Positions 1 to 64,000 of a DNA stretch of 64,000 nt are shown piece by piece; position 1 is the stretch's first letter, and every line of letters starts with the position of its first letter. The stretch spans positions 62,001-126,000 of the forward strand of contig JARGNR010000002.1 of the NCBI GenBank assembly GCA_029212405.1, written 5' to 3'. A program made the position numbers and the translations under genes. The stretch is from Saprospiraceae bacterium. Its GTDB lineage: Bacteria > Bacteroidota > Bacteroidia > Chitinophagales > Saprospiraceae. Below the pieces are notes generated by a model that was not told the origin of the DNA, did not search any database, and saw nothing but the letters and a program-made list of their open reading frames with translations.

Positions 1-1
1 C

Positions 2-2962
2 AAGCCGGCATCTATTTCAATGCTAGATGGTATTCAGAATATTATGCCATATGGTGTGCCTAGTGACACACAAAGCTCCACAAGTAACCTCGTTGACGCT
101 TATAAAAGAAGTGAACTTCATAAAGATTCTGGACTTGGTATTTTTGCGCTAAGTGCCATCATCGTCGATAAAGCAGAACCCAGTGAAGCACTAAAAGCCA
201 ATGTGGCTTGGTCAATTGGGTTGGATAATTCAGAATACCTATTATCGTCGCTGCAGTTAGATGCCTTTAGGAGCCTGGAGGAAGTACAAGAAGAAGTAGA
301 TGTAAAAGGAGAAAAGGGAGCGTATTTCTTAAAAAACACCTACGAATTATCTTCCCTAGAAGAAAAAGAATGGTTGATTGTGGCTAATGTAAATCAGACC
401 CAGTCAAAAGTGGCAGAACTCATTCAAATGTTGGGTGCAGAAAAAGATATTGTTCAACATATACATGATGATATTGAACGGGGTACCAAAAACTTAATTG
501 CATTAAATGCGTCTGCAGATGGAATTCATTGCACCGCAGATGAATTAAGGGATTCAAGGCATTTCGCTAATGTACTTTTCAACAACATGCGAGGGGGTAT
601 ATTTGATAATGGATATATGATAGAGTTGTGGGACTTTTCCACATACCTTTCCAATGCGAATAGAGAAGTATTTGAAAATAATAAAGCATTTCTCGATGCT
701 TTACCTTCCTCATTTTCATTGCACACATTAAGAACGGCATTAAAAGATTCTTCAGATATAGACTTTATTCGTCTTGCTACAGAATATTTACCACTGAAAT
801 TTAGTCGAAGACACGGAGACCCGAGTAGACCTTGGAACAAATTTTCGATTAATATGATCAATGAGAATGATGGTTCTAAGATTCTGGATTATGAAGGAAA
901 CTGGAGAGATATTTTCCAGAATTGGGAAGCAATGGTGCATTCATTCCCAGATTTTATTGATGGAATGATTTTTAGATTTTTGAATGCTTCTACATTTGAT
1001 GGATATAACCCCTATAGAATCACTAAAGGGGGCTTTGATTGGGAAACAATAGAACCAGATGACCCGTGGTCTTATATTGGTTATTGGGGAGATCATCAAA
1101 TTATATATTTGCAGAAATTCTTAGAGTTTATTGAAAAGCATAAACCAGGCAAATTAGCAGAATATTTTGATCAAGATGCTTTTGTATATGCCAATGTTCC
1201 CTATAAAATAAAGTCATACAACGAAATTGTTGAAAATCCGAAAGACACCATTTTATTTGATGAAGAAGCGGATCATCAGATTAGAGAACGTCAAAGTAAA
1301 ATGGGTGCAGACGGAACTTTACTGCATGATGAAAATGGACAAATCCACCGTGTAAATTTCATAGAAAAGATTCTTGCAACGGTATTAGCAAAGTTGTCAA
1401 ACTATGTTCCAGAAGGAGGAATTTGGATGAATACTCAGCGGCCAGAATGGAATGATGCCAACAATGCATTGGTCGGTAATGGGGTATCAATGGTGACCTT
1501 ATATTATTTAAGAAGGTTCCTTTCATTTTTCTATACGGCATTGGAAAATTCCGATTTGGAAGAAATTAAGGTCTCTAATGAAGTGATGGATTTTTATAAA
1601 CAAATTCGTAAAACGTTTGAAGAACATGAAGCCTTACTTGAAAAAGAAATTTCAAATGAGGAAAGAAAAATAATGGTGGATGAATTAGGTTCTGCCGCTT
1701 CGGATTTCAGAAACCATGTGTATCAACAATCGTTCTGGGGTAAAAAGAGAACAATATCAATGGATGGGTTGAAGAGATTTATAAAATCTGCAATCGGTCA
1801 TATGGACCATACCATTCATTCAAATAAAAGATCTGACAACTTATTTCATGCCTATAATCTATTGACATTTGATGTGGATGAGGTAAAGATTTCCTACTTA
1901 AGTGAGATGTTAGAAGGCCAAGTCGCTGTCTTAAGTTCTGGTGTAATGACCGCCGAAGAATCATTGGAAATTTTAGATGGACTTAAAAAGAGTTCGCTTT
2001 TTAGACCAGACCAGTACAGTTATATTCTTTATCCAAACAAGCAACTCCTCGGATTTTTGGAAAAGAATATTATTCCAAATGAATTAGTTGAAAGTTCTGC
2101 ATTATTTCAACAATTATTAAAGGATGGAAATAATCAAATTATCGAAAAAGATGTTTTTGGTAAAACCCATTTCAATGGAAACTTTAGAAATGTTCAAGAT
2201 TTAAATACAGCGCTTAGTGCATTTGAGAATTCGCAGTATAAAGAATTAGTCGAACAGGAAAAAGAAGTATTGGGGGATATATTTGAAACGGTATTTAATC
2301 ATAAGGCATTTACGGGTCGATCTGGGACTTTCTTTGGGTATGAAGGACTTGGCTCTATCTATTGGCATATGGTTTCAAAGCTATTATTGGCAGTACAAGA
2401 AACCTGTTTAAGAGCAATCGAAGATAAGGTGGACCCTTCAATAAGTGGAAGATTATTAGAACACTTCTATGAAATTAATGAAGGCATTGGAGTTCATAAA
2501 TCTCCAAGCTTGTATGGCGCATTTCCAACAGACCCATATTCTCACACTCCGGCAAATAAAGGGGCCCAGCAACCAGGAATGACAGGTCAAGTAAAGGAAG
2601 ATATATTAAGTAGGTATGGAGAACTAGGGGTTTTTGTTGAAAATGGATCTTTATATTTTAATCCATGTTTGTTGAGGAAGGAGGAATTTCTTGTGAATGA
2701 TAAGGTTTTCAATTATTTAGATGTTTCAGGAAACAAACAAAGGATACAATTAAGTTCAGGAGAACTCGCATTTACATACTGTCAGGTGCCGATTGTTTAT
2801 AAAATTAGTGATGAAGAAAAGTTGATAGTTGTGAATAGCGACAACTCAACAGATACCATTCATTCATTGAGGCTAAATATGGTACAAAGTATACAGGTAT
2901 TTAAACGAACAAATGAGCTCAAACAAATAGAAGTATTCATTAATTCAAGTAGATTGAAATAG
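2..2962 (+). CDS. Beta-1,3-glucan phosphorylase, GH149-like (5' end outside window)
   Basis: The reading frame is open at the left window edge (no stop before the first ATG at 20), so the N-terminus lies outside; at least 980 residues are visible. The visible part has the look of the GH94/GH149/GH161 phosphorylase clan: a DGIQNIMPYGV segment at the start, a YEGNWRDIFQNW stretch (about residues 291-302 from the first ATG), WSYIGYWGDHQ (350-360) and RPEWNDANNALVG (474-486), where clan members carry an active-site W-N-D motif. Such enzymes split beta-1,3-glucans with phosphate to glucose-1-phosphate in the cytoplasm. The next gene starts 6 bp downstream and the operon continues with GH17, GH30 and a sugar symporter, which fits a laminarin-type substrate. 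The exact GH family is inferred from size, motifs and context; GH94 or GH161 are alternatives. Confidence 0.62.
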   Translation, partial: KPASISMLDGIQNIMPYGVPSDTQSSTSNLVDAYKRSELHKDSGLGIFALSAIIVDKAEPSEALKANVAWSIGLDNSEYLLSSLQLDAFRSLEEVQEEVDVKGEKGAYFLKNTYELSSLEEKEWLIVANVNQTQSKVAELIQMLGAEKDIVQHIHDDIERGTKNLIALNASADGIHCTADELRDSRHFANVLFNNMRGGIFDNGYMIELWDFSTYLSNANREVFENNKAFLDALPSSFSLHTLRTALKDSSDIDFIRLATEYLPLKFSRRHGDPSRPWNKFSINMINENDGSKILDYEGNWRDIFQNWEAMVHSFPDFIDGMIFRFLNASTFDGYNPYRITKGGFDWETIEPDDPWSYIGYWGDHQIIYLQKFLEFIEKHKPGKLAEYFDQDAFVYANVPYKIKSYNEIVENPKDTILFDEEADHQIRERQSKMGADGTLLHDENGQIHRVNFIEKILATVLAKLSNYVPEGGIWMNTQRPEWNDANNALVGNGVSMVTLYYLRRFLSFFYTALENSDLEEIKVSNEVMDFYKQIRKTFEEHEALLEKEISNEERKIMVDELGSAASDFRNHVYQQSFWGKKRTISMDGLKRFIKSAIGHMDHTIHSNKRSDNLFHAYNLLTFDVDEVKISYLSEMLEGQVAVLSSGVMTAEESLEILDGLKKSSLFRPDQYSYILYPNKQLLGFLEKNIIPNELVESSALFQQLLKDGNNQIIEKDVFGKTHFNGNFRNVQDLNTALSAFENSQYKELVEQEKEVLGDIFETVFNHKAFTGRSGTFFGYEGLGSIYWHMVSKLLLAVQETCLRAIEDKVDPSISGRLLEHFYEINEGIGVHKSPSLYGAFPTDPYSHTPANKGAQQPGMTGQVKEDILSRYGELGVFVENGSLYFNPCLLRKEEFLVNDKVFNYLDVSGNKQRIQLSSGELAFTYCQVPIVYKISDEEKLIVVNSDNSTDTIHSLRLNMVQSIQVFKRTNELKQIEVFINSSRLK

Positions 2963-2968
2963 TAAGAA

Positions 2969-4276
2969 ATGAAAAAAAGAGTTAAAAATATAAGTGATTA
3001 TAGAAAGGTTATTTCCATAGTGTTCATTTGTATCGTTTTAATTTGTATTTCTTCTTGTGAATCAAAAAAAGTAGTAAATAACTCAAGCAGTATTACTGCA
3101 AAGGAAATTCTAGGAAATCCTGAATACCAGGCCATTTCTTATGGTGGATATAGACATTCTACTAGGGAAAAACAACCTACGATTGAAGAGTTGAAGGAAG
3201 ACATGCGAATCCTTTCAGCAATGGGTATAAAGTTGCTTCGAACCTACAATGTTCAATTAGCACATACGAGTAATTTGTTAAAGGCCATAGAATCCTTGAA
3301 GGTCGAAGATCCAAGTTTTGAGATGTATGTCATGTTAGGAGCATGGATAGATTGTAAAAATGCTTGGACGGAATTGCCTCCAGATCATGATGTTGAAAGT
3401 GAGGCAAACGCTTCCGAAATTGATCGAGCGGTTTCATTGGCAAATCAACACAAAGATATTGTCAAAATAATAGCAGTTGGGAATGAGGCCATGGTTAAGT
3501 GGGCTACTTCTTATTATGTTCAGCCCAATGTTATCTTGAAGTGGGTCAATCGTTTACAAAAATTGAAGAAAGATGGGTTATTACCTGCTGATTTATGGAT
3601 AACCAGTTCTGATAATTTTGCATCTTGGGGCGGAGGTGGAGACGAATACCACGTACCGGCACTAGATAGTCTGATAAAGGCAGTTGACTTTATTTCAATG
3701 CACACGTATCCGATGCACGACACCCACCATAATCCTGAATTCTGGTTGAATGCTTCTGCTAAAGAAGGCACATCTAAATCGGACAAAGACGAGGTAGATG
3801 CAGCGATGAATAGAGCAAAAGTCTATGCTCAGAATCAATATCAGTCAGTGGTGAAATATGTAGAACGATTAAGTGTTGACAAACCGATTCATATTGGAGA
3901 AACAGGTTGGGCAAGTTTTTCAGATGGTTTTTATGGTCCAGAAGGAGCCAGAGCATGTGATGAATACAAACAAGCAGTGTACTACAAAGATATGAGGGCA
4001 TGGACGAATAAAGCAGGCATCAGTTGTTTCTTTTTCGAAGCATTTGATGAATCTTGGAAAGATGCTAATAATGTAAATGGATCTGAAAATCATTTCGGGT
4101 TATTTACAGTGTATGGGAAAGCTAAATATGCCATTTGGGACTTGGTTGATAACGGTGTTTTTGAAGGATTAAAGAGAAATAATAATTCTATCACAAAGAC
4201 ATTTGAAGGCGATAAAAATGCAGTAATGGAAACATCGTTGAATCCATTAGAGACTGTTGAACTAGAAAATAATTAA
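2969..4276 (+). CDS. Glycoside hydrolase family 17 lipoprotein (beta-1,3-glucanase-like)
   Basis: A 435-residue protein with a signal peptide ending in a lipobox (CISSC, Cys30), so it is probably anchored in an envelope membrane. The (beta/alpha)8 GH17 fold is indicated by the acid/base motif AVGNEAMVKW (Glu173) and the nucleophile motif HIGETGWAS (Glu311), with HTYP and FFFEAFDESWK between and after them. GH17 enzymes cleave or transglycosylate beta-1,3-glucans. It starts 6 bp after the phosphorylase gene and is the most N-terminally extended of three GH17 genes here, the other two lacking export signals. It probably trims glucan oligosaccharides outside the cytoplasm before uptake; endo versus exo action cannot be told from sequence alone. 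Confidence 0.85.
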   Translation: MKKRVKNISDYRKVISIVFICIVLICISSCESKKVVNNSSSITAKEILGNPEYQAISYGGYRHSTREKQPTIEELKEDMRILSAMGIKLLRTYNVQLAHTSNLLKAIESLKVEDPSFEMYVMLGAWIDCKNAWTELPPDHDVESEANASEIDRAVSLANQHKDIVKIIAVGNEAMVKWATSYYVQPNVILKWVNRLQKLKKDGLLPADLWITSSDNFASWGGGGDEYHVPALDSLIKAVDFISMHTYPMHDTHHNPEFWLNASAKEGTSKSDKDEVDAAMNRAKVYAQNQYQSVVKYVERLSVDKPIHIGETGWASFSDGFYGPEGARACDEYKQAVYYKDMRAWTNKAGISCFFFEAFDESWKDANNVNGSENHFGLFTVYGKAKYAIWDLVDNGVFEGLKRNNNSITKTFEGDKNAVMETSLNPLETVELENN

Positions 4277-4294
4277 TACGAATACGTGAATAGG

Positions 4295-5785
4295 ATGAAA
4301 AGAAAATTAATATTCATTTTTATGATCGCCATTATGATGAGTTGTAACAAGAAGGCTGAAAAGTGGAGCACAAGCATTGTAGAAACGTCTGCTTCAGGTA
4401 ATAAACTTGCGTCTGTTTCTGAGTTTGTAAAAACGGACAAAAAAGCAGAAATCACAATAGACGCTACTAAAAAATTTCAGACGATAACCGGTATTGGAGG
4501 TTCTTTTACAGAATCCTCAGCTTATTTGTTGAATCAACTGGGCAAAGAAAACAGAAATAAAATTTTACAGGCTTATTTTGGGGACGAAGGTGCTAGGTAT
4601 TCCTTAACCAGAACCCACATCAACTCATGTGACTTTTCCTTAAGCAATTATTCGTATGCTCCTACTGAAAACGATATAGAACTGAATGATTTCACAATTG
4701 CCGAAGACAAGGACGACATCATTCCTATGATCAAAGAAGCGATGGCAATTTCTAGTGAAGGTTTTAAAATAATTTCATCTCCATGGACAGCACCACCATG
4801 GATGAAGGACAATAATAATTATGTAGGAGGTAAATTATTACCAAAGTATTATGATAGCTGGGCATTATTTTTCTCAAAGTACATTGATGCATACAAAGAG
4901 GAAGGAATTGATATATGGGGCGTTACAGTGGAGAACGAGCCCTTAGGGAATGGAAACAATTGGGAGAGTATGCATTACACACCCGAAGAGATGACAGATT
5001 TTGTCAGCAAACATTTAGGTCCTAGTATGGAAAAGAATGGACATGCGGACGTTAAAATATTGGGGTATGATCAAAATAGGGACCACTTAAAAGAATGGGT
5101 AGATGTAATGTATAAAGATGAAGTTTCATCGAAATATATGGATGGGACGGCGATCCATTGGTATGCAAGTACTTATGAAGTGTTTCCAGATGTATTGCAA
5201 TACGCACACAATAAAGCTCCAGAGAAATATTTAATTGAAACGGAGGGTTGTGTTGACGCAGAGGTGCCTCATTGGCAGGAAGATGAGTGGTATTGGAGTA
5301 AAGAAGCGACTGACTGGGGATGGGATTGGGCATCTGAAGAAGAAAAACCATTGCACCCCAAATATGTACCAGTATACAGATATGCTAGAGACATAATTGG
5401 TTGTTTTAATAATTGGGTAGATGGATGGGTAGATTGGAATATGGTTTTGGACAGACAAGGAGGACCCAATTGGTTTAAGAATTGGTGTTTAGCTCCGATC
5501 ATTGTTGATCCAGAAGCAGATGAAGTTTATATGACTCCGCTCTACTATACCATGGCACATTTCAGCAAATACATACGGCCTGGATCAAAAAGAATAGAAT
5601 CTACTATAAACAATGATGAGGTACAAGTTACTTCTGTCATAAATCCAGACCAAAGTTTGGCAGTTGTGGTTTTAAATCAAAATGAATATCCTGTTTCCAT
5701 CGATTTGAAAATAGGAAACTATACCAAAGAGCTTACAATTAACGCTCAAGCAATACAAACGATAACGTTAAAAGAAAACAATTGA
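4295..5785 (+). CDS. Glycoside hydrolase family 30 lipoprotein (beta-1,6-glucosidase/glucanase-like)
   Basis: The frame can start at a GTG at 4286, but the ATG at 4295 gives a clean lipoprotein signal with the lipobox MMSC and is preferred. GH30 signatures are clear: SLTRTHINSCDFS, SPWTAPPWMK, the acid/base motif WGVTVENEP (Glu218 counted from the GTG) and the nucleophile motif LIETEGC (Glu320), followed by the C-terminal beta-sandwich typical of the family. GH30 members of the glucocerebrosidase/beta-1,6-glucanase type remove beta-1,6-linked glucose, the side branches of laminarin, so this enzyme should debranch the substrate of the neighbouring GH17 enzymes. Close spacing on both sides (18 and 24 bp) places it in the same operon. 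Confidence 0.88.
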   Translation: MKRKLIFIFMIAIMMSCNKKAEKWSTSIVETSASGNKLASVSEFVKTDKKAEITIDATKKFQTITGIGGSFTESSAYLLNQLGKENRNKILQAYFGDEGARYSLTRTHINSCDFSLSNYSYAPTENDIELNDFTIAEDKDDIIPMIKEAMAISSEGFKIISSPWTAPPWMKDNNNYVGGKLLPKYYDSWALFFSKYIDAYKEEGIDIWGVTVENEPLGNGNNWESMHYTPEEMTDFVSKHLGPSMEKNGHADVKILGYDQNRDHLKEWVDVMYKDEVSSKYMDGTAIHWYASTYEVFPDVLQYAHNKAPEKYLIETEGCVDAEVPHWQEDEWYWSKEATDWGWDWASEEEKPLHPKYVPVYRYARDIIGCFNNWVDGWVDWNMVLDRQGGPNWFKNWCLAPIIVDPEADEVYMTPLYYTMAHFSKYIRPGSKRIESTINNDEVQVTSVINPDQSLAVVVLNQNEYPVSIDLKIGNYTKELTINAQAIQTITLKENN

Positions 5786-5809
5786 AACATCAACTAAAAC
5801 GTAAAAGTT

Positions 5810-7375
5810 ATGACACACCAAGAAACTAGCGCAAGAGATCGCGTTCCTGTTGGCCAAAAAATGGCCTTTGGAGCTGGACACTTTATTTTAAATATTTTAC
5901 CTGGGACTCTCGGTGTATTTATCCAGTTTTTTCTTCTTACAGCTTGGGGTGTAGATCCATTATGGGCAGGTCTTTTAGGAGGTCTACCAAGAATTTTTGA
6001 TGCTTTAACAGACCCAATTATGGGTTTCATTTCTGATAACACGAAGTCGAGATGGGGAAGACGAAGACCTTATATCTTTTTTGGTGCTATCATAAGTGGT
6101 ATCCTGTTTTTTCTTATGTGGCAATTGGATGATAATGCGTCACAAACGTATATCATATGGCACGTAATGGTTGTTCAGATTCTTTTCCTAGTGGGAAATA
6201 CCATGTTTGCGACACCCTTGGTGGGATTGGGATATGAAATGACATCTGATTACAACGAGCGTACTCGATTGATGGCATTTTCAAATACAATGGGTCAGAT
6301 CGCGTGGATGATTGTCCCTTGGCTTTATGTTATTATTCCAGACACAAATACCTTTAATACTCAGACAGAAGGAGTAAGAACCATGGCACTAATTGTCGGA
6401 GGAATGTGTGTAGTTTTTGGAGTATTACCAGCATTATTTTGTAAAGGAATCGATTCGGCGCACATGGCCAATCGTCAAGAAATCAACTTAAAATCACTTT
6501 CGAAGAACCTAAAAGAACTGATGAAAGGAATCGTGCAGGTTTCAAAGAACAAACCTTTTATGAAGCTTTGCGGTGCAACATTTTTGGTGTTTAATGGGTT
6601 TCAATTAGTGGCTGCATTTGGTGTATTTATAATTGTATTTTATATGTACAACGGAAGTTATGAAATGGCAGGAACTTGGCCAGCATGGTTCAATACCATT
6701 AATGCAATGATTACTGCTTTTATTGTCATTCCAATTATTTCAAGAATGTCTAATAAATGGGGTAAAAAAAGAGCATTTATTATTTCTACTGTTTTATCAA
6801 TTGTTGGATATATGTTGAAATGGTGGGGATTTGATAAAGAACTGAATAGTCAGTTTAACCAAACAGGCCTTGGAAAAAGTTTAAATTCTGGAGTGGGGTC
6901 TATTTTTGAAACCTTGAATCCGATATTAGATAATATTGGTATGTCATGGTTTAGCATTGATCCAGGAAGTGAAATTCCTTGGCTCATATTTGGGCCGATT
7001 CCATTATTTGCCTTTGGAATGGGTGGATTATTTACGTTGATGATGTCAATGACTGCGGATGTTTGTGACCTGGATGAATTAGAAAATGGTATGCCAAGGA
7101 AGGAAGGAACATTCGGAGCCATCTATTGGTGGATGGTTAAACTAGGCCAGGCTATTGCCCTAGTTCTTGGTGGTCTGATATTGAAAATAGTAGGGTTTGA
7201 CCCAAATATTGCAGAACAATCACTTGAAACAATGAATAGACTTAGAGTAGCAGATATTTTGATTCCATCCCTTACGGCTGGGTTAGCAGTATGGGTTATG
7301 TGGAACTATAGCTTATCAGAAGATAGAGCGAGAGAAATTAAAAAAATACTTGTTTCTAGAAGAGGCGAATTATAA
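5810..7375 (+). CDS. GPH-family (MFS) sugar:cation symporter
   Basis: A 521-residue polytopic inner-membrane protein. The segment RIFDALTDPIMGFISD (residues 61-76) followed by a basic RWGRRRPY loop (81-88) is the hallmark of the glycoside-pentoside-hexuronide (GPH/MFS_2) transporters. A second MFS-like loop, NKWGKKRAFI, lies near residue 320. It has an insertion with little hydrophobic character around residues 345-380. In this operon it should import glucose or short beta-glucan oligosaccharides released by the lipoprotein GH17 and GH30, feeding the two cytoplasmic GH17 enzymes encoded directly downstream and the phosphorylase upstream. Substrate is inferred from context only. Confidence 0.88.
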   Translation: MTHQETSARDRVPVGQKMAFGAGHFILNILPGTLGVFIQFFLLTAWGVDPLWAGLLGGLPRIFDALTDPIMGFISDNTKSRWGRRRPYIFFGAIISGILFFLMWQLDDNASQTYIIWHVMVVQILFLVGNTMFATPLVGLGYEMTSDYNERTRLMAFSNTMGQIAWMIVPWLYVIIPDTNTFNTQTEGVRTMALIVGGMCVVFGVLPALFCKGIDSAHMANRQEINLKSLSKNLKELMKGIVQVSKNKPFMKLCGATFLVFNGFQLVAAFGVFIIVFYMYNGSYEMAGTWPAWFNTINAMITAFIVIPIISRMSNKWGKKRAFIISTVLSIVGYMLKWWGFDKELNSQFNQTGLGKSLNSGVGSIFETLNPILDNIGMSWFSIDPGSEIPWLIFGPIPLFAFGMGGLFTLMMSMTADVCDLDELENGMPRKEGTFGAIYWWMVKLGQAIALVLGGLILKIVGFDPNIAEQSLETMNRLRVADILIPSLTAGLAVWVMWNYSLSEDRAREIKKILVSRRGEL

Positions 7376-7390
7376 AATTTAATATATACT

Positions 7391-8311
7391 ATGTCCTATA
7401 GAGGAGAACAATTTTTGTGGACACCGTCCGCAAATAAAACGAAGAATAAACATCTATTTAATACTCAATTAGAAGGAAAATCAATTGAAGAAATTGAAAA
7501 ACTATTCTTGGAGATTTTAAATAATGGTGTGCATGGTTTTTGTTTTAGCTTATATGCTGAAGGTCAAAAACCTGGAGATATAATTTCTGAAGATCAAGTA
7601 CGAAGAAGAATGAAAATACTAGCTCCCCATACGGAGTGGGTAAGAACATTTTCTTGTACCGAAGGGAATGAATTGATACCCAAAGTTGCAAAAGAAATGG
7701 GCATCAAAACCCTGGTGGGTGCTTGGTTGGGAGATGATCCAGAAGTCAATGAGCGAGAAATAGAAGGTTTAATCAAATTGGCGAATGAAGGGTTGGTTGA
7801 TATTGCTGCTGTTGGTAATGAGGTGATGTATAGAGGAGATTTGTCAGAGGATGAGTTGTTGGGATTCATGGAGAGAGTTAAAAATAATATCCCTGCTGAC
7901 ATTCCAATGGGATATGTCGATGCCTATTATGAATTTACCCATAGACCTAGAATCACCGAAAAATGTGATGTAATTCTAACTAATTGTTATCCCTACTGGG
8001 AAGGTTGCCCATATGAATATTCCTTGCATCATATGCAAGCGATGTATAATGAGGCTAAAGACGCAGGAAGAGGAAAACGAGTTATTATTACAGAAACAGG
8101 ATGGCCAAGTCAGGGCGAATCGTTGAAAGGAGCGCATGCAGGGAGAGAGTCGGCATTGAAGTACTTTATCAATACACAGTTGTGGTCAGCAGCTGATGAC
8201 ATTGATGTTTTTTATTTTTCATCATTTGATGAATCTTGGAAAGTGGGTGCAGAAGGTGAGGTAGGAGCATATTGGGGTTTATGGGATAAGAATGAAAAAT
8301 TAAAAGTTTAG
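7391..8311 (+). CDS. Glycoside hydrolase family 17, no signal peptide
   Basis: A 306-residue compact GH17 domain that starts directly with the catalytic fold and has no signal peptide, so it is predicted to be cytoplasmic. Acid/base Glu144 lies in AAVGNEVMYRGD and the nucleophile Glu235 in VIITETGWPSQGE; the late strand carries FYFSSFDESWK. It follows the transporter by 15 bp and its stop is 1 bp before the next GH17 start, so the two GH17 genes are almost certainly co-translated. Likely role: hydrolysis or transglycosylation of imported beta-1,3-gluco-oligosaccharides. It is clearly diverged from the other two GH17 copies in the operon, suggesting different specificities rather than a recent duplication. 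Confidence 0.85.
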   Translation: MSYRGEQFLWTPSANKTKNKHLFNTQLEGKSIEEIEKLFLEILNNGVHGFCFSLYAEGQKPGDIISEDQVRRRMKILAPHTEWVRTFSCTEGNELIPKVAKEMGIKTLVGAWLGDDPEVNEREIEGLIKLANEGLVDIAAVGNEVMYRGDLSEDELLGFMERVKNNIPADIPMGYVDAYYEFTHRPRITEKCDVILTNCYPYWEGCPYEYSLHHMQAMYNEAKDAGRGKRVIITETGWPSQGESLKGAHAGRESALKYFINTQLWSAADDIDVFYFSSFDESWKVGAEGEVGAYWGLWDKNEKLKV

Positions 8312-8312
8312 A

Positions 8313-9257
8313 ATGAACACATTTGAGTTTTTAGGATTGCCAAAGGGGAATGCAATCTGTTATTCTGGATTTAGAGATGGTCAGGATCCAGGAGGAATAC
8401 ATCCTTCTCATGAAGAGATTAAAGAAGACCTAGAAATACTTCAGAGAAATTGGAAGTACTTAAGACTTTATGATTGTGATTTACACAGCAAAAGAGTTTT
8501 AGAAGTAATCCGACGTGAAAAAATGGACTTCAAAGTCATGTTGGGGGCATATATTGTCGCAGAGATGAACAATTTTGGCTGTCCATGGGGAGGAGGGGTA
8601 TATTCTGAAGAAGAATTGGACGCCCATCGAATAAAAAATAAAAGGCAAGTTCAGAAAATGATTGACTGGGCAAATGAATATGAGGATATCGTTTGTTGTT
8701 TGTCTGTTGGAAACGAAGCATGTGTAGATTGGACGGATCATTATGTTCCTGTGAGTAAAGTGATAGAGTATGTGAAGATGGCCAAAAAAGGAGCTTCTCA
8801 ACCTGTCACTTTTTGTGAAAACTATGTTCCTTGGTTGAATAAATTGAAACCACTAGCAGAGGAGGTTGATTTTATTTCTGTGCACACCTATCCTGTTTGG
8901 GAATACAAGCATATTCATGAATCAATGGAATACACAAAGGACAATTACAATGCTGTAGCAGAACTATATCCAGATAAAGCCGTAGTAATTACTGAAGCAG
9001 GATGGTCCACAAACTCTAATGGAAGAGGGATACACCCTGAACATGTGAGTGAGGAGAACCAAAAAGTGTATTATGGAGATTTGATGGATTGGGTGAATGA
9101 AGCGAATATCCTGACTTTTGTTTTTGAGGCATTTGATGAAAACTGGAAAGGATCTCCAGATCCAATGGAGCCTGAAAAGCATTGGGGGCTATTTCATACA
9201 GACAGGACTCCAAAGTTGGTTATGCAAGAATTGTTTAAAACGACTTTAATGGATTGA
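8313..9257 (+). CDS. Glycoside hydrolase family 17, no signal peptide (third copy)
   Basis: A 314-residue GH17 domain without export signal. Acid/base Glu135 sits in SVGNEACVDW and nucleophile Glu228 in VVITEAGWST; FISVHTYPVWEY and FVFEAFDENWKG match the lipoprotein GH17 upstream (FISMHTYP, FFFEAFDESWK) more closely than the immediately preceding gene, so it is probably a paralogue of the lipoprotein enzyme that stays in the cytoplasm. The start lies 1 bp after the stop of the preceding gene. A 91-bp gap follows before the binding-protein gene. The role should be intracellular processing of beta-1,3-glucan oligosaccharides. Confidence 0.85.
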   Translation: MNTFEFLGLPKGNAICYSGFRDGQDPGGIHPSHEEIKEDLEILQRNWKYLRLYDCDLHSKRVLEVIRREKMDFKVMLGAYIVAEMNNFGCPWGGGVYSEEELDAHRIKNKRQVQKMIDWANEYEDIVCCLSVGNEACVDWTDHYVPVSKVIEYVKMAKKGASQPVTFCENYVPWLNKLKPLAEEVDFISVHTYPVWEYKHIHESMEYTKDNYNAVAELYPDKAVVITEAGWSTNSNGRGIHPEHVSEENQKVYYGDLMDWVNEANILTFVFEAFDENWKGSPDPMEPEKHWGLFHTDRTPKLVMQELFKTTLMD

Positions 9258-9348
9258 TTTTTAAATTCATAACCATTTGTTTTAGAGTGTATAAAAAGAA
9301 ATGCGTATTTTAACAATAGATTCAAATTAATTAATTAAAACTATAAAT

Positions 9349-11469
9349 ATGAGAATTATCTACACCTTTATTTTATCAATGGTATGTGCATTGACTGTAT
9401 ATGCACAGCCTACAAACAATGCAGGAGACCCACCTGCAAGGGATGCGGCTGATGTAATAGGTATTTACGGAGACACCTATACCAATGTAGGTGGATTAAA
9501 CTATGATCCGAATTGGGGACAATCAGGACACATGCTAGTTGATCCAGCATTTGATCCTGGAACAGGGTCGACAATTTTAGCATACCCTACATTTAACTAT
9601 CAAGGAACTGAAATGGATGCATCTGATGCTTCTAGCATGGAGTTTTTACATGTAGATATTTGGGTTGCACCAGGAACGGACAGATTGGTAAAAATTTCTC
9701 CGATTGACAATAGTGGAGTAGGTGCTGGCGAAGTGTTAGTTGAAGTACCCTTAACACCAGGATCATGGAACAGTGTGGATCTTCCTAAGAGTGCTTTTGC
9801 AGATATGTCATGGAACAGTGTTTTTCAAATGAAATTTGATGGACAATTTAATGGAGATGGCAGTGCGAATACGGACCCTTTTGATGTGTATGTTGACAAT
9901 ATTTATTTTTGGAAGAACCCAACGGTAGATGGAACCGACGCATCATTGAGTGATCTACAAGTGGATGGTATGACCATAGAAGGATTTGGTCCTGGAATCT
10001 TTAATTATACGGTTACTGTACCAGAAGGTACAACAGATGCTCCACAAGTTTCTGCAACAACAACAGACGGAAATGCAACTACAAATATTACTCAAGCAGG
10101 AGGTGTTCCAGGAGATGCGACAGTAGACGTTACTTCTGGGAACGGATCAAATATGCAAACCTATACAGTTTCGTTTGCATTTCCAGCAGCTACACCTACT
10201 ACTTCACCAGATGCACCGACTCAAATGGCTGCTAACGTAATCTCGATTTTCAGTGATTCATATAGTAGTGTTGCGGATATCAATTACGATCCTAATTGGG
10301 GACAATCAGGTCATACATTAGTAAATCCAATGTTTGATCCAGGAACAGGAAACTTTGCTTTAGCATACCCAAACTTTAATTATCAAGGAACTGAATTCGC
10401 TGCGACGGATGCTTCGGATATGGAATTTTTACACGTTGATATTTGGGTAGTAGAAGGAACAGACAGATTGGTAAAAATATCTCCGATAGATGCCAGTGGA
10501 GTAGGACCAGGAGAAGTGTTAGTTGAGGTACCAATAACTCCAGGGTCATGGAATAGTGTTGACCTTCCAAAAAGTGCTTTTACAGATATGTCATGGAACA
10601 GTATAATCCAAATGAAGTTCGATGGTCAATTTAATGGAGATGGTAGTGCAAACACCACACCGTATGACATTTATTTAGATAACATTTATTTTTATAAGGG
10701 TGGGGGAACTACAGCTGAAGAGCCAACTACAGGGGCCCCAGATCCTACACATCCAGAATCAGGTGTAATTTCACTCTTTAGTGGTGTGTATACAGATGTT
10801 GCAGTAGATACTTGGAATACAGAATGGAGTGATGCCACTTTCGAAGATATTGAAGTGGATGGAAACGCTACCAAATTGTACACTGCTCTTGGTTTTAACG
10901 GAATAGAAACAGTAGGTTCTCCAGTGGATGCTTCTGAAATGATGCATATCAATATGGATATCTGGTCACCGAATATGAATGAAATCAAAATTAAATTAGT
11001 TGATTTCTTGGGAGACGGGTTTGCTGGTGGCAATGGTGATACAGAAGCTGAACTAGCTATTGCGGTAACACAAGGAGAGTGGATGACATTGAAGATTCCA
11101 TTATCTGACTTTACAGATGCAGGAATGACTTCATTCAGTGACATGAATCAAATCGTTATTTCGAGTGATCCTTTTGGAGCAGGTACATTGTATTTGGATA
11201 ATGTTTATTTCTCTAAGATGGTATCCTCTTCTGAGGATTTGGAAGGTATTTCTAGAATAAGTGTTTATCCAAACCCAGTAAGTTTAGATGGTACATTGTA
11301 CTTATCTGAAACAGCTAAAAAGATTGAGGTATTATCACTTCATGGACAATTAGTAAGAAGTGCAAATGCATCTTCTATTGATTTGCGTGAGGTTGCAGCA
11401 GGGTCTTATTTGGTACGAATTACAAAATTAGACGGAGAGCAACAAATTTCTAAAATTGTTGTTAGATAA
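9349..11469 (+). CDS. Secreted beta-glucan-binding protein candidate with repeated domains and T9SS sorting domain
   Basis: A 706-residue protein with a signal peptide (cleavage after VYAQ). Two long, highly similar beta-rich domains occupy about residues 30-190 and 285-447 (shared blocks YDPNWGQSGH, YPNFNYQGTE-type, RLVKISPID, SWNSVDLPKSAF, QMKFDGQFNGDGSAN), and a diverged third copy lies at about 470-625. A cadherin-like/Ig-like beta-sandwich (ASLSDLQVDG to TYTVSFAF) sits between copies one and two. The C-terminus (from about residue 636, VYPNPVSLDG to the end) is a type A T9SS sorting domain. No catalytic motif is visible. Position at the end of a glucan operon suggests a cell-surface or released carbohydrate-binding protein. 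A terminator follows at 11491. Confidence 0.72.
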   Translation: MRIIYTFILSMVCALTVYAQPTNNAGDPPARDAADVIGIYGDTYTNVGGLNYDPNWGQSGHMLVDPAFDPGTGSTILAYPTFNYQGTEMDASDASSMEFLHVDIWVAPGTDRLVKISPIDNSGVGAGEVLVEVPLTPGSWNSVDLPKSAFADMSWNSVFQMKFDGQFNGDGSANTDPFDVYVDNIYFWKNPTVDGTDASLSDLQVDGMTIEGFGPGIFNYTVTVPEGTTDAPQVSATTTDGNATTNITQAGGVPGDATVDVTSGNGSNMQTYTVSFAFPAATPTTSPDAPTQMAANVISIFSDSYSSVADINYDPNWGQSGHTLVNPMFDPGTGNFALAYPNFNYQGTEFAATDASDMEFLHVDIWVVEGTDRLVKISPIDASGVGPGEVLVEVPITPGSWNSVDLPKSAFTDMSWNSIIQMKFDGQFNGDGSANTTPYDIYLDNIYFYKGGGTTAEEPTTGAPDPTHPESGVISLFSGVYTDVAVDTWNTEWSDATFEDIEVDGNATKLYTALGFNGIETVGSPVDASEMMHINMDIWSPNMNEIKIKLVDFLGDGFAGGNGDTEAELAIAVTQGEWMTLKIPLSDFTDAGMTSFSDMNQIVISSDPFGAGTLYLDNVYFSKMVSSSEDLEGISRISVYPNPVSLDGTLYLSETAKKIEVLSLHGQLVRSANASSIDLREVAAGSYLVRITKLDGEQQISKIVVR

Positions 11470-11490
11470 TTAATCTATAAGAGATATTCT

Positions 11491-11523
11491 AAGCCGCCTA
11501 AATATTATTTGGGCGGCTTTTTT
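11491..11523 (+). terminator. Rho-independent terminator of the glucan operon
   Basis: The 8-bp GC-rich stem AAGCCGCC / GGCGGCTT (11491-11498 and 11512-11519) encloses a 13-nt loop and runs into a T tract (11518-11523). It lies 21 bp after the stop of the binding-protein gene and separates the operon from the regulator gene. Confidence 0.9.
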
Positions 11524-11618
11524 AGTATAGGTATCAATGGGATCCAACTGCGAAATGAGTCTATATATGGATGAATATTAAAAAAACATCGAGTGGTTAA
11601 TCCAACTTTGTATATCAT

Positions 11619-14339
11619 GTGCGTACGAATAACTATATTGGCATCTTGAGAAGGACAGTTTTATATTATATATTTTCTATTTTAATAGTGCAAGTAGCCG
11701 CACAGGAATTGCCGAATAGAGGTGTTCCTTACTTGGATAATTATATGCCAGGAGAGTACAATAATAGTGGTAAGATATGGGACATAGAGTCCAATAATGA
11801 AAACATCTTATTCCTTGCTTCTGATAAAGGGCTGTTGGAGTTTGATGGAGAGGTTTGGAAGAGATATAAAGGAAGTAAAGGGTCTACTCGTTCCTTACTT
11901 GTTATGAATGATTCCATACTGTATTCTGGCTCTGACTTGGATTTTGGTCGGTGGCACAGGAATGAATTATTAGAATATGAGTATACCTCACTTTATCCTT
12001 TTAAAGATGATGGAGGAAGGATTACGGAAGAGTTTTGGGACCTGTATCAGATGAGGGACTACATCATTTTTGTATCCTTTAACAATATCTATGTCTATAA
12101 AAACGAACAATTGACAAAAATTTCTGCCCCTTACCGTTTTGGAGGTTGTTATAATGTAGATGGTTTAATATATATAGTAGATGAAAAATTTGGAATATAT
12201 AGTTTTGATGGAGTTTCTTTAAACCTAGAAGTTCCTTTTCCTGAGCAATCCCCGATCGTTGTGCGAGGGATATCCAAGATGAATGATGAAATACTTGTGA
12301 TTTCACAAAACCATGGTTTATTTACTTTGTCCAATGGAATATTAGAAGAATGGACTGAAGCGTTATCCTCTCTTCTCATTCGAGATCAAGCATTTAGTTT
12401 TACAACAATAGATAGCACATATTTTGTATTTGGAACCATATTAAATGGAATCTATATTACAGATAAGAATGGGAATATTTTACAACATATAAATAAACAA
12501 AGAGGACTTCCTAATAGTACAATTCTTGATGTGCATTCCAGTCCCAACGGAATGCTGTGGGTAAGTATGGATTTGGGTGTTTCGGGAATACATTTGTTAC
12601 AAAACGTTTCCTATGTTTTTGATCATGCTGGAGAGTTTGGTACAGGACAAACAGCGTTGGTTAAGGATGATGTTTTTTATCTCGGCACGAATCAGGGCTT
12701 ATACAAAAGCTCTTGGAAGGAGTTGAAGAATGATGAAAAAGGTATTTCCTTCACTTTACTACCTGGATCAACGGGTCAAGTTTGGGTGTTGGCTCAAGAG
12801 AGTCAAGACTTGATATGTGGCCATGATAAAGGGTTGTTTGAAGTTACAAGACAAGGCCTGAAAGTAATTAATGAGAATATTGGAGTACTGGATTTGATAT
12901 CTGTTGCCGACGATTCTATGATAGCAGGAACATATAATGGACTGCATTTATATAGGAAGGATGGAGGATCATGGACGTTTATTAGAGAATTAAGGTTAAT
13001 TAAAGGTGCTTGTAACCAATTACTCTTGGATGCAAAGAAACATCTATGGGTACATATTCCAAATTATGGAGTTATTAAGGTGCAATTAGGCGTTGATTTT
13101 AATGTAGAAGAAAGAATTATTTATCCAATTGAGGGTTTTCAAGGAGAACTTCTTTATATGGAGAATTTCTCTGAGGAAGTATATGTAGTCACGGATCAAT
13201 ATAAATACCGATATAATTCAGTCAAAGATGAGATGGAGCAGGTATCTAGATTTGATGAAATAAAAACAGTTAAGCATCGACTACCAGGGAATCATTTGTC
13301 GCAAACACTAAACGATACCTTTCAGTTTCATCCGATTTATAATGGATTTGCAATAAAACAAACTAAAAATCTACATCCAAAGATAGCAAGTGAAATAATA
13401 CTTTTAAGGGAATTTGGGGTTTTTAATAGAGATACTTCTATCGTATTTCCCTTTTCTGAAGATATTCCTTTCGTATACAACAATTTGAAAGTAGACTGTA
13501 GAATCCCACACAGAGAAAACGTAATGTATAGATACTTTTTGGATGGGTATATGGACAAATGGAGCGATTGGTCATCAAAGTCAGCGTTTGAATTGTTGAG
13601 CGTAAGAGAAGGAGAGTATACCTTGCAAGTAGAAGGAAAATATGGAGATGACATTGTATCTATGTTGCATATTCCAATAAAGGTGTTAGCACCATGGTAT
13701 AGATCCCTTTATGCATATCTTGTCTATTTACTTCTTCTATTTCTTATATTTTTTGCCATATATAGGTTGCAAAGTTTTAAACTTGAACAACAGAAACAAG
13801 TGCTGTTGAAAAAGGAGAAAGAGTCGTTGCGAATGCAGGCAGAGGCCTTCAAAAAAGAAGCATTGGTAAAAAGAAGGGAAGAACTGGAAAAGGAAAAAGC
13901 AGAATTAGAGAAAGAGCTAAAAAGCACAAGAATTCAGTTGGTGATTAAAGCGAAAGAAGATGAAGATAAAAATAGAGTAATTCAATCATTGAATGAGAAA
14001 TTAAGGCAAATGCAGGGCAGTGAGTTAGGAAATCGGATGAAGTGGAAAGAACTCTACAGAATAATTGATGGACATCAAGAAAAAGAGAATTCCACATTTC
14101 AAATTCATATGGATGAACTTAACCAAGAGTTTACACAACGGCTGAAAAGCACTTTTTCTTCTTTGACCATGTACGATGTACGGTTGTGTACATATATTAA
14201 AACGGGGTTATCTACGAGAGAAATTGCTGAAATGATGAATGTACTGCCATCTAGTATTAATGTAAGTCGTTCAAGATTGAGAAAGAAATTAAAACTGGAT
14301 GCAAAAGACGATTTGTATACATTTTTAGATTCTCTTTAG
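11619..14339 (+). CDS. Membrane-spanning sensor with Y_Y_Y domain and LuxR-type HTH (glucan operon regulator candidate)
   Basis: The longest frame starts at a GTG (11619); a TTG at 11646 gives a tighter signal peptide (RRTVLYYIFSILIVQVAAQ), so the true start is uncertain. The architecture is a periplasmic sensor of propeller-like repeats (roughly residues 35-600, many FLASDKGLLEFDG-type blades), a Y_Y_Y-like domain (about 620-677), one transmembrane helix (690-716), a long charged coiled coil (720-800) and a C-terminal LuxR/GerE-like helix-turn-helix (850-905, GLSTREIAEMMNVLPSSINV). There is no kinase or receiver domain, so signal would pass through the membrane straight to the DNA-binding end. 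It lies just downstream of the glucan operon and is probably its regulator. Confidence 0.82.
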   Translation: MRTNNYIGILRRTVLYYIFSILIVQVAAQELPNRGVPYLDNYMPGEYNNSGKIWDIESNNENILFLASDKGLLEFDGEVWKRYKGSKGSTRSLLVMNDSILYSGSDLDFGRWHRNELLEYEYTSLYPFKDDGGRITEEFWDLYQMRDYIIFVSFNNIYVYKNEQLTKISAPYRFGGCYNVDGLIYIVDEKFGIYSFDGVSLNLEVPFPEQSPIVVRGISKMNDEILVISQNHGLFTLSNGILEEWTEALSSLLIRDQAFSFTTIDSTYFVFGTILNGIYITDKNGNILQHINKQRGLPNSTILDVHSSPNGMLWVSMDLGVSGIHLLQNVSYVFDHAGEFGTGQTALVKDDVFYLGTNQGLYKSSWKELKNDEKGISFTLLPGSTGQVWVLAQESQDLICGHDKGLFEVTRQGLKVINENIGVLDLISVADDSMIAGTYNGLHLYRKDGGSWTFIRELRLIKGACNQLLLDAKKHLWVHIPNYGVIKVQLGVDFNVEERIIYPIEGFQGELLYMENFSEEVYVVTDQYKYRYNSVKDEMEQVSRFDEIKTVKHRLPGNHLSQTLNDTFQFHPIYNGFAIKQTKNLHPKIASEIILLREFGVFNRDTSIVFPFSEDIPFVYNNLKVDCRIPHRENVMYRYFLDGYMDKWSDWSSKSAFELLSVREGEYTLQVEGKYGDDIVSMLHIPIKVLAPWYRSLYAYLVYLLLLFLIFFAIYRLQSFKLEQQKQVLLKKEKESLRMQAEAFKKEALVKRREELEKEKAELEKELKSTRIQLVIKAKEDEDKNRVIQSLNEKLRQMQGSELGNRMKWKELYRIIDGHQEKENSTFQIHMDELNQEFTQRLKSTFSSLTMYDVRLCTYIKTGLSTREIAEMMNVLPSSINVSRSRLRKKLKLDAKDDLYTFLDSL

Positions 14340-14381
14340 GAAAAGGGGGTTTTAAGGAATAAAAATTAGGGGGCATAAGAA

Positions 14382-14410
14382 TAAAAAAGGAGCCCCAAAA
14401 GGAACTCCTG
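14382..14410 (-). terminator. Rho-independent terminator of the fasciclin gene
   Basis: Read on the minus strand, the stem AGGAGTTCC / GGGGCTCCT (9 pairs, two of them G-U) closes a TTTT loop and is followed by a run of T. It lies 26 bp past the stop of the fasciclin gene. On the plus strand it is also 40 bp after the regulator gene. Confidence 0.8.
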
Positions 14411-14436
14411 TATTAAAACCCATCATAACTAATCCA

Positions 14437-14991
14437 TTACTGTGGCAAAACAACAGTATCAATTACATGAATTACACCATTTGTAGCATCGATATCTGTT
14501 GCTGTCACTGCAGCAGTTCTTTTATTTTCATCGGTAAGGATTACGGAACCATTACTTAAAGTAGCAACTAATTTGTCTCCACTTACGGTTTCGATAGTGA
14601 AGGCACCTCCTGATGCATTTATGGCTGTAATAACATCTTTAGCTTTGAACTCCCCAGCAATTACATGGTAGGTAAGAATCTTTGTCAGTTGGTCTTTTCC
14701 TTCTGGGCTTAATAGGGTTTGAATTGTTTTACTATCAATCTTTGCAAACGCAGAATTTGTTGGAGCAAAAACAGTAAAAGGTCCATCTCCTTGTAAAGTA
14801 CTTACTAGGTTGGCTGTTTTGACAGCAAGAACGAGTGTACTGAAATCATCATTTGAAGAAGCAATATCAACGATGTCATTTTTGTGCACATAGGATGACT
14901 TCACATGTTTTTTGTGGCTACCACATTGAGCGATTGATGAAAAAGAAATTCCAAAAATAAATAGAGCTGCGATAAACAATTTGTTTCTCAT
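14437..14991 (-). CDS. Secreted fasciclin (FAS1) domain protein
   Basis: A 184-residue protein with a signal peptide (cleavage near SSIAQ) and one FAS1 domain: the H1-type motif FTVFAPTNSAF, the YH-type motif ILTYHVIAGEF and the H2-type end TDIDATNGVIHVIDTVV. FAS1 proteins are small exported adhesion or surface proteins. The mature N-terminus is basic and His-rich (CGSHKKHVK). The gene is divergent from the ECF sigma/RskA pair with about 120 bp between them, so it is a candidate target of that sigma factor, as is the case for the MPT70/MPT83 fasciclin proteins under SigK/RskA in mycobacteria. A short palindrome GGTG-AAAC-CACC lies in its upstream region at 15016-15027. Confidence 0.9.
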   Translation of the reverse strand: MRNKLFIAALFIFGISFSSIAQCGSHKKHVKSSYVHKNDIVDIASSNDDFSTLVLAVKTANLVSTLQGDGPFTVFAPTNSAFAKIDSKTIQTLLSPEGKDQLTKILTYHVIAGEFKAKDVITAINASGGAFTIETVSGDKLVATLSNGSVILTDENKRTAAVTATDIDATNGVIHVIDTVVLPQ

Positions 14992-15112
14992 TATATTACG
15001 TGTTTAAGATTTGTTGGTGAAACCACCTTGTTAATTAAAAATATCGCTAGTGTTACGAACGTAGTTTTTAAACGGATTTCGACAAAACCTTAAAAATTTG
15101 TTAAAATTGAAT

Positions 15113-15673
15113 GTGACTGAAGAAAATATAGTTCAACAATTAAAAGCGGGGGATAAAAAAGCCATTGCTTATATATATGATAAGTGGGCAGACCCGTTGT
15201 ATGGAGTCATTTATAATATATGTAAAGATGAAGCAATAGCTAAAGATGTTTTGCAAGATACTTTTGTAAAAATATGGGAGAAATCGAATACATATGATGC
15301 AAAAAAGTCTAAATTATTTACATGGATGTATCAAATAGCAAGAAACAAAGCCATTGATGCATATAGAAAAATAAAAAAATCAAGGACTGAAAACATCCAA
15401 AAAGCAAATTTGATCGTATCAAGTATAAGAAGTGACCAGTCGCTTTACCATTCGGAGTTGGCAAAACACATTTCGTTATTGGATCCTAAATATCAAGAAG
15501 TTCTAAAATCACTTTTTTATGAGGGATTGACACAGCTAGAGATGAGTAAAAAAACAGGTATTGCACTTGGAACAATTAAAACTAGATTAAGAATTGCCTT
15601 AAGAGAATTAAGAGGAATATATAATGAGCCTTCTATTGTTGTAATGATATTAAGTGTGCTTTATGGAGGATAG
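15113..15673 (+). CDS. ECF-type RNA polymerase sigma factor
   Basis: About 186 residues with region 2 (AYIYDKWADPLYGVIYNICKDE, DVLQDTFVKIWEK, YQIARNKAIDAYRK) and region 4 (LDPKYQEVLKSLFYEGLTQLEMSKKTGIALGTIKTRLR), the classic two-domain ECF layout. The frame can be extended to a TTG at 15098; the GTG at 15113 (MTEENIVQQL) is preferred because it gives the usual short N-terminus. The stop overlaps the start of the RskA-like anti-sigma gene, so the pair is translationally coupled. The partner and the divergent fasciclin gene argue for a SigK-like function. Confidence 0.9.
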   Translation: MTEENIVQQLKAGDKKAIAYIYDKWADPLYGVIYNICKDEAIAKDVLQDTFVKIWEKSNTYDAKKSKLFTWMYQIARNKAIDAYRKIKKSRTENIQKANLIVSSIRSDQSLYHSELAKHISLLDPKYQEVLKSLFYEGLTQLEMSKKTGIALGTIKTRLRIALRELRGIYNEPSIVVMILSVLYGG

Positions 15674-16439
15674 GATAAAAGAGTTTTTAGAAAGCGGAAA
15701 GCTAGAAGAATATGTTTATGGAACCATCGATTCAAATGATCGAGAGGAAGTAGAAAGTTATATTAATAGGTTTCCTGAGGTTCAGAAAGAGTATATCGAA
15801 TTACAAGATCAACTGGAATCAATCAGCAAACAACAAGCAATCAGGGCTCCAATAGGAATGAAATCTGCAATATTGGATTCACTTCCAGACAAAAAAGCAA
15901 ACACAACGTCTTCTACAAAGTCATTTTCCTTGGCTTCTTATATTGCAGCAGCAAGCATAATTGCAGGGTGTCTATTTGCATGGAATTGGAAGAGTATGTT
16001 TGATCAATTAAAAGTTGAAAGAGATAATTATAGTGTTTTAGCTACAGAATGTGATGAAAGGGACAAGAAGATTCAAGATCAGAATCAACTTATTGCTTTT
16101 TTGAACTCTGAGCAAACACAACGATTTGAAATGCAAGGTAACGAATTGGCTCCTGATTTTAAAGCATTGATTTTTGTCAATTCGGTTTTTGGTAAAGCCA
16201 TATTAAAAGCGATTGACTCACCTTCAATACCAGCGGATAAATGCTTACAACTGTGGGGAGATTTAGATGGAGAAATGATCCCAATTGCTGTATTAGATCA
16301 AAACAACATTCAAGACATCAATCTTGATATCAATCCAGCGTTTACAAGTCTTAATTTAACGATAGAAAAAAGGACTGAAGATGGAAAAGGGCAATTGCAT
16401 CCAGATGTTTCACAATTAATTTCTAGCGTACTTATTTAA
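15663..16439 (+). CDS. RskA-like anti-sigma factor
   Basis: The ATG at 15663 overlaps the end of the sigma gene by 11 bp; a GTG at 15654 is possible but less likely. The 258-residue product has an N-terminal cytoplasmic anti-sigma region (RIKEFLESGKLEEYVYGTID), one transmembrane helix (FSLASYIAAASIIAGCLFAW, about residues 93-112), a coiled-coil segment and a periplasmic anti-sigma-K type domain (ILKAIDSPSIPADKCLQLW, EDGKGQLHP). It should hold the ECF sigma at the membrane until an envelope signal triggers its proteolysis. Its last 4 bases overlap the end of the convergent Rieske gene. Confidence 0.88.
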   Translation: MEDRIKEFLESGKLEEYVYGTIDSNDREEVESYINRFPEVQKEYIELQDQLESISKQQAIRAPIGMKSAILDSLPDKKANTTSSTKSFSLASYIAAASIIAGCLFAWNWKSMFDQLKVERDNYSVLATECDERDKKIQDQNQLIAFLNSEQTQRFEMQGNELAPDFKALIFVNSVFGKAILKAIDSPSIPADKCLQLWGDLDGEMIPIAVLDQNNIQDINLDINPAFTSLNLTIEKRTEDGKGQLHPDVSQLISSVLI

Positions 16440-17533
16440 TTGGCGGAGTTTTCTTCATTCATATATGTACTCACCAACTTATGAAAGTGGTGTACCCCTT
16501 TTTCCCTAGTCGGTGAGAAACGCCCTGTTGAATAAAATCGAGATTTCATACCTCGCTGAACACCTTCAACGACATATTCGTCTTCTCGTTCGACTTTTTC
16601 TGCCAGCGCATCTTTGCCAAACTTCCTCCACTTTTCTTCGTCTCCTATGTAATATAAAAACTCTACTTTACAATGATCTTTAGCGAGAGGGCGCACAATA
16701 TTGATTTGAACTCCCCAATTGTATACATTAAGCATAAAATTTGGAAATAACCAGTAATAATACCCCACCACAGTTTTACCAAAATCTGGATGTCCTTTTG
16801 GGAGGTTAAATCCTTCATCACCTTGTTTGCCATATCCTATTTGCACACTCATATGGTCATAACACTCTGTGGTATATTGTCCATAATCAATCATACCATT
16901 CAAGTCTTGGTGAACAAACGGAATATGAAATCCTTCTAAGTAATTGTCACAATAAAGTGCCCAATTGGCGCTTACGTTATATATCTTACTAAATTCTGGT
17001 GCAAACCTCCAAGAGTCCATATCTAAAAAGCCAAGACGCTCATCCAGCTTTTCTTGAATTTTTGTGAAGTCTACTTTAGGATTAATCCCAGTAAAAAGAA
17101 ATCGTTTCCACCTATTCAACGGAAGTGAGGTTAAATGATCGCATGCTCTAGGAAAATTTTTAACCTCTTTGAATTCAGGCATAAAATCCACCTTTCCATT
17201 TAGATCAAACCTTCTTCCATGATATCCACAGATGATTTTCTTCATTTTTGATGGGTGGTGAACAATCTTAAACCCTCTATGGGTACAGACATTTGACATG
17301 CATTGAATATCGTCGTCTTTTACATTTAGAATGAGCGGCTCATCTATAGATTTTTCCAATAGAGTAACGGGAAATACATTTTCTGGAGCCTTCAACAATG
17401 CATTTCTATCTCCGATATATTGCCACGAATTGGCGAAAATGCGTTCAACACTTTGAGTATAGTTTTCTTCAGACGTATAAAAAGTAGAAGGCAGAGTCTC
17501 TGCAATATTTATCTCTTCCTTTATCCGTTTCAT
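16436..17533 (-). CDS. Rieske non-haem iron oxygenase, alpha-subunit type
   Basis: A 365-residue cytoplasmic oxygenase. The Rieske [2Fe-2S] cluster ligands are visible as Cys83-x-His85 and Cys102-x2-His105 (CTHRGF and CGYHGRRFD). The mononuclear iron site is in DNYLEGFHIPFVHQDL (Glu200, His203, His208). The layout matches the ring-hydroxylating/choline monooxygenase-like group, which oxidise small aromatic or quaternary-amine substrates with an external reductase; no reductase or ferredoxin gene is adjacent. The start overlaps the end of the TPR gene by 4 bp (ATGA type), so both are in one operon. Substrate is unknown. Confidence 0.87.
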   Translation of the reverse strand: MKRIKEEINIAETLPSTFYTSEENYTQSVERIFANSWQYIGDRNALLKAPENVFPVTLLEKSIDEPLILNVKDDDIQCMSNVCTHRGFKIVHHPSKMKKIICGYHGRRFDLNGKVDFMPEFKEVKNFPRACDHLTSLPLNRWKRFLFTGINPKVDFTKIQEKLDERLGFLDMDSWRFAPEFSKIYNVSANWALYCDNYLEGFHIPFVHQDLNGMIDYGQYTTECYDHMSVQIGYGKQGDEGFNLPKGHPDFGKTVVGYYYWLFPNFMLNVYNWGVQINIVRPLAKDHCKVEFLYYIGDEEKWRKFGKDALAEKVEREDEYVVEGVQRGMKSRFYSTGRFSPTREKGVHHFHKLVSTYMNEENSAN

Positions 17534-18570
17534 TCGCCTTCAGATTGAGCAGGTAATTTACTTTGAACCTCCTTTAGCATTTCTTCAGCTTCTTTAAAAT
17601 CTGGATTTATATTCAAGCTATTTTGTAAATCTATTGCTGCTGCCTCATAGTTTCCATAAGCGCTATGAATCATGCTTCTGTAATAATAGGCCATCGGGTT
17701 TTGTGGTTGAACATCGGCCAATAGGTTCATTTGTTCAAATGCAAGATCTAAGCTGTCTTGTTCCATATACAGGATACCCGAATTCAAATATGCATCTGTG
17801 TAATTAGGAGAGCTAAGTATAATCTGTTTGTATAAGTCAAGAGCTCCAGCAATATCATCATTATTTTGCAAATAAAATGCCTTCGAGTGCAACACTTCTG
17901 GTTTGTCTGGTGCTACACTAAGCGCATTGTCATAAAACTTTATGGCATCCTTTGATCCTTTTTGGTCGTGCAACTCTCCTAGTATGAGCCAAGCATCCAC
18001 TAATTCAGGATCGTTTTCCACGGCAGTCTGAAAACTGTTTATTGCTCGATCAATGTCTTTCATTGCTCGGAAATTCATTCCCAACATAAAATAAGCTTCA
18101 CTATTTTGGGGACTCAATCTAAGGATTTCATTGACAGTAAAGACACTGTTTTCATATTGGTTGAGGATCAACTGCATTTCTGAGAGTTTCAGAAGACTCG
18201 GTATACGGTCAGGAAACAGTCGCACCGCCTCTTCCATCATATCTAAGGCCTCTCTTGAGCGGTAATAATCCAAATAATTATCAGCTAAAAGATGATAGAT
18301 TTCTGGTTTTAAGGAATCTATTTGCATTGCTTTTTCCAAATCGGAAATAGATGCTTCGAATTCTTCTTTGTCATAATAAGCAGACGCTCTTTGATACAAC
18401 AAAGAAATATCATCCGGTGCTTTTTCCAATGACAATGTCAATTGATCAATAATGCTATCCCCAGTAAGTGCTGGTCCTTCTTGTTGGGCTTCTTTTCCTT
18501 TACAAGAAAATAGCACAAGTGACAAAATGAAAAAGGCGGAATAAAGTAATGTTTTTAAATTGAAATTCAT
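17530..18570 (-). CDS. TPR-repeat lipoprotein
   Basis: A 346-residue protein with a lipoprotein signal (lipobox LFSC, Cys23) followed by about eight tetratricopeptide repeats covering nearly the whole mature protein (for example LLYQRASAYYDKEEFEASIS and AYFMLGMNFRAMKDIDRAIN). TPR lipoproteins act as scaffolds in the periplasm or at the outer membrane; no specific partner is indicated. It is translationally coupled to the downstream Rieske oxygenase, an unusual pairing. Confidence 0.88.
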   Translation of the reverse strand: MNFNLKTLLYSAFFILSLVLFSCKGKEAQQEGPALTGDSIIDQLTLSLEKAPDDISLLYQRASAYYDKEEFEASISDLEKAMQIDSLKPEIYHLLADNYLDYYRSREALDMMEEAVRLFPDRIPSLLKLSEMQLILNQYENSVFTVNEILRLSPQNSEAYFMLGMNFRAMKDIDRAINSFQTAVENDPELVDAWLILGELHDQKGSKDAIKFYDNALSVAPDKPEVLHSKAFYLQNNDDIAGALDLYKQIILSSPNYTDAYLNSGILYMEQDSLDLAFEQMNLLADVQPQNPMAYYYRSMIHSAYGNYEAAAIDLQNSLNINPDFKEAEEMLKEVQSKLPAQSEGE

Positions 18571-18592
18571 GTATGTATTCTATTTCGAATGG

Positions 18593-18600
18593 CAAAAATA
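18593..18600 (-). promoter_or_regulatory. Putative -7 promoter box of the TPR/Rieske operon
   Basis: On the minus strand the octamer TATTTTTG matches the Bacteroidota -7 consensus TAnnTTTG and lies 23-30 bp upstream of the TPR gene start. No good -33 TTTG box was found at the usual distance, so this is a weak call. Confidence 0.4.
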
Positions 18601-18737
18601 GTATTAGTATCTATTATACTATAGCTATTGGGCAAAGATCATTGTCAGAACAACGCATAAACATCATTTTTAAATACTTTTATACAAAGAAAACCATTGA
18701 TGTTAGAAAAAATCGAAGTTGATCTGGAAGAATCAGT

Positions 18738-19160
18738 ATGACAAAAAAGAAAAACAAATTCATTGAACGAGAAGTTGAAGTCAATTTTGACGATGAATGG
18801 AAAGTGATCAAATTGGACGAACACAGGTATTATAAACGGGTATCTGGATATGGAGTCAGTGGAGTGGATTTTTTAGCTATTCATCCCATATTTGGGGTCG
18901 TCTTGATAGAAATGAAAAATTATACAAAAGGGAAATCATCTATTCCTAATAAAATTGATCATGTCATGTCAAATAAACAAAATGATACGATACGTTTGAT
19001 CAACATCATTTATAAATATTACCAGAGGCAACGATACTTTAGGGTGTTACAATGGTTAAATTTGGATTATTTATATCCAGAAGAGTGGAAAATCTGGATT
19101 CAGGCAAAGAAGCACATTGACAACAACAATTATTTCTTTTTAGGGGTAGTAGATTATTAG
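18738..19160 (+). CDS. Small protein with a possible PD-(D/E)XK nuclease core
   Basis: I do not recognise a named family. The 140-residue soluble product contains GVDFLAIHPIFG followed by VVLIEMKNYTKG, i.e. an Asp about 13 residues before an E-x-K on a hydrophobic strand, the pattern of PD-(D/E)XK nucleases and NERD-type domains. The C-terminal half is rich in Tyr, Trp and basic residues. Its ATG overlaps the stop of a 13-codon reading frame (18700-18741) in an ATGA arrangement, which may be a leader. It stands alone between divergent operons and shares a bidirectional terminator with the dsbD-like gene. It could be a repair or defence-type nuclease, or an inactive relative. Confidence 0.5.
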   Translation: MTKKKNKFIEREVEVNFDDEWKVIKLDEHRYYKRVSGYGVSGVDFLAIHPIFGVVLIEMKNYTKGKSSIPNKIDHVMSNKQNDTIRLINIIYKYYQRQRYFRVLQWLNLDYLYPEEWKIWIQAKKHIDNNNYFFLGVVDY

Positions 19161-19173
19161 ATACGAAACAAAA

Positions 19174-19207
19174 AACTCGATTGATATTTTCACCAATCGA
19201 GTTTTTT
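19174..19207. terminator. Bidirectional rho-independent terminator
   Basis: A perfect 10-bp stem AACTCGATTG / CAATCGAGTT (19174-19183 and 19194-19203) has an A run before it and a T run after it, so it works for the plus-strand gene ending at 19160 and for the minus-strand dsbD-like gene ending at 19221. Confidence 0.88.
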
Positions 19208-19220
19208 ATTTTAATATTTT

Positions 19221-21836
19221 TTATTTGCTTTGATAATAATCCAAGCCACAATTTAGATATGTTTCATAACTCTTGATGCCATCTTCATAACCTCTAGGAT
19301 GGGTAATAACTTCTTCTTCAGGAGTAACCATGATATAAAGTGGTTGAGAATTCTGGTCAAAGTTTACAACTTGGAAATCGGCCCATTTTCTGCCGACATT
19401 TCGTATTTTCTTGTCGTCTTTAGCAGATATAAAGGTTTCTTCAAGAGGTTCTCGATCATCGGTGTAAAGAGAAATCAAAACTACCTCATCATTTAGAATA
19501 GCTCTTACATTATCGTCTACCCAGATGTTATCTTCTGTTCTTCTACAATTTTGACAACCATGCCCAGTAAAATCAATAAAAGCAGGTTTTCCAACTTCTT
19601 TGGCATATGCCATTCCTTCATAATAATCTTTAAAACAATCGATGTTGTTGGCACATTTTGAAAATGATGGAAACCTTTTTTTAATTTCAGGATCCACCTC
19701 ACCTTTATCCAAGAACATATTGTACATCACTGGTGGTGAAAATCCACTGGTCAACCATAATGAATTATAAATACCCGTGTCTTTATTGATCGTAAACCCA
19801 AAACCAAGATAGATAGCAAGTCCAACAAAAGAGGAAGCAATTAGCTTTCTAGGCATACTCAATTTTTTAATAGGGCTGTCATGTGGAAACTTGATAAACC
19901 CAAAAAGATATATTGCGATTGAAACACTGACAGCAACAAGGATAAACATGAAGGTTTCATATTTTAATATTCCCCAGTGCTGAGTAAGATCTGCAGTTGA
20001 CAAAAACTTAAATGCAAAACCCAATTCTAAGAATCCAAGTACTACTTTGACACTATTCATCCATCCACCTGATCTTGGAAGTGAGTTCAACCATGCTGGA
20101 AATGCGGCAAATAACCCAAAAGGCAGTGCCAATGCAAAGGAAAAGCCAAACATGACGACCAATGGACCAACAAAGCCCCCTTCAGCAGCGGCGACCAATG
20201 CAGAACCAACTATAGGACCAGTACATGAAAATGAAACCAATGCAAGTGTTGCGGCCATAAAGAAGATACCAATCAATCCACCTTTATCTGCCATTTGATC
20301 ACTTTTAGTCGTCCAGGAACTAGGCAATGTAAGTTCATAGTACCCAAAAAACGATCCTGCAAAAAAGATAAATATCAAAAAGAATATTGTATTTGCGATC
20401 CAGTTGGTAGAAAGCGCTTGCAGTGCTTCAGGCCCCAGTGTAACAGTAATGATCAACCCAAGGATTACATATATAATAATGATAGAAAGACCGTAAATCA
20501 GCCCATTCATTAACCCACTTCTCTTGGTATCTTTTGTAAAAAAGCTAACCGTAATTGGAATCATTGGAAAAACACAAGGGGTAAGTAGTGCGGCAAATCC
20601 ACCTAACATACCTGCTATTAGCAACCAAAGGACACTATTGCTATCCTTGGTTTCATCTTTTCCACAATCACTCAATGGATTATCATAGGTCTCTACGATG
20701 GGTGCCCTTGATTGATCTATTTTTCCATCCGCGTTGAAATTGATCGAAGCAATATCATTGACCACTGACCCAAATCCAAAATCAAAATCTACATCTGTCG
20801 GATTTAAACATCTTTTATCATCGCACGTCATAAAAGTTAAATAGCCCGTAAATGGCTTGGTTGGATCGGTAATTTTTACTTTTTGTTTTATGGTATAATC
20901 CTGATCGTCTAAAAACTTAATTACAACATCTACGTCATCTTTCCACATTGGGTCTGGACCTTCCTTTTTATGTCCTTCCTCTATTGCTTTTCCAATCATT
21001 TCTACACCTTCTGCATTTTCATACGTAATGCTAGTAGGGATTGGTCCACCTTCCTCAAGGTATATGGAATATACAGCCCAACCTTCATCAATGGAGGCGT
21101 TAAATATTAATTCATATTCATCATCGCTCAATTGTTTTTTAGAAATATCCCACGTTACAGGCTGAAAGATACCTGAAGGTTTTTCATCTTTTTGCTCTTC
21201 TTCTTGGTCTGCAACACCATTAGCAAATGAGACCGTAATCTTATCTTCAGAAAGGGCAGCATCTTTTGTACTTTCTTCCTTTTGTTCCGTTTCGATAGAT
21301 GAGCTTGCAGACGTAGAATTCGCTTCATCACTACCTCCGCTTCCCAATGTATTCTTTAAGTTAAAAGAAAAGTCAATATCAGCAGGAGGCAAACAGGCTT
21401 TGTTGTCGCATGTCATAAATGTGAGGTATCCTGCAATAGGTTTTGAATAATCAGAAACGGTAACTTTTTGAGTGATTACAAAGTTTTCATCGGATAAAAA
21501 CTTGATCACATTGACTTCAAAAAGTTTATCCATTCCTTCCTTTTTGTGTCCTTTTTCTGTGGCTTTACCATTCAGTTCAGCACCTTGTATATCTTCGAAA
21601 GTGAGCAGTGTTGGTACAGGGCCGTCATCAGAAGTAAATTGCGAATAGACCGTCCAACCATCATCAATATGAGCAGTAAAAACAAGGTTGTGTTCTGTTT
21701 CTGAAAGTTGTTCGGAAGCAAATGTCCATTTTACAGGCTCTAATATCTGTCCTGCTGCAGGAAGAACGAGCGTAAAAATCAGGAATACTATGGATTGAAA
21801 AATTTTCATTTGGATTGGTAGTTTAATTTTGAGCAT
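19221..21836 (-). CDS. DsbD-type thiol:disulfide interchange protein with two N-terminal sensor domains
   Basis: An 871-residue protein. A ribosome-site-like GGAG lies 7 bp before the ATG at 21836; a second ATG at 21809 would also give a good signal peptide (MKIFQSIVFLIFTLVLPAAG). Two tandem DsbD-alpha-like domains follow (about residues 30-165 and 225-355), each ending in a redox Cys motif (TCDNKAC and TCDDKRC). Next comes the multi-helix CcdA/DsbD membrane domain (about 405-690, with LLTPCVFPMIPITV and SFSCTGPIVG holding the membrane cysteines) and a C-terminal thioredoxin domain with Cys761-x2-Cys764 (HGCQNCRR). It carries electrons from cytoplasmic thioredoxin to periplasmic thiol proteins. 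E. coli DsbD has one alpha domain; the duplication here is notable. Confidence 0.9.
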   Translation of the reverse strand: MLKIKLPIQMKIFQSIVFLIFTLVLPAAGQILEPVKWTFASEQLSETEHNLVFTAHIDDGWTVYSQFTSDDGPVPTLLTFEDIQGAELNGKATEKGHKKEGMDKLFEVNVIKFLSDENFVITQKVTVSDYSKPIAGYLTFMTCDNKACLPPADIDFSFNLKNTLGSGGSDEANSTSASSSIETEQKEESTKDAALSEDKITVSFANGVADQEEEQKDEKPSGIFQPVTWDISKKQLSDDEYELIFNASIDEGWAVYSIYLEEGGPIPTSITYENAEGVEMIGKAIEEGHKKEGPDPMWKDDVDVVIKFLDDQDYTIKQKVKITDPTKPFTGYLTFMTCDDKRCLNPTDVDFDFGFGSVVNDIASINFNADGKIDQSRAPIVETYDNPLSDCGKDETKDSNSVLWLLIAGMLGGFAALLTPCVFPMIPITVSFFTKDTKRSGLMNGLIYGLSIIIIYVILGLIITVTLGPEALQALSTNWIANTIFFLIFIFFAGSFFGYYELTLPSSWTTKSDQMADKGGLIGIFFMAATLALVSFSCTGPIVGSALVAAAEGGFVGPLVVMFGFSFALALPFGLFAAFPAWLNSLPRSGGWMNSVKVVLGFLELGFAFKFLSTADLTQHWGILKYETFMFILVAVSVSIAIYLFGFIKFPHDSPIKKLSMPRKLIASSFVGLAIYLGFGFTINKDTGIYNSLWLTSGFSPPVMYNMFLDKGEVDPEIKKRFPSFSKCANNIDCFKDYYEGMAYAKEVGKPAFIDFTGHGCQNCRRTEDNIWVDDNVRAILNDEVVLISLYTDDREPLEETFISAKDDKKIRNVGRKWADFQVVNFDQNSQPLYIMVTPEEEVITHPRGYEDGIKSYETYLNCGLDYYQSK

Positions 21837-21907
21837 CTTTATACTCCAAAGTCTTTGTTAGTTAGAAATTGAGGCCGAAAATATGCATTTTAAGTTACAC
21901 AGAAAAA

Positions 21908-22348
21908 CTAAAAGGCGACATCAAATGCAACATCGGTAGGTGGCAGACATCTTAAATCGTCACAACACATAAATGTTAGCGTTCCTTTTATCGATGATTG
22001 TCCATTTTTCGGTTTAAATTTTTGGGTAAATATGGCTTCTTTTTCAAATTTAATTACCTCAATTTCAAAGAGTTTGCTCATTTTCCGAATCGCCTCTGAT
22101 ACTTCTTTTGTATCTCCTTCCAATACAACTCCCTCTTCATAACTAAACTCTAGGGGTATTGGACCTCCTTCTCCAGTGTGTTGAGAATATATTGCCCATT
22201 TGTCGTCCATTTTTGCAGTTGCTTTGAGTTCATACAAACCATTGTCCACAGACAGAACCTCAAATTCCCACTTTACAGGTTTCAAAATTTGACCAAAAGT
22301 AGAAAAAGAAGTGATGGTACTAAGAAGCAAAATCATAATTGCCCGCAT
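21908..22348 (-). CDS. Stand-alone DsbD-alpha-like periplasmic protein
   Basis: A 146-residue secreted protein (signal peptide to TSFSTFGQ) consisting of one DsbD N-terminal-like domain. It shares the frame LKPVKWEFEV, DDKWAIYSQHTGEGGPIPLEF and CCDDLRCLPPTDVAF with both N-terminal domains of the DsbD homologue 71 bp downstream, including the redox Cys pair and an extra adjacent Cys. It probably receives electrons from the DsbD homologue or substitutes for its sensor domain. Same strand and close spacing suggest one operon, with the single-domain gene first. Confidence 0.82.
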   Translation of the reverse strand: MRAIMILLLSTITSFSTFGQILKPVKWEFEVLSVDNGLYELKATAKMDDKWAIYSQHTGEGGPIPLEFSYEEGVVLEGDTKEVSEAIRKMSKLFEIEVIKFEKEAIFTQKFKPKNGQSSIKGTLTFMCCDDLRCLPPTDVAFDVAF

Positions 22349-22380
22349 ACGTTATGTTTTAAGATTTAGAAATCAAATCA

Positions 22381-22388
22381 CAAAATTA
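22381..22388 (-). promoter_or_regulatory. Putative -7 promoter box of the DsbD operon
   Basis: The minus-strand octamer TAATTTTG fits the Bacteroidota TAnnTTTG consensus, with a TTG 16 bases further upstream, and lies 33-40 bp before the start codon of the single-domain DsbD-like gene. Confidence 0.45.
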
Positions 22389-22557
22389 AATTAAAAACCA
22401 AGTTCAAGTCTCATTCCTAATTCATATTAATTGTTATTTAACGAGAAGCTTTAAAAAATCATAAGGAGTAAAATCTTAGTTTATTTGCTGTTAACTTGAT
22501 TTGAGATCAAGGATTAGATAACATCTTTCTTTACCTTTAACATCAAAACTATAGGGT

Positions 22558-23766
22558 ATGCAGCGACTATTTGGAATATGTATAGTTCTTGTCTTAATTT
22601 CTTGTCAGGATAAAAGCAATACAACAATTTTTGAATCTGTTTTTGAAGGCGGGTCAGAATTGCACCAATCGGTTATTGATCAAAAGGATAAGTTTGAAAT
22701 ACAAATTCTGTTTTCACCCATTGAAAGAAAGGACGATAGTATTCATATAGAGGACCACTTCTTCAACTATCGCCCGGGAGAATATTTTTATCCTGCTAGT
22801 ACCGTCAAGATGCCAGTAGCATTTATGGCATTACAAAAACTAGAAGAACTGCGCTCGGCAGGGATTGCTATTGATCGGAACACCTGGATGAAAATAGATT
22901 CTATTCGACCTCCTCAAACGCCCGTTGTTATGGATTCTACCAATAGAGAAAACAGACCAACTATTGGGCACTATATCGATAAAATTTTTGCGGTTAGTGA
23001 CAATGATGCATATAATCGGCTGTACGAGTTTTGTGGATCGGATTATATCAATGCAGGACTGAGAGGAAAAGGGATATTTACCAACAGTAGAATTATTCAT
23101 AGAGTAGGAGTAGGAGGATTTTCGTATGAAGAAAATAAACATGCACCACCGATTCATTTTTTGGACAAAGAAGAGAATACAATATTCACCAATTCCTCCA
23201 CTTTTGCTCAAGGGAATCACTTAACGATTGTAGAAAACACACAAAAAGGTGTTGCCTTTATTACCAATGAAGGAGAGAAAGAAAACACGCCGTTTGATTT
23301 TAGCAAAAAAAACTTTATTAATATTAATGATCTTCAAGAGTCTTTGAAACGCGTCGTATTTCCAGAATTATTTCATCCTGAAGAGCGATACAAGATGAGT
23401 GAAAATGATAGATTGTTTGTTGTGGAATCAATGGCAAAACTTCCTAAAGACCACCCCTATTTAAATGAAATGAAAGAAGAATATTACGATGGTTATGTGA
23501 AATTTTTTCTTTTCGGCGATTCTAAAAACCCCATACCAGAACACATAAAGATCAGAAATAAAGTAGGATTTGCATATGGATACTTGACAGACTGCGCCTA
23601 TATCCAAGACACGAAAGAAGGAATTGAATATTTTCTGACGGCCACGATCCACGTAAACGAAAATCAGACGTACAATGATGGAGTCTATGAATATGACGAA
23701 GTAGGAATTCCTTTTTTGGCGGAAACAGGAAGGTTATTCCATAAGTATATGATTAAAAACAAATAA
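22558..23766 (+). CDS. Class A beta-lactamase-related serine hydrolase (lipoprotein)
   Basis: A 402-residue lipoprotein (lipobox LISC, Cys16). The penicillin-recognising fold is shown by the catalytic S-x-x-K motif (Ser81-T-V-Lys84 in YPASTVKMPVAF), the SDN motif at 147-149 (AVSDNDAYN) and a KTG-like strand NKVGFAYG. The protein is much longer than a class A beta-lactamase (about 290), with an insertion after the SDN motif, and it lacks an obvious omega-loop ExxLN. It may therefore be a peptidase/esterase of the cell envelope rather than a resistance enzyme. The next gene starts 1 bp after its stop. Confidence 0.82.
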   Translation: MQRLFGICIVLVLISCQDKSNTTIFESVFEGGSELHQSVIDQKDKFEIQILFSPIERKDDSIHIEDHFFNYRPGEYFYPASTVKMPVAFMALQKLEELRSAGIAIDRNTWMKIDSIRPPQTPVVMDSTNRENRPTIGHYIDKIFAVSDNDAYNRLYEFCGSDYINAGLRGKGIFTNSRIIHRVGVGGFSYEENKHAPPIHFLDKEENTIFTNSSTFAQGNHLTIVENTQKGVAFITNEGEKENTPFDFSKKNFININDLQESLKRVVFPELFHPEERYKMSENDRLFVVESMAKLPKDHPYLNEMKEEYYDGYVKFFLFGDSKNPIPEHIKIRNKVGFAYGYLTDCAYIQDTKEGIEYFLTATIHVNENQTYNDGVYEYDEVGIPFLAETGRLFHKYMIKNK

Positions 23767-23767
23767 A

Positions 23768-24307
23768 ATGAATATAGAAAACTTAAAATATCCAATTGGG
23801 AAGTACAACCCAGGTGAGATTAAAATGGATGTCATCAAGGAATGGATTGAAGAACTGCGAACGTTTCCTTCCGGATTAGAAGAAGTATTATCGCAGGTAG
23901 ATCATGACAGTTTATTATATACTTACAGGCCAGGGGGGTGGAATATCCAACAATTAGTTCATCACCTAGCCGACAGTCATATGAACTCACTTATCCGTTT
24001 CAAGTTGGCGCTTACAGAAGACAACCCAATAATTAAGCCTTATTTAGAAGCTCAATGGTCAGAAATGTATGATGTTCATCATGTATCAATTGAATCCTCC
24101 ATCAAGATTCTTAAAGGGGTACATGCACGGTTATCCAGCTTGCTTTCAAACATGAGCATATTGGATTTTGCAAAAACCTATACGCATCCAGAACATGGTA
24201 AGTCGCTGGACCTTGCTTTTACAGTGGGAATGTATGCGTGGCATGGAAACCATCATCTAGAGCACATCAAAGCAGCCAATCAATTCCAAAAGATCAAATG
24301 GGACTAA
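23768..24307 (+). CDS. DinB-superfamily protein, YfiT/BstA-like
   Basis: A 179-residue soluble protein with the four-helix DinB fold and the YfiT-type metal site: WNIQQLVHHLADSHMN and WHGNHHLEHI supply the histidines, and the N-terminus LKYPIGKYNPGE matches the YfiT subgroup. YfiT-type proteins are metal-dependent and include bacillithiol S-transferases. The gene is co-transcribed with the serine hydrolase (1-bp gap) and ends 4 bp from the convergent plug/vWA gene, leaving no room for a separate terminator. Confidence 0.85.
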   Translation: MNIENLKYPIGKYNPGEIKMDVIKEWIEELRTFPSGLEEVLSQVDHDSLLYTYRPGGWNIQQLVHHLADSHMNSLIRFKLALTEDNPIIKPYLEAQWSEMYDVHHVSIESSIKILKGVHARLSSLLSNMSILDFAKTYTHPEHGKSLDLAFTVGMYAWHGNHHLEHIKAANQFQKIKWD

Positions 24308-24311
24308 TGGA

Positions 24312-26159
24312 TTATTTTAATAAAATAATTTGTTTGCTACTCACCTTATCTCCCAGTTGAATTCGAATGGTATAGATTCCGTTGACAAAATCAACCATTT
24401 CAATTCTAGTTTCTTTGTCTGTAGGAGAGATGGATTGGACCATCATTCCATTGGCACTGTAGATCTTTATAGCATCAGGCACTTCATTGGTTTTCACATT
24501 CACATATTGTGTGGCTGGATTGGGATAGACGGAAACAATAAGTTCTGTTTCTTGATCCGTCGCTTCACAAGAGTAAGATTTACTAAATTGAGAAATTAAT
24601 CTGACAAGACAATCGTTTAATTTTTCAACTTCATAGTCATCTACTACAGGGTCCAAGTGTGGGTTTCCAATTCCACTATCATCGGTAATAAATACATAGG
24701 TTCCATTGGTAAGTATTGCCATAAATTTCATCAAAAACTCTGTCTCTCTTCCAATTCCACTAGCAGTAATAGGAATCAACTTAATGCCTTTTTGAGCAGC
24801 TTCTTTTATCTGAGATCTTATTTGAAGCATTGTTTTGTTGTCTTCATGTGGAGGGGCGTCCAGAATAAGAAAAACAATTTTAAGAGCATCAGTTCGCCAA
24901 GATAAATTTAGTGTTTCCTCCAATGCTGCGTCTACGGCCTCTGGCATATCACCGCCACCATTCGAGTTTTGATCTTTAATGAAACTTAGTGTTTGATTGA
25001 TGTCAGAAGAGATGGGAGATATTCGGGTCAAATATTCATCTTTGGTATCTCGATAAAAAACGGATCCGAGTTTAAAGTCAATAGATTCATTGGTATCCTT
25101 TATTCTTGTGATTACATCCAGCAATTCAGATTTCAAGTAATTGATTTCATCATTCATTGAACTGGTGGCATCAACAGTGAATACAATATCCATTTTATCT
25201 GGACTGAAACAATTCTTATTCAGAACAAAGGTATTGCTACCGTTTTCAATCCTTTTTATATCTCTTCTTAGTTCTCGGCCTACTTTGATATAGACTGCTG
25301 ATTGGTTTTTTGTTAATGCATTTTCCCACAATTCTGCTCTTCCTGAGTTGTCTGTATATGAAGACCAGATTACTTCTTCTTCCTCATCTAAAAGTTGAAC
25401 GAGCTCGTTTGCTAATACTGAATTGTTCTCATTTATTACTAAGACGCTAAATCGACTTGTGGGATGGATTTCGAATCGATCCATCATAATACGATAGTTT
25501 TCTTCTTCCAAAAGGGAGAGCCAATCTTTCCAATTGTGTAGATCATTCCATTCTCCGGCGGTCATTTGTCCAGACTCTGGAAGTTGTATTGTGGATTCAC
25601 TCAGCCCAGCTGTTTTTACTCCATCTATGTAGTATACAGAAGCATCACTTCGAGCACCACGAATTCTAACGTCAGTCATTGGGCTAGATGCAAAACCTGC
25701 TGGTGCGGTCTTTATGTCACCAATTCTTTTAGTTGGTAAAGACCGAATTGCATCACTAGTTATAGTTGATTTACTAGCAGTCTTGTCCGGTTCAATCAAG
25801 GGCAACTTATATTCAACAATTTCAACAGCATCCATAAGAACACCTTCAGAAAGACTGAAATCCAATCTATTTGTTCTACCTGCTTTCACTACAACTGAAA
25901 CTTGTCTTTGAGGAGTATATCCAATGTAACTTGCTTCTACATCATAGGTTCCTGGATCGATATCTGAGAAAAAGAAATTTCCATCCAAATCGGTTTCTAC
26001 GCCTAAGATGAGCACGTCTTTTTTATAGAGTGCTACCGTTCCAAAGAGAATCGACTCTCCTGTGGCAGCATCGATTACTTTGCCTTCTAATGAAGTTTGG
26101 GAATATGATAAAGTATACGCTGATAAAAATACAATAAGAGTGTAAATGGCTGATTTCAT
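24312..26159 (-). CDS. Secreted plug-like/vWA fusion protein with T9SS sorting domain
   Basis: A 615-residue protein with a signal peptide (to SYSQ), a carboxypeptidase-regulatory-like beta-sandwich (about residues 22-110, LEGKVIDAATGESI), a segment resembling a TonB-receptor plug (about 118-200, SDAIRSLPTKRIGDI, VRIRGARSDASVYYIDGV), a linker domain, a von Willebrand A domain (about 320-500) with a MIDAS-like DATSS and GGGDMPEAVDAAL, and a C-terminal T9SS domain (from about 548, VYPNPATQYVNV). There is no beta-barrel, so it cannot be a transporter. It is probably a cell-surface or released adhesion-type protein; the plug-like part may mediate binding to another outer-membrane protein. Confidence 0.82.
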   Translation of the reverse strand: MKSAIYTLIVFLSAYTLSYSQTSLEGKVIDAATGESILFGTVALYKKDVLILGVETDLDGNFFFSDIDPGTYDVEASYIGYTPQRQVSVVVKAGRTNRLDFSLSEGVLMDAVEIVEYKLPLIEPDKTASKSTITSDAIRSLPTKRIGDIKTAPAGFASSPMTDVRIRGARSDASVYYIDGVKTAGLSESTIQLPESGQMTAGEWNDLHNWKDWLSLLEEENYRIMMDRFEIHPTSRFSVLVINENNSVLANELVQLLDEEEEVIWSSYTDNSGRAELWENALTKNQSAVYIKVGRELRRDIKRIENGSNTFVLNKNCFSPDKMDIVFTVDATSSMNDEINYLKSELLDVITRIKDTNESIDFKLGSVFYRDTKDEYLTRISPISSDINQTLSFIKDQNSNGGGDMPEAVDAALEETLNLSWRTDALKIVFLILDAPPHEDNKTMLQIRSQIKEAAQKGIKLIPITASGIGRETEFLMKFMAILTNGTYVFITDDSGIGNPHLDPVVDDYEVEKLNDCLVRLISQFSKSYSCEATDQETELIVSVYPNPATQYVNVKTNEVPDAIKIYSANGMMVQSISPTDKETRIEMVDFVNGIYTIRIQLGDKVSSKQIILLK

Positions 26160-26261
26160 TTGAATTATTGATTTCTGAATAATTAAGACACACCAATAAG
26201 ACGATGAAATAGGGATAAGTGCATAAAAACTTTGTTAAAAAATATGTTTTTATTGATTTGA

Positions 26262-26297
26262 AACAAAAAACCCCGAGTTTTTTGGATTAACTCAGGG
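26262..26297 (-). terminator. Rho-independent terminator of the Omp28 operon
   Basis: On the minus strand the stem CCCTGAGTT / AACTCGGGG (9 pairs, one wobble) is followed by TTTTTT. It lies 26 bp beyond the stop of the Omp28-like gene. Confidence 0.85.
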
Positions 26298-26322
26298 CGT
26301 ACTTTTTACTTAAAAAAGAGAA

Positions 26323-27153
26323 TTAGTCTTTCAAGTGCGTTTGTCCAGCTTGTAATACTTCTTCAGATTCTCCTTCTGTATTGGCGATAAATGCAACCAC
26401 TTCAATATGATCGTCATTCCATAATCCAGTATCATCTTCTGGTACCGTATACGTATATTGTTTAGAAACAGGTTTGCCTTGTTCCAATATACTAGCAAAT
26501 TGATCGCCATCATAGTTGGTAATAATTTCTCTAAGGACGTGCTTGTGCGTATATTCTTCTATGATGGTGTTTTGATCATCTTGTGCATCTACTATTTCGC
26601 TTTCTGTAAGCATTATAGTGACCTTAAACTCTCCACTTAAGTCTTCAAGAGCCAACGCACCAACAGTGATGTCTAATGCTCGTGTCTCGGGATCATAAGA
26701 TTTGGTAATAGACAATTCCAAAACTTGGGGCTTTTCCAGTTCTCTTTCAAAATAACCCTGCCATTGTCCATTAAACGAATTTCCCCAATCTCCTTCCAAT
26801 TCATCAAAGAACACTCTATTGAAATACGCAGCAGGTTTTCCCAAATACGGCTTTAAGAAGTTTTCCAGATCAATCGCATCTTGATTTCTAAAATCGTATT
26901 TACTTTCATCCAGAGGTTTGGTCAAATCAGTTCCATGAACTCCTACAATCACAATATTATCTGGATACAGCGTAGCGATGGAAGACAATCGTTCAGAACC
27001 CGCTGGACAATTTGGGCAACGCACTCCTGTCAACTCTTCCACTAAAATTACTCTTCCAGATTGAATCGGGTCAAAGACAGGAATAACAACCATTTTTTCT
27101 TCGCATGCTCCAAAGAAAATGATCAAGCCAATTAAACATAATATATTTTTCAT
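26323..27153 (-). CDS. Omp28-related lipoprotein with thioredoxin-like CxxC
   Basis: A 276-residue lipoprotein (lipobox FGAC, Cys17). The segment VILVEELTGVRCPNCPAG with Cys46-x2-Cys49 is typical of Omp28-type proteins, which have a thioredoxin-like N-terminal domain followed by a beta-rich C-terminal domain. It probably works at the outer membrane in a thiol-redox or binding role. It starts 18 bp after the DUF6029 barrel gene, and a TlpA-like thioredoxin lies divergently upstream, forming a redox-themed cluster. Confidence 0.85.
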   Translation of the reverse strand: MKNILCLIGLIIFFGACEEKMVVIPVFDPIQSGRVILVEELTGVRCPNCPAGSERLSSIATLYPDNIVIVGVHGTDLTKPLDESKYDFRNQDAIDLENFLKPYLGKPAAYFNRVFFDELEGDWGNSFNGQWQGYFERELEKPQVLELSITKSYDPETRALDITVGALALEDLSGEFKVTIMLTESEIVDAQDDQNTIIEEYTHKHVLREIITNYDGDQFASILEQGKPVSKQYTYTVPEDDTGLWNDDHIEVVAFIANTEGESEEVLQAGQTHLKD

Positions 27154-27171
27154 TTCAATTGATTTACTTGT

Positions 27172-28839
27172 TTAGAAATTAGATGACACAGAAAACTTGA
27201 TTCCGCTAAATGCTGGTTCCAGACGGCATATACCTCCTGAACACACAATCCCTTCAACTTGTTTTACGTATCGAAGTTGGAAACGATTTGCTTTATTGAT
27301 GTACACGACCCCTAAGGTAGGATAAACAATATTAAGACTTTCACCAGTATCCGGATCTTTAGGGGATTTGTCGGAAGGACTAATATTATACATAATAGAT
27401 GCTTCAAAAATCCAATGTGGGGCCATACCATATTCAGCCAAAGCAAAAAACCAGCTTCCAAAATCTTCATCAGTAGCCATGTATTGAGTTTCGAAACGGA
27501 TGGATTTCTTTCGTGAAAACTTATATAAGAAATCTAAATATGGGGTTACGGTACTTACAAGTGGCACCTCAGGTTTCACCTCATAGATTTCTTGATTGTA
27601 TTTTTGCATTTGTAGTCCACCTGTCAGTTGCCAATCTCGTTTGTATTTATAGGTAACTTCTCCTAATATTTCTCGATAAAGTAAAGTTTTTTCATCTCTT
27701 AAATCTGTGATGTTAGAGAAATTGGCTAGAAAGCTAAACTTTTTATTGAATCGGTATCGCACATCTGCTTGGAATGCTTGTTCGCTTAAATCCTGCGTTG
27801 CAGGGGCATACCGAGCGGTCATTCTATAGGTGTTGAATCGATTCATTGGAGGAATATAATTGATCAAGCCTCTATTCAATGTAAGATTCGGGTCAGATCT
27901 GAAATTAAAATTTTCTGTTCTCTTCCCTTCAACGGTTACTCCAAGTTTACCTTTGGCAAAGGATAGGCTCGAGTATAAAACAGATCCTGAATCTTTCTTA
28001 AACTTACCAAAAGTGGTAACCCCTGAAATTTCTGTTCTTGGTTCTGCGCTATCAAAAAAAGCCTCTGCCGTTTTATATGCACCTTCTACATACCACGTGA
28101 AGCTTTTGTAGGACATGGTGTTATAAAGTGAAAAAAGATACACATTAAAAACGGGTTTTATTTGCTCTTCTGGGATATAGGTCTTTACATTATCAATGAT
28201 TAAATTCATTGTTTCATCATCGATGGTCCGATTTACGACACCAAACCCTGGGCTTAAATTGATTGGAGACTCTTCACTACCCAAAGAGAGATAGCCATCG
28301 ATTGCCGCCCCTTTGATAATTCCAGGGTTCACATCAAATAGAAACTTCTGTTTTCCTGTAAACGCCTTGATTTTCCAATCATCATTAATATCGTACACTA
28401 CTTTTGCGCCAAGAACAGCATTATCAATTAGCAGGGGCCTAGACTCCCAGGATCGATAAATGATTCCACTTCCTATTTGGTCGTAGATGTATCCGACTTC
28501 TACATTGAATTTATTGATTTGTTTGTTAATAAACCATCGACCAATGCCTTGGCCCGTATACGACCCTGTAGGATTAAGCAAGTTGGAGTTATTGAACATA
28601 TCAAACCGTATACCTAGATTTAGGTCATCCTTACTATAGTTGAGATTCAGCCATGCTTCACCTCCAGTGAGTTCAGTATCATATTGAGGTGTATTGGTTG
28701 CCCCGATTAGAGAGTCCCTTAAGAAGACATTGAAGTTGGATTCAAAATTTCCTGAAAAGACTCCAGAATCTTGAGCATTTGCTTGAAGCACACTTCCAAA
28801 AAACAAGAGTGTCAACAAAGCTTTGAATACGAATTTCAT
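27172..28839 (-). CDS. DUF6029-like outer-membrane beta-barrel protein
   Basis: A 555-residue protein with a signal peptide (to QANAQ) and many alternating amphipathic strands, ending in a C-terminal Phe (VSSNF), as expected for an outer-membrane beta-barrel. Features such as FSGNFESNFNVF near the start and long Arg/Tyr-rich strands resemble the DUF6029 family, which commonly neighbours Omp28-like genes in Bacteroidota. It is the first gene of the two-gene operon. Function is unknown; a pore or receptor role for the Omp28 partner is an inference. Two Cys residues near the end (CSGGIC) could form a disulphide. Confidence 0.75.
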   Translation of the reverse strand: MKFVFKALLTLLFFGSVLQANAQDSGVFSGNFESNFNVFLRDSLIGATNTPQYDTELTGGEAWLNLNYSKDDLNLGIRFDMFNNSNLLNPTGSYTGQGIGRWFINKQINKFNVEVGYIYDQIGSGIIYRSWESRPLLIDNAVLGAKVVYDINDDWKIKAFTGKQKFLFDVNPGIIKGAAIDGYLSLGSEESPINLSPGFGVVNRTIDDETMNLIIDNVKTYIPEEQIKPVFNVYLFSLYNTMSYKSFTWYVEGAYKTAEAFFDSAEPRTEISGVTTFGKFKKDSGSVLYSSLSFAKGKLGVTVEGKRTENFNFRSDPNLTLNRGLINYIPPMNRFNTYRMTARYAPATQDLSEQAFQADVRYRFNKKFSFLANFSNITDLRDEKTLLYREILGEVTYKYKRDWQLTGGLQMQKYNQEIYEVKPEVPLVSTVTPYLDFLYKFSRKKSIRFETQYMATDEDFGSWFFALAEYGMAPHWIFEASIMYNISPSDKSPKDPDTGESLNIVYPTLGVVYINKANRFQLRYVKQVEGIVCSGGICRLEPAFSGIKFSVSSNF

Positions 28840-28917
28840 TATAAAGTTGTTTTGTTAGTTAGTTTTAGTATAATCTATAACAAAGACCAAAGAAACATAT
28901 AATCTTGTTAAAGAAAT

Positions 28918-28925
28918 CAAAAATA
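28918..28925 (-). promoter_or_regulatory. Putative -7 promoter box of the DUF6029-Omp28 operon
   Basis: The minus-strand octamer TATTTTTG matches TAnnTTTG and lies about 80 bp upstream of the DUF6029 gene start; no clear -33 box accompanies it. Confidence 0.4.
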
Positions 28926-29074
28926 TTAAATTATGCGCTATGATTTCTGTTACTTCGTAATAAATGCGCCGTCAAGATCGCGTATGTTAATTCGGAGACA
29001 TGATAAAGGATGAATTTTAATTTTTTGAAAAGAAATCTTTATTATTGCTCACTAGAACTAGAAAATTCAAAAAA

Positions 29075-29596
29075 ATGAAACAAGTCTTTGCAATATTAGG
29101 TGTATTTTTTATCCTATCCGCTTTTTCTTTAAGTTCAACTCCTGCAGTAGAAACAACAGCCGGGCATACATTGCCAGCGGTAAATGTTAAGACCTTAGAA
29201 GGGAAATCCGTAAACATTCAAAGTTTAGTTGGTAAGGGAAAAATCACAGTGATCAGCTTTTGGGCTACCTGGTGTTCTCCATGTAAAAGAGAATTGGATG
29301 CGATTGCAGAAATTTACCCAGATTGGCAGGATGAATTTAATGTAGAGTTGTTGGCAGTTACAATAGATGATGCTAGAGGAGTGGCAAAAGTTCCAGCTAT
29401 GGTTGCATCAAAAGGTTGGGAATATAAAATTCTATCAGATTCAAAGCAAGACTTGCAACGGGCATTAAATTTCCAGACTGTTCCACAAACCTTTTTATTG
29501 AATGAAGCAGGAGAGATTATTTATACACATTCAGGGTATAGTCCTGGAGACGAATTTGAATTAGAAGATGAAATTAAAAAAGTGGCTGGGAAATAG
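29075..29596 (+). CDS. TlpA/ResA-like secreted thioredoxin
   Basis: The frame opens at a TTG (29045), but the ATG at 29075 starts a clean signal peptide (MKQVFAILGVFFILSAFS), giving 173 residues. The thioredoxin active site is FWATWCSPCKREL and the cis-proline region is TVPQTFLLNEAGEI. TlpA-like proteins reduce periplasmic or surface disulphides, often with electrons from DsbD-type proteins such as the one encoded at 19.2-21.8 kb. It is divergent from the DUF6029-Omp28 operon. A strong terminator follows. Confidence 0.9.
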   Translation: MKQVFAILGVFFILSAFSLSSTPAVETTAGHTLPAVNVKTLEGKSVNIQSLVGKGKITVISFWATWCSPCKRELDAIAEIYPDWQDEFNVELLAVTIDDARGVAKVPAMVASKGWEYKILSDSKQDLQRALNFQTVPQTFLLNEAGEIIYTHSGYSPGDEFELEDEIKKVAGK

Positions 29597-29622
29597 AATT
29601 TAACTCAGAAATAAGATATATC

Positions 29623-29654
29623 AAGGGATGACAGTAGATGTTGTCCCTTTTTTT
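29623..29654 (+). terminator. Rho-independent terminator of the TlpA-like gene
   Basis: An 11-bp stem AAGGGATGACA / TGTTGTCCCTT (two wobble pairs) with a 5-nt loop runs into seven T, 26 bp after the TlpA-like stop codon. Confidence 0.88.
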
Positions 29655-29703
29655 GTGGGTGATAGGGTATAAAAAGAAGGGAGTTTATGAGGCAATAAAA
29701 TAG

Positions 29704-29737
29704 AAATAGAGCATCGAATGTATCCGACACTCTATTT
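29704..29737 (-). terminator. Hairpin at the 3' end of the tRNA-like array
   Basis: An 8-bp stem AAATAGAG / CTCTATTT with an 18-nt loop lies 20 bp past the 3' end of the last tRNA-like unit on the minus strand, followed by CTATTTTATT. It may end the array transcript, although the loop is large and the T tract is broken. Confidence 0.4.
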
Positions 29738-29757
29738 TCAAACTGTAATTTCTTTTG

Positions 29758-29921
29758 CTGTGAGAGAAGGATTCGAACCTCCACGAAGCGCTTAGCCACT
29801 AAGCAGATATCTTTATGATTTAAGGGAAAAACGTATGTGGTCAACCCATTACCTAGCGTTTATTGCGTGATCTTCACCCCCGAGACAGGAGGGCATGTCT
29901 GCCAATTTCATCACCTCACAG
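29758..29921 (-). ncRNA. tRNA-like RNA, A-type unit 1
   Basis: Read on the minus strand, the 164-nt unit folds as a class II tRNA. The acceptor stem is CTGTGAGG / TCTCACAG, the D-arm is ATG-AAATTGGCAGA-CAT as in tRNA-Leu, the anticodon arm is CCCTC-CTGTCTC-GGGGG, and the T-arm is GGAGG-TTCGAAT-CCTTC with an ideal TTCGAAT loop. Between anticodon arm and T-arm lie 94 nt instead of the usual 13-20. This part can form a GAAG/CTTC plus CGC/GCG stem and an internal GCTTAG-TGG-CTAAGC hairpin. By canonical counting the anticodon would read GUC (Asp), which does not fit a leucine-type body, and position 37 is U. No CCA is encoded. It may be a functional odd tRNA, a tRNA mimic or a decayed tRNA; three identities (acceptor, D-loop, T-loop) make chance unlikely. 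Confidence 0.6.
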
Positions 29922-30073
29922 TGTATATAGTATTTCAAAAAACAATGGAAATCAGGAAACCCTCAGCCACGCACCCGCTTTCGCGGTTTCCTCATTTGAA
30001 GTACTGTTGTACTTCACTTCTCTAAACGAGAAGGTCATTCGGTCACATGTCTGCCAATTTCATCACCTCACAG
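29922..30073 (-). ncRNA. tRNA-like RNA, B-type unit 1
   Basis: The 152-nt unit starts with the same CTGTGAGGTGATGAAATTGG block as the A units. After it come a hairpin CTTCTC-GTTTA-GAGAAG where an anticodon arm would be, a perfect TGAAGTAC-AACA-GTACTTCA hairpin like a variable arm, a CCGC-GAAA-GCGG tetraloop hairpin in the T-arm position, and an enclosing AGGAAACC / GGTTTCCT pairing. It has no partner for its 5' acceptor strand. It directly precedes an A unit on the minus strand. Confidence 0.5.
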
Positions 30074-30222
30074 TGTATATAGTATATTAAAAAACAAGTT
30101 TGGGATGAAAGACTTAGATCCAGCCCGCTTTCGCGGTTCCTTCACTTGAAGCACTGTCGTACTTCACTATAATTTCTTAACGAAATAATAGATCGCTCAG
30201 TCAAAATTTCATCACCTCACAG
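30074..30222 (-). ncRNA. tRNA-like RNA, C-type unit (diverged B)
   Basis: The 149-nt unit is a diverged relative of the B units. It shares the 23-bp start block (30205-30227 on the plus strand), the GAAGTAC-GACA-GTGCTTC hairpin and the CCGC-GAAA-GCGG tetraloop hairpin. Its anticodon-position stem has a different sequence (ATTTC-GTTAA-GAAAT, extendable to nine pairs with one mismatch) but the same place and form, i.e. paired changes relative to B. The D-arm is degenerate. Confidence 0.45.
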
Positions 30223-30237
30223 TGTATTTTATATTCG

Positions 30238-30257
30238 TTAGATAACATTTTATCTAA
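30238..30257. other. AT-rich perfect hairpin in the array spacer
   Basis: TTAGATAA and TTATCTAA form an 8-bp stem with a CATT loop in the 66-bp spacer between the A2 and C units. It could be a terminator, a processing site or a protein site. Confidence 0.5.
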
Positions 30258-30288
30258 TGGTAGCTGCCTTTATTACTAAAAACGATAG

Positions 30289-30452
30289 CTGTGAGAGAAG
30301 GATTCGAACCTCCACGAAGCGCTTAGCCACTAAGCAGATATCTTTATGATTTAAGGGAAAAACGTATGTGGTCAACCCATTACCTAGCGTTTATTGCGTG
30401 ATCTTCACCCCCGAGACAGGAGGGCATGTCTGCCAATTTCATCACCTCACAG
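30289..30452 (-). ncRNA. tRNA-like RNA, A-type unit 2
   Basis: This 164-nt unit is identical to the A-type unit at 29758-29921, with the same cloverleaf, the same 94-nt variable region and the same GUC anticodon reading. On the minus strand its 3' end is followed by CTATCGTTTTTAG and a spacer with a perfect hairpin. Confidence 0.6.
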
Positions 30453-30604
30453 TGTATATAGTATTTCAAAAAACAATGGAAATCAGGAAACCCTCAGCCA
30501 CGCACCCGCTTTCGCGGTTTCCTCATTTGAAGTACTGTTGTACTTCACTTCTCTAAACGAGAAGGTCATTCGGTCACATGTCTGCCAATTTCATCACCTC
30601 ACAG
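30453..30604 (-). ncRNA. tRNA-like RNA, B-type unit 2
   Basis: This 152-nt unit is identical to the B-type unit at 29922-30073. It is the first unit of the array in the minus-strand reading direction; upstream of it the sequence becomes a plain AT-rich spacer, so an array promoter should lie at about 30610-30700, although no TAnnTTTG box with a good -33 partner was found there. Confidence 0.5.
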
Positions 30605-30609
30605 TGTAT

Positions 30610-30887
30610 GTAGTATTTCAATTTTTTAAACACCGCTTTCTGTGTTTGATAAAACAAATATAGAAGCGTTTTTAATAATAAACAAATAAAATTCAGCTAT
30701 TTTCAATATAACTGTATAAGTATTCAGTTATTTGTCATTAAAATATTAAAATGTTCAATAGTTGGTTGTTTTTTGATTACATATTGGAATAATATTCATT
30801 AAATATGACTTAGAGGTGAATCTGGTTTAGATTATTGTTGAATTTTGTGTAAAATGTTCATAAATAGTAAAAGATACAAGACATTTA
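30610..30887. other. AT-rich spacer without visible genes
   Basis: The stretch between the tRNA-like array and the comM-like gene is strongly AT-rich. I see no reading frame, terminator or promoter pair that I can defend. Confidence 0.6.
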
Positions 30888-32444
30888 TTATCCTGCCCAA
30901 CCTTCTCTGTCTAGGCTTCTATATTGAATAGCTTCTGCTAAATGCTCAATCTTAATTTCTTCAGAATTCCCTAGGTCAGCACAAGTTCTTGCTACTTTTA
31001 ATATTCTATCATACGCTCTGGCAGAAAGTTGTAATCTTTCCATCGCGGTCTTCAGAAGGATTGTACATGGTTTTGATAATGCACAGACCTCTCTTACCAT
31101 ACGACTTGGCATTAATGCATTTCCATTGATATTAGAATAGTTCTCAAATCGCTTGTCTTGGATTTCTCTAGCTCGTACAACTCGTTCGGTTACCGTTTCA
31201 CTGGTCTCACTCTTAAACTCGGCACTTGCCAATTCATCGTAGGAAACAGGCGTGACTTCTACATGAAGATCTATTCGATCCAATAACGGCCCAGATATTT
31301 TATTCAAATATTTTTTTACAATTCCGGGCCCACAAACACATTCTTTCTCTGGGTGGTTGTAAAATCCGCACGGGCATGGATTCATACTTGCGACCAACAT
31401 GAAACTGGCAGGATAATCAACAGATATTCTAGCTCTTGAGATGGTTACCTTTCGTTCTTCCATGGGTTGTCGTAAGACTTCCAATACGGAACGTTTAAAC
31501 TCTGGGAGTTCATCTAAAAAGAGCACTCCATTATGTGCTAATGAAATTTCTCCAGGATTTGGGTTGGATCCACCACCCACCAGTGCCACATCACTAATGG
31601 TATGATGAGGGGATCGAAATGGTCGTGAAGCAACTAAAGATGCATTGACTGGAAGCAGTCCCGCAACAGAATGAATTTTGGTCGTATCTAGAGCTTCTCT
31701 CAAATTTAGAGGAGGTAAGATCGTAGGTAACCTCCTAGCCAGCATAGTTTTGCCAGAACCGGGAGGACCGATAAGAATCACATTGTGTCCTCCAGCAGCG
31801 GCTATTTCTAAGGCACGTTTGATATTTTCTTGGCCTTTGACATCACTAAAGTCTACGGTATACGTATTTTCATTGTATTCAAACTCTTCTCGAGTATCAT
31901 GTTCTACAGGCTTTAATTGGATCTCTCCTTGTAAAAAATCTATTGCTTCTTTTAGGTGCTCAATTCCATACACTTCTAGATCATTCACAATGGCAGCTTC
32001 TCTTGCATTTTGTTTTGGGAGGATAAGTCCTTTGAATTTTTCTTTTCTAGCTTGGATTGCGATGGGTAAGGCTCCTTTAATAGGGCGAAGACTTCCATCT
32101 AGGGCCAATTCTCCCATGATTACATATTGATCAATATCAGGGGCCTGTATTTGTTTTGTAGCAGCAAGGGAGGCTAAGGCAAGAGGTAAATCATAGGCGG
32201 AACCTTCTTTACGAATGTCTGCAGGTGCTAGATTGACAATTAATTTGACCCTGGGTACACGATATCCTATATTCGTTACAGCGGCTTCAATTCTACTGAA
32301 CCCTTCTCTAACGGCACTATCTGGTAATCCAACCAAGACATAAAACGGTTTACCTTGAGGGACGATTCCACCGGCATTGACTTCTACAGCGATGGTTTGA
32401 GCTTCTACTCCTTGAACAGCACTGGCACTTGTAGTAACGAGCAT
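30888..32444 (-). CDS. comM: YifB/ComM-family Mg-chelatase-like AAA+ ATPase
   Basis: The frame can be extended to a TTG at 32486, but the family N-terminus (MLVTTSASAVQGVEAQTIAVEVN) begins at the ATG at 32444, giving 518 residues. Domains: an N-terminal Lon-protease-like (ChlI) fold, an AAA+ module with Walker A GPPGSGKT and Walker B-type GVLFLDELPEF, a four-Cys zinc-like insert CPCGFYNHPEKECVCGPG, and the C-terminal Mg-chelatase domain (LSARAYDRILKVARTCADL). ComM is a hexameric branch-migration helicase that aids integration of transforming DNA in naturally competent bacteria. Length and motifs are typical. Confidence 0.92.
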   Translation of the reverse strand: MLVTTSASAVQGVEAQTIAVEVNAGGIVPQGKPFYVLVGLPDSAVREGFSRIEAAVTNIGYRVPRVKLIVNLAPADIRKEGSAYDLPLALASLAATKQIQAPDIDQYVIMGELALDGSLRPIKGALPIAIQARKEKFKGLILPKQNAREAAIVNDLEVYGIEHLKEAIDFLQGEIQLKPVEHDTREEFEYNENTYTVDFSDVKGQENIKRALEIAAAGGHNVILIGPPGSGKTMLARRLPTILPPLNLREALDTTKIHSVAGLLPVNASLVASRPFRSPHHTISDVALVGGGSNPNPGEISLAHNGVLFLDELPEFKRSVLEVLRQPMEERKVTISRARISVDYPASFMLVASMNPCPCGFYNHPEKECVCGPGIVKKYLNKISGPLLDRIDLHVEVTPVSYDELASAEFKSETSETVTERVVRAREIQDKRFENYSNINGNALMPSRMVREVCALSKPCTILLKTAMERLQLSARAYDRILKVARTCADLGNSEEIKIEHLAEAIQYRSLDREGWAG

Positions 32445-32559
32445 ATGATTAAAGTTGGATCGTTGATTAATGGAAAGGGCTTTCAAGCATTTAACTTAAA
32501 AACCGGCATAATGTGACAAGATATTTATCAGAAAACTGTTTTTCAAACTTAATGGAAAT

Positions 32560-32598
32560 AAAATAGACAATACCACATTACGTGATACTGTCTATTTT
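32560..32598 (-). terminator. Long terminator hairpin after the prohibitin gene
   Basis: A 17-bp stem (AAAATAGACAGTATCAC on the minus strand, three wobble pairs with its partner) with a 5-nt loop ends in TTTTATTT. It lies 20 bp past the prohibitin stop codon and is nearly symmetrical. Confidence 0.85.
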
Positions 32599-32618
32599 AA
32601 TACGGGTTTTTATAAAAA

Positions 32619-33461
32619 TTAGTTGTTTAAGATAAGAGGAAGTCCGTCTCCTGATCCACCCACAACAACAACCTTAGAGTTAGGAGATTTGGCCAACATA
32701 AGTGTTGCCTCAATTCCTTTATCTCTTAAAATCTTATCTGTCAAAGAAGCATTTAGAATTCTATTCGCATCTGCTTTTGCTTGTGCTTCAATTACTCTTC
32801 TTTCGGCTTCTTGTCTCTCTCTGTCAATTTTATATTGATATTGAAGGGACAATTGCTCTTCCTCCAATTTTTTCTCGATAGCTGTTCTTAAATTGTCTGG
32901 TAAGGTTACCGAACGAATCAAAATAGCATCTAGAATCAGATTTTTTCTGGCTATAGAAGCGAATGATTTATCAAAAATTTCTTGTTGAATTGCCTCTCTT
33001 TTCGTGGAATACAATTCTTCAGGTAAATACTGTCCGATTACTTCTCTTGTTGCGGACCGAATCTCTGGTTTGATAATTCTATTTACATAGTCTTTTCCAA
33101 TTTCATCGTGTAGAAATCCGATTTTGTTTGGTTCTGGACTATATCTGTAAGAGAGTTCAATGGTAATATTCAATCCATTTTTTGAGAGCACTTCCATTTC
33201 TTCGAACGCTTCATTGGTTCTGATATCATAGATAAACATGGTATTCCAGGGCGCGACAACATGAAATCCTTGGGGATACACATTTTCTTTGTCCAAACCA
33301 CCACTAAATTTTTTAAATAGTACTCCTTTTTCACCAGCATCAATGGTTAAAAAAGTTGTATTGGTTAGTGCAATGAATAAAAATAGGAAAAAGAGGGCAA
33401 AAACTAAATACTTACCAATTCCTGAAGGTATCTGAGCATTGGGTTTCTTATTAAATGACAT
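32619..33461 (-). CDS. Prohibitin-family SPFH/Band 7 membrane protein
   Basis: A 280-residue protein with one N-terminal membrane segment (YLVFALFFLFLFIALTNTTFL, about residues 18-38), an SPFH/Band 7 domain (about 40-200) and a C-terminal coiled coil (LEEEQLSLQYQYKIDRERQE). Prohibitins form large ring assemblies in the membrane, often around FtsH-type proteases. It is a single-gene unit with its own terminator. Confidence 0.9.
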   Translation of the reverse strand: MSFNKKPNAQIPSGIGKYLVFALFFLFLFIALTNTTFLTIDAGEKGVLFKKFSGGLDKENVYPQGFHVVAPWNTMFIYDIRTNEAFEEMEVLSKNGLNITIELSYRYSPEPNKIGFLHDEIGKDYVNRIIKPEIRSATREVIGQYLPEELYSTKREAIQQEIFDKSFASIARKNLILDAILIRSVTLPDNLRTAIEKKLEEEQLSLQYQYKIDRERQEAERRVIEAQAKADANRILNASLTDKILRDKGIEATLMLAKSPNSKVVVVGGSGDGLPLILNN

Positions 33462-33611
33462 ATATGTTCTGTTTTTAATTAATTTAATATTTAATCAATA
33501 TAAATACTTTAACAAAACAAACGACCATAATGATTCATGATATGTGAAAACAAGTTCAAATTCTTCGACTTAAACGATAAAAGTGGGGATAAATAGAAGA
33601 TTATCTAAGAT

Positions 33612-34073
33612 TTAGTCGTCGCGTTCTACAATATTTTTTAATCTAAAAGGGGTAGCAACGAGTCGTTCGTTGGGGAATATTTCCAAAACATCACCTGAAA
33701 AGCGGACCTGAATTCCATCTTTTTTATATTTATTGGATAATTCACATGGGTTGTATCTATTGTTTCCACCCTCGCTGGTAATTACATAAAGGCCACCTAC
33801 ATTTAAAATTGAACCACTCACATCTTCTAAGTTCTGAGTGACTTTTCTTTTTCCATGACAATCTTCTTCCATTTCTCCGAATTGTGGAACTCCATCTTTC
33901 GTAATAGGAGCTTTATCATAAATGCTTGTAGCAACATCAGTAGGAACATCATCTCCAATTTCAGGTTTTTTGAGCATCTCTTTTTTATCTGAGGGAACGC
34001 TGGACTTATTACTGCAGGCCTGAACAAGGAAAAGACAACAAATAGATATTGCTAGTAAATTTATTTTCTTCAT
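33612..34073 (-). CDS. Hypothetical lipoprotein
   Basis: I do not recognise a family. The 153-residue product has a lipoprotein signal (lipobox VQAC, Cys20), a low-complexity acidic/lysine linker (about 21-60) and a compact C-terminal part with two further Cys (EEDCHGK and NPCELSN) that could form a disulphide. It stands alone on its strand between the prohibitin and M14 peptidase genes. Confidence 0.75.
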   Translation of the reverse strand: MKKINLLAISICCLFLVQACSNKSSVPSDKKEMLKKPEIGDDVPTDVATSIYDKAPITKDGVPQFGEMEEDCHGKRKVTQNLEDVSGSILNVGGLYVITSEGGNNRYNPCELSNKYKKDGIQVRFSGDVLEIFPNERLVATPFRLKNIVERDD

Positions 34074-34182
34074 TTTCGATTTTCATATACTGGGAAACCC
34101 CAAGTTAAACAATTTTAGATTTTGAATATGTCCATAATTATGTGGATATCACGCACAATAAAAGAATACAGGTACTAAATGA

Positions 34183-34196
34183 CAAAGATATCTTTG
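34183..34196. promoter_or_regulatory. 14-bp perfect palindrome upstream of the lipoprotein gene
   Basis: CAAAGATATCTTTG is fully self-complementary and lies 110 bp upstream of the hypothetical lipoprotein start and 59 bp past the M14 peptidase stop. It may be an operator for a dimeric regulator; chance cannot be excluded in AT-rich DNA. Confidence 0.3.
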
Positions 34197-34254
34197 ATTC
34201 GTCACATAGTTTCTACTTCAAGTTTACAAGATAGATAAAACTCGAATGCATCAT

Positions 34255-36825
34255 TTATTCTCTCGCTGTTGTTCTACCATCAATAATACTACTAAAGAAA
34301 ATAGCATTTCCAAAAAGCTTATTTCCTCCATACCAATACCCCCTGAATAGCAAATTATCTTGGAAACAAATAATTTTTCCACTTCCATTTTGGTGGACAG
34401 TTACCGCTGCTTTTCCAGCCGCTTTTTTGTCAAACCCTCTTGGGATATATCCAGATGCCACAGGATTTGTGGTATAATGTACGGGAGAAGAATACTTATT
34501 CGAAGGAGACTCATACAATGATGTTCCTCTTCTGAATAATGCTATTTGCTCATTGTCGTATCCATAACACAAAGGGTGACTCAAGTCCATCTCTCCTTCA
34601 AATATTGCCCCACCCAAGACCGTTGCACCTCTTGATGATGGTGAATGCTTGTACTTTGCCTCTCCACTCTTGGCTTCTTTCTTATCCTTTGCTTTATCCA
34701 AGTTTACAATATCCTTGTCAATGGCCCAATCAATTGCACTCCTGAATAAAATCAGATTTCCACCGGCTTTGACCCAGTCTTGAATTTTTGCTAATTCTGT
34801 ACTACTCAAATCCCGATATCGTCCATTGACCATTATAATTGTATTGTACCTTGACATATTGGCTCGATACAATTGTCTTTTGTCAATCATAGTGAGAGGA
34901 ATATTGTACCTCTGATCAATATGGTGCCAAACTTCTCCTGCGTCATAACTTGTTACTCCTTCTCCAACAATTAATGCCACAGATGGTTTTTCCAAAATAT
35001 CAACCTCAGGGTTTCCTAAGGTCATGTTATTATCTGCCCAACCTGTGCGAACACCATAAAAACTAACGTTATATTCATCCACAATTTCTTGAAATAAATC
35101 TTCTATTTCCGTCAAACTTAATGACTGATTTTGAATAGGAATCACGACATCACCCAGTTCAAATTTTTGTACTCCTGATGCAGATTCTAAGGAAAAGGCT
35201 TTGTTGATTACTTTGGCTCTTAAATCGTTGTTCATAACCTGATACAATGCAGCAGGAGCATTATAGCTTTTCCAATCTAAGATATATGCGTAGGCTCCAT
35301 TGATCTTATGAAGTTGACCACTAGGATTCATTGTTGTAACTACTTCAGCCTTTTTAACGGGATTTGTTACTTCTGCATACGTCAAATCAAACGCTAAAGG
35401 GAGTGTCCATGCTGAAACATCATAGAATAAGCTGTCCGGAAACGTTCTCACCTTTTCAAAGATCGTTTTAACCATTAAATATTGGTTTTGATCCATTGGA
35501 ACATAGTAAGAGTCTTCCTTTTTGAATTGTTTCCCTTCTGCAGAAACATCTTGATTTAGGGCATATATTTCAACTTTATGACTGCTTAGAATCCTGTGAA
35601 AGTTGGATAGTTTCACCTTGTCTTTATCCGTAATCACGTATCCTTTGATTGTAGAAGCAGAAGCAGCCTTATGTTGCTTTTTATAAAAGTCTCTTTTGAA
35701 ATTAATGAGTTCATTTCTCATGGCAGCTGTAGCCTGCTGAGTAGAAAGAGAGGTGACAAATTGATTTCTTATTGTAAATGGAAATGATAATAATCCATTT
35801 GAGCTTTCTTGTAAATGGCCTCTAGAGCTCGCCTGTTCAAATAATATACCGATACAACCATTGGCGTCGGGATAAGTACTTCCTTTACCATAATAATAAT
35901 CATCAAAACTAGCTTTGGTATAGTACAATGACCCAATACTATCTAAAGCAGCAGCATGATATGTTCCAATTTTTTCAGTTAAATCCTGATTCAATTGTGG
36001 GGTGTTGGGATTGGTTCGGGACGGAATACCAGGTTGGAAAAAGAACGTAGAGTTAGTGCCCATTTCATGATGGTCCGTTAGTACATTGGGTCTCCACTCA
36101 TGAAACACCTTGATTCTTCCTTGGCTTTCAGGATGGGTGAGCAACAACCAATCCCTGTTTAAATCAAACCAATAATGATTGGTCCTTCCTCTTGGCCAAA
36201 CCTCATTTAATTCTCTTGATGATGGGTCACTCACGAGGGTTTTGCTTTTGTGCGTATTTGCCCAAGATGCAAATCGATTCAATCCATCAGGATTGTAACA
36301 AGGATCCATCAGGATTATTGAATTTTCAAGGGTGTGCATCACCGTACTGCTTTTGCCAGCAGCTAAGTAGTATGCATTGACCATTGCAGCATTGGCCCCA
36401 CTGGATTCATTTCCGTGGATGCTATATCCTTGGTATAATATCGCGGGTAAGTTTTCAATATTAACCTGGTCTGAAACGGAATGATCGGTCAGTTTCAAAT
36501 GGTCTTCCCTAATTGACTCCAAACGAGAGAGGTTTTCAGGAGAACTTATTATTAAATTAAATAAAGGTCTATTTTCATGAGAACGAGCATATTCTTTCAT
36601 TTCTATTCGATCAGATGCTTTGTCCAAGGCCTTCATGTAGACGATCAATTGATCATGACTTACGTGCCAATCACCAGGGTTGTAACCTAATATTTCATAA
36701 GGAGTTGGAATTTCTGAATCATATTCACCAACAGGAAGATAGTACTCCATTCCGTTTTGAGCAAAAGAAAAAAAGCTACAAAAAGAAAAGAAAAATAAAA
36801 ATGGAAGTAAAGTTCGTTTGTTCAT
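34255..36825 (-). CDS. Secreted M14-family zinc carboxypeptidase
   Basis: An 856-residue protein with a signal peptide (to FSFAQ). The M14 catalytic domain shows the zinc motif H-x-x-E (His137-Gly-Asn-Glu140 in SIHGNESSG), the substrate-binding ENSIILMDPCYNPDG and RTNHYWFDLNRDW segments, and the third ligand in LTDHHEMGTN (His252/253). The C-terminal half (about 550-856) includes a glutamine-amidotransferase-like beta-domain often found in large Bacteroidota M14 peptidases. It should trim peptides in the periplasm or outside. Confidence 0.9.
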   Translation of the reverse strand: MNKRTLLPFLFFFSFCSFFSFAQNGMEYYLPVGEYDSEIPTPYEILGYNPGDWHVSHDQLIVYMKALDKASDRIEMKEYARSHENRPLFNLIISSPENLSRLESIREDHLKLTDHSVSDQVNIENLPAILYQGYSIHGNESSGANAAMVNAYYLAAGKSSTVMHTLENSIILMDPCYNPDGLNRFASWANTHKSKTLVSDPSSRELNEVWPRGRTNHYWFDLNRDWLLLTHPESQGRIKVFHEWRPNVLTDHHEMGTNSTFFFQPGIPSRTNPNTPQLNQDLTEKIGTYHAAALDSIGSLYYTKASFDDYYYGKGSTYPDANGCIGILFEQASSRGHLQESSNGLLSFPFTIRNQFVTSLSTQQATAAMRNELINFKRDFYKKQHKAASASTIKGYVITDKDKVKLSNFHRILSSHKVEIYALNQDVSAEGKQFKKEDSYYVPMDQNQYLMVKTIFEKVRTFPDSLFYDVSAWTLPLAFDLTYAEVTNPVKKAEVVTTMNPSGQLHKINGAYAYILDWKSYNAPAALYQVMNNDLRAKVINKAFSLESASGVQKFELGDVVIPIQNQSLSLTEIEDLFQEIVDEYNVSFYGVRTGWADNNMTLGNPEVDILEKPSVALIVGEGVTSYDAGEVWHHIDQRYNIPLTMIDKRQLYRANMSRYNTIIMVNGRYRDLSSTELAKIQDWVKAGGNLILFRSAIDWAIDKDIVNLDKAKDKKEAKSGEAKYKHSPSSRGATVLGGAIFEGEMDLSHPLCYGYDNEQIALFRRGTSLYESPSNKYSSPVHYTTNPVASGYIPRGFDKKAAGKAAVTVHQNGSGKIICFQDNLLFRGYWYGGNKLFGNAIFFSSIIDGRTTARE

Positions 36826-37004
36826 TATTTGTGTTTTCTAAACACTAAAAGTAGAAAAATAATTTAGGTATCTACTTCCAGAATGCGTTTATATGTATTG
36901 ATATTTTAAATAACAATAATTGAAAAATCTTGTTTAATTAACACAAACTCTGTAACCATTTGTTCGCCATATCTCATTCAAATGATGAAATTCAGATATA
37001 ATCT

Positions 37005-37012
37005 TACTTTTG
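37005..37012 (+). promoter_or_regulatory. Putative -7 promoter box of the M1 aminopeptidase gene
   Basis: TACTTTTG matches TAnnTTTG and lies 20 bp before the start codon; the -33 box is weak. Confidence 0.5.
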
Positions 37013-37031
37013 CATTTTTAAAAAGACGTTC

Positions 37032-39632
37032 ATGTACAAATTAATTCTTACTACCACAGTTCTATTTTTCATTTCATGTGGAACAACCAAAGAGGTTGTT
37101 TACGAGGCTCCACCAGTTCTATTTGAAGAGGAAATCTTGGATACATTAGTAGTTTCTGCTCCAGCTTACAACCCCCAAAAGGAACAACTTTATACATTAC
37201 CCCAATATAATCCTGAAGCTACAAGGACATATGATATCATTCATACCAAGTTGAAACTTGGGTTTGATTGGGAAAAGCAACATGTTTTGGGTGTAGCATA
37301 CCTAGATATAGAACCATTATTTTATCCCATAGAAAAAGTGACGTTGGATGCGAAGCAGTTTATCATTCATTCAGTAAAGATGGGGGAGAATGGAAATGAA
37401 TTGTCCTATGACTACAATGATTTTCAACTTGAGATTGATTTAGGAAGAATGTATAAGAAAGGAGAAAAAACAACGTTGTTTATTGATTACACGGCTCAAC
37501 CCAATGAAGGGCCGATGGGAGGTAGTGCTGCAATCACTTCGGATAAAGGATTGTTTTTTATTAACCCTACAAATGAATCGCCTGATAAACCAAGACAAAT
37601 TTGGACGCAAGGAGAGACGGAAAATAATAGTAAATGGTTCCCAACTTTTGATAAACCCAATGAACGGTGTACTCAAGAAATATATTTGACAGTGGAAGAG
37701 GAGTTTGAGACCCTTTCAAATGGTGAATTAATATCAACAACTAGAAATGGAGATGGTACGAAGACGGATTATTGGAAGATGGATAAGCCACATGCGCCCT
37801 ATTTATTTATGCTGATGATTGGAGACTTTGCGCGAGTAAAAGAGGATTGGAATGGAAAGGAGTTGGAATACATGGTCTACCCTGAATTTGAATCTTCAGC
37901 AAAAAATATATTTAACCACACGCCAGAAATGTTGACCTTCTTTTCAGAAATATTGGATTATCCATACCCTTGGAATAAATACAGTCAAGTCATTGCAGAA
38001 GATTATGTGTCAGGGGCCATGGAAAATACGACAGGGGTTATTTTTGGAGAATTTGTACAAAAAACCAATCGTGAATTAATCGACAATGAAAATGATCAGA
38101 TTGTAGCGCATGAAATGTTTCATCACTGGTTTGGTGATTTGGTAACATGTGAATCTTGGGCGAATTTAACACTCAATGAAGGTTTTGCGAACTACAGTGA
38201 GTATTTGTGGTATGAACATAAGTACGGAAAAGACGCTGCGGATGCTATTCGAATCTCAGAAATGGAGGGTTATTTTTATATGGCATTAGAAGGTGGTACA
38301 CATCCATTGATTCATTACGGATATGATGATAAGGAAGAAATGTTTGATGCCCACAGTTATAATAAAGGAGGCTTAGTTCTTCATATGCTTCGAAATATTG
38401 TTGGAGATGAGGCATTTTTTGCTTCGCTGAGTAAATATTTAAAGGACAATGAATTCACAGCAGTAGAAACGGCAGAATTGCGTATGGCTTTTGAAGAAAC
38501 AACCGGTATGGATTTGAATTGGTTTTTTGATCAATGGTATTTGGACAAAGGCCACCCTCAAATCAATGTTTCATACGAATATGCAGATGGTCAAGTGTTG
38601 ATTTATACGGAACAAAAACAAGAAGAAGAGTCACATCGCCCGATTTTTGTACTTCCTTTAGAGGCGGCGATCTACGGGCAAGATGGATCTATTACCTATC
38701 ACGATGTAGTGGTGGATGCTCGTGTGGACACATTGGTTATTGATGGTATTTCAGAAAAGCCATTGGTCACGGTATTAGACGGTAAGTCGGTACTCTTGGG
38801 AGAAATATCTGAAGATAGAACCGAAGAAGAATGGATAAACCTACTGAAGTATTCTCCAAACCACTTTGATAAGAGAGAGGCGTTGAGTCAATTAAAAAAT
38901 TCAAGCGCTCTTCAAGATCTAGCTGGTCAGATGATCAATGATAAGCACCATATTATCAGAAATGCAGGCTTGGACAATTTGAATGAATCGATGATCGAAA
39001 AAATGAAGGCAATGGTAACTACAGACCCTCATTCTTCTACAAGAGCAAAAGCACTTAATTCATACAGCAAAATTGTAGGGGAGGCATCTATAGCTTTAGC
39101 AGAGCAAGTATTGGAAAACGAACAAGCATATGCACCAATAAAAGCAGCGATTAAAGTTTTAAACAAACATGATAAGGTGAAAGCGATTCGGTATGCAGAG
39201 CAATTAAAAGATGACAGCGCTTCTACCTTAATTGGGTTTTTAACAGGTTTGTTTGCAGAGAGCGGCGATCCTAAACACCTTGGTTATATCGAGAATAATT
39301 TAAGTAAGGTTGGAATGTATCAAGTGTTTAATGTATTCGGGAAGTACAGTGAATTATTGCTTCAACAAGATGCAGATGTGATGATGTCTAAGATAGATAA
39401 TTTAAAAAGTATGGCCATTGATGATGGAAATATGTTTAGAAGATATCTTTCTACGAATACGATTAACTCCATTAAAAGAAAACTAACAGAGATCCAAAGT
39501 GATGATAAGTTAGCTGAAAAAGACTCTAAAATTGGTGGGTATATTGAAACATTAAAGAGCACCATCAATGAAATTGTATCCAAAGAAAAAGATCAATCCC
39601 TGATCGCACGATATGGGTCATATATGGACTAA
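37032..39632 (+). CDS. M1-family metallo-aminopeptidase (lipoprotein)
   Basis: An 866-residue lipoprotein (lipobox FISC, Cys16). M1 hallmarks are complete: the exopeptidase motif GAMEN (328-332), the zinc site HEMFH (His360, Glu361, His364) and the distal Glu383 in NLTLNEGFANY. An N-terminal beta-domain precedes it, and a long HEAT-like helical C-terminus (about 600-866) follows. It removes N-terminal amino acids from peptides in the periplasm. It has its own promoter and a convergent neighbour. Confidence 0.92.
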   Translation: MYKLILTTTVLFFISCGTTKEVVYEAPPVLFEEEILDTLVVSAPAYNPQKEQLYTLPQYNPEATRTYDIIHTKLKLGFDWEKQHVLGVAYLDIEPLFYPIEKVTLDAKQFIIHSVKMGENGNELSYDYNDFQLEIDLGRMYKKGEKTTLFIDYTAQPNEGPMGGSAAITSDKGLFFINPTNESPDKPRQIWTQGETENNSKWFPTFDKPNERCTQEIYLTVEEEFETLSNGELISTTRNGDGTKTDYWKMDKPHAPYLFMLMIGDFARVKEDWNGKELEYMVYPEFESSAKNIFNHTPEMLTFFSEILDYPYPWNKYSQVIAEDYVSGAMENTTGVIFGEFVQKTNRELIDNENDQIVAHEMFHHWFGDLVTCESWANLTLNEGFANYSEYLWYEHKYGKDAADAIRISEMEGYFYMALEGGTHPLIHYGYDDKEEMFDAHSYNKGGLVLHMLRNIVGDEAFFASLSKYLKDNEFTAVETAELRMAFEETTGMDLNWFFDQWYLDKGHPQINVSYEYADGQVLIYTEQKQEEESHRPIFVLPLEAAIYGQDGSITYHDVVVDARVDTLVIDGISEKPLVTVLDGKSVLLGEISEDRTEEEWINLLKYSPNHFDKREALSQLKNSSALQDLAGQMINDKHHIIRNAGLDNLNESMIEKMKAMVTTDPHSSTRAKALNSYSKIVGEASIALAEQVLENEQAYAPIKAAIKVLNKHDKVKAIRYAEQLKDDSASTLIGFLTGLFAESGDPKHLGYIENNLSKVGMYQVFNVFGKYSELLLQQDADVMMSKIDNLKSMAIDDGNMFRRYLSTNTINSIKRKLTEIQSDDKLAEKDSKIGGYIETLKSTINEIVSKEKDQSLIARYGSYMD

Positions 39633-39699
39633 AAAGTAAAAATATTTTTTGGATATAAGAGGAATACGATTTGGACTCCTCCTATGTCAAAAACAAGCA

Positions 39700-41073
39700 C
39701 TATTGATTTGCATTACTTAGACCCGGAACAATAATCCATTGCGAACCCATAAACAAGGTGTCGTTCGTTTCTGATACTCGGACGGTATTATTGGTTTTGC
39801 TTATTGTTCCATCATTTTGAACAACGAGAACTTCATTGTTTTGCACCACAGAAGGGACATTTGAGACATTTAACCTCCCAAGTACTTTTACTTCAGCTAC
39901 TTCTGTAGATTCATCCAGATTTAAACTTCCATTCGATTCAAATGGGTCGGAAAACTTTTCGTCTGTGTAAATAGCTGATCCAGATAATGTTTGTAAAAAG
40001 GCTAAAAGTTGGTCCTTTTCTAATTGAGTCAAATTTAAGTTTTGGCCATTTACAGCGGGCCCACCTGGACCTCTTAATCTAACATCCAATGTAGGGTTAA
40101 TAGCAGGATTCCAGTCTATGTCATTGTAATGGTTGATTACAGCTTCTAGCGTACCAAGTGCTCCGTTGTGCATGAACGGACCTAATTGGTTTCCTTCTGC
40201 ATCAAACATTCCTCTAAGGGAAGGAGATCGGGTATTTGTTAAATCAATTCCACCCGGAGTACCAGCAACTCCAATAACATTATTGTTTTGAGAATTGGGT
40301 GCAATGTCAAATTCTGGTGCTTGGTGACATCTATTACATCCTGCTCCTCCATTTGGACCCCCAGGAGGAGTCATGTACAATGTTTTTCCTGCGTTTTCAT
40401 CTGCTGAAAAATTTGGAAATGGAGCATTGATATTGCCATTAACGAGACTCACTCCTACATCATAAGGAGAGTCAAACGATTGGATGCTTCTAATGAATTG
40501 TGCTAAAGCATCTTGAATTCTTGCCTCTGTTACTACCGTTGATCCATAGACCAAATCAAAAAGGGTATTGTAATAGTCGATATTTTCAAGTTTTATAAAA
40601 AGTGAATCTATCCCAGGGTTTCCATCTGTGTTGCTAAATCCCATTTCCACATGATCCTGAATGGGTGCTGTTGTTTGAGCTTCTAAACTAGGAACTCTTT
40701 CGTCCCAAAAGAAATTTGATTCATTAGAAAACCGCGCATTGATCAACCGCATGGAGTGTCTCCCAGTCAATCCACCTTCAAATCCAATACTTTGGGCAAT
40801 AGAATCTCCAAATCCATGAGATTGTAGATGACAGCTTGCACATGAAATGGTATTATTGAGAGAGAGACTTTTATCATAAAAAAGAACTCTTCCAAGAGTA
40901 GCTCCTTCATCGGTTATGGAGTTTCCTGCGGTATTGTCTTTTGTAATATACGTTGGAATAGATTGACCTGAATAGTTGAATAAATTTACCAAGTCAATTC
41001 CTGCTGAAGTAAGAAGAATGGTAAATAGAATACAAAGCGAAACGAGGTAAATAGATTTCATAGGTAAGTTCAA
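39700..41073 (-). CDS. Di-haem cytochrome c peroxidase, MauG/CcpA-like, with C-terminal extension
   Basis: A 457-residue exported protein (N-terminal segment YLVSLCILFTILLTSAG). Two c-type haem sites are present: CASCH (78-82) and CNRCH (246-250), and the usual peroxidase sequence FFWDERVPSLEAQ and PSLRGMFDAEG. The peroxidase core ends near residue 365 (LLAFLQTLSG). The remaining 90 residues are a beta-rich tail (ESNGSLNLDESTEVAEVKV) that typical bacterial CCPs lack. Role: reduction of H2O2 or oxidative modification of a partner in the periplasm. Confidence 0.9.
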   Translation of the reverse strand: MNLPMKSIYLVSLCILFTILLTSAGIDLVNLFNYSGQSIPTYITKDNTAGNSITDEGATLGRVLFYDKSLSLNNTISCASCHLQSHGFGDSIAQSIGFEGGLTGRHSMRLINARFSNESNFFWDERVPSLEAQTTAPIQDHVEMGFSNTDGNPGIDSLFIKLENIDYYNTLFDLVYGSTVVTEARIQDALAQFIRSIQSFDSPYDVGVSLVNGNINAPFPNFSADENAGKTLYMTPPGGPNGGAGCNRCHQAPEFDIAPNSQNNNVIGVAGTPGGIDLTNTRSPSLRGMFDAEGNQLGPFMHNGALGTLEAVINHYNDIDWNPAINPTLDVRLRGPGGPAVNGQNLNLTQLEKDQLLAFLQTLSGSAIYTDEKFSDPFESNGSLNLDESTEVAEVKVLGRLNVSNVPSVVQNNEVLVVQNDGTISKTNNTVRVSETNDTLFMGSQWIIVPGLSNANQ

Positions 41074-41079
41074 GTTAGC

Positions 41080-41165
41080 AACATCTAAAAAAGATGTTTG
41101 ATGTTAAAAAATCATTTTTGGATTACATGTATACCTCTATAAGTACAAACGTGTGGTTTTGTACT
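41080..41165. other. Two perfect inverted repeats upstream of the cytochrome gene
   Basis: AACATCT-AAAAA-AGATGTT (41080-41098) and AGTACAAA with TTTGTACT (41142-41149 and 41158-41165) both lie upstream of the minus-strand cytochrome gene. The second is an 8+8 bp dyad of operator size and could bind an oxidative-stress type regulator. Confidence 0.35.
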
Positions 41166-41325
41166 CACCAATGAATATTTATTAATAAAAGAGAAAAAAG
41201 AAGAGAGTATTTGTATGCAAAAACAATACAAGTATCGTCGTTTAAACCTAGAATTGAAACGTGTTGTGCTTGATAAATTTCAGCATTAAGTGAATAAAAA
41301 GATAGAAAAGGATTAGATAAAGCGT

Positions 41326-43104
41326 CTAATTCATAGGGCGACACTTTAATTCAAACCAGCTTTTCACATCGCCTTCCAACAAAGGACCAACGGCATTAAG
41401 GACTTTATAGTGATATCGATTCAACCACGCTTTTTCACGTTTATCAAAAATGGCTTCATCGATTAATTTGATGTCGATTGGGTATAAGCTTAAAGTTTCA
41501 AACTCGAGGAAGCCATCTTTATCTGACGGAACAGTAACTAACAAGTTTTCAACTCGAATTCCATATGCTCCTTCTTTATAATACCCTGGTTCATTGGAGG
41601 TAATCATGCCTGCCTGATGTGCTGTGGTTCCACGTTCGGAATTAAGGCCAGCAAACCCTTGAGGACCTTCATGCACATTGAGAAAAAATCCAACACCGTG
41701 GCCCGTTCCGTGCCCATAATTTAACCCGTGATCCCAAAGCGGTTTTCTAGCCAGGATATCCAATTGAGCACCGGTTGTACCTTTTGGAAATGTGGCTCTA
41801 CTAAGGGCAATATTCCCTTGTAATACCAATGTGAAGTTTCTCTTTTCTTCTGTAGTAGGAGTTCCCAATGCTATGGTACGAGTAATATCTGTTGTGCCGT
41901 CCAGATATTGACCACCGCTATCTGCCAGTAGAATGCCATCGGCATGTATTTCTGCACAATCTCCATGTTTTGGTCGATAGTGAATAATGGCCCCATTTGC
42001 CTTGTATCCAATGATGGCGGGAAAACTTTCGCCCTTATATCCAGGCATTTCAGAACGATGGGTAGCTAGTACATCTGCAAATTCAGCTTCGGTAACTCTC
42101 TTATTTTGCTTCAACGATTGTTCCAGCCAATAAAACGTTTTAGCTAAAGCAGCCCCATCTTTTGCCATAACACTACGCGTATGACCAATTTCAGTTTCAT
42201 TTTTTATGGCTTTCATCAACTGGGAGATCGTTTTGCCCCGTTTTTTGTTACAATTGATTGCTTTAGAAAGTGTAATGCTACAGGTATTGGGATCAAGTAA
42301 GATGGTATCCTCTTCTGGTAGTTTATTTAATTTTTCTAAAATAGAATCATAGGGTTTTAGAGATACCCAATCTTGTTGAAGTATATGATATAAGCTGTCA
42401 TCTACTTTTTCTGGATCAATAAAAACGGCAACATCATTTTTTGATATTAACGCATAAGCAATTGTTACGGGATTAAATTCTACATCATTTCCTCTTATAT
42501 TAAAGATCCAAGCAATATCATCCAAGGTGGTTATTAAATGGTGGTCAACACCTAATGCGCTCATTTTTGATCGGATATCTTCAATTTTTTCCAGTCTTGA
42601 TTTTCCAGCAAATGAGATATCATGTTCGAAGATGTTATTTTTTGGAATAGGTGACCTGTCCGACCATACTTCTGTAAACAAATCGTGAGATGTGTTTAAA
42701 CTTATTTTGTTAGCTTGAAGTGTATTTTCATACCGTTCAAATAAACTGAGTGAACAAACATCGCCATGAATTCCTACGGTATCTCCAGCTGACAGTTGAT
42801 CAACGATCCAGTGCATATATTCAGATGCAAATCTATCTTTAGGTTTATATAATTCTATTTCTGAACCAGACAGTTCTTGTTCACCTTGCAAAAAATATCT
42901 AGAATCTGTCCAAAGTCCAGCGTTATCTTGAGTCACCACTACAGTACCTGCAGAGCCAGTGAAACCACTAATCCATTCTCTACACTTCCAATGATCGGCA
43001 ACATATTCACTTTGGTGTGCATCACTTGATGGAATAATATAGGCACTTAGTCCATTTTTTTTCATTGATGCTCTAAGCGCTGACAATCTTTCGTTTGTGT
43101 TCAT
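41326..43104 (-). CDS. M24B-family Xaa-Pro aminopeptidase
   Basis: A 592-residue cytoplasmic enzyme of the long, APP1-like type: two creatinase-like N-terminal domains (from residue 1 to about 300) and the pita-bread catalytic domain with metal ligands in DSGGQYLDGTTDITRT, GHGTGHGVG, TSNEPGYY and YGIRVENLL. It frees N-terminal residues that precede proline. Length and order match eukaryotic-type cytosolic Xaa-Pro aminopeptidases common in Bacteroidota. Confidence 0.92.
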   Translation of the reverse strand: MNTNERLSALRASMKKNGLSAYIIPSSDAHQSEYVADHWKCREWISGFTGSAGTVVVTQDNAGLWTDSRYFLQGEQELSGSEIELYKPKDRFASEYMHWIVDQLSAGDTVGIHGDVCSLSLFERYENTLQANKISLNTSHDLFTEVWSDRSPIPKNNIFEHDISFAGKSRLEKIEDIRSKMSALGVDHHLITTLDDIAWIFNIRGNDVEFNPVTIAYALISKNDVAVFIDPEKVDDSLYHILQQDWVSLKPYDSILEKLNKLPEEDTILLDPNTCSITLSKAINCNKKRGKTISQLMKAIKNETEIGHTRSVMAKDGAALAKTFYWLEQSLKQNKRVTEAEFADVLATHRSEMPGYKGESFPAIIGYKANGAIIHYRPKHGDCAEIHADGILLADSGGQYLDGTTDITRTIALGTPTTEEKRNFTLVLQGNIALSRATFPKGTTGAQLDILARKPLWDHGLNYGHGTGHGVGFFLNVHEGPQGFAGLNSERGTTAHQAGMITSNEPGYYKEGAYGIRVENLLVTVPSDKDGFLEFETLSLYPIDIKLIDEAIFDKREKAWLNRYHYKVLNAVGPLLEGDVKSWFELKCRPMN

Positions 43105-43188
43105 ATTATAATAAAATGTTATTTGTAGTTAATTTCAAAAGAGCAAATTAAATATTAAAAAAATATAGCATATGTTATATATTTAGTT

Positions 43189-43196
43189 TATGTTTG
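43189..43196 (+). promoter_or_regulatory. Putative -7 promoter box upstream of rpoN
   Basis: TATGTTTG matches TAnnTTTG; it lies 155 bp before the rpoN start, which would give a long leader. No good -33 partner was found. Confidence 0.3.
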
Positions 43197-43350
43197 CCAC
43201 ATAGTTCGTGCCAAAAGTCGAACTTTAGTAAAACTAATGATGTTTTTTAATGTAGCAATACAAGAAAAAGACTTTATTTTTTGATATTCATGTTCCACTG
43301 TTGATTAGGAATGATACGTTTCAAAACAGAAGATAAAAACCGAAAATAAT

Positions 43351-44826
43351 ATGTTACGACAGAGTCTTAGCCAAAAACAAATGCAGAAGTTGTCTCCACA
43401 GCAGATTCAACTGATGAAATTATTGCAGATACCTACGGCTACATTGGACCAGAGGATCAGTGAAGAGTTGGAAGCAAATCCAGCATTGGATGAGGGAGAT
43501 GATTATGGTGAAGTGTTTGACTTGGATGAAACAAAAGAAGAAGATGGAAAAGAAGAAGAGTTTGAGTTAGATGACTATTTGAAAGAGTACATTGAAGATG
43601 ATCCAATCAGTTATAAGTTAAAAGGAGATGTCTATTCTACTGAAGAGGATAAAAATATTCCTATAGCCGTTCATGATAGTTTTCATGAATTATTGGAGCG
43701 ACAAATTGGGATGTTGGAATTGGATAGTGCAGAAGATACCACAATCATTAGGCAGATCGTAGGATCTATTGATGAAGATGGTTATTTAAGGAGAGAACCT
43801 TCTTCTATTATTGATGATTTGATGTTTTCTCAGAATGTATATACTACTGCTGAAAAAGTGGACGAGTTGCTCCTACGTGTTCAGAAGTTTGAACCTTCAG
43901 GAGTTGGAGCAAGGGATTTGCAAGAGTGTCTTTTAATTCAATTGGAAACAAAAATTGAAAAGAACGAAGAAAATCATTTTGAAGCGAAGCAATTGGCCTT
44001 AAAGATATTGATTAATCATTTTGATGAATTCACTAAGAAACATTATCAAAAGCTTCAAAAGCATCTAAGTGCTTCAGAATCTCAACTTAGAGAAGCGATA
44101 GAAGAAATCTTAAAATTAAACCCGAAACCAGCAAGTGCAATACAAGCTTCAAGAAGTGTAAATAGCCAATATGTAGTTCCAGATTTTATCATTCAGAATA
44201 GAGATGGAGAATTGGAATTGACCTTGAATAGTAAGAATGCTCCAGATCTACGGATCAATGATCAGTACATGGATATGTTGAAAGGGTACAATGCTTCTAC
44301 AAAAGGAAAAAAGACCAATAAAAAAGAGAAGGAAGCGGTCATGTTTATCAAACAAAAAATAGACAGTGCAAAGTGGTTTATTGATGCCATCAAGCAGAGA
44401 CAAGATACCTTGTTCAGAACGATGTATTCTATTATGCAATACCAGTACGATTTCTTTTCTACGGGAGATGATCGAAGATTAAAGCCAATGATTTTAAAAG
44501 ATATTGCTGAGATTACAGCATTGGATATTTCAACAGTGTCTCGGGTAGCAAATAGTAAATTTGTACAAACGGAGTTTGGAACAAGAAGGTTAAAAGACTT
44601 TTTCTCAGAATCTTTGATGACACAAGATGGAAAAGAGGTGTCGACATTAGAAGTAAAAAATATATTATCGGATATCATTGTTTCAGAGAGTAAAAAGAAA
44701 CCATTATCAGACGAGAAGTTGAAAGATATGTTGACTCAAAAAGGGTACAATATCGCGAGGAGAACGGTGGCAAAATATCGAGAACAGCTCGGTATACCCG
44801 TGGCACGTCTTCGAAAAGAGCTATAA
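43351..44826 (+). CDS. rpoN: RNA polymerase sigma-54 factor
   Basis: A 491-residue protein with the three sigma-54 regions: the Gln/Leu-rich activator-interacting region (residues 1-50, SLSQKQMQKLSPQQIQLMKL), an acidic linker (50-90), the core-binding domain and the C-terminal DNA-binding part with the RpoN box ARRTVAKYRE near residue 474. It directs transcription from -24/-12 promoters with enhancer-binding ATPases; none of those is in the window. A terminator follows. Confidence 0.95.
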   Translation: MLRQSLSQKQMQKLSPQQIQLMKLLQIPTATLDQRISEELEANPALDEGDDYGEVFDLDETKEEDGKEEEFELDDYLKEYIEDDPISYKLKGDVYSTEEDKNIPIAVHDSFHELLERQIGMLELDSAEDTTIIRQIVGSIDEDGYLRREPSSIIDDLMFSQNVYTTAEKVDELLLRVQKFEPSGVGARDLQECLLIQLETKIEKNEENHFEAKQLALKILINHFDEFTKKHYQKLQKHLSASESQLREAIEEILKLNPKPASAIQASRSVNSQYVVPDFIIQNRDGELELTLNSKNAPDLRINDQYMDMLKGYNASTKGKKTNKKEKEAVMFIKQKIDSAKWFIDAIKQRQDTLFRTMYSIMQYQYDFFSTGDDRRLKPMILKDIAEITALDISTVSRVANSKFVQTEFGTRRLKDFFSESLMTQDGKEVSTLEVKNILSDIIVSESKKKPLSDEKLKDMLTQKGYNIARRTVAKYREQLGIPVARLRKEL

Positions 44827-44847
44827 ATATAAATTAAAAATATATTC

Positions 44848-44882
44848 AAGCCTCTTCTTTGTAATGAAGGAGAGGCTTTTTA
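44848..44882 (+). terminator. Rho-independent terminator of rpoN
   Basis: The stem AAGCCTCT / AGAGGCTT (44848-44855 and 44871-44878), with further pairing CTT/AAG inside, runs into TTTTTAC, 22 bp after the rpoN stop. Confidence 0.85.
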
Positions 44883-44931
44883 CTTTTAGAGATTTAGAGT
44901 ACACATTAGTTTTTCATCAAACCGTATACAA

Positions 44932-45315
44932 TTGGATGAGCTAGCCGATGAAATCAGGAGGTATATATTTTCAAATTATACGAATTTGATGACTTTGCCC
45001 GAACAAAAAACGTATCGATCCATCCAAGAATATGATCGAAGAAAAGAGATGGATCCACAACAGGTTTCAATACTTGCTGATAAAGGTGTTTTTAAAGAGG
45101 ATAGAAATTTTACTCAAAAAGAAATCGAAGATTTTTATGATGCTTTCATTCTAAGAGTTATTGATAGTGGTGAGGTATTTTTTAATGAATGTCCGTATTG
45201 TGGCCAATTGGCACGAACACCAAAAGGTAGGCAGGCAAAATGTGGACATGCATGGAGAGATCATGAATTGGTGGAAGAAGACGGCATTAAGAGATGGGTC
45301 AAGATGGGTAATTAG
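44932..45315 (+). CDS. Small protein with a zinc-ribbon-like Cys/His motif
   Basis: I do not recognise a family. The 127-residue frame starts at a TTG (44932); the first in-frame ATG is at 44989 and would remove 19 residues. The N-terminal half is helical and charged. The C-terminal part has CPYCGQLARTPKGRQAKCGH, a Cys-x2-Cys ... Cys-x-His arrangement that suggests one bound zinc. It follows the rpoN terminator, so it is transcribed separately. Confidence 0.6.
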   Translation: MDELADEIRRYIFSNYTNLMTLPEQKTYRSIQEYDRRKEMDPQQVSILADKGVFKEDRNFTQKEIEDFYDAFILRVIDSGEVFFNECPYCGQLARTPKGRQAKCGHAWRDHELVEEDGIKRWVKMGN

Positions 45316-45379
45316 AGAAGAAAAAACATTTTCGATATCAAGTGCAAATACTATATGGATCTAAAAAGATAATGTGAAA

Positions 45380-45790
45380 ATGGAGGAGCATAAAAGTGTC
45401 ATTTTAAAAATTAAGGATACTTTCCAATTAAAGAGCAAGTTATTAGAGCTTTTTAGGTTGATTAGTTTGATTCAAACCGATGTAGAGAGCGAGCATTTAA
45501 TTCCATTTTTGGATTCATTCAATGAAATTAATGAGGAGGACAGAAGATCTAACTGCTATCTGTTGGAGAGGGAGGTTTGGGAATATCAAGTAAAAAAGAA
45601 TAACTGGAAATGGATTAATTATACGTGCTTGAACAATGAGGGGACGATTCAAATTGAACATGATCCAATAAGTAATTATATAGATCTCAAATACGCATTG
45701 TTATATGTCGGTATAAAATTGGAGGATATTTATATTGAGGATGACCTTTTTGGAAATTACAAACTAACGGATACAAATCATCATTGTTGA
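45380..45790 (+). CDS. Hypothetical protein
   Basis: I do not recognise a family. The product is about 136 residues from the ATG at 45380 (a GTG at 45374 is possible), soluble and acidic, with several Trp and Tyr (YLLEREVWEYQVKKNNWKWI). It lies 64 bp after the zinc-ribbon protein on the same strand and may be co-transcribed with it. It resembles small immunity- or sensor-type cytoplasmic proteins in size only. Confidence 0.6.
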   Translation: MEEHKSVILKIKDTFQLKSKLLELFRLISLIQTDVESEHLIPFLDSFNEINEEDRRSNCYLLEREVWEYQVKKNNWKWINYTCLNNEGTIQIEHDPISNYIDLKYALLYVGIKLEDIYIEDDLFGNYKLTDTNHHC

Positions 45791-46042
45791 CTATTTACGA
45801 TTGGAAAAAGAATAGCCCAATGAATTCGGGCACAGCTTACATTATTGTATCTAATGTCTTACCAACAAAACAAAATAATAATAGATTACTACACATTATC
45901 AGGGTATTCCATTAAGCACAATCCCGTACTATTTGACAAGCTATTCTTATAAATGTCATCTACGCTTCATCTTTTGAAATTTGGAACTGAAATTGCTTCT
46001 ATTTCATTAGCTTTAAAGTTCATTTTCAAAAAAGAAGTTGTT

Positions 46043-49000
46043 ATGGTTCACTGCAAAAAAATTGCAACCACCCTTTTGATCTTTATATGTTTTATTTTTC
46101 AATCGTTTTCGCAAGAATGGAGACAAGGGAATGAATCTCCATCAGACAATCCAAATTTCAATGAAATTATGGCTCAATTTGAGACCTATTGGGAAGGGAA
46201 AGAAATTGGAAAAGGCAAGGGATATAAACCGATGAAAAGATGGGAATACCAATGGCAAAATAGAGTGAATGAAGATGGTTCTTTCCCAGCAGCAGGTAGA
46301 AACTTACAAGCATTTACTTCTTATCTTAAAACATATAATCCAGAAGAGCAAAGATCTTCTATGACCTCTTGGGAAAGTTTAGGTCCATCGTCAAACACAA
46401 GTGGATATGCAGGTACTGGAAGAATCAATTCTGTGGGGTTTGATCCATCAGATTCTGATGTAGTATATGCAGGATCTGCAGGAGGAGGAGTTTGGAAAAC
46501 AACCAATGGAGGCGATTCCTGGGTACCCATTTCCGACTATATTGGTTCAATAGGTGTTTCTGCAATTATAGTAGATCCATCCAACACACAGACCGTTTAT
46601 ATCGGAACAGGAGACGGAGATGCTTCGGATAACTATTCTATTGGAGTCCTCAAGTCTATGAATGGAGGGACAACTTGGAATACTACTGGCCTCAATTGGT
46701 CTACTAGCAATACCAATCTTATTAGAGCGATGGTTATGCATCCGAATGATGTCAACACGTTGATTTTAGCATCCAATGATGGCATCTATCGTACGACAAA
46801 TGCTGGAGTGACATGGACCAAGGAGCAATCGGGAAATTTTTATGATATTGAACTAAAACCTCAAGCCAATTCCAATACATTTTATGCAAGTACTAAAACA
46901 CAGATTTATCGATCGACCAACAGTGGTGATACTTGGACGGTTGAGCATACTCTTACTGGAACCAATCGAATAGCATTAGCTACGTCCGAAGATGAACCAA
47001 CATATGTTTATGCTTTGGCTTCTAAATCATCTGGAAGCGGTTTCAAAGGAGTTTATCGATCCACGAACAGTGGTCAAACGTTTACTACTCAATCCACAAG
47101 TCCAAACCTATTAGGATGGAGCTCAACAGGTTCGGATTCCAATGGCCAGGGTTGGTACGATTTAGTGATTGCTGCAGATCCGAATAATGCCAATAGTATT
47201 CATGTAGCTGGTGTCAACCATTGGAGATCTACAGATGGAGGAGTAAACTGGACAATCAAATCTACCTGGAATGGTACTGGGGGTGTACAAGAAGTCCATG
47301 CAGACAAACATATGTTGGAATGGCAAGATGACAATACACTTTGGGAAGGGAATGACGGAGGTATATATAAAACCACAAACAATGGAACGACCTGGACGGA
47401 TCGAACATCCAATCTTGTCATCAGTCAATTGTATAAAATTGGCGTTTCAGAACTGGACAATAAAGTGATTGGAGGTTTACAGGATAATGGGACAAAAGTG
47501 AGAAATAATTCTGGAAATTGGGTGGATGAAATAGGAGGAGATGGAATGGATTGCGCGATCAACCCTGCTAACCCTGATGTATTGTATGGTAGTTTGTATT
47601 ATGGAGATATCAGAAGATCTACCAATGGAGGATCATCTTGGTCCAACATTTCAAATGCAATACCAGATGAATCAGGAGAGAATGCTGCTTGGGTAACACC
47701 TTATGTTTTGGATCCTTCAAATCCTTCTACAATAGTAGTGGGATACGAAAATGTTTATCAATCAACTAATCAAGGAAACTCGTGGACTAAAATTGGGGAT
47801 AATCTTACATCAAATACCCTTTTATATGCCGAAATAGCGCCATCAGATTCTGATTTTATTTACGTAGGAAGAGGGTCACAATTATGGAGAACATCAGATG
47901 GAGGGACAAATTGGAGTGCATTGAGTGGACCAGGAAATAATACTGCCATGGTCAAAGCACATCCGACCAATCCTCAAATTTTATATGCCGTAAGACAAAA
48001 CTATTCCAATGGAAATAAGGTATACCAATCTACAAATGGGGGGTCATCTTGGACGAATATATCGGGGACATTACCTAATATACCCGCCAATACAATAGCC
48101 TTTCACGATGATGGAGAAGAAACGATATATGTAGGGATGGATGTAGGTGTTTATTATAGAAATAATTCGACGTCGGATTGGGTTTTATACAACACAGACC
48201 TACCTAATGTTCAAATATCAGAAATAGAAATCAAAGAGCAAACCAATGAAATCTACATCGCAACGTATGGTAGAGGAGTTTGGAAAAATAACACGGTTGG
48301 ATCTTCATCAGTATGTCCGACGCCGTCTTCTATAGATGTTACAAATGTGACAGGAAGTTCTGCCACGATGTCTTGGAATGAGACAAACCCAGCACCAGGA
48401 GAAGGATATGAATGGGGATATAATACTACTGCTGATGTGCCTCCAACAACATTTGAAACATCAGCCATTAGTGTTGACATTACTGGTTTGGAAAGCGGGA
48501 CTCCTTATTACTTTTTTGTTCGGGCCAAATGTTCAGAAACATCTAATTCATCCTGGTCTTCTGCGGGTCCCTTTGTAACAGAATATGATTGTGGAGATGA
48601 TATGTTTGATTCGGGTGGGGCAACTTCTGACTATGGCAACCAAGAAGATATTACTACGGTCATTTGTCCTTCAGCCTCAGACGAAGCGATTAAACTGACG
48701 TTCAATGATTTTGATGTAGAATTTAACTGGGACGCACTCTATGTCTACAATGGACCTTCGATAAACAGCCCACAGTTTTCTAGTGGAGCAGGAACAACTC
48801 AAGCGGGGTTTCCTGCTGGGGGATATTATGGAACAATAAATCCTGGTCCATTTACTTCAACGGATGAAACAGGATGTATTACACTAAGATTTAGAAGTGA
48901 TACCTATGTTACAGAATTGGGGTGGGATGTGGATATCAGCTGTGAGATATTGTGCTCAGACGAAGTAATGAATACCAATGATGATGGATGGGGATCTTTG

Positions 49001-49381
49001 CGAAGATCGGTACTTTGTGCTCAACCAGGAACACCAATACTATTTAATCCAAGTGTAGAATTTGAAAACTTTTCACTGTTGAGTCCAATAAATATTGAAA
49101 AAGAGGTTTCTATAGATCTTGGTGTAGGTAAAAACATCAATCTTATTCCATTAGGAGATGGTCCTGCTTTTGAGATTATGAATGATGCTCAATTGGAGTT
49201 GGATCATATCACTATAATCTCTGGATTATTAAACAATGGAGGAGCTATAATAAATAATGGAATTTTAATCATCAATAATATTGACATTTTTAAGAATGAA
49301 GACAATGGTACAGCGGAGTCGTTGATCTTAAATAATGGAGAATTTTATATTAGGGGCAACAGTAATATTCTTAAAGAATAA
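46043..49381 (+). CDS. Giant secreted sortilin-like beta-propeller protein with FN3, CUB and novel C-terminal tail
   Basis: The frame extends to an ATG at 45953, but the ATG at 46043 starts a clean signal peptide (to FQSFSQ), giving 1112 residues. The main part (about 100-760) is two VPS10/BNR-type propellers with many Asp-box-like repeats (STNGGSSWTNIS, TTNGGDSWVPIS, STNSGDTWTVEH). Then come a fibronectin III domain (about 765-850, TPSSIDVTNVTGSSATMSW), a CUB-like domain (about 855-975, CGDDMFDSGGATSDYG, GCITLRFRSD) and a tail (about 975-1112) ending RGNSNILKE. No catalytic residues of a glycosidase are clear. The CUB plus tail is repeated at the C-terminus of the next gene. Likely a cell-surface or released binding protein. 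Confidence 0.82.
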   Translation: MVHCKKIATTLLIFICFIFQSFSQEWRQGNESPSDNPNFNEIMAQFETYWEGKEIGKGKGYKPMKRWEYQWQNRVNEDGSFPAAGRNLQAFTSYLKTYNPEEQRSSMTSWESLGPSSNTSGYAGTGRINSVGFDPSDSDVVYAGSAGGGVWKTTNGGDSWVPISDYIGSIGVSAIIVDPSNTQTVYIGTGDGDASDNYSIGVLKSMNGGTTWNTTGLNWSTSNTNLIRAMVMHPNDVNTLILASNDGIYRTTNAGVTWTKEQSGNFYDIELKPQANSNTFYASTKTQIYRSTNSGDTWTVEHTLTGTNRIALATSEDEPTYVYALASKSSGSGFKGVYRSTNSGQTFTTQSTSPNLLGWSSTGSDSNGQGWYDLVIAADPNNANSIHVAGVNHWRSTDGGVNWTIKSTWNGTGGVQEVHADKHMLEWQDDNTLWEGNDGGIYKTTNNGTTWTDRTSNLVISQLYKIGVSELDNKVIGGLQDNGTKVRNNSGNWVDEIGGDGMDCAINPANPDVLYGSLYYGDIRRSTNGGSSWSNISNAIPDESGENAAWVTPYVLDPSNPSTIVVGYENVYQSTNQGNSWTKIGDNLTSNTLLYAEIAPSDSDFIYVGRGSQLWRTSDGGTNWSALSGPGNNTAMVKAHPTNPQILYAVRQNYSNGNKVYQSTNGGSSWTNISGTLPNIPANTIAFHDDGEETIYVGMDVGVYYRNNSTSDWVLYNTDLPNVQISEIEIKEQTNEIYIATYGRGVWKNNTVGSSSVCPTPSSIDVTNVTGSSATMSWNETNPAPGEGYEWGYNTTADVPPTTFETSAISVDITGLESGTPYYFFVRAKCSETSNSSWSSAGPFVTEYDCGDDMFDSGGATSDYGNQEDITTVICPSASDEAIKLTFNDFDVEFNWDALYVYNGPSINSPQFSSGAGTTQAGFPAGGYYGTINPGPFTSTDETGCITLRFRSDTYVTELGWDVDISCEILCSDEVMNTNDDGWGSLRRSVLCAQPGTPILFNPSVEFENFSLLSPINIEKEVSIDLGVGKNINLIPLGDGPAFEIMNDAQLELDHITIISGLLNNGGAIINNGILIINNIDIFKNEDNGTAESLILNNGEFYIRGNSNILKE

Positions 49382-49420
49382 GAATTGTTTTTGCTTAATT
49401 AACCTTTTTAGAGGGACTTG

Positions 49421-49476
49421 GGATTGGTTAATAGTTTACAATTAAATCAAATTCAAGTTGTTAAGGATACCAATCC
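49421..49476. other. Inverted repeat between the two giant secreted-protein genes
   Basis: GGATTGGT (49421-49428) and ACCAATCC (49469-49476) can pair around a 40-nt loop, but no T tract follows on the plus strand, so a terminator is doubtful. The surrounding 190 bp hold nothing else I can defend. Confidence 0.3.
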
Positions 49477-49571
49477 TAAAAAAGGACCAAGAAAATTTGT
49501 AGAATTTTTTACATTCGTAAGGTTCAATACCCACAGAGATCAATAATTCAACATTCAAAACTTAGTAAATA

Positions 49572-52500
49572 ATGGTAAGACTTCTCGCTACGCTTTTCAC
49601 AATTTGTTTGTTTTTATCTTATTCTGAAGCCCAAATTGATCATAGTGAACTAAAAACGGTACAAAAAGTACTCAAAGATAATGCTATTGTTACGGATCAA
49701 TTATTTATAACAGATCACTATACATCTGGTGGAATTACACATACTTATTTCAAAGAGTCCATAAATGGTATTCCTATTTATAACTCCAGAGGAGCAATTC
49801 ATTACAAGGATAAAGGGTATGTAATTTTGAACCAATCTTTTCAGCGTAAAGGCAAAGGATTATTCGTTGCCAACAAACCTGCATTGACGGCAATACAAGC
49901 GTTGGATAGAGTAGCAGCAACTAAAGGATTTGATAGAACAGGAGAAGTGGTTGTACTTAATAGTAAATCAGGCGTAGAACAAAGACAAACAATCCAGGCA
50001 TCTGCTATGTCATTAAGAGATATCCCAGCAAAATTGGAATACTACTATTTATCAGAAAATGACATAAAACTGGTATGGTCTCTACCTGTAGAAGAACATA
50101 TCTCAGCATGGTATACCAACTTTTTGGTAGATGCAAATACAGGTGAAATCATAAAAGAGGTAGATTGGACAGTAGAATGTAATCACGGCACACCTAATAA
50201 TAAAAACTCAAAGTGTACTATAGACCATGCTCACGCTAATACTGCAAAGACCAGCAGAAGAAGTTCTTCAGTCGCCCCGAATTCTTACGAAGTCTTTGCA
50301 TGGCCAGTAGAAAGTCCGAATTTTGGTTCTCGAACATCTGAAACCACCCCATGGAATGACAATCTTGTAGCTTCTCCGAATGGATGGCATACTATTGGGG
50401 CAGAATCGTATACAGCATCTAGAGGGAATAATACGGATACATACATCGATGATGACAACACCAATTCTCCAACAGGAGGAGATGACGCACGTGCTGAAGG
50501 AGGACCAAATCTTGACTTTTTCTTTGATTTGGATTTGGATATGGACCCAGCAAACTACAAAGATGCTTCTGTGACCAATACATTTTATTGGACAAATTTG
50601 ATGCATGATGTTTGGTTCAACTATGGATTCGATGAGGCTTCAGGAAACTTTCAAGAAGAAAACTATACAGCAAATGGGAATGGTTCGGACTATGTGTATA
50701 GTGAAGCTCAAGATGGATCGGGTAGCTGTAATGCTAATTTTGGAACACCACCAGATGGTTCGAATCCAAGAATGCAAATGTACCTGTGTACAAATAATGG
50801 AAATGATAGAGACGGAGATTACGATAATGGTGTAATTGCACATGAATATGGACATGGAATTTCAAATCGATTGACAGGAGGACCGGGTGCATCAGGTTGC
50901 CTTAGTAATCAAGAACAAATGGGAGAAGGATGGTCTGATTATTTAGGGTTAGTTATGACGATAGAATCAGGAGATGCGGGTTCAGATGCAAGAGGAATTG
51001 GGACATGGTTATTTGGACAAGGTCCTAATGGCGCTGGGATTCGTCCTTTTCCGTACAGTACAGACTTTGGAGTAAATCCTATGACGTATAATACAATCAA
51101 AACGGTAAGCGTACCTCATGGTGTTGGCTCTGTTTGGAGTACCATGTTATGGGATATGACGTGGGCCCTAATCGATGAACATGGTTTTGATGCTGATATT
51201 TACAATGGAACGGGAGGAAATAATATTGCCATGCAGTTGGTCATGGAAGGAATGAAACTGCAGCCGTGCAGTCCAGGATTTGTGGACGGTAGAAATGCAA
51301 TTTTAGAAGCAGATGAATTGCTTTACGAAGGTGCCAATTCATGTCTAATTTGGAATGCATTTGCAAAAAGAGGACTGGGTTTTAGTGCCTTGCAAGGGAG
51401 CACAGGAAGTAGAAGTGATGGTACGGAGGCATTTGATCTTCCTCCATCTTGTACATTGGATATTAAAAAATCAACTCCAACAACAACAGCGATAGAAGAT
51501 GACCAAGTAACCTATCAGATTATTGTAGAGAATAATTTCCCAGACCTTGATTTGACAAACGTTTCGGTAACGGATACTATCCCTGAAGAATTATCATTTA
51601 TATCTGCTTCAGGTGGAGGAGCTGAATCGGGAGGGGTAGTTAGCTTTTTGATAGCAAGTCTTACCGCGGGACAAACCATCTCATTTGATATCACTTTAGA
51701 GGTAAAGAACAACCTTTCGTATGTGATATCTGACATTTTTGATGATGTAGAAAGTGGAACAGGCAATTGGTCAACTTCGTTTACAGGCAGTACGAGTTGG
51801 GCCACACAAACAGACCAATCGTTTAGCGGAACCACGGCATGGTTTGCTCCAGATAATAATACTCCAGGAACAGCTTATTTGGATTTAGCTCTTGAGGTTG
51901 GATTGGGAAGTGGGTCAGAAATGGCTTTTTATCATCAATACGACACGGAAAATAATTGGGATGGAGGTCAAGTATTTATATCTACAGATAAAGGTGTCAA
52001 GTGGACAGATCTTGGATCAAATATGATTGAAAACGGGTACAACAATGTTGTTTTTAACTCTATACCTGGTTTTAGTGGTAATAGTAATGGCTTTATTAAT
52101 ACGATCGTGGATCTCGACGAATATGATGGTCAGAATGTGCTGATTCGGTTTCAAATGAATTGCGACCAATCTGTCGGTGGAGCAGGCTGGTGGATTGATG
52201 ATTTTACATTGACCAACTTAAATTTGTTGAGTATCAATCAAGCAGTTGTAAGTAGTGATACGATGACCGTTGATGTTTTTTCAAACGCCATTCAATTGAT
52301 TCCACCAGCATCCGTTTTCCAAGTGGATGTTACAAAAAACAACATTCTATGCAATGGAGAAACAAATGGAGAAATATTTGTTAATCCTTCTGGAGGTAGT
52401 GGATCATTTACCTACGCATGGAATGACGGTGCAACTTCACAAAACCGAAATAACTTAGGTGTAGGAATATATCGAGTAACTATTTCGGATGGGGTAGACG

Positions 52501-53552
52501 ACGTATTGAAAGTTGGCATTATTTCGGAACCACCAGAATTCAATATATCATTAGAAGCAGAAGATGTAACAAATTTTGCTGGAGATAATGGCTCTATTGA
52601 GGTGTTACCATCTGGCGGAGTTGGAAATTATACCTATTTATGGGAAACAGGGGCGACCACGGCTGAAATTACAAACCTTACACCTGGAGTATATACCGTA
52701 AGTGTGACAGATGAAGCGGGTTGTGAAAAGATAGACAGTGCCGAAGTTTTTAAATATGGATGTGGAGATGATCATTTTGATTCCGGAGGATCCAATTCGG
52801 ATTACTCAAATCTAGAAGACATGACGGTAGTCATATGTTCAGATTCTCCTGATGAAGATGTAGTTTTGACGTTTAATTCTATGGATATTGAAAGTACTTG
52901 GGATGCATTGTATGTACACAATGGTAACTCAATCAATAGTCCTATTTTTGATAGTGGTAATCCGGCCACTCAAGCTGGTTTCCCAGCAGGTGGATATTAC
53001 GGCACAACAGCACCTGGTCCTTTTGCAGCGACCAATGAAAGTGGATGTATTACATTGCGATTCCGAAGTGACACGTTTGTGACGGGAGATGGATGGGACA
53101 TAGATATTTCATGTGCCATAGCATGCGCTCCGGAAGTAATGAATATAAATTCGGATGGGTATGGATCATTACAAAGACAAATATTATGTGCGGATCCAAT
53201 TGATGTGATCCAAGTAGGGTCTGATGTTTTTGGAGAGTCGATAACACTTGATGAGCCTATTCTTATTGACAAAGAACTTATTCTTGATCCTGGAAGTGGG
53301 AATTCTTTTAATATTCTTTCAAATGAAAATGGACCCATATTTACCATTGCACCATCAGGGAGTTTTGAATTGAATCATTTGGTCTTAATAGCTGGACAAA
53401 TGGATCCAGGGGGAGCAATTATAAACAACGGTAAACTCATTTTGAAAAATGTGGATGTTTATGAAAATGAAGAAAATTCAGGAGTAGAGGGATTAATTCT
53501 AAATAATGGACAACTTTTTATTAGAGGGAATAGTAATTTGAGAAAAGAGTAA
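49572..53552 (+). CDS. Secreted M36 (fungalysin-type) metalloprotease with SprB repeats and shared CUB tail
   Basis: A 1326-residue protein with a signal peptide (to SEAQ), an FTP-type propeptide (about 25-200), and an M36 catalytic domain with the zinc motif HEYGH (His424-His428) and the third ligand Glu452 in MGEGWSDYLG. After it come a DUF11-like bacterial Ig domain (about 640-720), a MAM-like/jelly-roll domain (about 725-890, IDDFTLTNL), two SprB-type repeats (about 917-980 and 990-1060, NGEIFVNPSGGSGSFTYAW, GSIEVLPSGGVGNYTYLW), a CUB-like domain and the tail ending RGNSNLRKE. The protease should degrade external protein. The CUB plus tail matches the preceding gene and probably serves export or attachment. 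Confidence 0.9.
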   Translation: MVRLLATLFTICLFLSYSEAQIDHSELKTVQKVLKDNAIVTDQLFITDHYTSGGITHTYFKESINGIPIYNSRGAIHYKDKGYVILNQSFQRKGKGLFVANKPALTAIQALDRVAATKGFDRTGEVVVLNSKSGVEQRQTIQASAMSLRDIPAKLEYYYLSENDIKLVWSLPVEEHISAWYTNFLVDANTGEIIKEVDWTVECNHGTPNNKNSKCTIDHAHANTAKTSRRSSSVAPNSYEVFAWPVESPNFGSRTSETTPWNDNLVASPNGWHTIGAESYTASRGNNTDTYIDDDNTNSPTGGDDARAEGGPNLDFFFDLDLDMDPANYKDASVTNTFYWTNLMHDVWFNYGFDEASGNFQEENYTANGNGSDYVYSEAQDGSGSCNANFGTPPDGSNPRMQMYLCTNNGNDRDGDYDNGVIAHEYGHGISNRLTGGPGASGCLSNQEQMGEGWSDYLGLVMTIESGDAGSDARGIGTWLFGQGPNGAGIRPFPYSTDFGVNPMTYNTIKTVSVPHGVGSVWSTMLWDMTWALIDEHGFDADIYNGTGGNNIAMQLVMEGMKLQPCSPGFVDGRNAILEADELLYEGANSCLIWNAFAKRGLGFSALQGSTGSRSDGTEAFDLPPSCTLDIKKSTPTTTAIEDDQVTYQIIVENNFPDLDLTNVSVTDTIPEELSFISASGGGAESGGVVSFLIASLTAGQTISFDITLEVKNNLSYVISDIFDDVESGTGNWSTSFTGSTSWATQTDQSFSGTTAWFAPDNNTPGTAYLDLALEVGLGSGSEMAFYHQYDTENNWDGGQVFISTDKGVKWTDLGSNMIENGYNNVVFNSIPGFSGNSNGFINTIVDLDEYDGQNVLIRFQMNCDQSVGGAGWWIDDFTLTNLNLLSINQAVVSSDTMTVDVFSNAIQLIPPASVFQVDVTKNNILCNGETNGEIFVNPSGGSGSFTYAWNDGATSQNRNNLGVGIYRVTISDGVDDVLKVGIISEPPEFNISLEAEDVTNFAGDNGSIEVLPSGGVGNYTYLWETGATTAEITNLTPGVYTVSVTDEAGCEKIDSAEVFKYGCGDDHFDSGGSNSDYSNLEDMTVVICSDSPDEDVVLTFNSMDIESTWDALYVHNGNSINSPIFDSGNPATQAGFPAGGYYGTTAPGPFAATNESGCITLRFRSDTFVTGDGWDIDISCAIACAPEVMNINSDGYGSLQRQILCADPIDVIQVGSDVFGESITLDEPILIDKELILDPGSGNSFNILSNENGPIFTIAPSGSFELNHLVLIAGQMDPGGAIINNGKLILKNVDVYENEENSGVEGLILNNGQLFIRGNSNLRKE

Positions 53553-53633
53553 GTGAATTAGGTTTTATATGAAAGGGGGGTAACTAGGCTTGGATATAAA
53601 ATTCATGCGAGTAAATAGAACTAGTTGTTTTGG

Positions 53634-53663
53634 TTTGTGTTGGTAAGAAATAATATACTTTTG
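53634..53663 (+). promoter_or_regulatory. Full Bacteroidota-type promoter of xth
   Basis: A -33 TTTG (53634-53637) is followed after exactly 18 bp by the -7 box TACTTTTG (53656-53663). Transcription would start about 20 bp before the xth ATG. This is the best promoter match in the window. Confidence 0.72.
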
Positions 53664-53689
53664 TAAAACGAACACAACTAAAAAGAAAA

Positions 53690-54457
53690 ATGAAGATTGT
53701 ATCCTGGAATGTGAATGGTATTCGAGCTGCTGTTAAAAAGGATTTTTTGAATGAGGTCAAGAAATCAAAAGCTGACATTTATTGTGTACAAGAAACCAAA
53801 GCACAAGATGATCAAGTATTGGAAGCATTAAAAGATCTGAAAGGATACACGATCAATACCGTTTCTGCGGTAAAGAAAGGGTATTCAGGAGTGGGAATTT
53901 TCAGTAAGGAAGAGCCTTTGTCAATATCAACGGGTATTGGTATCGAAGAGCACGACCAAGAAGGCAGGGTTTTATGTGCAGAATTTGAAGCGTTTTATAT
54001 GGTCAATGTCTACGTTCCCAACAGTGGTTCTGGTTTGAAAAGATTGGAGTATAGAGCAGAATGGGATGAGGCATTTGCAAATTATCTAGCCAACCTTAGA
54101 AAGACAAAACCAGTAATCGTAACGGGAGACTTTAACGTTGCGCACCAACCGATTGATCTTGCCCGACCAAAGCCAAATTACAACAAAACCAGTGGCTATA
54201 CTCAAGTTGAAATTGATGGCATCTCAAACATTTTGGATCAAGGATTTTTAGATGCTTATCGTGAAAAGTACCCTGAAAAAGTAGAATATACATTTTGGAG
54301 TGTGCGATTTGGAGCCAGAGCAAAAAATGTAGGTTGGCGTATTGATTATTTTTTAGTAGATGAAAAATTAAAAGAGAATATTGTGGACTCCAGTATACAA
54401 ACTGAAATTATGGGAAGTGACCATTGTCCGCTATCTTTGGAAATGTCATTGGGATAA
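53690..54457 (+). CDS. xth: Exodeoxyribonuclease III (AP endonuclease)
   Basis: A 255-residue cytoplasmic enzyme of the EEP nuclease fold. Motifs in order are KIVSWNVNGIRAA (Asn metal/phosphate contact), YCVQETKAQ (catalytic Glu), NVYVPNSGSG, VTGDFNVAH (catalytic Asp and Asn), WRIDYFLVD and GSDHCPLSLE (catalytic His with Asp). It cleaves DNA at abasic sites and has 3'-exonuclease activity in base-excision repair. It has the clearest promoter in the window and seems to head a run of four plus-strand genes. Confidence 0.95.
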   Translation: MKIVSWNVNGIRAAVKKDFLNEVKKSKADIYCVQETKAQDDQVLEALKDLKGYTINTVSAVKKGYSGVGIFSKEEPLSISTGIGIEEHDQEGRVLCAEFEAFYMVNVYVPNSGSGLKRLEYRAEWDEAFANYLANLRKTKPVIVTGDFNVAHQPIDLARPKPNYNKTSGYTQVEIDGISNILDQGFLDAYREKYPEKVEYTFWSVRFGARAKNVGWRIDYFLVDEKLKENIVDSSIQTEIMGSDHCPLSLEMSLG

Positions 54458-54508
54458 TATTAAAATCAAAACCTATTCACAAATCAATTACATTTTAACT
54501 GATTGATA

Positions 54509-55039
54509 ATGAAAAAGAATTTCTTCACATTAATTATTCTATTCTTTTCAATTGGCGTTTTTGGCCAAAACTCCTCTTTTGGAATTTCTTTGAACTCATT
54601 CAATAAAGAAGGGGAAAACGGCATGTCTATTAACGCAAATGTACGTGTTCAGTTAAGCAATACCTTGGGTTGGCAGACGGAAGTGGGTTATTTACATTCT
54701 CTTGAAGGAGTTACGGTCATTGAAGAAAGAACGGTGACCAACGCAGGGGGTACGGAAACAGTAACGACTACAAGCGAAGATCGAGATAAAGCAGCAATAG
54801 TAAAGTCAGGGATAGCAATAAAATTTTTGAACCATGAGGGGTTTTCCGCAGAGTTTATAGCGAGTGGAGGTGCTTTCAGAGCGGATCGAACTATATTTGG
54901 GTTGATAAGTGGTGAGCTATTCCTATCCTCTCAAATCGGTAAGAATTTAGTGGTTGGAATTCCTATTTCGTATAACTTCATTACCTGGGAAAGAGACGAC
55001 TTCACCAGTGTTGGTGTATCCTTAAGGTTTCATATGTAA
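54509..55039 (+). CDS. Small outer-membrane beta-barrel protein
   Basis: The ATG at 54509 is preferred over a TTG at 54503. The 176-residue product has a signal peptide (to IGVFGQ) and about eight alternating amphipathic strands (QLSNTLGWQTEVGYLH, FSAEFIASGGAF), ending FTSVGVSLRFHM, typical of an OmpW/OmpX-sized porin-like barrel. Function is unknown; it lies 51 bp after xth. Confidence 0.72.
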   Translation: MKKNFFTLIILFFSIGVFGQNSSFGISLNSFNKEGENGMSINANVRVQLSNTLGWQTEVGYLHSLEGVTVIEERTVTNAGGTETVTTTSEDRDKAAIVKSGIAIKFLNHEGFSAEFIASGGAFRADRTIFGLISGELFLSSQIGKNLVVGIPISYNFITWERDDFTSVGVSLRFHM

Positions 55040-55047
55040 AAATTAAT

Positions 55048-55452
55048 ATGCAGAAAATAGAACATATTGGCATTGCTGTAAACTCATTGGAGGAGGGAGA
55101 GAAATTGTATGAATCCCTTTTAGGAGTACCTCCCTATAAAAGAGAAACGGTGGAATCTGAAAAAGTAGTCACTTCATTTTTTCGTCAAGGGCCCAATAAA
55201 ATCGAATTATTAGCACCTTTAGGCAACGATGGACCGATCAGTAAGTTTTTAGCAAAAAAAGGCCAAGGAATACATCATATAGCGTATGCTGTTACGGACA
55301 TCAAAGCAGAAATGCAACGCATGTCAAAGGAAGGGTTTGTACTCTTAAATGAAATACCAAAACGAGGAGCAGACAACAAATGGGTTTGTTTTTTACACCC
55401 AAAATCTGCAGGAGGAGTATTGGTAGAATTGTGCCAGGAAATCTCTGGTTGA
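55048..55452 (+). CDS. mce: Methylmalonyl-CoA epimerase
   Basis: A 134-residue vicinal-oxygen-chelate enzyme. Metal ligands are expected in KIEHIGIAV (His), KIELLAPLG (Glu), QGIHHIAYAV (His) and GGVLVELCQ (Glu), all present in the family order. It interconverts (R)- and (S)-methylmalonyl-CoA in propionate or odd-chain metabolism with methylmalonyl-CoA mutase, which is not in the window. It starts 8 bp after the outer-membrane protein gene. Confidence 0.93.
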   Translation: MQKIEHIGIAVNSLEEGEKLYESLLGVPPYKRETVESEKVVTSFFRQGPNKIELLAPLGNDGPISKFLAKKGQGIHHIAYAVTDIKAEMQRMSKEGFVLLNEIPKRGADNKWVCFLHPKSAGGVLVELCQEISG

Positions 55453-55453
55453 T

Positions 55454-56233
55454 ATGGAACTCGAATTATATCATTATGCTATTGCCATCACTGGTGGATT
55501 TGTTGCGGCAGTGATGAATACTTTGGCAGGATATGGTTCTATTATTACACTTACCATCTTGATGGATGTTCTAGGTTTACCAGCCAATATGGCCAATGGT
55601 ACCAATCGAGTGAATATTCTTTCCAATAGTTTGGCAGGGGCCATCGGCTATCAACAAAATGGAAAACTTGACCTTAGAAATGGAAAATGGATATTGATCA
55701 CGGTTTGTGTAGGTGCAGTTTGTGGAGTACTCTTAGCCATTAATGTAAGCAACGATCAATTTAGAGCTGTATTTAAGTACTTAATTGTTGTTCTGTTTTT
55801 ATCCATTATTATCAAACCCAAACGCTGGATAAAGGAAAATAGTACAGAAGTAAAAATTCCTGTTTGGAAAATGATTCTATTTTATTTCCCTATTGGTTTT
55901 TATGGGGGATTCATCCAAATGGGAATGGGAATAATATTTTTGATGGCAGGGGTTCTAGTTTCAGGATTTACCATTATACGAGCCAATGCACTTAAACTGG
56001 TTATTATATTTTTGTATACCATTTTGTCCCTCATTATTTTTCATTTTAATGGATTGGTGGATTGGAAAATTGGCGCAGTATTATCAATAGGTACAGCGCT
56101 AGGAGGGTACTTGACTGCGAGTTATTCCTCCAAAATCAAGAACGCAAATTTATACGCGTATAGATTTTTAGTTGTAGTTGTAGTTGCGGTACTCCTTTAC
56201 ACCTTTAATGTCTTTTCATTATTTTCTTTTTAA
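55454..56233 (+). CDS. TSUP (TauE/SafE)-family membrane permease
   Basis: A 259-residue inner-membrane protein with about eight hydrophobic helices and the two TSUP half-repeats: an N-terminal half with GGFVAAVMNTLAGYGSI and LPANMANGTNRVNIL, and a second half with YGGFIQMGMGIIFL and ANALKLVIIFLYT. TSUP proteins export or import sulphur-containing or organic anions such as sulphite, taurine or sulphoacetate. The gene starts 1 bp after mce; the substrate is not known. Confidence 0.88.
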   Translation: MELELYHYAIAITGGFVAAVMNTLAGYGSIITLTILMDVLGLPANMANGTNRVNILSNSLAGAIGYQQNGKLDLRNGKWILITVCVGAVCGVLLAINVSNDQFRAVFKYLIVVLFLSIIIKPKRWIKENSTEVKIPVWKMILFYFPIGFYGGFIQMGMGIIFLMAGVLVSGFTIIRANALKLVIIFLYTILSLIIFHFNGLVDWKIGAVLSIGTALGGYLTASYSSKIKNANLYAYRFLVVVVVAVLLYTFNVFSLFSF

Positions 56234-56382
56234 TAAAGATTGTTGCCCAATTCAGATTATTTATATTCCACCATATTTGTAATACCTGATAAGAATATCT
56301 TTTATATTTATCGAGTTTAAAAAAAAGATAATACCTTAGGCTGTCTTCTAGAGATACTCAATTTGAAATATTTAAAATCATA

Positions 56383-57021
56383 ATGGTTAATATGAAAAAT
56401 CAACTTCACAAGATACTTCCATTCATTGCTTTTACGCTGCTTCTCGTAAGTAGCTGTTCTACACAAAAAAGCAATACTTCTGATGGATACAAGTCAATTT
56501 TTAATGGTAAAAACTTAGATGGTTGGCAAAACCATGGGGCAGAAAAATGGTATGTCGAAGACGGAGAAATGATCTGTGAAAGTGGCCCAAAAGCAGAATA
56601 TGGATATTTGTCAACGGTGGAATACTATGATGATTTTGAATTGATGGTAGATTTTAAACAGGAAGCCAATGGAAATAGTGGAATTTTCTTTAGATCTACC
56701 GTGGAAGGCACTAAAGTGAGTGGGTGGCAAGTCGAAGTAGCACCTCCAAATCAACATTCAGGAGGTATTTATGAGTCATACGGAAGAGGTTGGTTGATCA
56801 AGCCGGATCCAGAAAAAGACAAAGCGCTCAAGATGGGAGACTGGAACACAATGAAGATCAGAGCAGTCGGGGGTACAATTACAACTTGGCTCAATGGAAC
56901 GGAAATGATCACAATAACAGACGAAAAAATTGGAGCTGGAAAAGGATCTATTGCTCTTCAAATACACGATGGAGGAGGAATAAAAGTAAGGTGGAAAAAT
57001 TTAAAAGTTAAGCAATTATAA
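56383..57021 (+). CDS. DUF1080 (3-keto-disaccharide hydrolase-like) lipoprotein
   Basis: A 212-residue lipoprotein (lipobox VSSC) made of one concanavalin-like DUF1080 domain: SIFNGKNLDGWQNHG, FELMVDFKQEANGNSGIFFR, WNTMKIRAVGGTITTWLNG and GSIALQIHDGGGIKVRWKNLKVK. DUF1080 proteins are 3-keto-glycoside hydrolases or laminarinase-like binding folds in Bacteroidota. A paralogue and a Gfo/Idh/MocA oxidoreductase follow, suggesting a 3-keto-glycoside pathway. Confidence 0.88.
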   Translation: MVNMKNQLHKILPFIAFTLLLVSSCSTQKSNTSDGYKSIFNGKNLDGWQNHGAEKWYVEDGEMICESGPKAEYGYLSTVEYYDDFELMVDFKQEANGNSGIFFRSTVEGTKVSGWQVEVAPPNQHSGGIYESYGRGWLIKPDPEKDKALKMGDWNTMKIRAVGGTITTWLNGTEMITITDEKIGAGKGSIALQIHDGGGIKVRWKNLKVKQL

Positions 57022-57058
57022 ATCGACCATTCAATCATTCTATTACCTTAAATATCAT

Positions 57059-57817
57059 ATGAAAAACATACTATACCTTTTTGCCATTAGCTTTTTAATT
57101 AGTGCGTGTAAAGAAAAAGCAGCACCATCTGAAACGAATGCTCAGGATGTTAAAAAAACTGCTGAGTCCGACAATTCTGAGTGGATATCACTCTTTGATG
57201 GTACGACTACAGATGGATGGAGAGCTTACAATGGTGATAAACTTCCTTCACAATGGGTCATCGTTGATGGGGCATTAACGTTTGATACTGAAGCCAGAAA
57301 AGAAGAAAATTTCACAGGCGGAAAAGATATCATTTACGCAGCAGAAGAATTCGACAACTTTGAGTTGAAAATGGAATGGAAACTTCCTGAAGGAGGAAAT
57401 AGTGGTATCTTTTACCATTGCAAGGAAGGATTTGAAAGTCCATATGAAGTAAGCCCAGAATACCAACTGCTGGATGATTTGGGATGGGAAAAGATCAACA
57501 ATGCCAAATTAGAAGAATGGCAAAAGTCAGGAGCGGATTATGCCATGTATGCACCGGATATTGAGAATAAAGTCTTGAATCCAGCAGGAGAATGGAATAC
57601 TTCCCGGATAGTATTTACTCCAGAATTAGCAGAATATTATTTGAATGGTAAGAAAATGGTTTCATTTGTGCCTTGGTCTGACGATTGGAATAAGCGAAAA
57701 GAAGAAAGTAAATGGAAAGATTTTCCGAATTATGGAAAATTCAAAAAAGGATTTATTGGACTTCAAGATCATGACAGTCCGCTCTGGTTCAAAAACATTA
57801 AAATTAAAAAGCTATAA
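57059..57817 (+). CDS. DUF1080 (3-keto-disaccharide hydrolase-like) lipoprotein, second copy
   Basis: A 252-residue lipoprotein (lipobox ISAC, Cys17). It is a longer DUF1080 domain than its neighbour, with SLFDGTTTDGWRAYNGDKLP, FELKMEWKLPEGGNSGIFYH, ILNPAGEWNTSRIV-type and GFIGLQDHDSPLWFKNIKI segments. The two copies are diverged and probably act on different sugar conjugates. The oxidoreductase gene starts 17 bp later, so the three are an operon. Confidence 0.88.
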   Translation: MKNILYLFAISFLISACKEKAAPSETNAQDVKKTAESDNSEWISLFDGTTTDGWRAYNGDKLPSQWVIVDGALTFDTEARKEENFTGGKDIIYAAEEFDNFELKMEWKLPEGGNSGIFYHCKEGFESPYEVSPEYQLLDDLGWEKINNAKLEEWQKSGADYAMYAPDIENKVLNPAGEWNTSRIVFTPELAEYYLNGKKMVSFVPWSDDWNKRKEESKWKDFPNYGKFKKGFIGLQDHDSPLWFKNIKIKKL

Positions 57818-57833
57818 TCGAAACGGGAATAAA

Positions 57834-59198
57834 ATGAAGAGTATAAAAAGAAGAACATTTTTGAAAAATTCTGCAATTGCAGCTACAGGTATTGTCCTTT
57901 TGCCATCGTGTGCAGAACCTACTACAAAGGCTGTAAAAAAGGAATTTTTGAGAACAGCCCATATTGGTGTTGGTGGAATGGGAATGGAGGATTTAAAAGC
58001 AATGGCCTCTCATTCCGCCGTGAAAGTGACTGCTTTATGTGATGTTGATTCCAGAGCGTTGGCAGCAGCTAAGGAAATGTTTCCAGAAGCAAAAACATAT
58101 GCTGATTATAGAAAGCTTTATGAAGAAATTGGTAGTGAAATAGACGCAGTAGTCGTTTCTACCCCCGATCATACCCACGCACCAGCATCCCTAAAAGCGA
58201 TGGAAATGGATAAGGCAGTGTATTGTCAAAAGCCTTTAACGCATCATGTTTCTGAAGCTAGAGCCATGAAAAAAATGGCTGAGGATAAGAAACTGATTAC
58301 TCAAATGGGGATTCAGGTACACTCTTTTTACGATTATATGATGGGGACTTTATTGATTCGATCTGGGATCATCGGTAAAGTGAATACGGTTCGTGCCTGG
58401 TCTCCTAAAAACTGGGGCTATGATGGTCCAGAGCCAGAAGGGAAAGATGAAGTTCCAGAATATTTGGATTGGAACTTATGGTTGGGTACCGCAGCTGAGC
58501 GTCCTTATAAAGAAGGAGTTTATCATCCTGGAAATTGGCGAAAACTTCTAGATTATGGGTGTGGTACATTGGGTGATATGGGAGTACATATATTTGACAC
58601 GCCGTATAATGCGTTGGAATTAGATATCCCTAAAACAATAAAAAATGAATGTAGAGAGCCAAATGGATTTGGTTTTCCAGAAAATAATATAGTTACCTAT
58701 GAATTTCCAGGAACAAAGTATACTACTGATAATTTTAAGTGGGTATGGTACGATGGGCCTGGGGCACCAGCAGGACACGAAGAATTGCAACTGCCTGACG
58801 GGGAAACACTTCCAGATCAAGGCGCTATGTTTGTAGGAGAGAAAGGAAGTTTGTTATTACCTCACTTTATGGCCATACCAAAGTTAATTGTGGATGGAGC
58901 GTATGTTGATATAAGCAAAGAAATTGCAGAAATTGAAAAATCTGCTGATATGGGGACACCAATCCGAGAATACGAATCCGAGAGTAAGAAACATTACCAT
59001 CAATTTGTCGATGCTTGTCTTGGTAAAGATGAATGTACAGCACCATTTTCCTATGCAGCTCGATTGACGGAAACCATTCTACTGGGTGTAATTGCGGGAA
59101 GATTCCCGAATCAGACCTTGAATTGGAATTCGGAGACACAGCTGTTTGATCAAGTAGAGGCAAATGCTTTTTTAGATGGGATGTATCGAAAATATTAG
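57834..59198 (+). CDS. Gfo/Idh/MocA oxidoreductase with Tat lipoprotein signal
   Basis: The frame is open upstream, but the ATG at 57834 starts a twin-arginine signal (KRRTFLKNSAIAATGIVLL) with a PSC lipobox. The 454-residue product has a Rossmann fold with HIGVGGMGMEDLKAM for NAD binding, the family motif YCQKPLTHHVSEA (the conserved Lys of the K-P motif) and a C-terminal alpha/beta domain (DYGCGTLGDMGVHIFDTP). Periplasmic, folded-export members oxidise sugars to 3-keto sugars or related products, which would be split by the two DUF1080 proteins encoded upstream. Confidence 0.9.
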   Translation: MKSIKRRTFLKNSAIAATGIVLLPSCAEPTTKAVKKEFLRTAHIGVGGMGMEDLKAMASHSAVKVTALCDVDSRALAAAKEMFPEAKTYADYRKLYEEIGSEIDAVVVSTPDHTHAPASLKAMEMDKAVYCQKPLTHHVSEARAMKKMAEDKKLITQMGIQVHSFYDYMMGTLLIRSGIIGKVNTVRAWSPKNWGYDGPEPEGKDEVPEYLDWNLWLGTAAERPYKEGVYHPGNWRKLLDYGCGTLGDMGVHIFDTPYNALELDIPKTIKNECREPNGFGFPENNIVTYEFPGTKYTTDNFKWVWYDGPGAPAGHEELQLPDGETLPDQGAMFVGEKGSLLLPHFMAIPKLIVDGAYVDISKEIAEIEKSADMGTPIREYESESKKHYHQFVDACLGKDECTAPFSYAARLTETILLGVIAGRFPNQTLNWNSETQLFDQVEANAFLDGMYRKY

Positions 59199-59506
59199 AA
59201 ATGGTGTTTTTACTCAATTCATGTGAGTGTTTGATAGGCAAGCAAGAGGTCTTGAGTTCAAATACATGAGGTGTTGAATTAGAACGTATAAGTGAGTTTT
59301 CACAGAGGCGCAAGTATAAATTTGAACACTAGTTAAAGACCAGGATGATTGAATTGGGTCAATGAAAATTGAATTCATTTACAGAGATTTTACTAAGATT
59401 GTATTGAATATGGTAAAATTTCTATAATTCAGATTGTCTTGTTGTGGTACGGGCATTTTGCCCATGGGTTTTACAAAACATCTATCTTTTTTATACGGAA
59501 TTTTTA
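59199..59506. other. Intergenic stretch between convergent genes
   Basis: The gap between the oxidoreductase and the hybrid kinase genes (308 bp) shows only a weak GGGC-ATTTT-GCCC hairpin near 59450; no strong terminator, RNA or small gene is evident. Confidence 0.5.
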
Positions 59507-62500
59507 CTAGATATCCTTTGACAATAATTTTTTCATGGCAGCAAATAGTTCTTCTTTCACAATGGGTTTTGTTGCACAATCATTCATTCCTGCATCAATG
59601 CATTCTTTGATTTGTTGAGGAATGGCACTCGCTGTCAATCCTAGAATGGGAACGGTTTTAAAGTAGGATTCTCCCATTTCACGAATTTTCTTTGTTGACT
59701 CTATTCCATCCATAATTGGCATTTTAACATCCATAAGGACGATATCGTATGACTTAGTCTTTATTTTATTAATCGCTATTTTTCCATTTTCTGCAGAATC
59801 AATACGAAGATTCTTAATATGCTTCTTAAGTAATTCGGTAGCTAGGAATTGATTGATTTCATTGTCTTCGACTAATAGAATATTAATGTCACTGAGCAAA
59901 TTTTCTGGAGTGGTTTCATTGCTTTTGGATTTCACTTCATCTGATATACCATAAGGCAATAACACCGTAAAACAGGAACCTTCATTTTCAACAGAGTCTA
60001 CGTGAATGCTTCCATTCTGAGCTTCTACTATTTCTTTAGTTATGGAGAGCCCTAAGCCAGTACCTATTGAGCGAATGGCGCTGGAATCAGTAACCTGCTC
60101 AAAACTATTGAAGATCGTTTTTAATTTATTAGGCGGTATTCCTATTCCAGAGTCTTTAATTTTAATTGACAAAACTAGAGTGGATATATTCCTTTCTTTC
60201 TGCTGAATATCTATATCTATGTATCCAGAGTTTGTAAACTTAATCGCATTTCCAATCAGATTTGTCAACACTTGGAAAAGTCTTGTTTTGTCACCCACAA
60301 GAATTTCAGGAATTGAAGAGTCGATAGATAACCTATGTTCCAGTCCTTTTTCCAATATTTTATGATTTAGGAGGTTGACAATCTGATTTGTTACACTCCT
60401 TAGGTGAAACGGTTCCGACTTGATACTTAATTTCCCACTTTCTATTTTCGATTGGTCCAAAATATCGTTTATAATGAGTACCAAGTTTTCGCCTGATACG
60501 TTGATGGCATCTACATATTTCCTTTGCTTTTCGTCTAACTCTGTATCAAGAAGTAATTTATTCAGACCAATGATACCATTCATTGGAGTACGGATTTCAT
60601 GACTCATATTTGCCAAAAACTTACTCTTGTATTGAGAATTTCTTTGTTCTACTTTCAATCGCTCATTGCGAGCTTTGATTTGGTACAAAGCAATAAGGAG
60701 TAAAGTAAAAAGAAGGATGCCGCCTCCAAACAAAATGTAATGACTAAGCGGTCGATTTACCTTGATCATTAACTCAATATTCTCTACAGATTGTATACCG
60801 TCCTCATTGGTTGCTCTTACTTGAAATGTATAATTACCTGGTGGCAAACCAGAAATTACGACTTCTCGATTACTATTGTTGTCTATCCATTCTGTACCAA
60901 AGAAGTCGAGTACTCGATACTCATACTTCATTCCGTTAACATCATTTATTCCAAGGCTTGAATAGTGAATAACAATGTTGTTCGCTTCATCCGCTTCAAG
61001 TAGTATGGATTGAATATATTCTAGACTCGTTTCTAATTGTTTATTTTTGTTGTCAACTTGGATCTCTGATAATACAAGTCTAGGAGGTTGTGTGTTTTTA
61101 AATATGGTTTTGGGATTGATAAGCACGGCTCCATCGCCTCCACCAAGAATTACCCTTCCGTCATTTGTTTTATTTCCTGAAGATGTAATGCATCCACCAT
61201 ATTCTTCCTTTATATCATAAAACGTAAAGGAATCATCAACTCCTGAAAATTTTGCGAGTGTCGAACCGCAAATAGAAATCCAAACATCTCCATTATTGTC
61301 AGCATACGCCGCTGTAATCGTGCGATCATCAAATTTAAAATTCGTGAACGACTTATTTTTTTTATCAAAATAACTAAACGTACGATAGCCACACAAATAT
61401 ATTCGATCACCAAAAACGTCAATATTATAAGCCCCTGTATCCCAAAACGCCTTTGGATTATTTGGGTCAGAATTGAAAGCTTGCAATTCATCTTTTTTAG
61501 TATCATATGAGCAAAGCCTACCTCCGTTTATTGTCCATATTATTCCCTGAGAGTCTTGAGTCAATACAAAACTGGAATTGTTTTTTAGAGAAGGGTCATA
61601 TTTTTTAGGATAAATATAGGTGGTGTCCTCTGTGATGTGATTATATCTACAAAGACCGTTATTCGTACAAATCCATATCAATGAATCATTGGTCATATCC
61701 AATTTTAGCTGATAGATTTGACGACCATTAAAGAAATGTCTATCTTTTATATTGTTAAAACTTCCATTAGAATTATTCCGTCGGTAAATACCATCATTTT
61801 TGATTGTAAACCATAGGTCACCTTTTTCGTTGCCATCAAATCCGTATATATTTCTGATTCGGTTTTGCATGTAAGGTTCGAAATGAATACTTTTGGATAC
61901 TCCGTTTATACTGTCCCGCATAAATACTCCTCCCATTGTTGATATCCATAGTTTTCCAAGTGGGTCATGATACAATCGAAGAATTGAATTCACTTGATTA
62001 TTTATACCAGGTGCATTAATCAATGATTTAAACTTTTTCCTTTCTGGAGCTTCAATAATATTTAATTCGTTAAATAATCCGACCAGAATATTTCCAGCCC
62101 TATCATGATTTAGGGAATAGACAACATTATACGATAGTCCTCCTGGGTTTGAAGTACTATACGTAAAGAAATTTTCTACTTTTTTCTGCTTCACATTGTA
62201 TTTTACGACTCCATTAAGCGTTCCGATATGCAGATACCCTTTGGGATACTCGATCAATGCCATAATGGCCAACGGGTTACCATCAATTTCTATGATTTCC
62301 TTTTTATATTCTCCAGATAAGGGATTAAACTTGTACAAACCGTTTGCATTGCCTGTCCAAATATTGTCATACACATCGATTACAATACCTTTGATTGCAC
62401 TGTATGTATCTTCAGCTTTTGGAATGGGATAGAATGTTAAACTGGTATCTTCTTGGGTAGCTTTAAATATTCCTCCTACAGCACCAATCCAAATATTATC

Positions 62501-63058
62501 TACATCGTCTACAAGAATTTGTGGGGTATGTCTTTCACTTCGAAATTCAGGATGTGTGTATCTCTTAAATGTTTGATTTGTTGGATCAAAAATGTCCATA
62601 CCTTTCGTGTGGGTAATACAAATTTTATAATCGGATGTTTCAGCGATGGCATGTATGTTATTGCTTGCTGGTGAATTAACATTATTCGGATCATGATAAT
62701 ATGTATGAAATTTCTCTGTTACCCGATCAAAGTTACTAAAACCACCCTTTGTTGCTACATAGTATTGTCCATCTGAAGATTCAAAAAAGAAGTGAGTCCA
62801 AGAGTTTGGAATAGAGGTAGAATCTCCAGAAATATGGCTATAGTTTACGAATTTATGACCATCATATTTTCCAAGTCCTGACATTGTGCTGGCCCAGATA
62901 TAACCCTTGCTATCTTCCATAACATGAAACACATGAGGACCAGGCATTCCTTCATCTACTCCCAAATGTTGTATAAAGGTCTTTTCTTGCTGTGCTATAC
63001 ATACGACAGAAGTCAAAATGAGAAGAAGCAATATGTAAAGGTCTCTCTGCTGTTTCAT
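59507..63058 (-). CDS. Hybrid two-component sensor kinase with periplasmic propeller, Y_Y_Y and receiver domain
   Basis: An 1183-residue inner-membrane protein with a signal peptide (to TSVVCIAQ), a large periplasmic propeller sensor (about residues 25-690, repeated [16 protein letters not shown]-type blades), a Y_Y_Y domain (about 690-770), a transmembrane helix (about 773-795), a HisKA domain with His820 in [12 protein letters not shown], a HATPase domain ([34 protein letters not shown]) and a receiver domain with Asp1110 in IVLMDVKMP. It lacks the C-terminal AraC HTH of classical hybrid systems, so it needs an external partner. It may sense a glycan linked to the DUF1080 operon across the convergent gap. 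Confidence 0.9.
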
Positions 63059-63078
63059 TTTTTTATATAGAAAGGCGG

Positions 63079-63104
63079 ATACTTAAAGTATACTTAAAAG
63101 TACT
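63079..63104 (-). promoter_or_regulatory. Direct repeats upstream of the sensor kinase gene
   Basis: ATACTTAAA occurs at 63079-63087 and again at 63090-63098, i.e. 11 bp apart, one helical turn, followed by a related AAGTACT. They lie 21-46 bp upstream of the sensor kinase start and may be a regulator site. Confidence 0.3.
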
Positions 63105-63141
63105 ATAATTCTCAAATATCAAATAATTCAAAAAACAGAGA

Positions 63142-63175
63142 ATAGGAAGCTACCTCTTTGATAGTAACTTCCTAT
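63142..63175 (-). terminator. Hairpin after the SprB-repeat protein gene
   Basis: ATAGGAAG / CTTCCTAT (8 bp) with a partly paired 18-nt loop follows the stop of the SprB-repeat gene on the minus strand by 40 bp. A TTTTTT run appears only 8 bp later, so this is a likely but imperfect terminator. Confidence 0.5.
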
Positions 63176-63214
63176 AGAATCACAGAAATAATACTTTTTA
63201 AAGTGTACTACTAT

Positions 63215-64000
63215 TTAATTCTTGGTTTTTACAAAGGATTGAGCCCAAAACCCCTCATCGGTTAATATTTCAAGTGTGTAAAGCCCCGGCGTCAAATCAC
63301 TTACATCAATTCTACTCGAATACTTATCTTTTTGTTTACGCTCACCTAAAGTATTATAAATGTAAAGTGATTGAATAGTGTAGTTCTCTTCTGGTGTAAT
63401 TTCTATGTAATCCACACATGGATTTGGATAGGTTTTGAATGCTGAGGTTACTAGTTGTTTTACAGATGTGGAATTTTCAACACAAACACTATCTAGAAAA
63501 GTAGTACACACATTTTCATCCACAACTATGATTTCATAACATCCAGTAAGGAGATTTTGAAATTCATTTGATAAGGGATCATGATCTATTGCCTCTCCAT
63601 TTTGATTAATAAAGTAGGAATACGGAGGTACACCTCCTTCTACAGAGGCTATGATTGAGCCTCCATCGTTTCCATTAGCGGGAATGATTTCTTTTATGCT
63701 TAGTTCCAGCAATTCGGGTTCTTCGATATTGATATCTGCTGTATATAGACAATTATCAGCTTTCACAAGATCAAGCAGATACAATCCAGCACATAGGTCT
63801 TCTCTTATAATTGCTGTAGACCCATCTTCCCAAAGTATATCTTGAAAATCATCTCCGTTGGATAAACCAAAAATTTCAATTCGTCCGTCACATTCATTGA
63901 AACAATCAATATGTTCTGATTCATACTGTACCGTAGTCTGAGCACATTCGTACGGGTCAACAATCACAACCACATTTCCTGAACATTCTACCATATTAGA
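63215..64000 (-). CDS. SprB-repeat T9SS protein, C-terminal part (truncated by window end)
   Basis: The frame is open to the right window edge, so only about 262 C-terminal residues are visible. They contain SprB-type or PKD-like repeat units (FNECDGRIEIFGLSNGDDFQ, GGSIIASVEGGVPPYSYF) and a T9SS type A sorting domain (from about YPNPCVDYIEITPEENYTI to the end). It should be a large cell-surface or secreted protein, possibly an adhesin. It is co-directional with the sensor kinase gene. Confidence 0.85.
   Translation of the reverse strand, partial: SNMVECSGNVVVIVDPYECAQTTVQYESEHIDCFNECDGRIEIFGLSNGDDFQDILWEDGSTAIIREDLCAGLYLLDLVKADNCLYTADINIEEPELLELSIKEIIPANGNDGGSIIASVEGGVPPYSYFINQNGEAIDHDPLSNEFQNLLTGCYEIIVVDENVCTTFLDSVCVENSTSVKQLVTSAFKTYPNPCVDYIEITPEENYTIQSLYIYNTLGERKQKDKYSSRIDVSDLTPGLYTLEILTDEGFWAQSFVKTKN

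What the first reader, a model, noticed from the sequence alone, without database searches (positions are those of the whole stretch)
29758..30604. Array of tRNA-like structured RNAs with an unprecedented layout (best candidate for an undescribed system)
Seen directly: on the minus strand five units in the order B-A-spacer-C-B-A start with the same tRNA-Leu-like acceptor/D-arm block. A units close into full cloverleaves with ideal D- and T-arms but a 94-nt variable region; B and C units keep D-arm, anticodon-position, variable-arm and T-arm-position hairpins but lack a 3' acceptor strand. Known biology: class II tRNAs have 13-20-nt variable regions. Inference: this may be a family of tRNA mimics or decoys, a regulatory array that competes for one 3' acceptor strand, or a tRNA-based mobile or repetitive element. 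No protein gene fits the region.
Basis: partly seen in the sequence, partly recalled or inferred. Interest (0 to 1): 0.85.

Follow-up and report, generated by a model that had tools for sequence, protein, structure and literature searches.

The report
tRNA-like RNAs with giant arm
This stretch encodes copies of an uncatalogued RNA that looks like a transfer RNA with an oversized, conserved extra arm; the same RNA gene recurs across many Bacteroidota bacteria and their large phages, which suggests a real but unknown job outside ordinary protein synthesis.

Summary
The A units (29757-29920 and 30288-30451, minus strand) are real. They belong to a widespread structured RNA family that matches no Rfam 15 family, including RF00005. 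The RNA has a complete 7-bp acceptor stem, D, anticodon-like and T arms, G73-C74, and a 4-bp variable stem opening into a conserved internal loop and a variable tip (unit length 109-211 nt). Covariation is overwhelming: 97.7% of cells paired, 111 double-change cells against 31 in shuffles. Members occur in about 170 of 299 genomes of the order, in seven families of the phylum sample, and once each in 18 of 18 phage contigs checked, often inside tRNA arrays. Arrays carry Bacteroidota promoters and intrinsic terminators, and the window's does too. Invariant positions (U1-A72, G2-C71, G73, U35, C36, C38; anticodon GUC in 173/177) include the five strong aspartate determinants, but position 37 is U, position 33 drifts, and an ordinary tRNA-Asp exists. 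I read it as an autonomous, probably aspartylatable, non-decoding tRNA mimic; charging is inferred, not tested. B and C units keep only the 5' part and look lineage-specific. A recent exact 322-bp duplication made B-A twice.

The parts
30655..30686 (-). Bacteroidota-type promoter: TTTG (30686-30683), 20-nt spacer, TATATTTG (30662-30655)
   Evidence: TAnnTTTG is enriched upstream of homologous arrays, 73/139 against 6.4 in shuffles
30475..30603 (-). B unit 1: leader-proximal 5' tRNA-like block (acceptor 5' strand and D arm) followed by hairpins; no anticodon-type arm, no T arm, no 3' acceptor strand. The 3' limit is approximate
   Evidence: second half not found with the tRNA-like block in other genomes
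30288..30451 (-). A unit 1: complete tRNA-like RNA with giant variable arm
   Evidence: R1 138.3 bits; covariation
30408..30424 (-). A1 anticodon-like arm CCCTC-CTGTCTC-GGGGG (5 bp, 7-nt loop, GUC at 34-36)
30314..30407 (-). A1 94-nt variable region: GAAG/CTTC stem, 4-nt bulge, CGC/GCG, internal loop AATAAA/CTAA, P2, apical motif GGGTTGACCAC
30297..30313 (-). A1 T arm GGAGG-TTCGAAT-CCTTC
30085..30221 (-). C unit: diverged B-like unit. The 3' limit is approximate
29944..30072 (-). B unit 2: exact copy of B unit 1
   Evidence: 322-bp exact duplication
29757..29920 (-). A unit 2: exact copy of A unit 1
29696..29738 (-). Intrinsic terminator: AATAGAG...CTCTATT hairpin and T-rich tail
   Evidence: terminators follow 81/147 homologous arrays against 0-2 in shuffles

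Best explanation
SHOWN: The A units are genes for a conserved, stand-alone structured RNA. Arrays of it typically have their own promoter and terminator signals. It keeps the sequence features a tRNA needs for maturation and elbow folding: a 7-bp acceptor, U8, an 11-nt D loop with GG, T loop TTCGA, and G73-C74 with the CCA not encoded (as in several of this genome's own tRNAs). It adds a large structured variable arm. The array in the window grew by a recent 322-bp tandem duplication. INFERRED: The transcript is cut by RNase P and the 3' tRNA machinery and completed by the CCA-adding enzyme. Its acceptor end and anticodon loop are held fixed because a synthetase, most likely AspRS, recognises them. 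It does not serve routine decoding: position 37 is a pyrimidine, U33 is lost in some families, and an ordinary tRNA-Asp is present. The giant arm is the functional addition, a docking platform for an unknown partner, so the RNA acts in trans as an aspartyl-RNA donor or as a tRNA-shaped regulator. B and C are by-products of array rearrangement, truncated after the D arm.
For: Family and structure: 97.7% of cells paired, 111 double-change cells against 30.6 shuffled, 0/500 shuffles, and slid controls collapse to 44-58% paired (on an alignment made without structure). Clean score gap: members score about 85-158 bits, ordinary class II tRNAs at most 64. Distribution: 40/395 phylum genomes in seven families; about 170/299 in the order (my tally from the table); the 80 listed pattern hits in species genomes all carry Bacteroidota-type titles. 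Phages: 23 viral contigs, many inside tRNA arrays, exactly one copy in each of 18 contigs searched whole. Transcription: TAnnTTTG 73/139 against 6.4, TTG-N17-23-TAnnTTTG 31 against 0.6, terminators 81/147 against 0-2, boxA-like GYTCTT 30/139 against 1.75. Identity pattern: U1-A72 176/177; G2-C71, U35, C36, C38 and G73 177/177; G34 173/177; the inner acceptor pairs covary freely. AspRS determinants G73, G34, U35, C36, C38 are from PMC9976931.
Against: No expression, processing or charging data. G1-C72 is described as strictly conserved in bacterial tRNA-Asp, but the family has U1-A72; position 10 is usually A or T rather than G. Four units have anticodon CUC, UUC or AUC. Two of the sample sets (A2, A3) were found with a pattern containing the anticodon loop, so loop conservation is unbiased only in the A4 and A5 sets (63 parsed units), which show the same picture; seven units of those two sets could not be parsed automatically, and those of them I can read keep U35-C36. 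No partner protein identified: neighbours are not conserved. The role of the arm is unexplained, and its apical module is absent from many short units.
Confidence: 0.5

Rival explanations
1. It is a decoding tRNA-Asp, merely with a very long variable arm, used to supplement Asp codons in hosts and phages.
For: GUC in 173/177, canonical D and T loops; placed among tRNAs in phage arrays.
Against: U37 in 175/177 while ordinary tRNA-Asp loops in the same loci are almost all CTGTCAC or TTGTCAC (9 of 10); A33 in seven units; an ordinary tRNA-Asp is present in this genome and in one phage locus that also carries the RNA (L229); no tRNA model recognises it.
Confidence: 0.15
2. It is a decoy or bait for enzymes that attack or modify tRNAs (anticodon nucleases, toxins, tRNA-guanine transglycosylase): the tRNA-Asp-like loop is presented on a stable scaffold to absorb or sense them.
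For: Conserved anticodon loop without decoding features; one copy per phage contig, often next to tRNAs; phage T6 escapes a defence that cleaves tRNA-Tyr by amplifying anti-defence loci (PMC13096335 abstract).
Against: Invariant acceptor end U1-A72/G2-C71/G73 is not explained by an anticodon-loop bait; no conserved neighbour gene, and so no linked defence or toxin gene, at the loci examined.
Confidence: 0.2
3. Decayed tRNA duplicates (pseudogenes).
For: B and C units lack the 3' half and are lineage-specific; the array shows recent duplication.
Against: For A units: phylum-wide conservation with compensatory changes, promoters and terminators, phage carriage. It remains the best reading of B and C.
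Confidence: 0.03
4. An interrupted tRNA: the extra region is an intron removed from a normal tRNA.
For: Insert lies between anticodon and T arms; its size varies widely.
Against: The insert starts with a stem at the usual class II variable-arm position and has a conserved internal loop; no group I or II intron matches in Rfam searches; the D arm is the 3-bp class II type; ARAGORN's intron mode gives inconsistent anticodons or nothing.
Confidence: 0.04
5. A Ro60/Y-RNA (YrlA-like) system: a tRNA-like module of a Y RNA.
For: Bacterial Y RNAs are tRNA mimics (my knowledge).
Against: No TROVE protein in this genome and only 3 of 61 relatives have one; no YrlA match in Rfam.
Confidence: 0.01

Closest known systems
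Class II tRNAs (tRNA-Leu, -Ser, -Tyr) and tRNA-Sec/allo-tRNAs
   Same: Acceptor and T arms of 7 and 5 bp (class II), 3-bp D stem, variable arm as a stem at the same place, tRNA elbow sequences; some allo-tRNAs carry GUC anticodons (PMC7609411)
   Different: Much longer variable region with a conserved internal loop; Asp-like loop with pyrimidine 37; not recognised by the Rfam tRNA model or ARAGORN; 7/5 rather than the 8/4 or 9/3 arms of allo-tRNAs
tRNA-Asp (GUC)
   Same: G34, U35, C36, C38, G73, G2-C71
   Different: U1-A72 instead of G1-C72, U37 instead of A37, class II body with giant arm; ordinary tRNA-Asp coexists
Pseudo-tRNA of Bacillus cereus (tRNA-Other)
   Same: tRNA-shaped RNA that the authors say does not function in translation, with a physiological phenotype on deletion (PMC3399842 abstract)
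   Different: Reported for one strain's pathogenicity island; no giant arm described in the abstract read
tmRNA and bacterial Y RNA (YrlA)
   Same: Stable tRNA-like RNAs; two phage copies lie in the same cluster as a tmRNA gene
   Different: No coding tag or permutation; complete D arm and anticodon-type arm; no TROVE partner

Membership tests
tRNA (Rfam RF00005) | Reaches the curated score of the family model | tested here: not met
   No tRNA match at gathering score in the window, none up to E 10 at the array, while 41 tRNA matches elsewhere in the same genome are found
tRNA | Acceptor, D, anticodon and T arms with elbow sequences (U8, GG in D loop, TTC in T loop) | tested here: met
tRNA | Decoding features: U33 and purine 37 | tested here: not met
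   37 is U in 175/177; 33 is A, G or C in 10/177
tRNA-Asp identity | G73, G34, U35, C36, C38 | tested here: met
   G73, U35, C36 and C38 in 177/177, G34 in 173/177; determinants from PMC9976931
tRNA-Asp identity | G1-C72 and G2-C71 pairs | tested here: not met
   G2-C71 invariant but pair 1-72 is U-A
tRNA-Asp identity | Aspartylation by AspRS | not testable with these tools
   Needs a charging assay
   94 nt in the window; unit lengths 109-211 nt
YrlA / Y RNA | Ro60 (TROVE) protein in the genome | tested here: not met
   0 in own genome, 3 of 61 relatives
Group I/II intron in tRNA | Match to intron covariance models | tested here: not met
   No such match
tmRNA | tmRNA called by ARAGORN at the array | tested here: not met
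   Zero genes in the window
Allo-tRNA | 8/4 or 9/3 acceptor/T-arm composition | tested here: not met
   7 and 5 bp

The most novel reading that the evidence does not exclude
A phylum-wide, chargeable but non-decoding RNA: a tRNA-Asp mimic whose giant arm recruits a dedicated partner, so that aspartyl-RNA (or the uncharged mimic) serves a process other than translation, in Bacteroidota and in the large phages that carry one copy each.
Probability: 0.3. Interest if true: 0.93.

Novelty: new variant of a known kind. Interest (0 to 1): 0.78.

Why it matters
A structured RNA conserved across much of a bacterial phylum and kept as a single copy by large phages is likely to matter to both, yet no Rfam family matched it. 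It separates the tRNA features needed for maturation and perhaps charging from those needed for decoding, so it offers a direct handle on non-translational uses of tRNA-shaped RNAs and on what phages gain from tRNA-like genes. Named cultured hosts (Chitinophaga pinensis, Algoriphagus, Echinicola, Cyclobacterium, Marivirga) make it testable.

Tried and rejected
ARAGORN on the window, and on fetched loci with and without introns: nothing, or inconsistent intron calls. Rfam at gathering and relaxed thresholds: no match to a tRNA, tmRNA, Y RNA or intron family; only weak chance hits. Conserved neighbouring protein: none among the relatives' loci. TROVE/Ro60 partner: absent. Dimerisation through palindromic loops after GACCAC: not enriched over shuffles, 22/82 against 15-24. 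A longer helix around GGUNGACCA: the first pair never varies (so it says nothing), only the second pair exceeds shuffles, and the third to fifth do not. Anticodon-GAC kissing inside the RNA: only 3 bp, no covariation to test, absent from short units. Second half of B/C as a dispersed repeat in this genome: only 3 copies, all in the array. Isolated-phage records and plasmids: no match to the window unit; one 636-kb uncultured phage record matches a viral unit. Literature searches found no description of this RNA; subscription journals and preprints are mostly not covered.

Full report
OBSERVATION. On the minus strand of 29757-30604 the block TGTGAGGTGATGAAATTGGCAGACAT or a close form occurs five times, starting at 30603, 30451, 30221, 30072 and 29920. 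Two units (A) close into a cloverleaf with a 7-bp acceptor stem TGTGAGG/TCTCACA, a 3-bp D stem, a 5-bp/7-nt anticodon-like arm CCCTC-CTGTCTC-GGGGG, a T arm GGAGG-TTCGAAT-CCTTC and G73-C74, with 94 nt between the anticodon stem and the T stem. ARAGORN and Rfam report no tRNA there, although 41 tRNA matches are found elsewhere in the same genome, including a normal tRNA-Asp. B-A is present twice because of an exact 322-bp duplication, 30609-30288 = 30078-29757.

HOMOLOGUES. A DNA search with the array found matches in 29 of 61 genomes (this one and relatives), mostly to the A unit. Extracted units share the acceptor, D arm, anticodon-like arm and T arm almost without gaps, and differ mainly in the tip of the variable region. 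An alignment made from sequence alone, with the structure I named, gives 97.7% paired cells, 21 of 35 pairs with changes on both sides and 111 double-change cells against 30.6 expected; no shuffle out of 500 reaches these values, and sliding the partner by 1-3 columns drops pairing to 44-58%. All seven helices carry double changes.

ANATOMY OF THE ARM. After the anticodon stem comes one nucleotide, a 4-bp stem of type GRRG/CYYC, a 3-5-nt bulge usually starting with A, a 3-bp stem, an internal loop of type RAYAAA opposite CUAA, and a second stem (P2) that varies freely but mostly keeps pairing. The pair above the internal loop is C-G, G-C, U-A or U-G by inspection. Many long units, including those in the window, carry the apical motif GGGUNGACCAC (82 of 185 distinct units in the U-or-A form; a C or G form is seen in others). 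Units range from 109 to 211 nt.

DISTRIBUTION. A covariance model (R1) separates the family from ordinary class II tRNAs: members score about 85 bits or more, ordinary tRNAs at most 64. Only a small number of candidates per genome were scored, so counts are lower bounds. About 170 of 299 genomes of the order qualify (my tally from the table at E below 1e-15). In the phylum sample 40 of 395 qualify, concentrated in seven families (6/6, 11/13, 7/10, 8/8, 2/3, 3/3 and 3/3 by my tally), one of them outside the class. A pattern scan of species genomes gave 118 stretches before its limit; the 80 listed carry Bacteroidota-type titles such as Chitinophaga, Algoriphagus, Echinicola, Cyclobacterium, Segetibacter and Saprospiraceae. 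Virus contigs: 23 carry it, scoring 94-137 bits, many inside tRNA arrays and two in the same cluster as a tmRNA gene. Eighteen of those contigs searched whole have exactly one copy each.

TRANSCRIPTION SIGNALS. Upstream of homologous arrays the Bacteroidota promoter element TAnnTTTG occurs in 73 of 139 cases against 6.4 in shuffles, with a TTG at the right spacing in 31 against 0.6. A boxA-like GYTCTT lies mostly 11-13 nt before the RNA (30 of 139 against 1.75). Intrinsic terminators follow 81 of 147 arrays against 0-2 in shuffles. The window array has TTTG-N20-TATATTTG (30686-30655) and a terminator hairpin (29738-29696). These were simple mononucleotide shuffles and a consensus scan, so they show enrichment, not function.

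IDENTITY AND MECHANISM. In 177 parsed distinct units, G2-C71, G73, C74, U35, C36 and C38 are invariant, U1-A72 holds in 176 and the anticodon is GUC in 173; position 37 is U in 175, and position 33 is A, G or C in ten. The 63 parsed units found without using the anticodon loop as a search key show the same. The inner acceptor pairs covary while the outermost two pairs do not change in that sample, so the acceptor end and the anticodon loop are the fixed points, as expected for synthetase recognition. The literature gives G73, G34, U35, C36 and C38 as the five strong aspartate determinants, but also G1-C72 as strictly conserved in bacterial tRNA-Asp (PMC9976931), which this family lacks. Ordinary tRNA-Asp loops in the same loci are CTGTCAC or TTGTCAC in 9 of 10 cases. 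My reading is a matured, probably aspartylated, non-decoding tRNA mimic whose arm docks an unknown partner. Maturation is inferred from conserved ends, charging from identity elements, and non-decoding from U37, drifting U33 and the co-existing tRNA-Asp. None of these three steps has been measured.

B AND C UNITS. Their second half occurs only three times in this genome, all within the array, and weakly in few relatives. A congener has another 5'-only unit with a different continuation just before its complete unit (L010). They are best read as truncated or rearranged copies. A lineage-specific function cannot be excluded: B and C keep a hairpin with changed stem letters, but this is one comparison.

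REJECTED. Intron, Y RNA/Ro60, tmRNA, mobile element, and competition for a shared 3' acceptor strand: see rivals and Tried and rejected. Novelty rests on Rfam 15 and an open-access literature search, so an unpublished or paywalled description is possible.

Noticed in passing
Viral loci L225, L228, L229, L237, L238, L240, L268-L387 (for example L225:7682-7830 minus): A second class of tRNA-like units in phage contigs: nearly constant ends AGTCAGGTGGCGGAATTGGTAGACGC ... TACAGGTTCGAATCCTGTCCTGACTAC around very different inserts; 180 units (169 distinct, 70 to about 270 nt) in 114 loci, with few recognised as tRNAs (38 tRNA name strings in the ARAGORN output). It looks like tRNA-capped variable RNAs.
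   Followed up: partly
L057 (G000:C57:22500-23220): A degenerate tRNA array in the host genome; its tRNA-Asp has the loop CTGTCTC with U37, the same loop as the A units.
   Followed up: no
L241:841-1227 and L243:7105-7491: Two virus contigs encode a tmRNA (tag GEEKSSFTFEDALAFVGADYAVAA) in the same cluster as this RNA and several tRNAs.
   Followed up: no
L067 (G033:C17:80500-82500), near 1247 and 1314: Tandem 67-bp-spaced copies of a palindromic element (TGAAATACGACAGTATTTCA plus GAACCGCGAAAGCGG) resembling the second half of the B/C units.
   Followed up: partly
Upstream of homologous arrays, mainly Chitinophagaceae loci: A boxA-like GYTCTT element mostly 11-13 nt before the RNA, suggesting rRNA-type antitermination.
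   Followed up: partly
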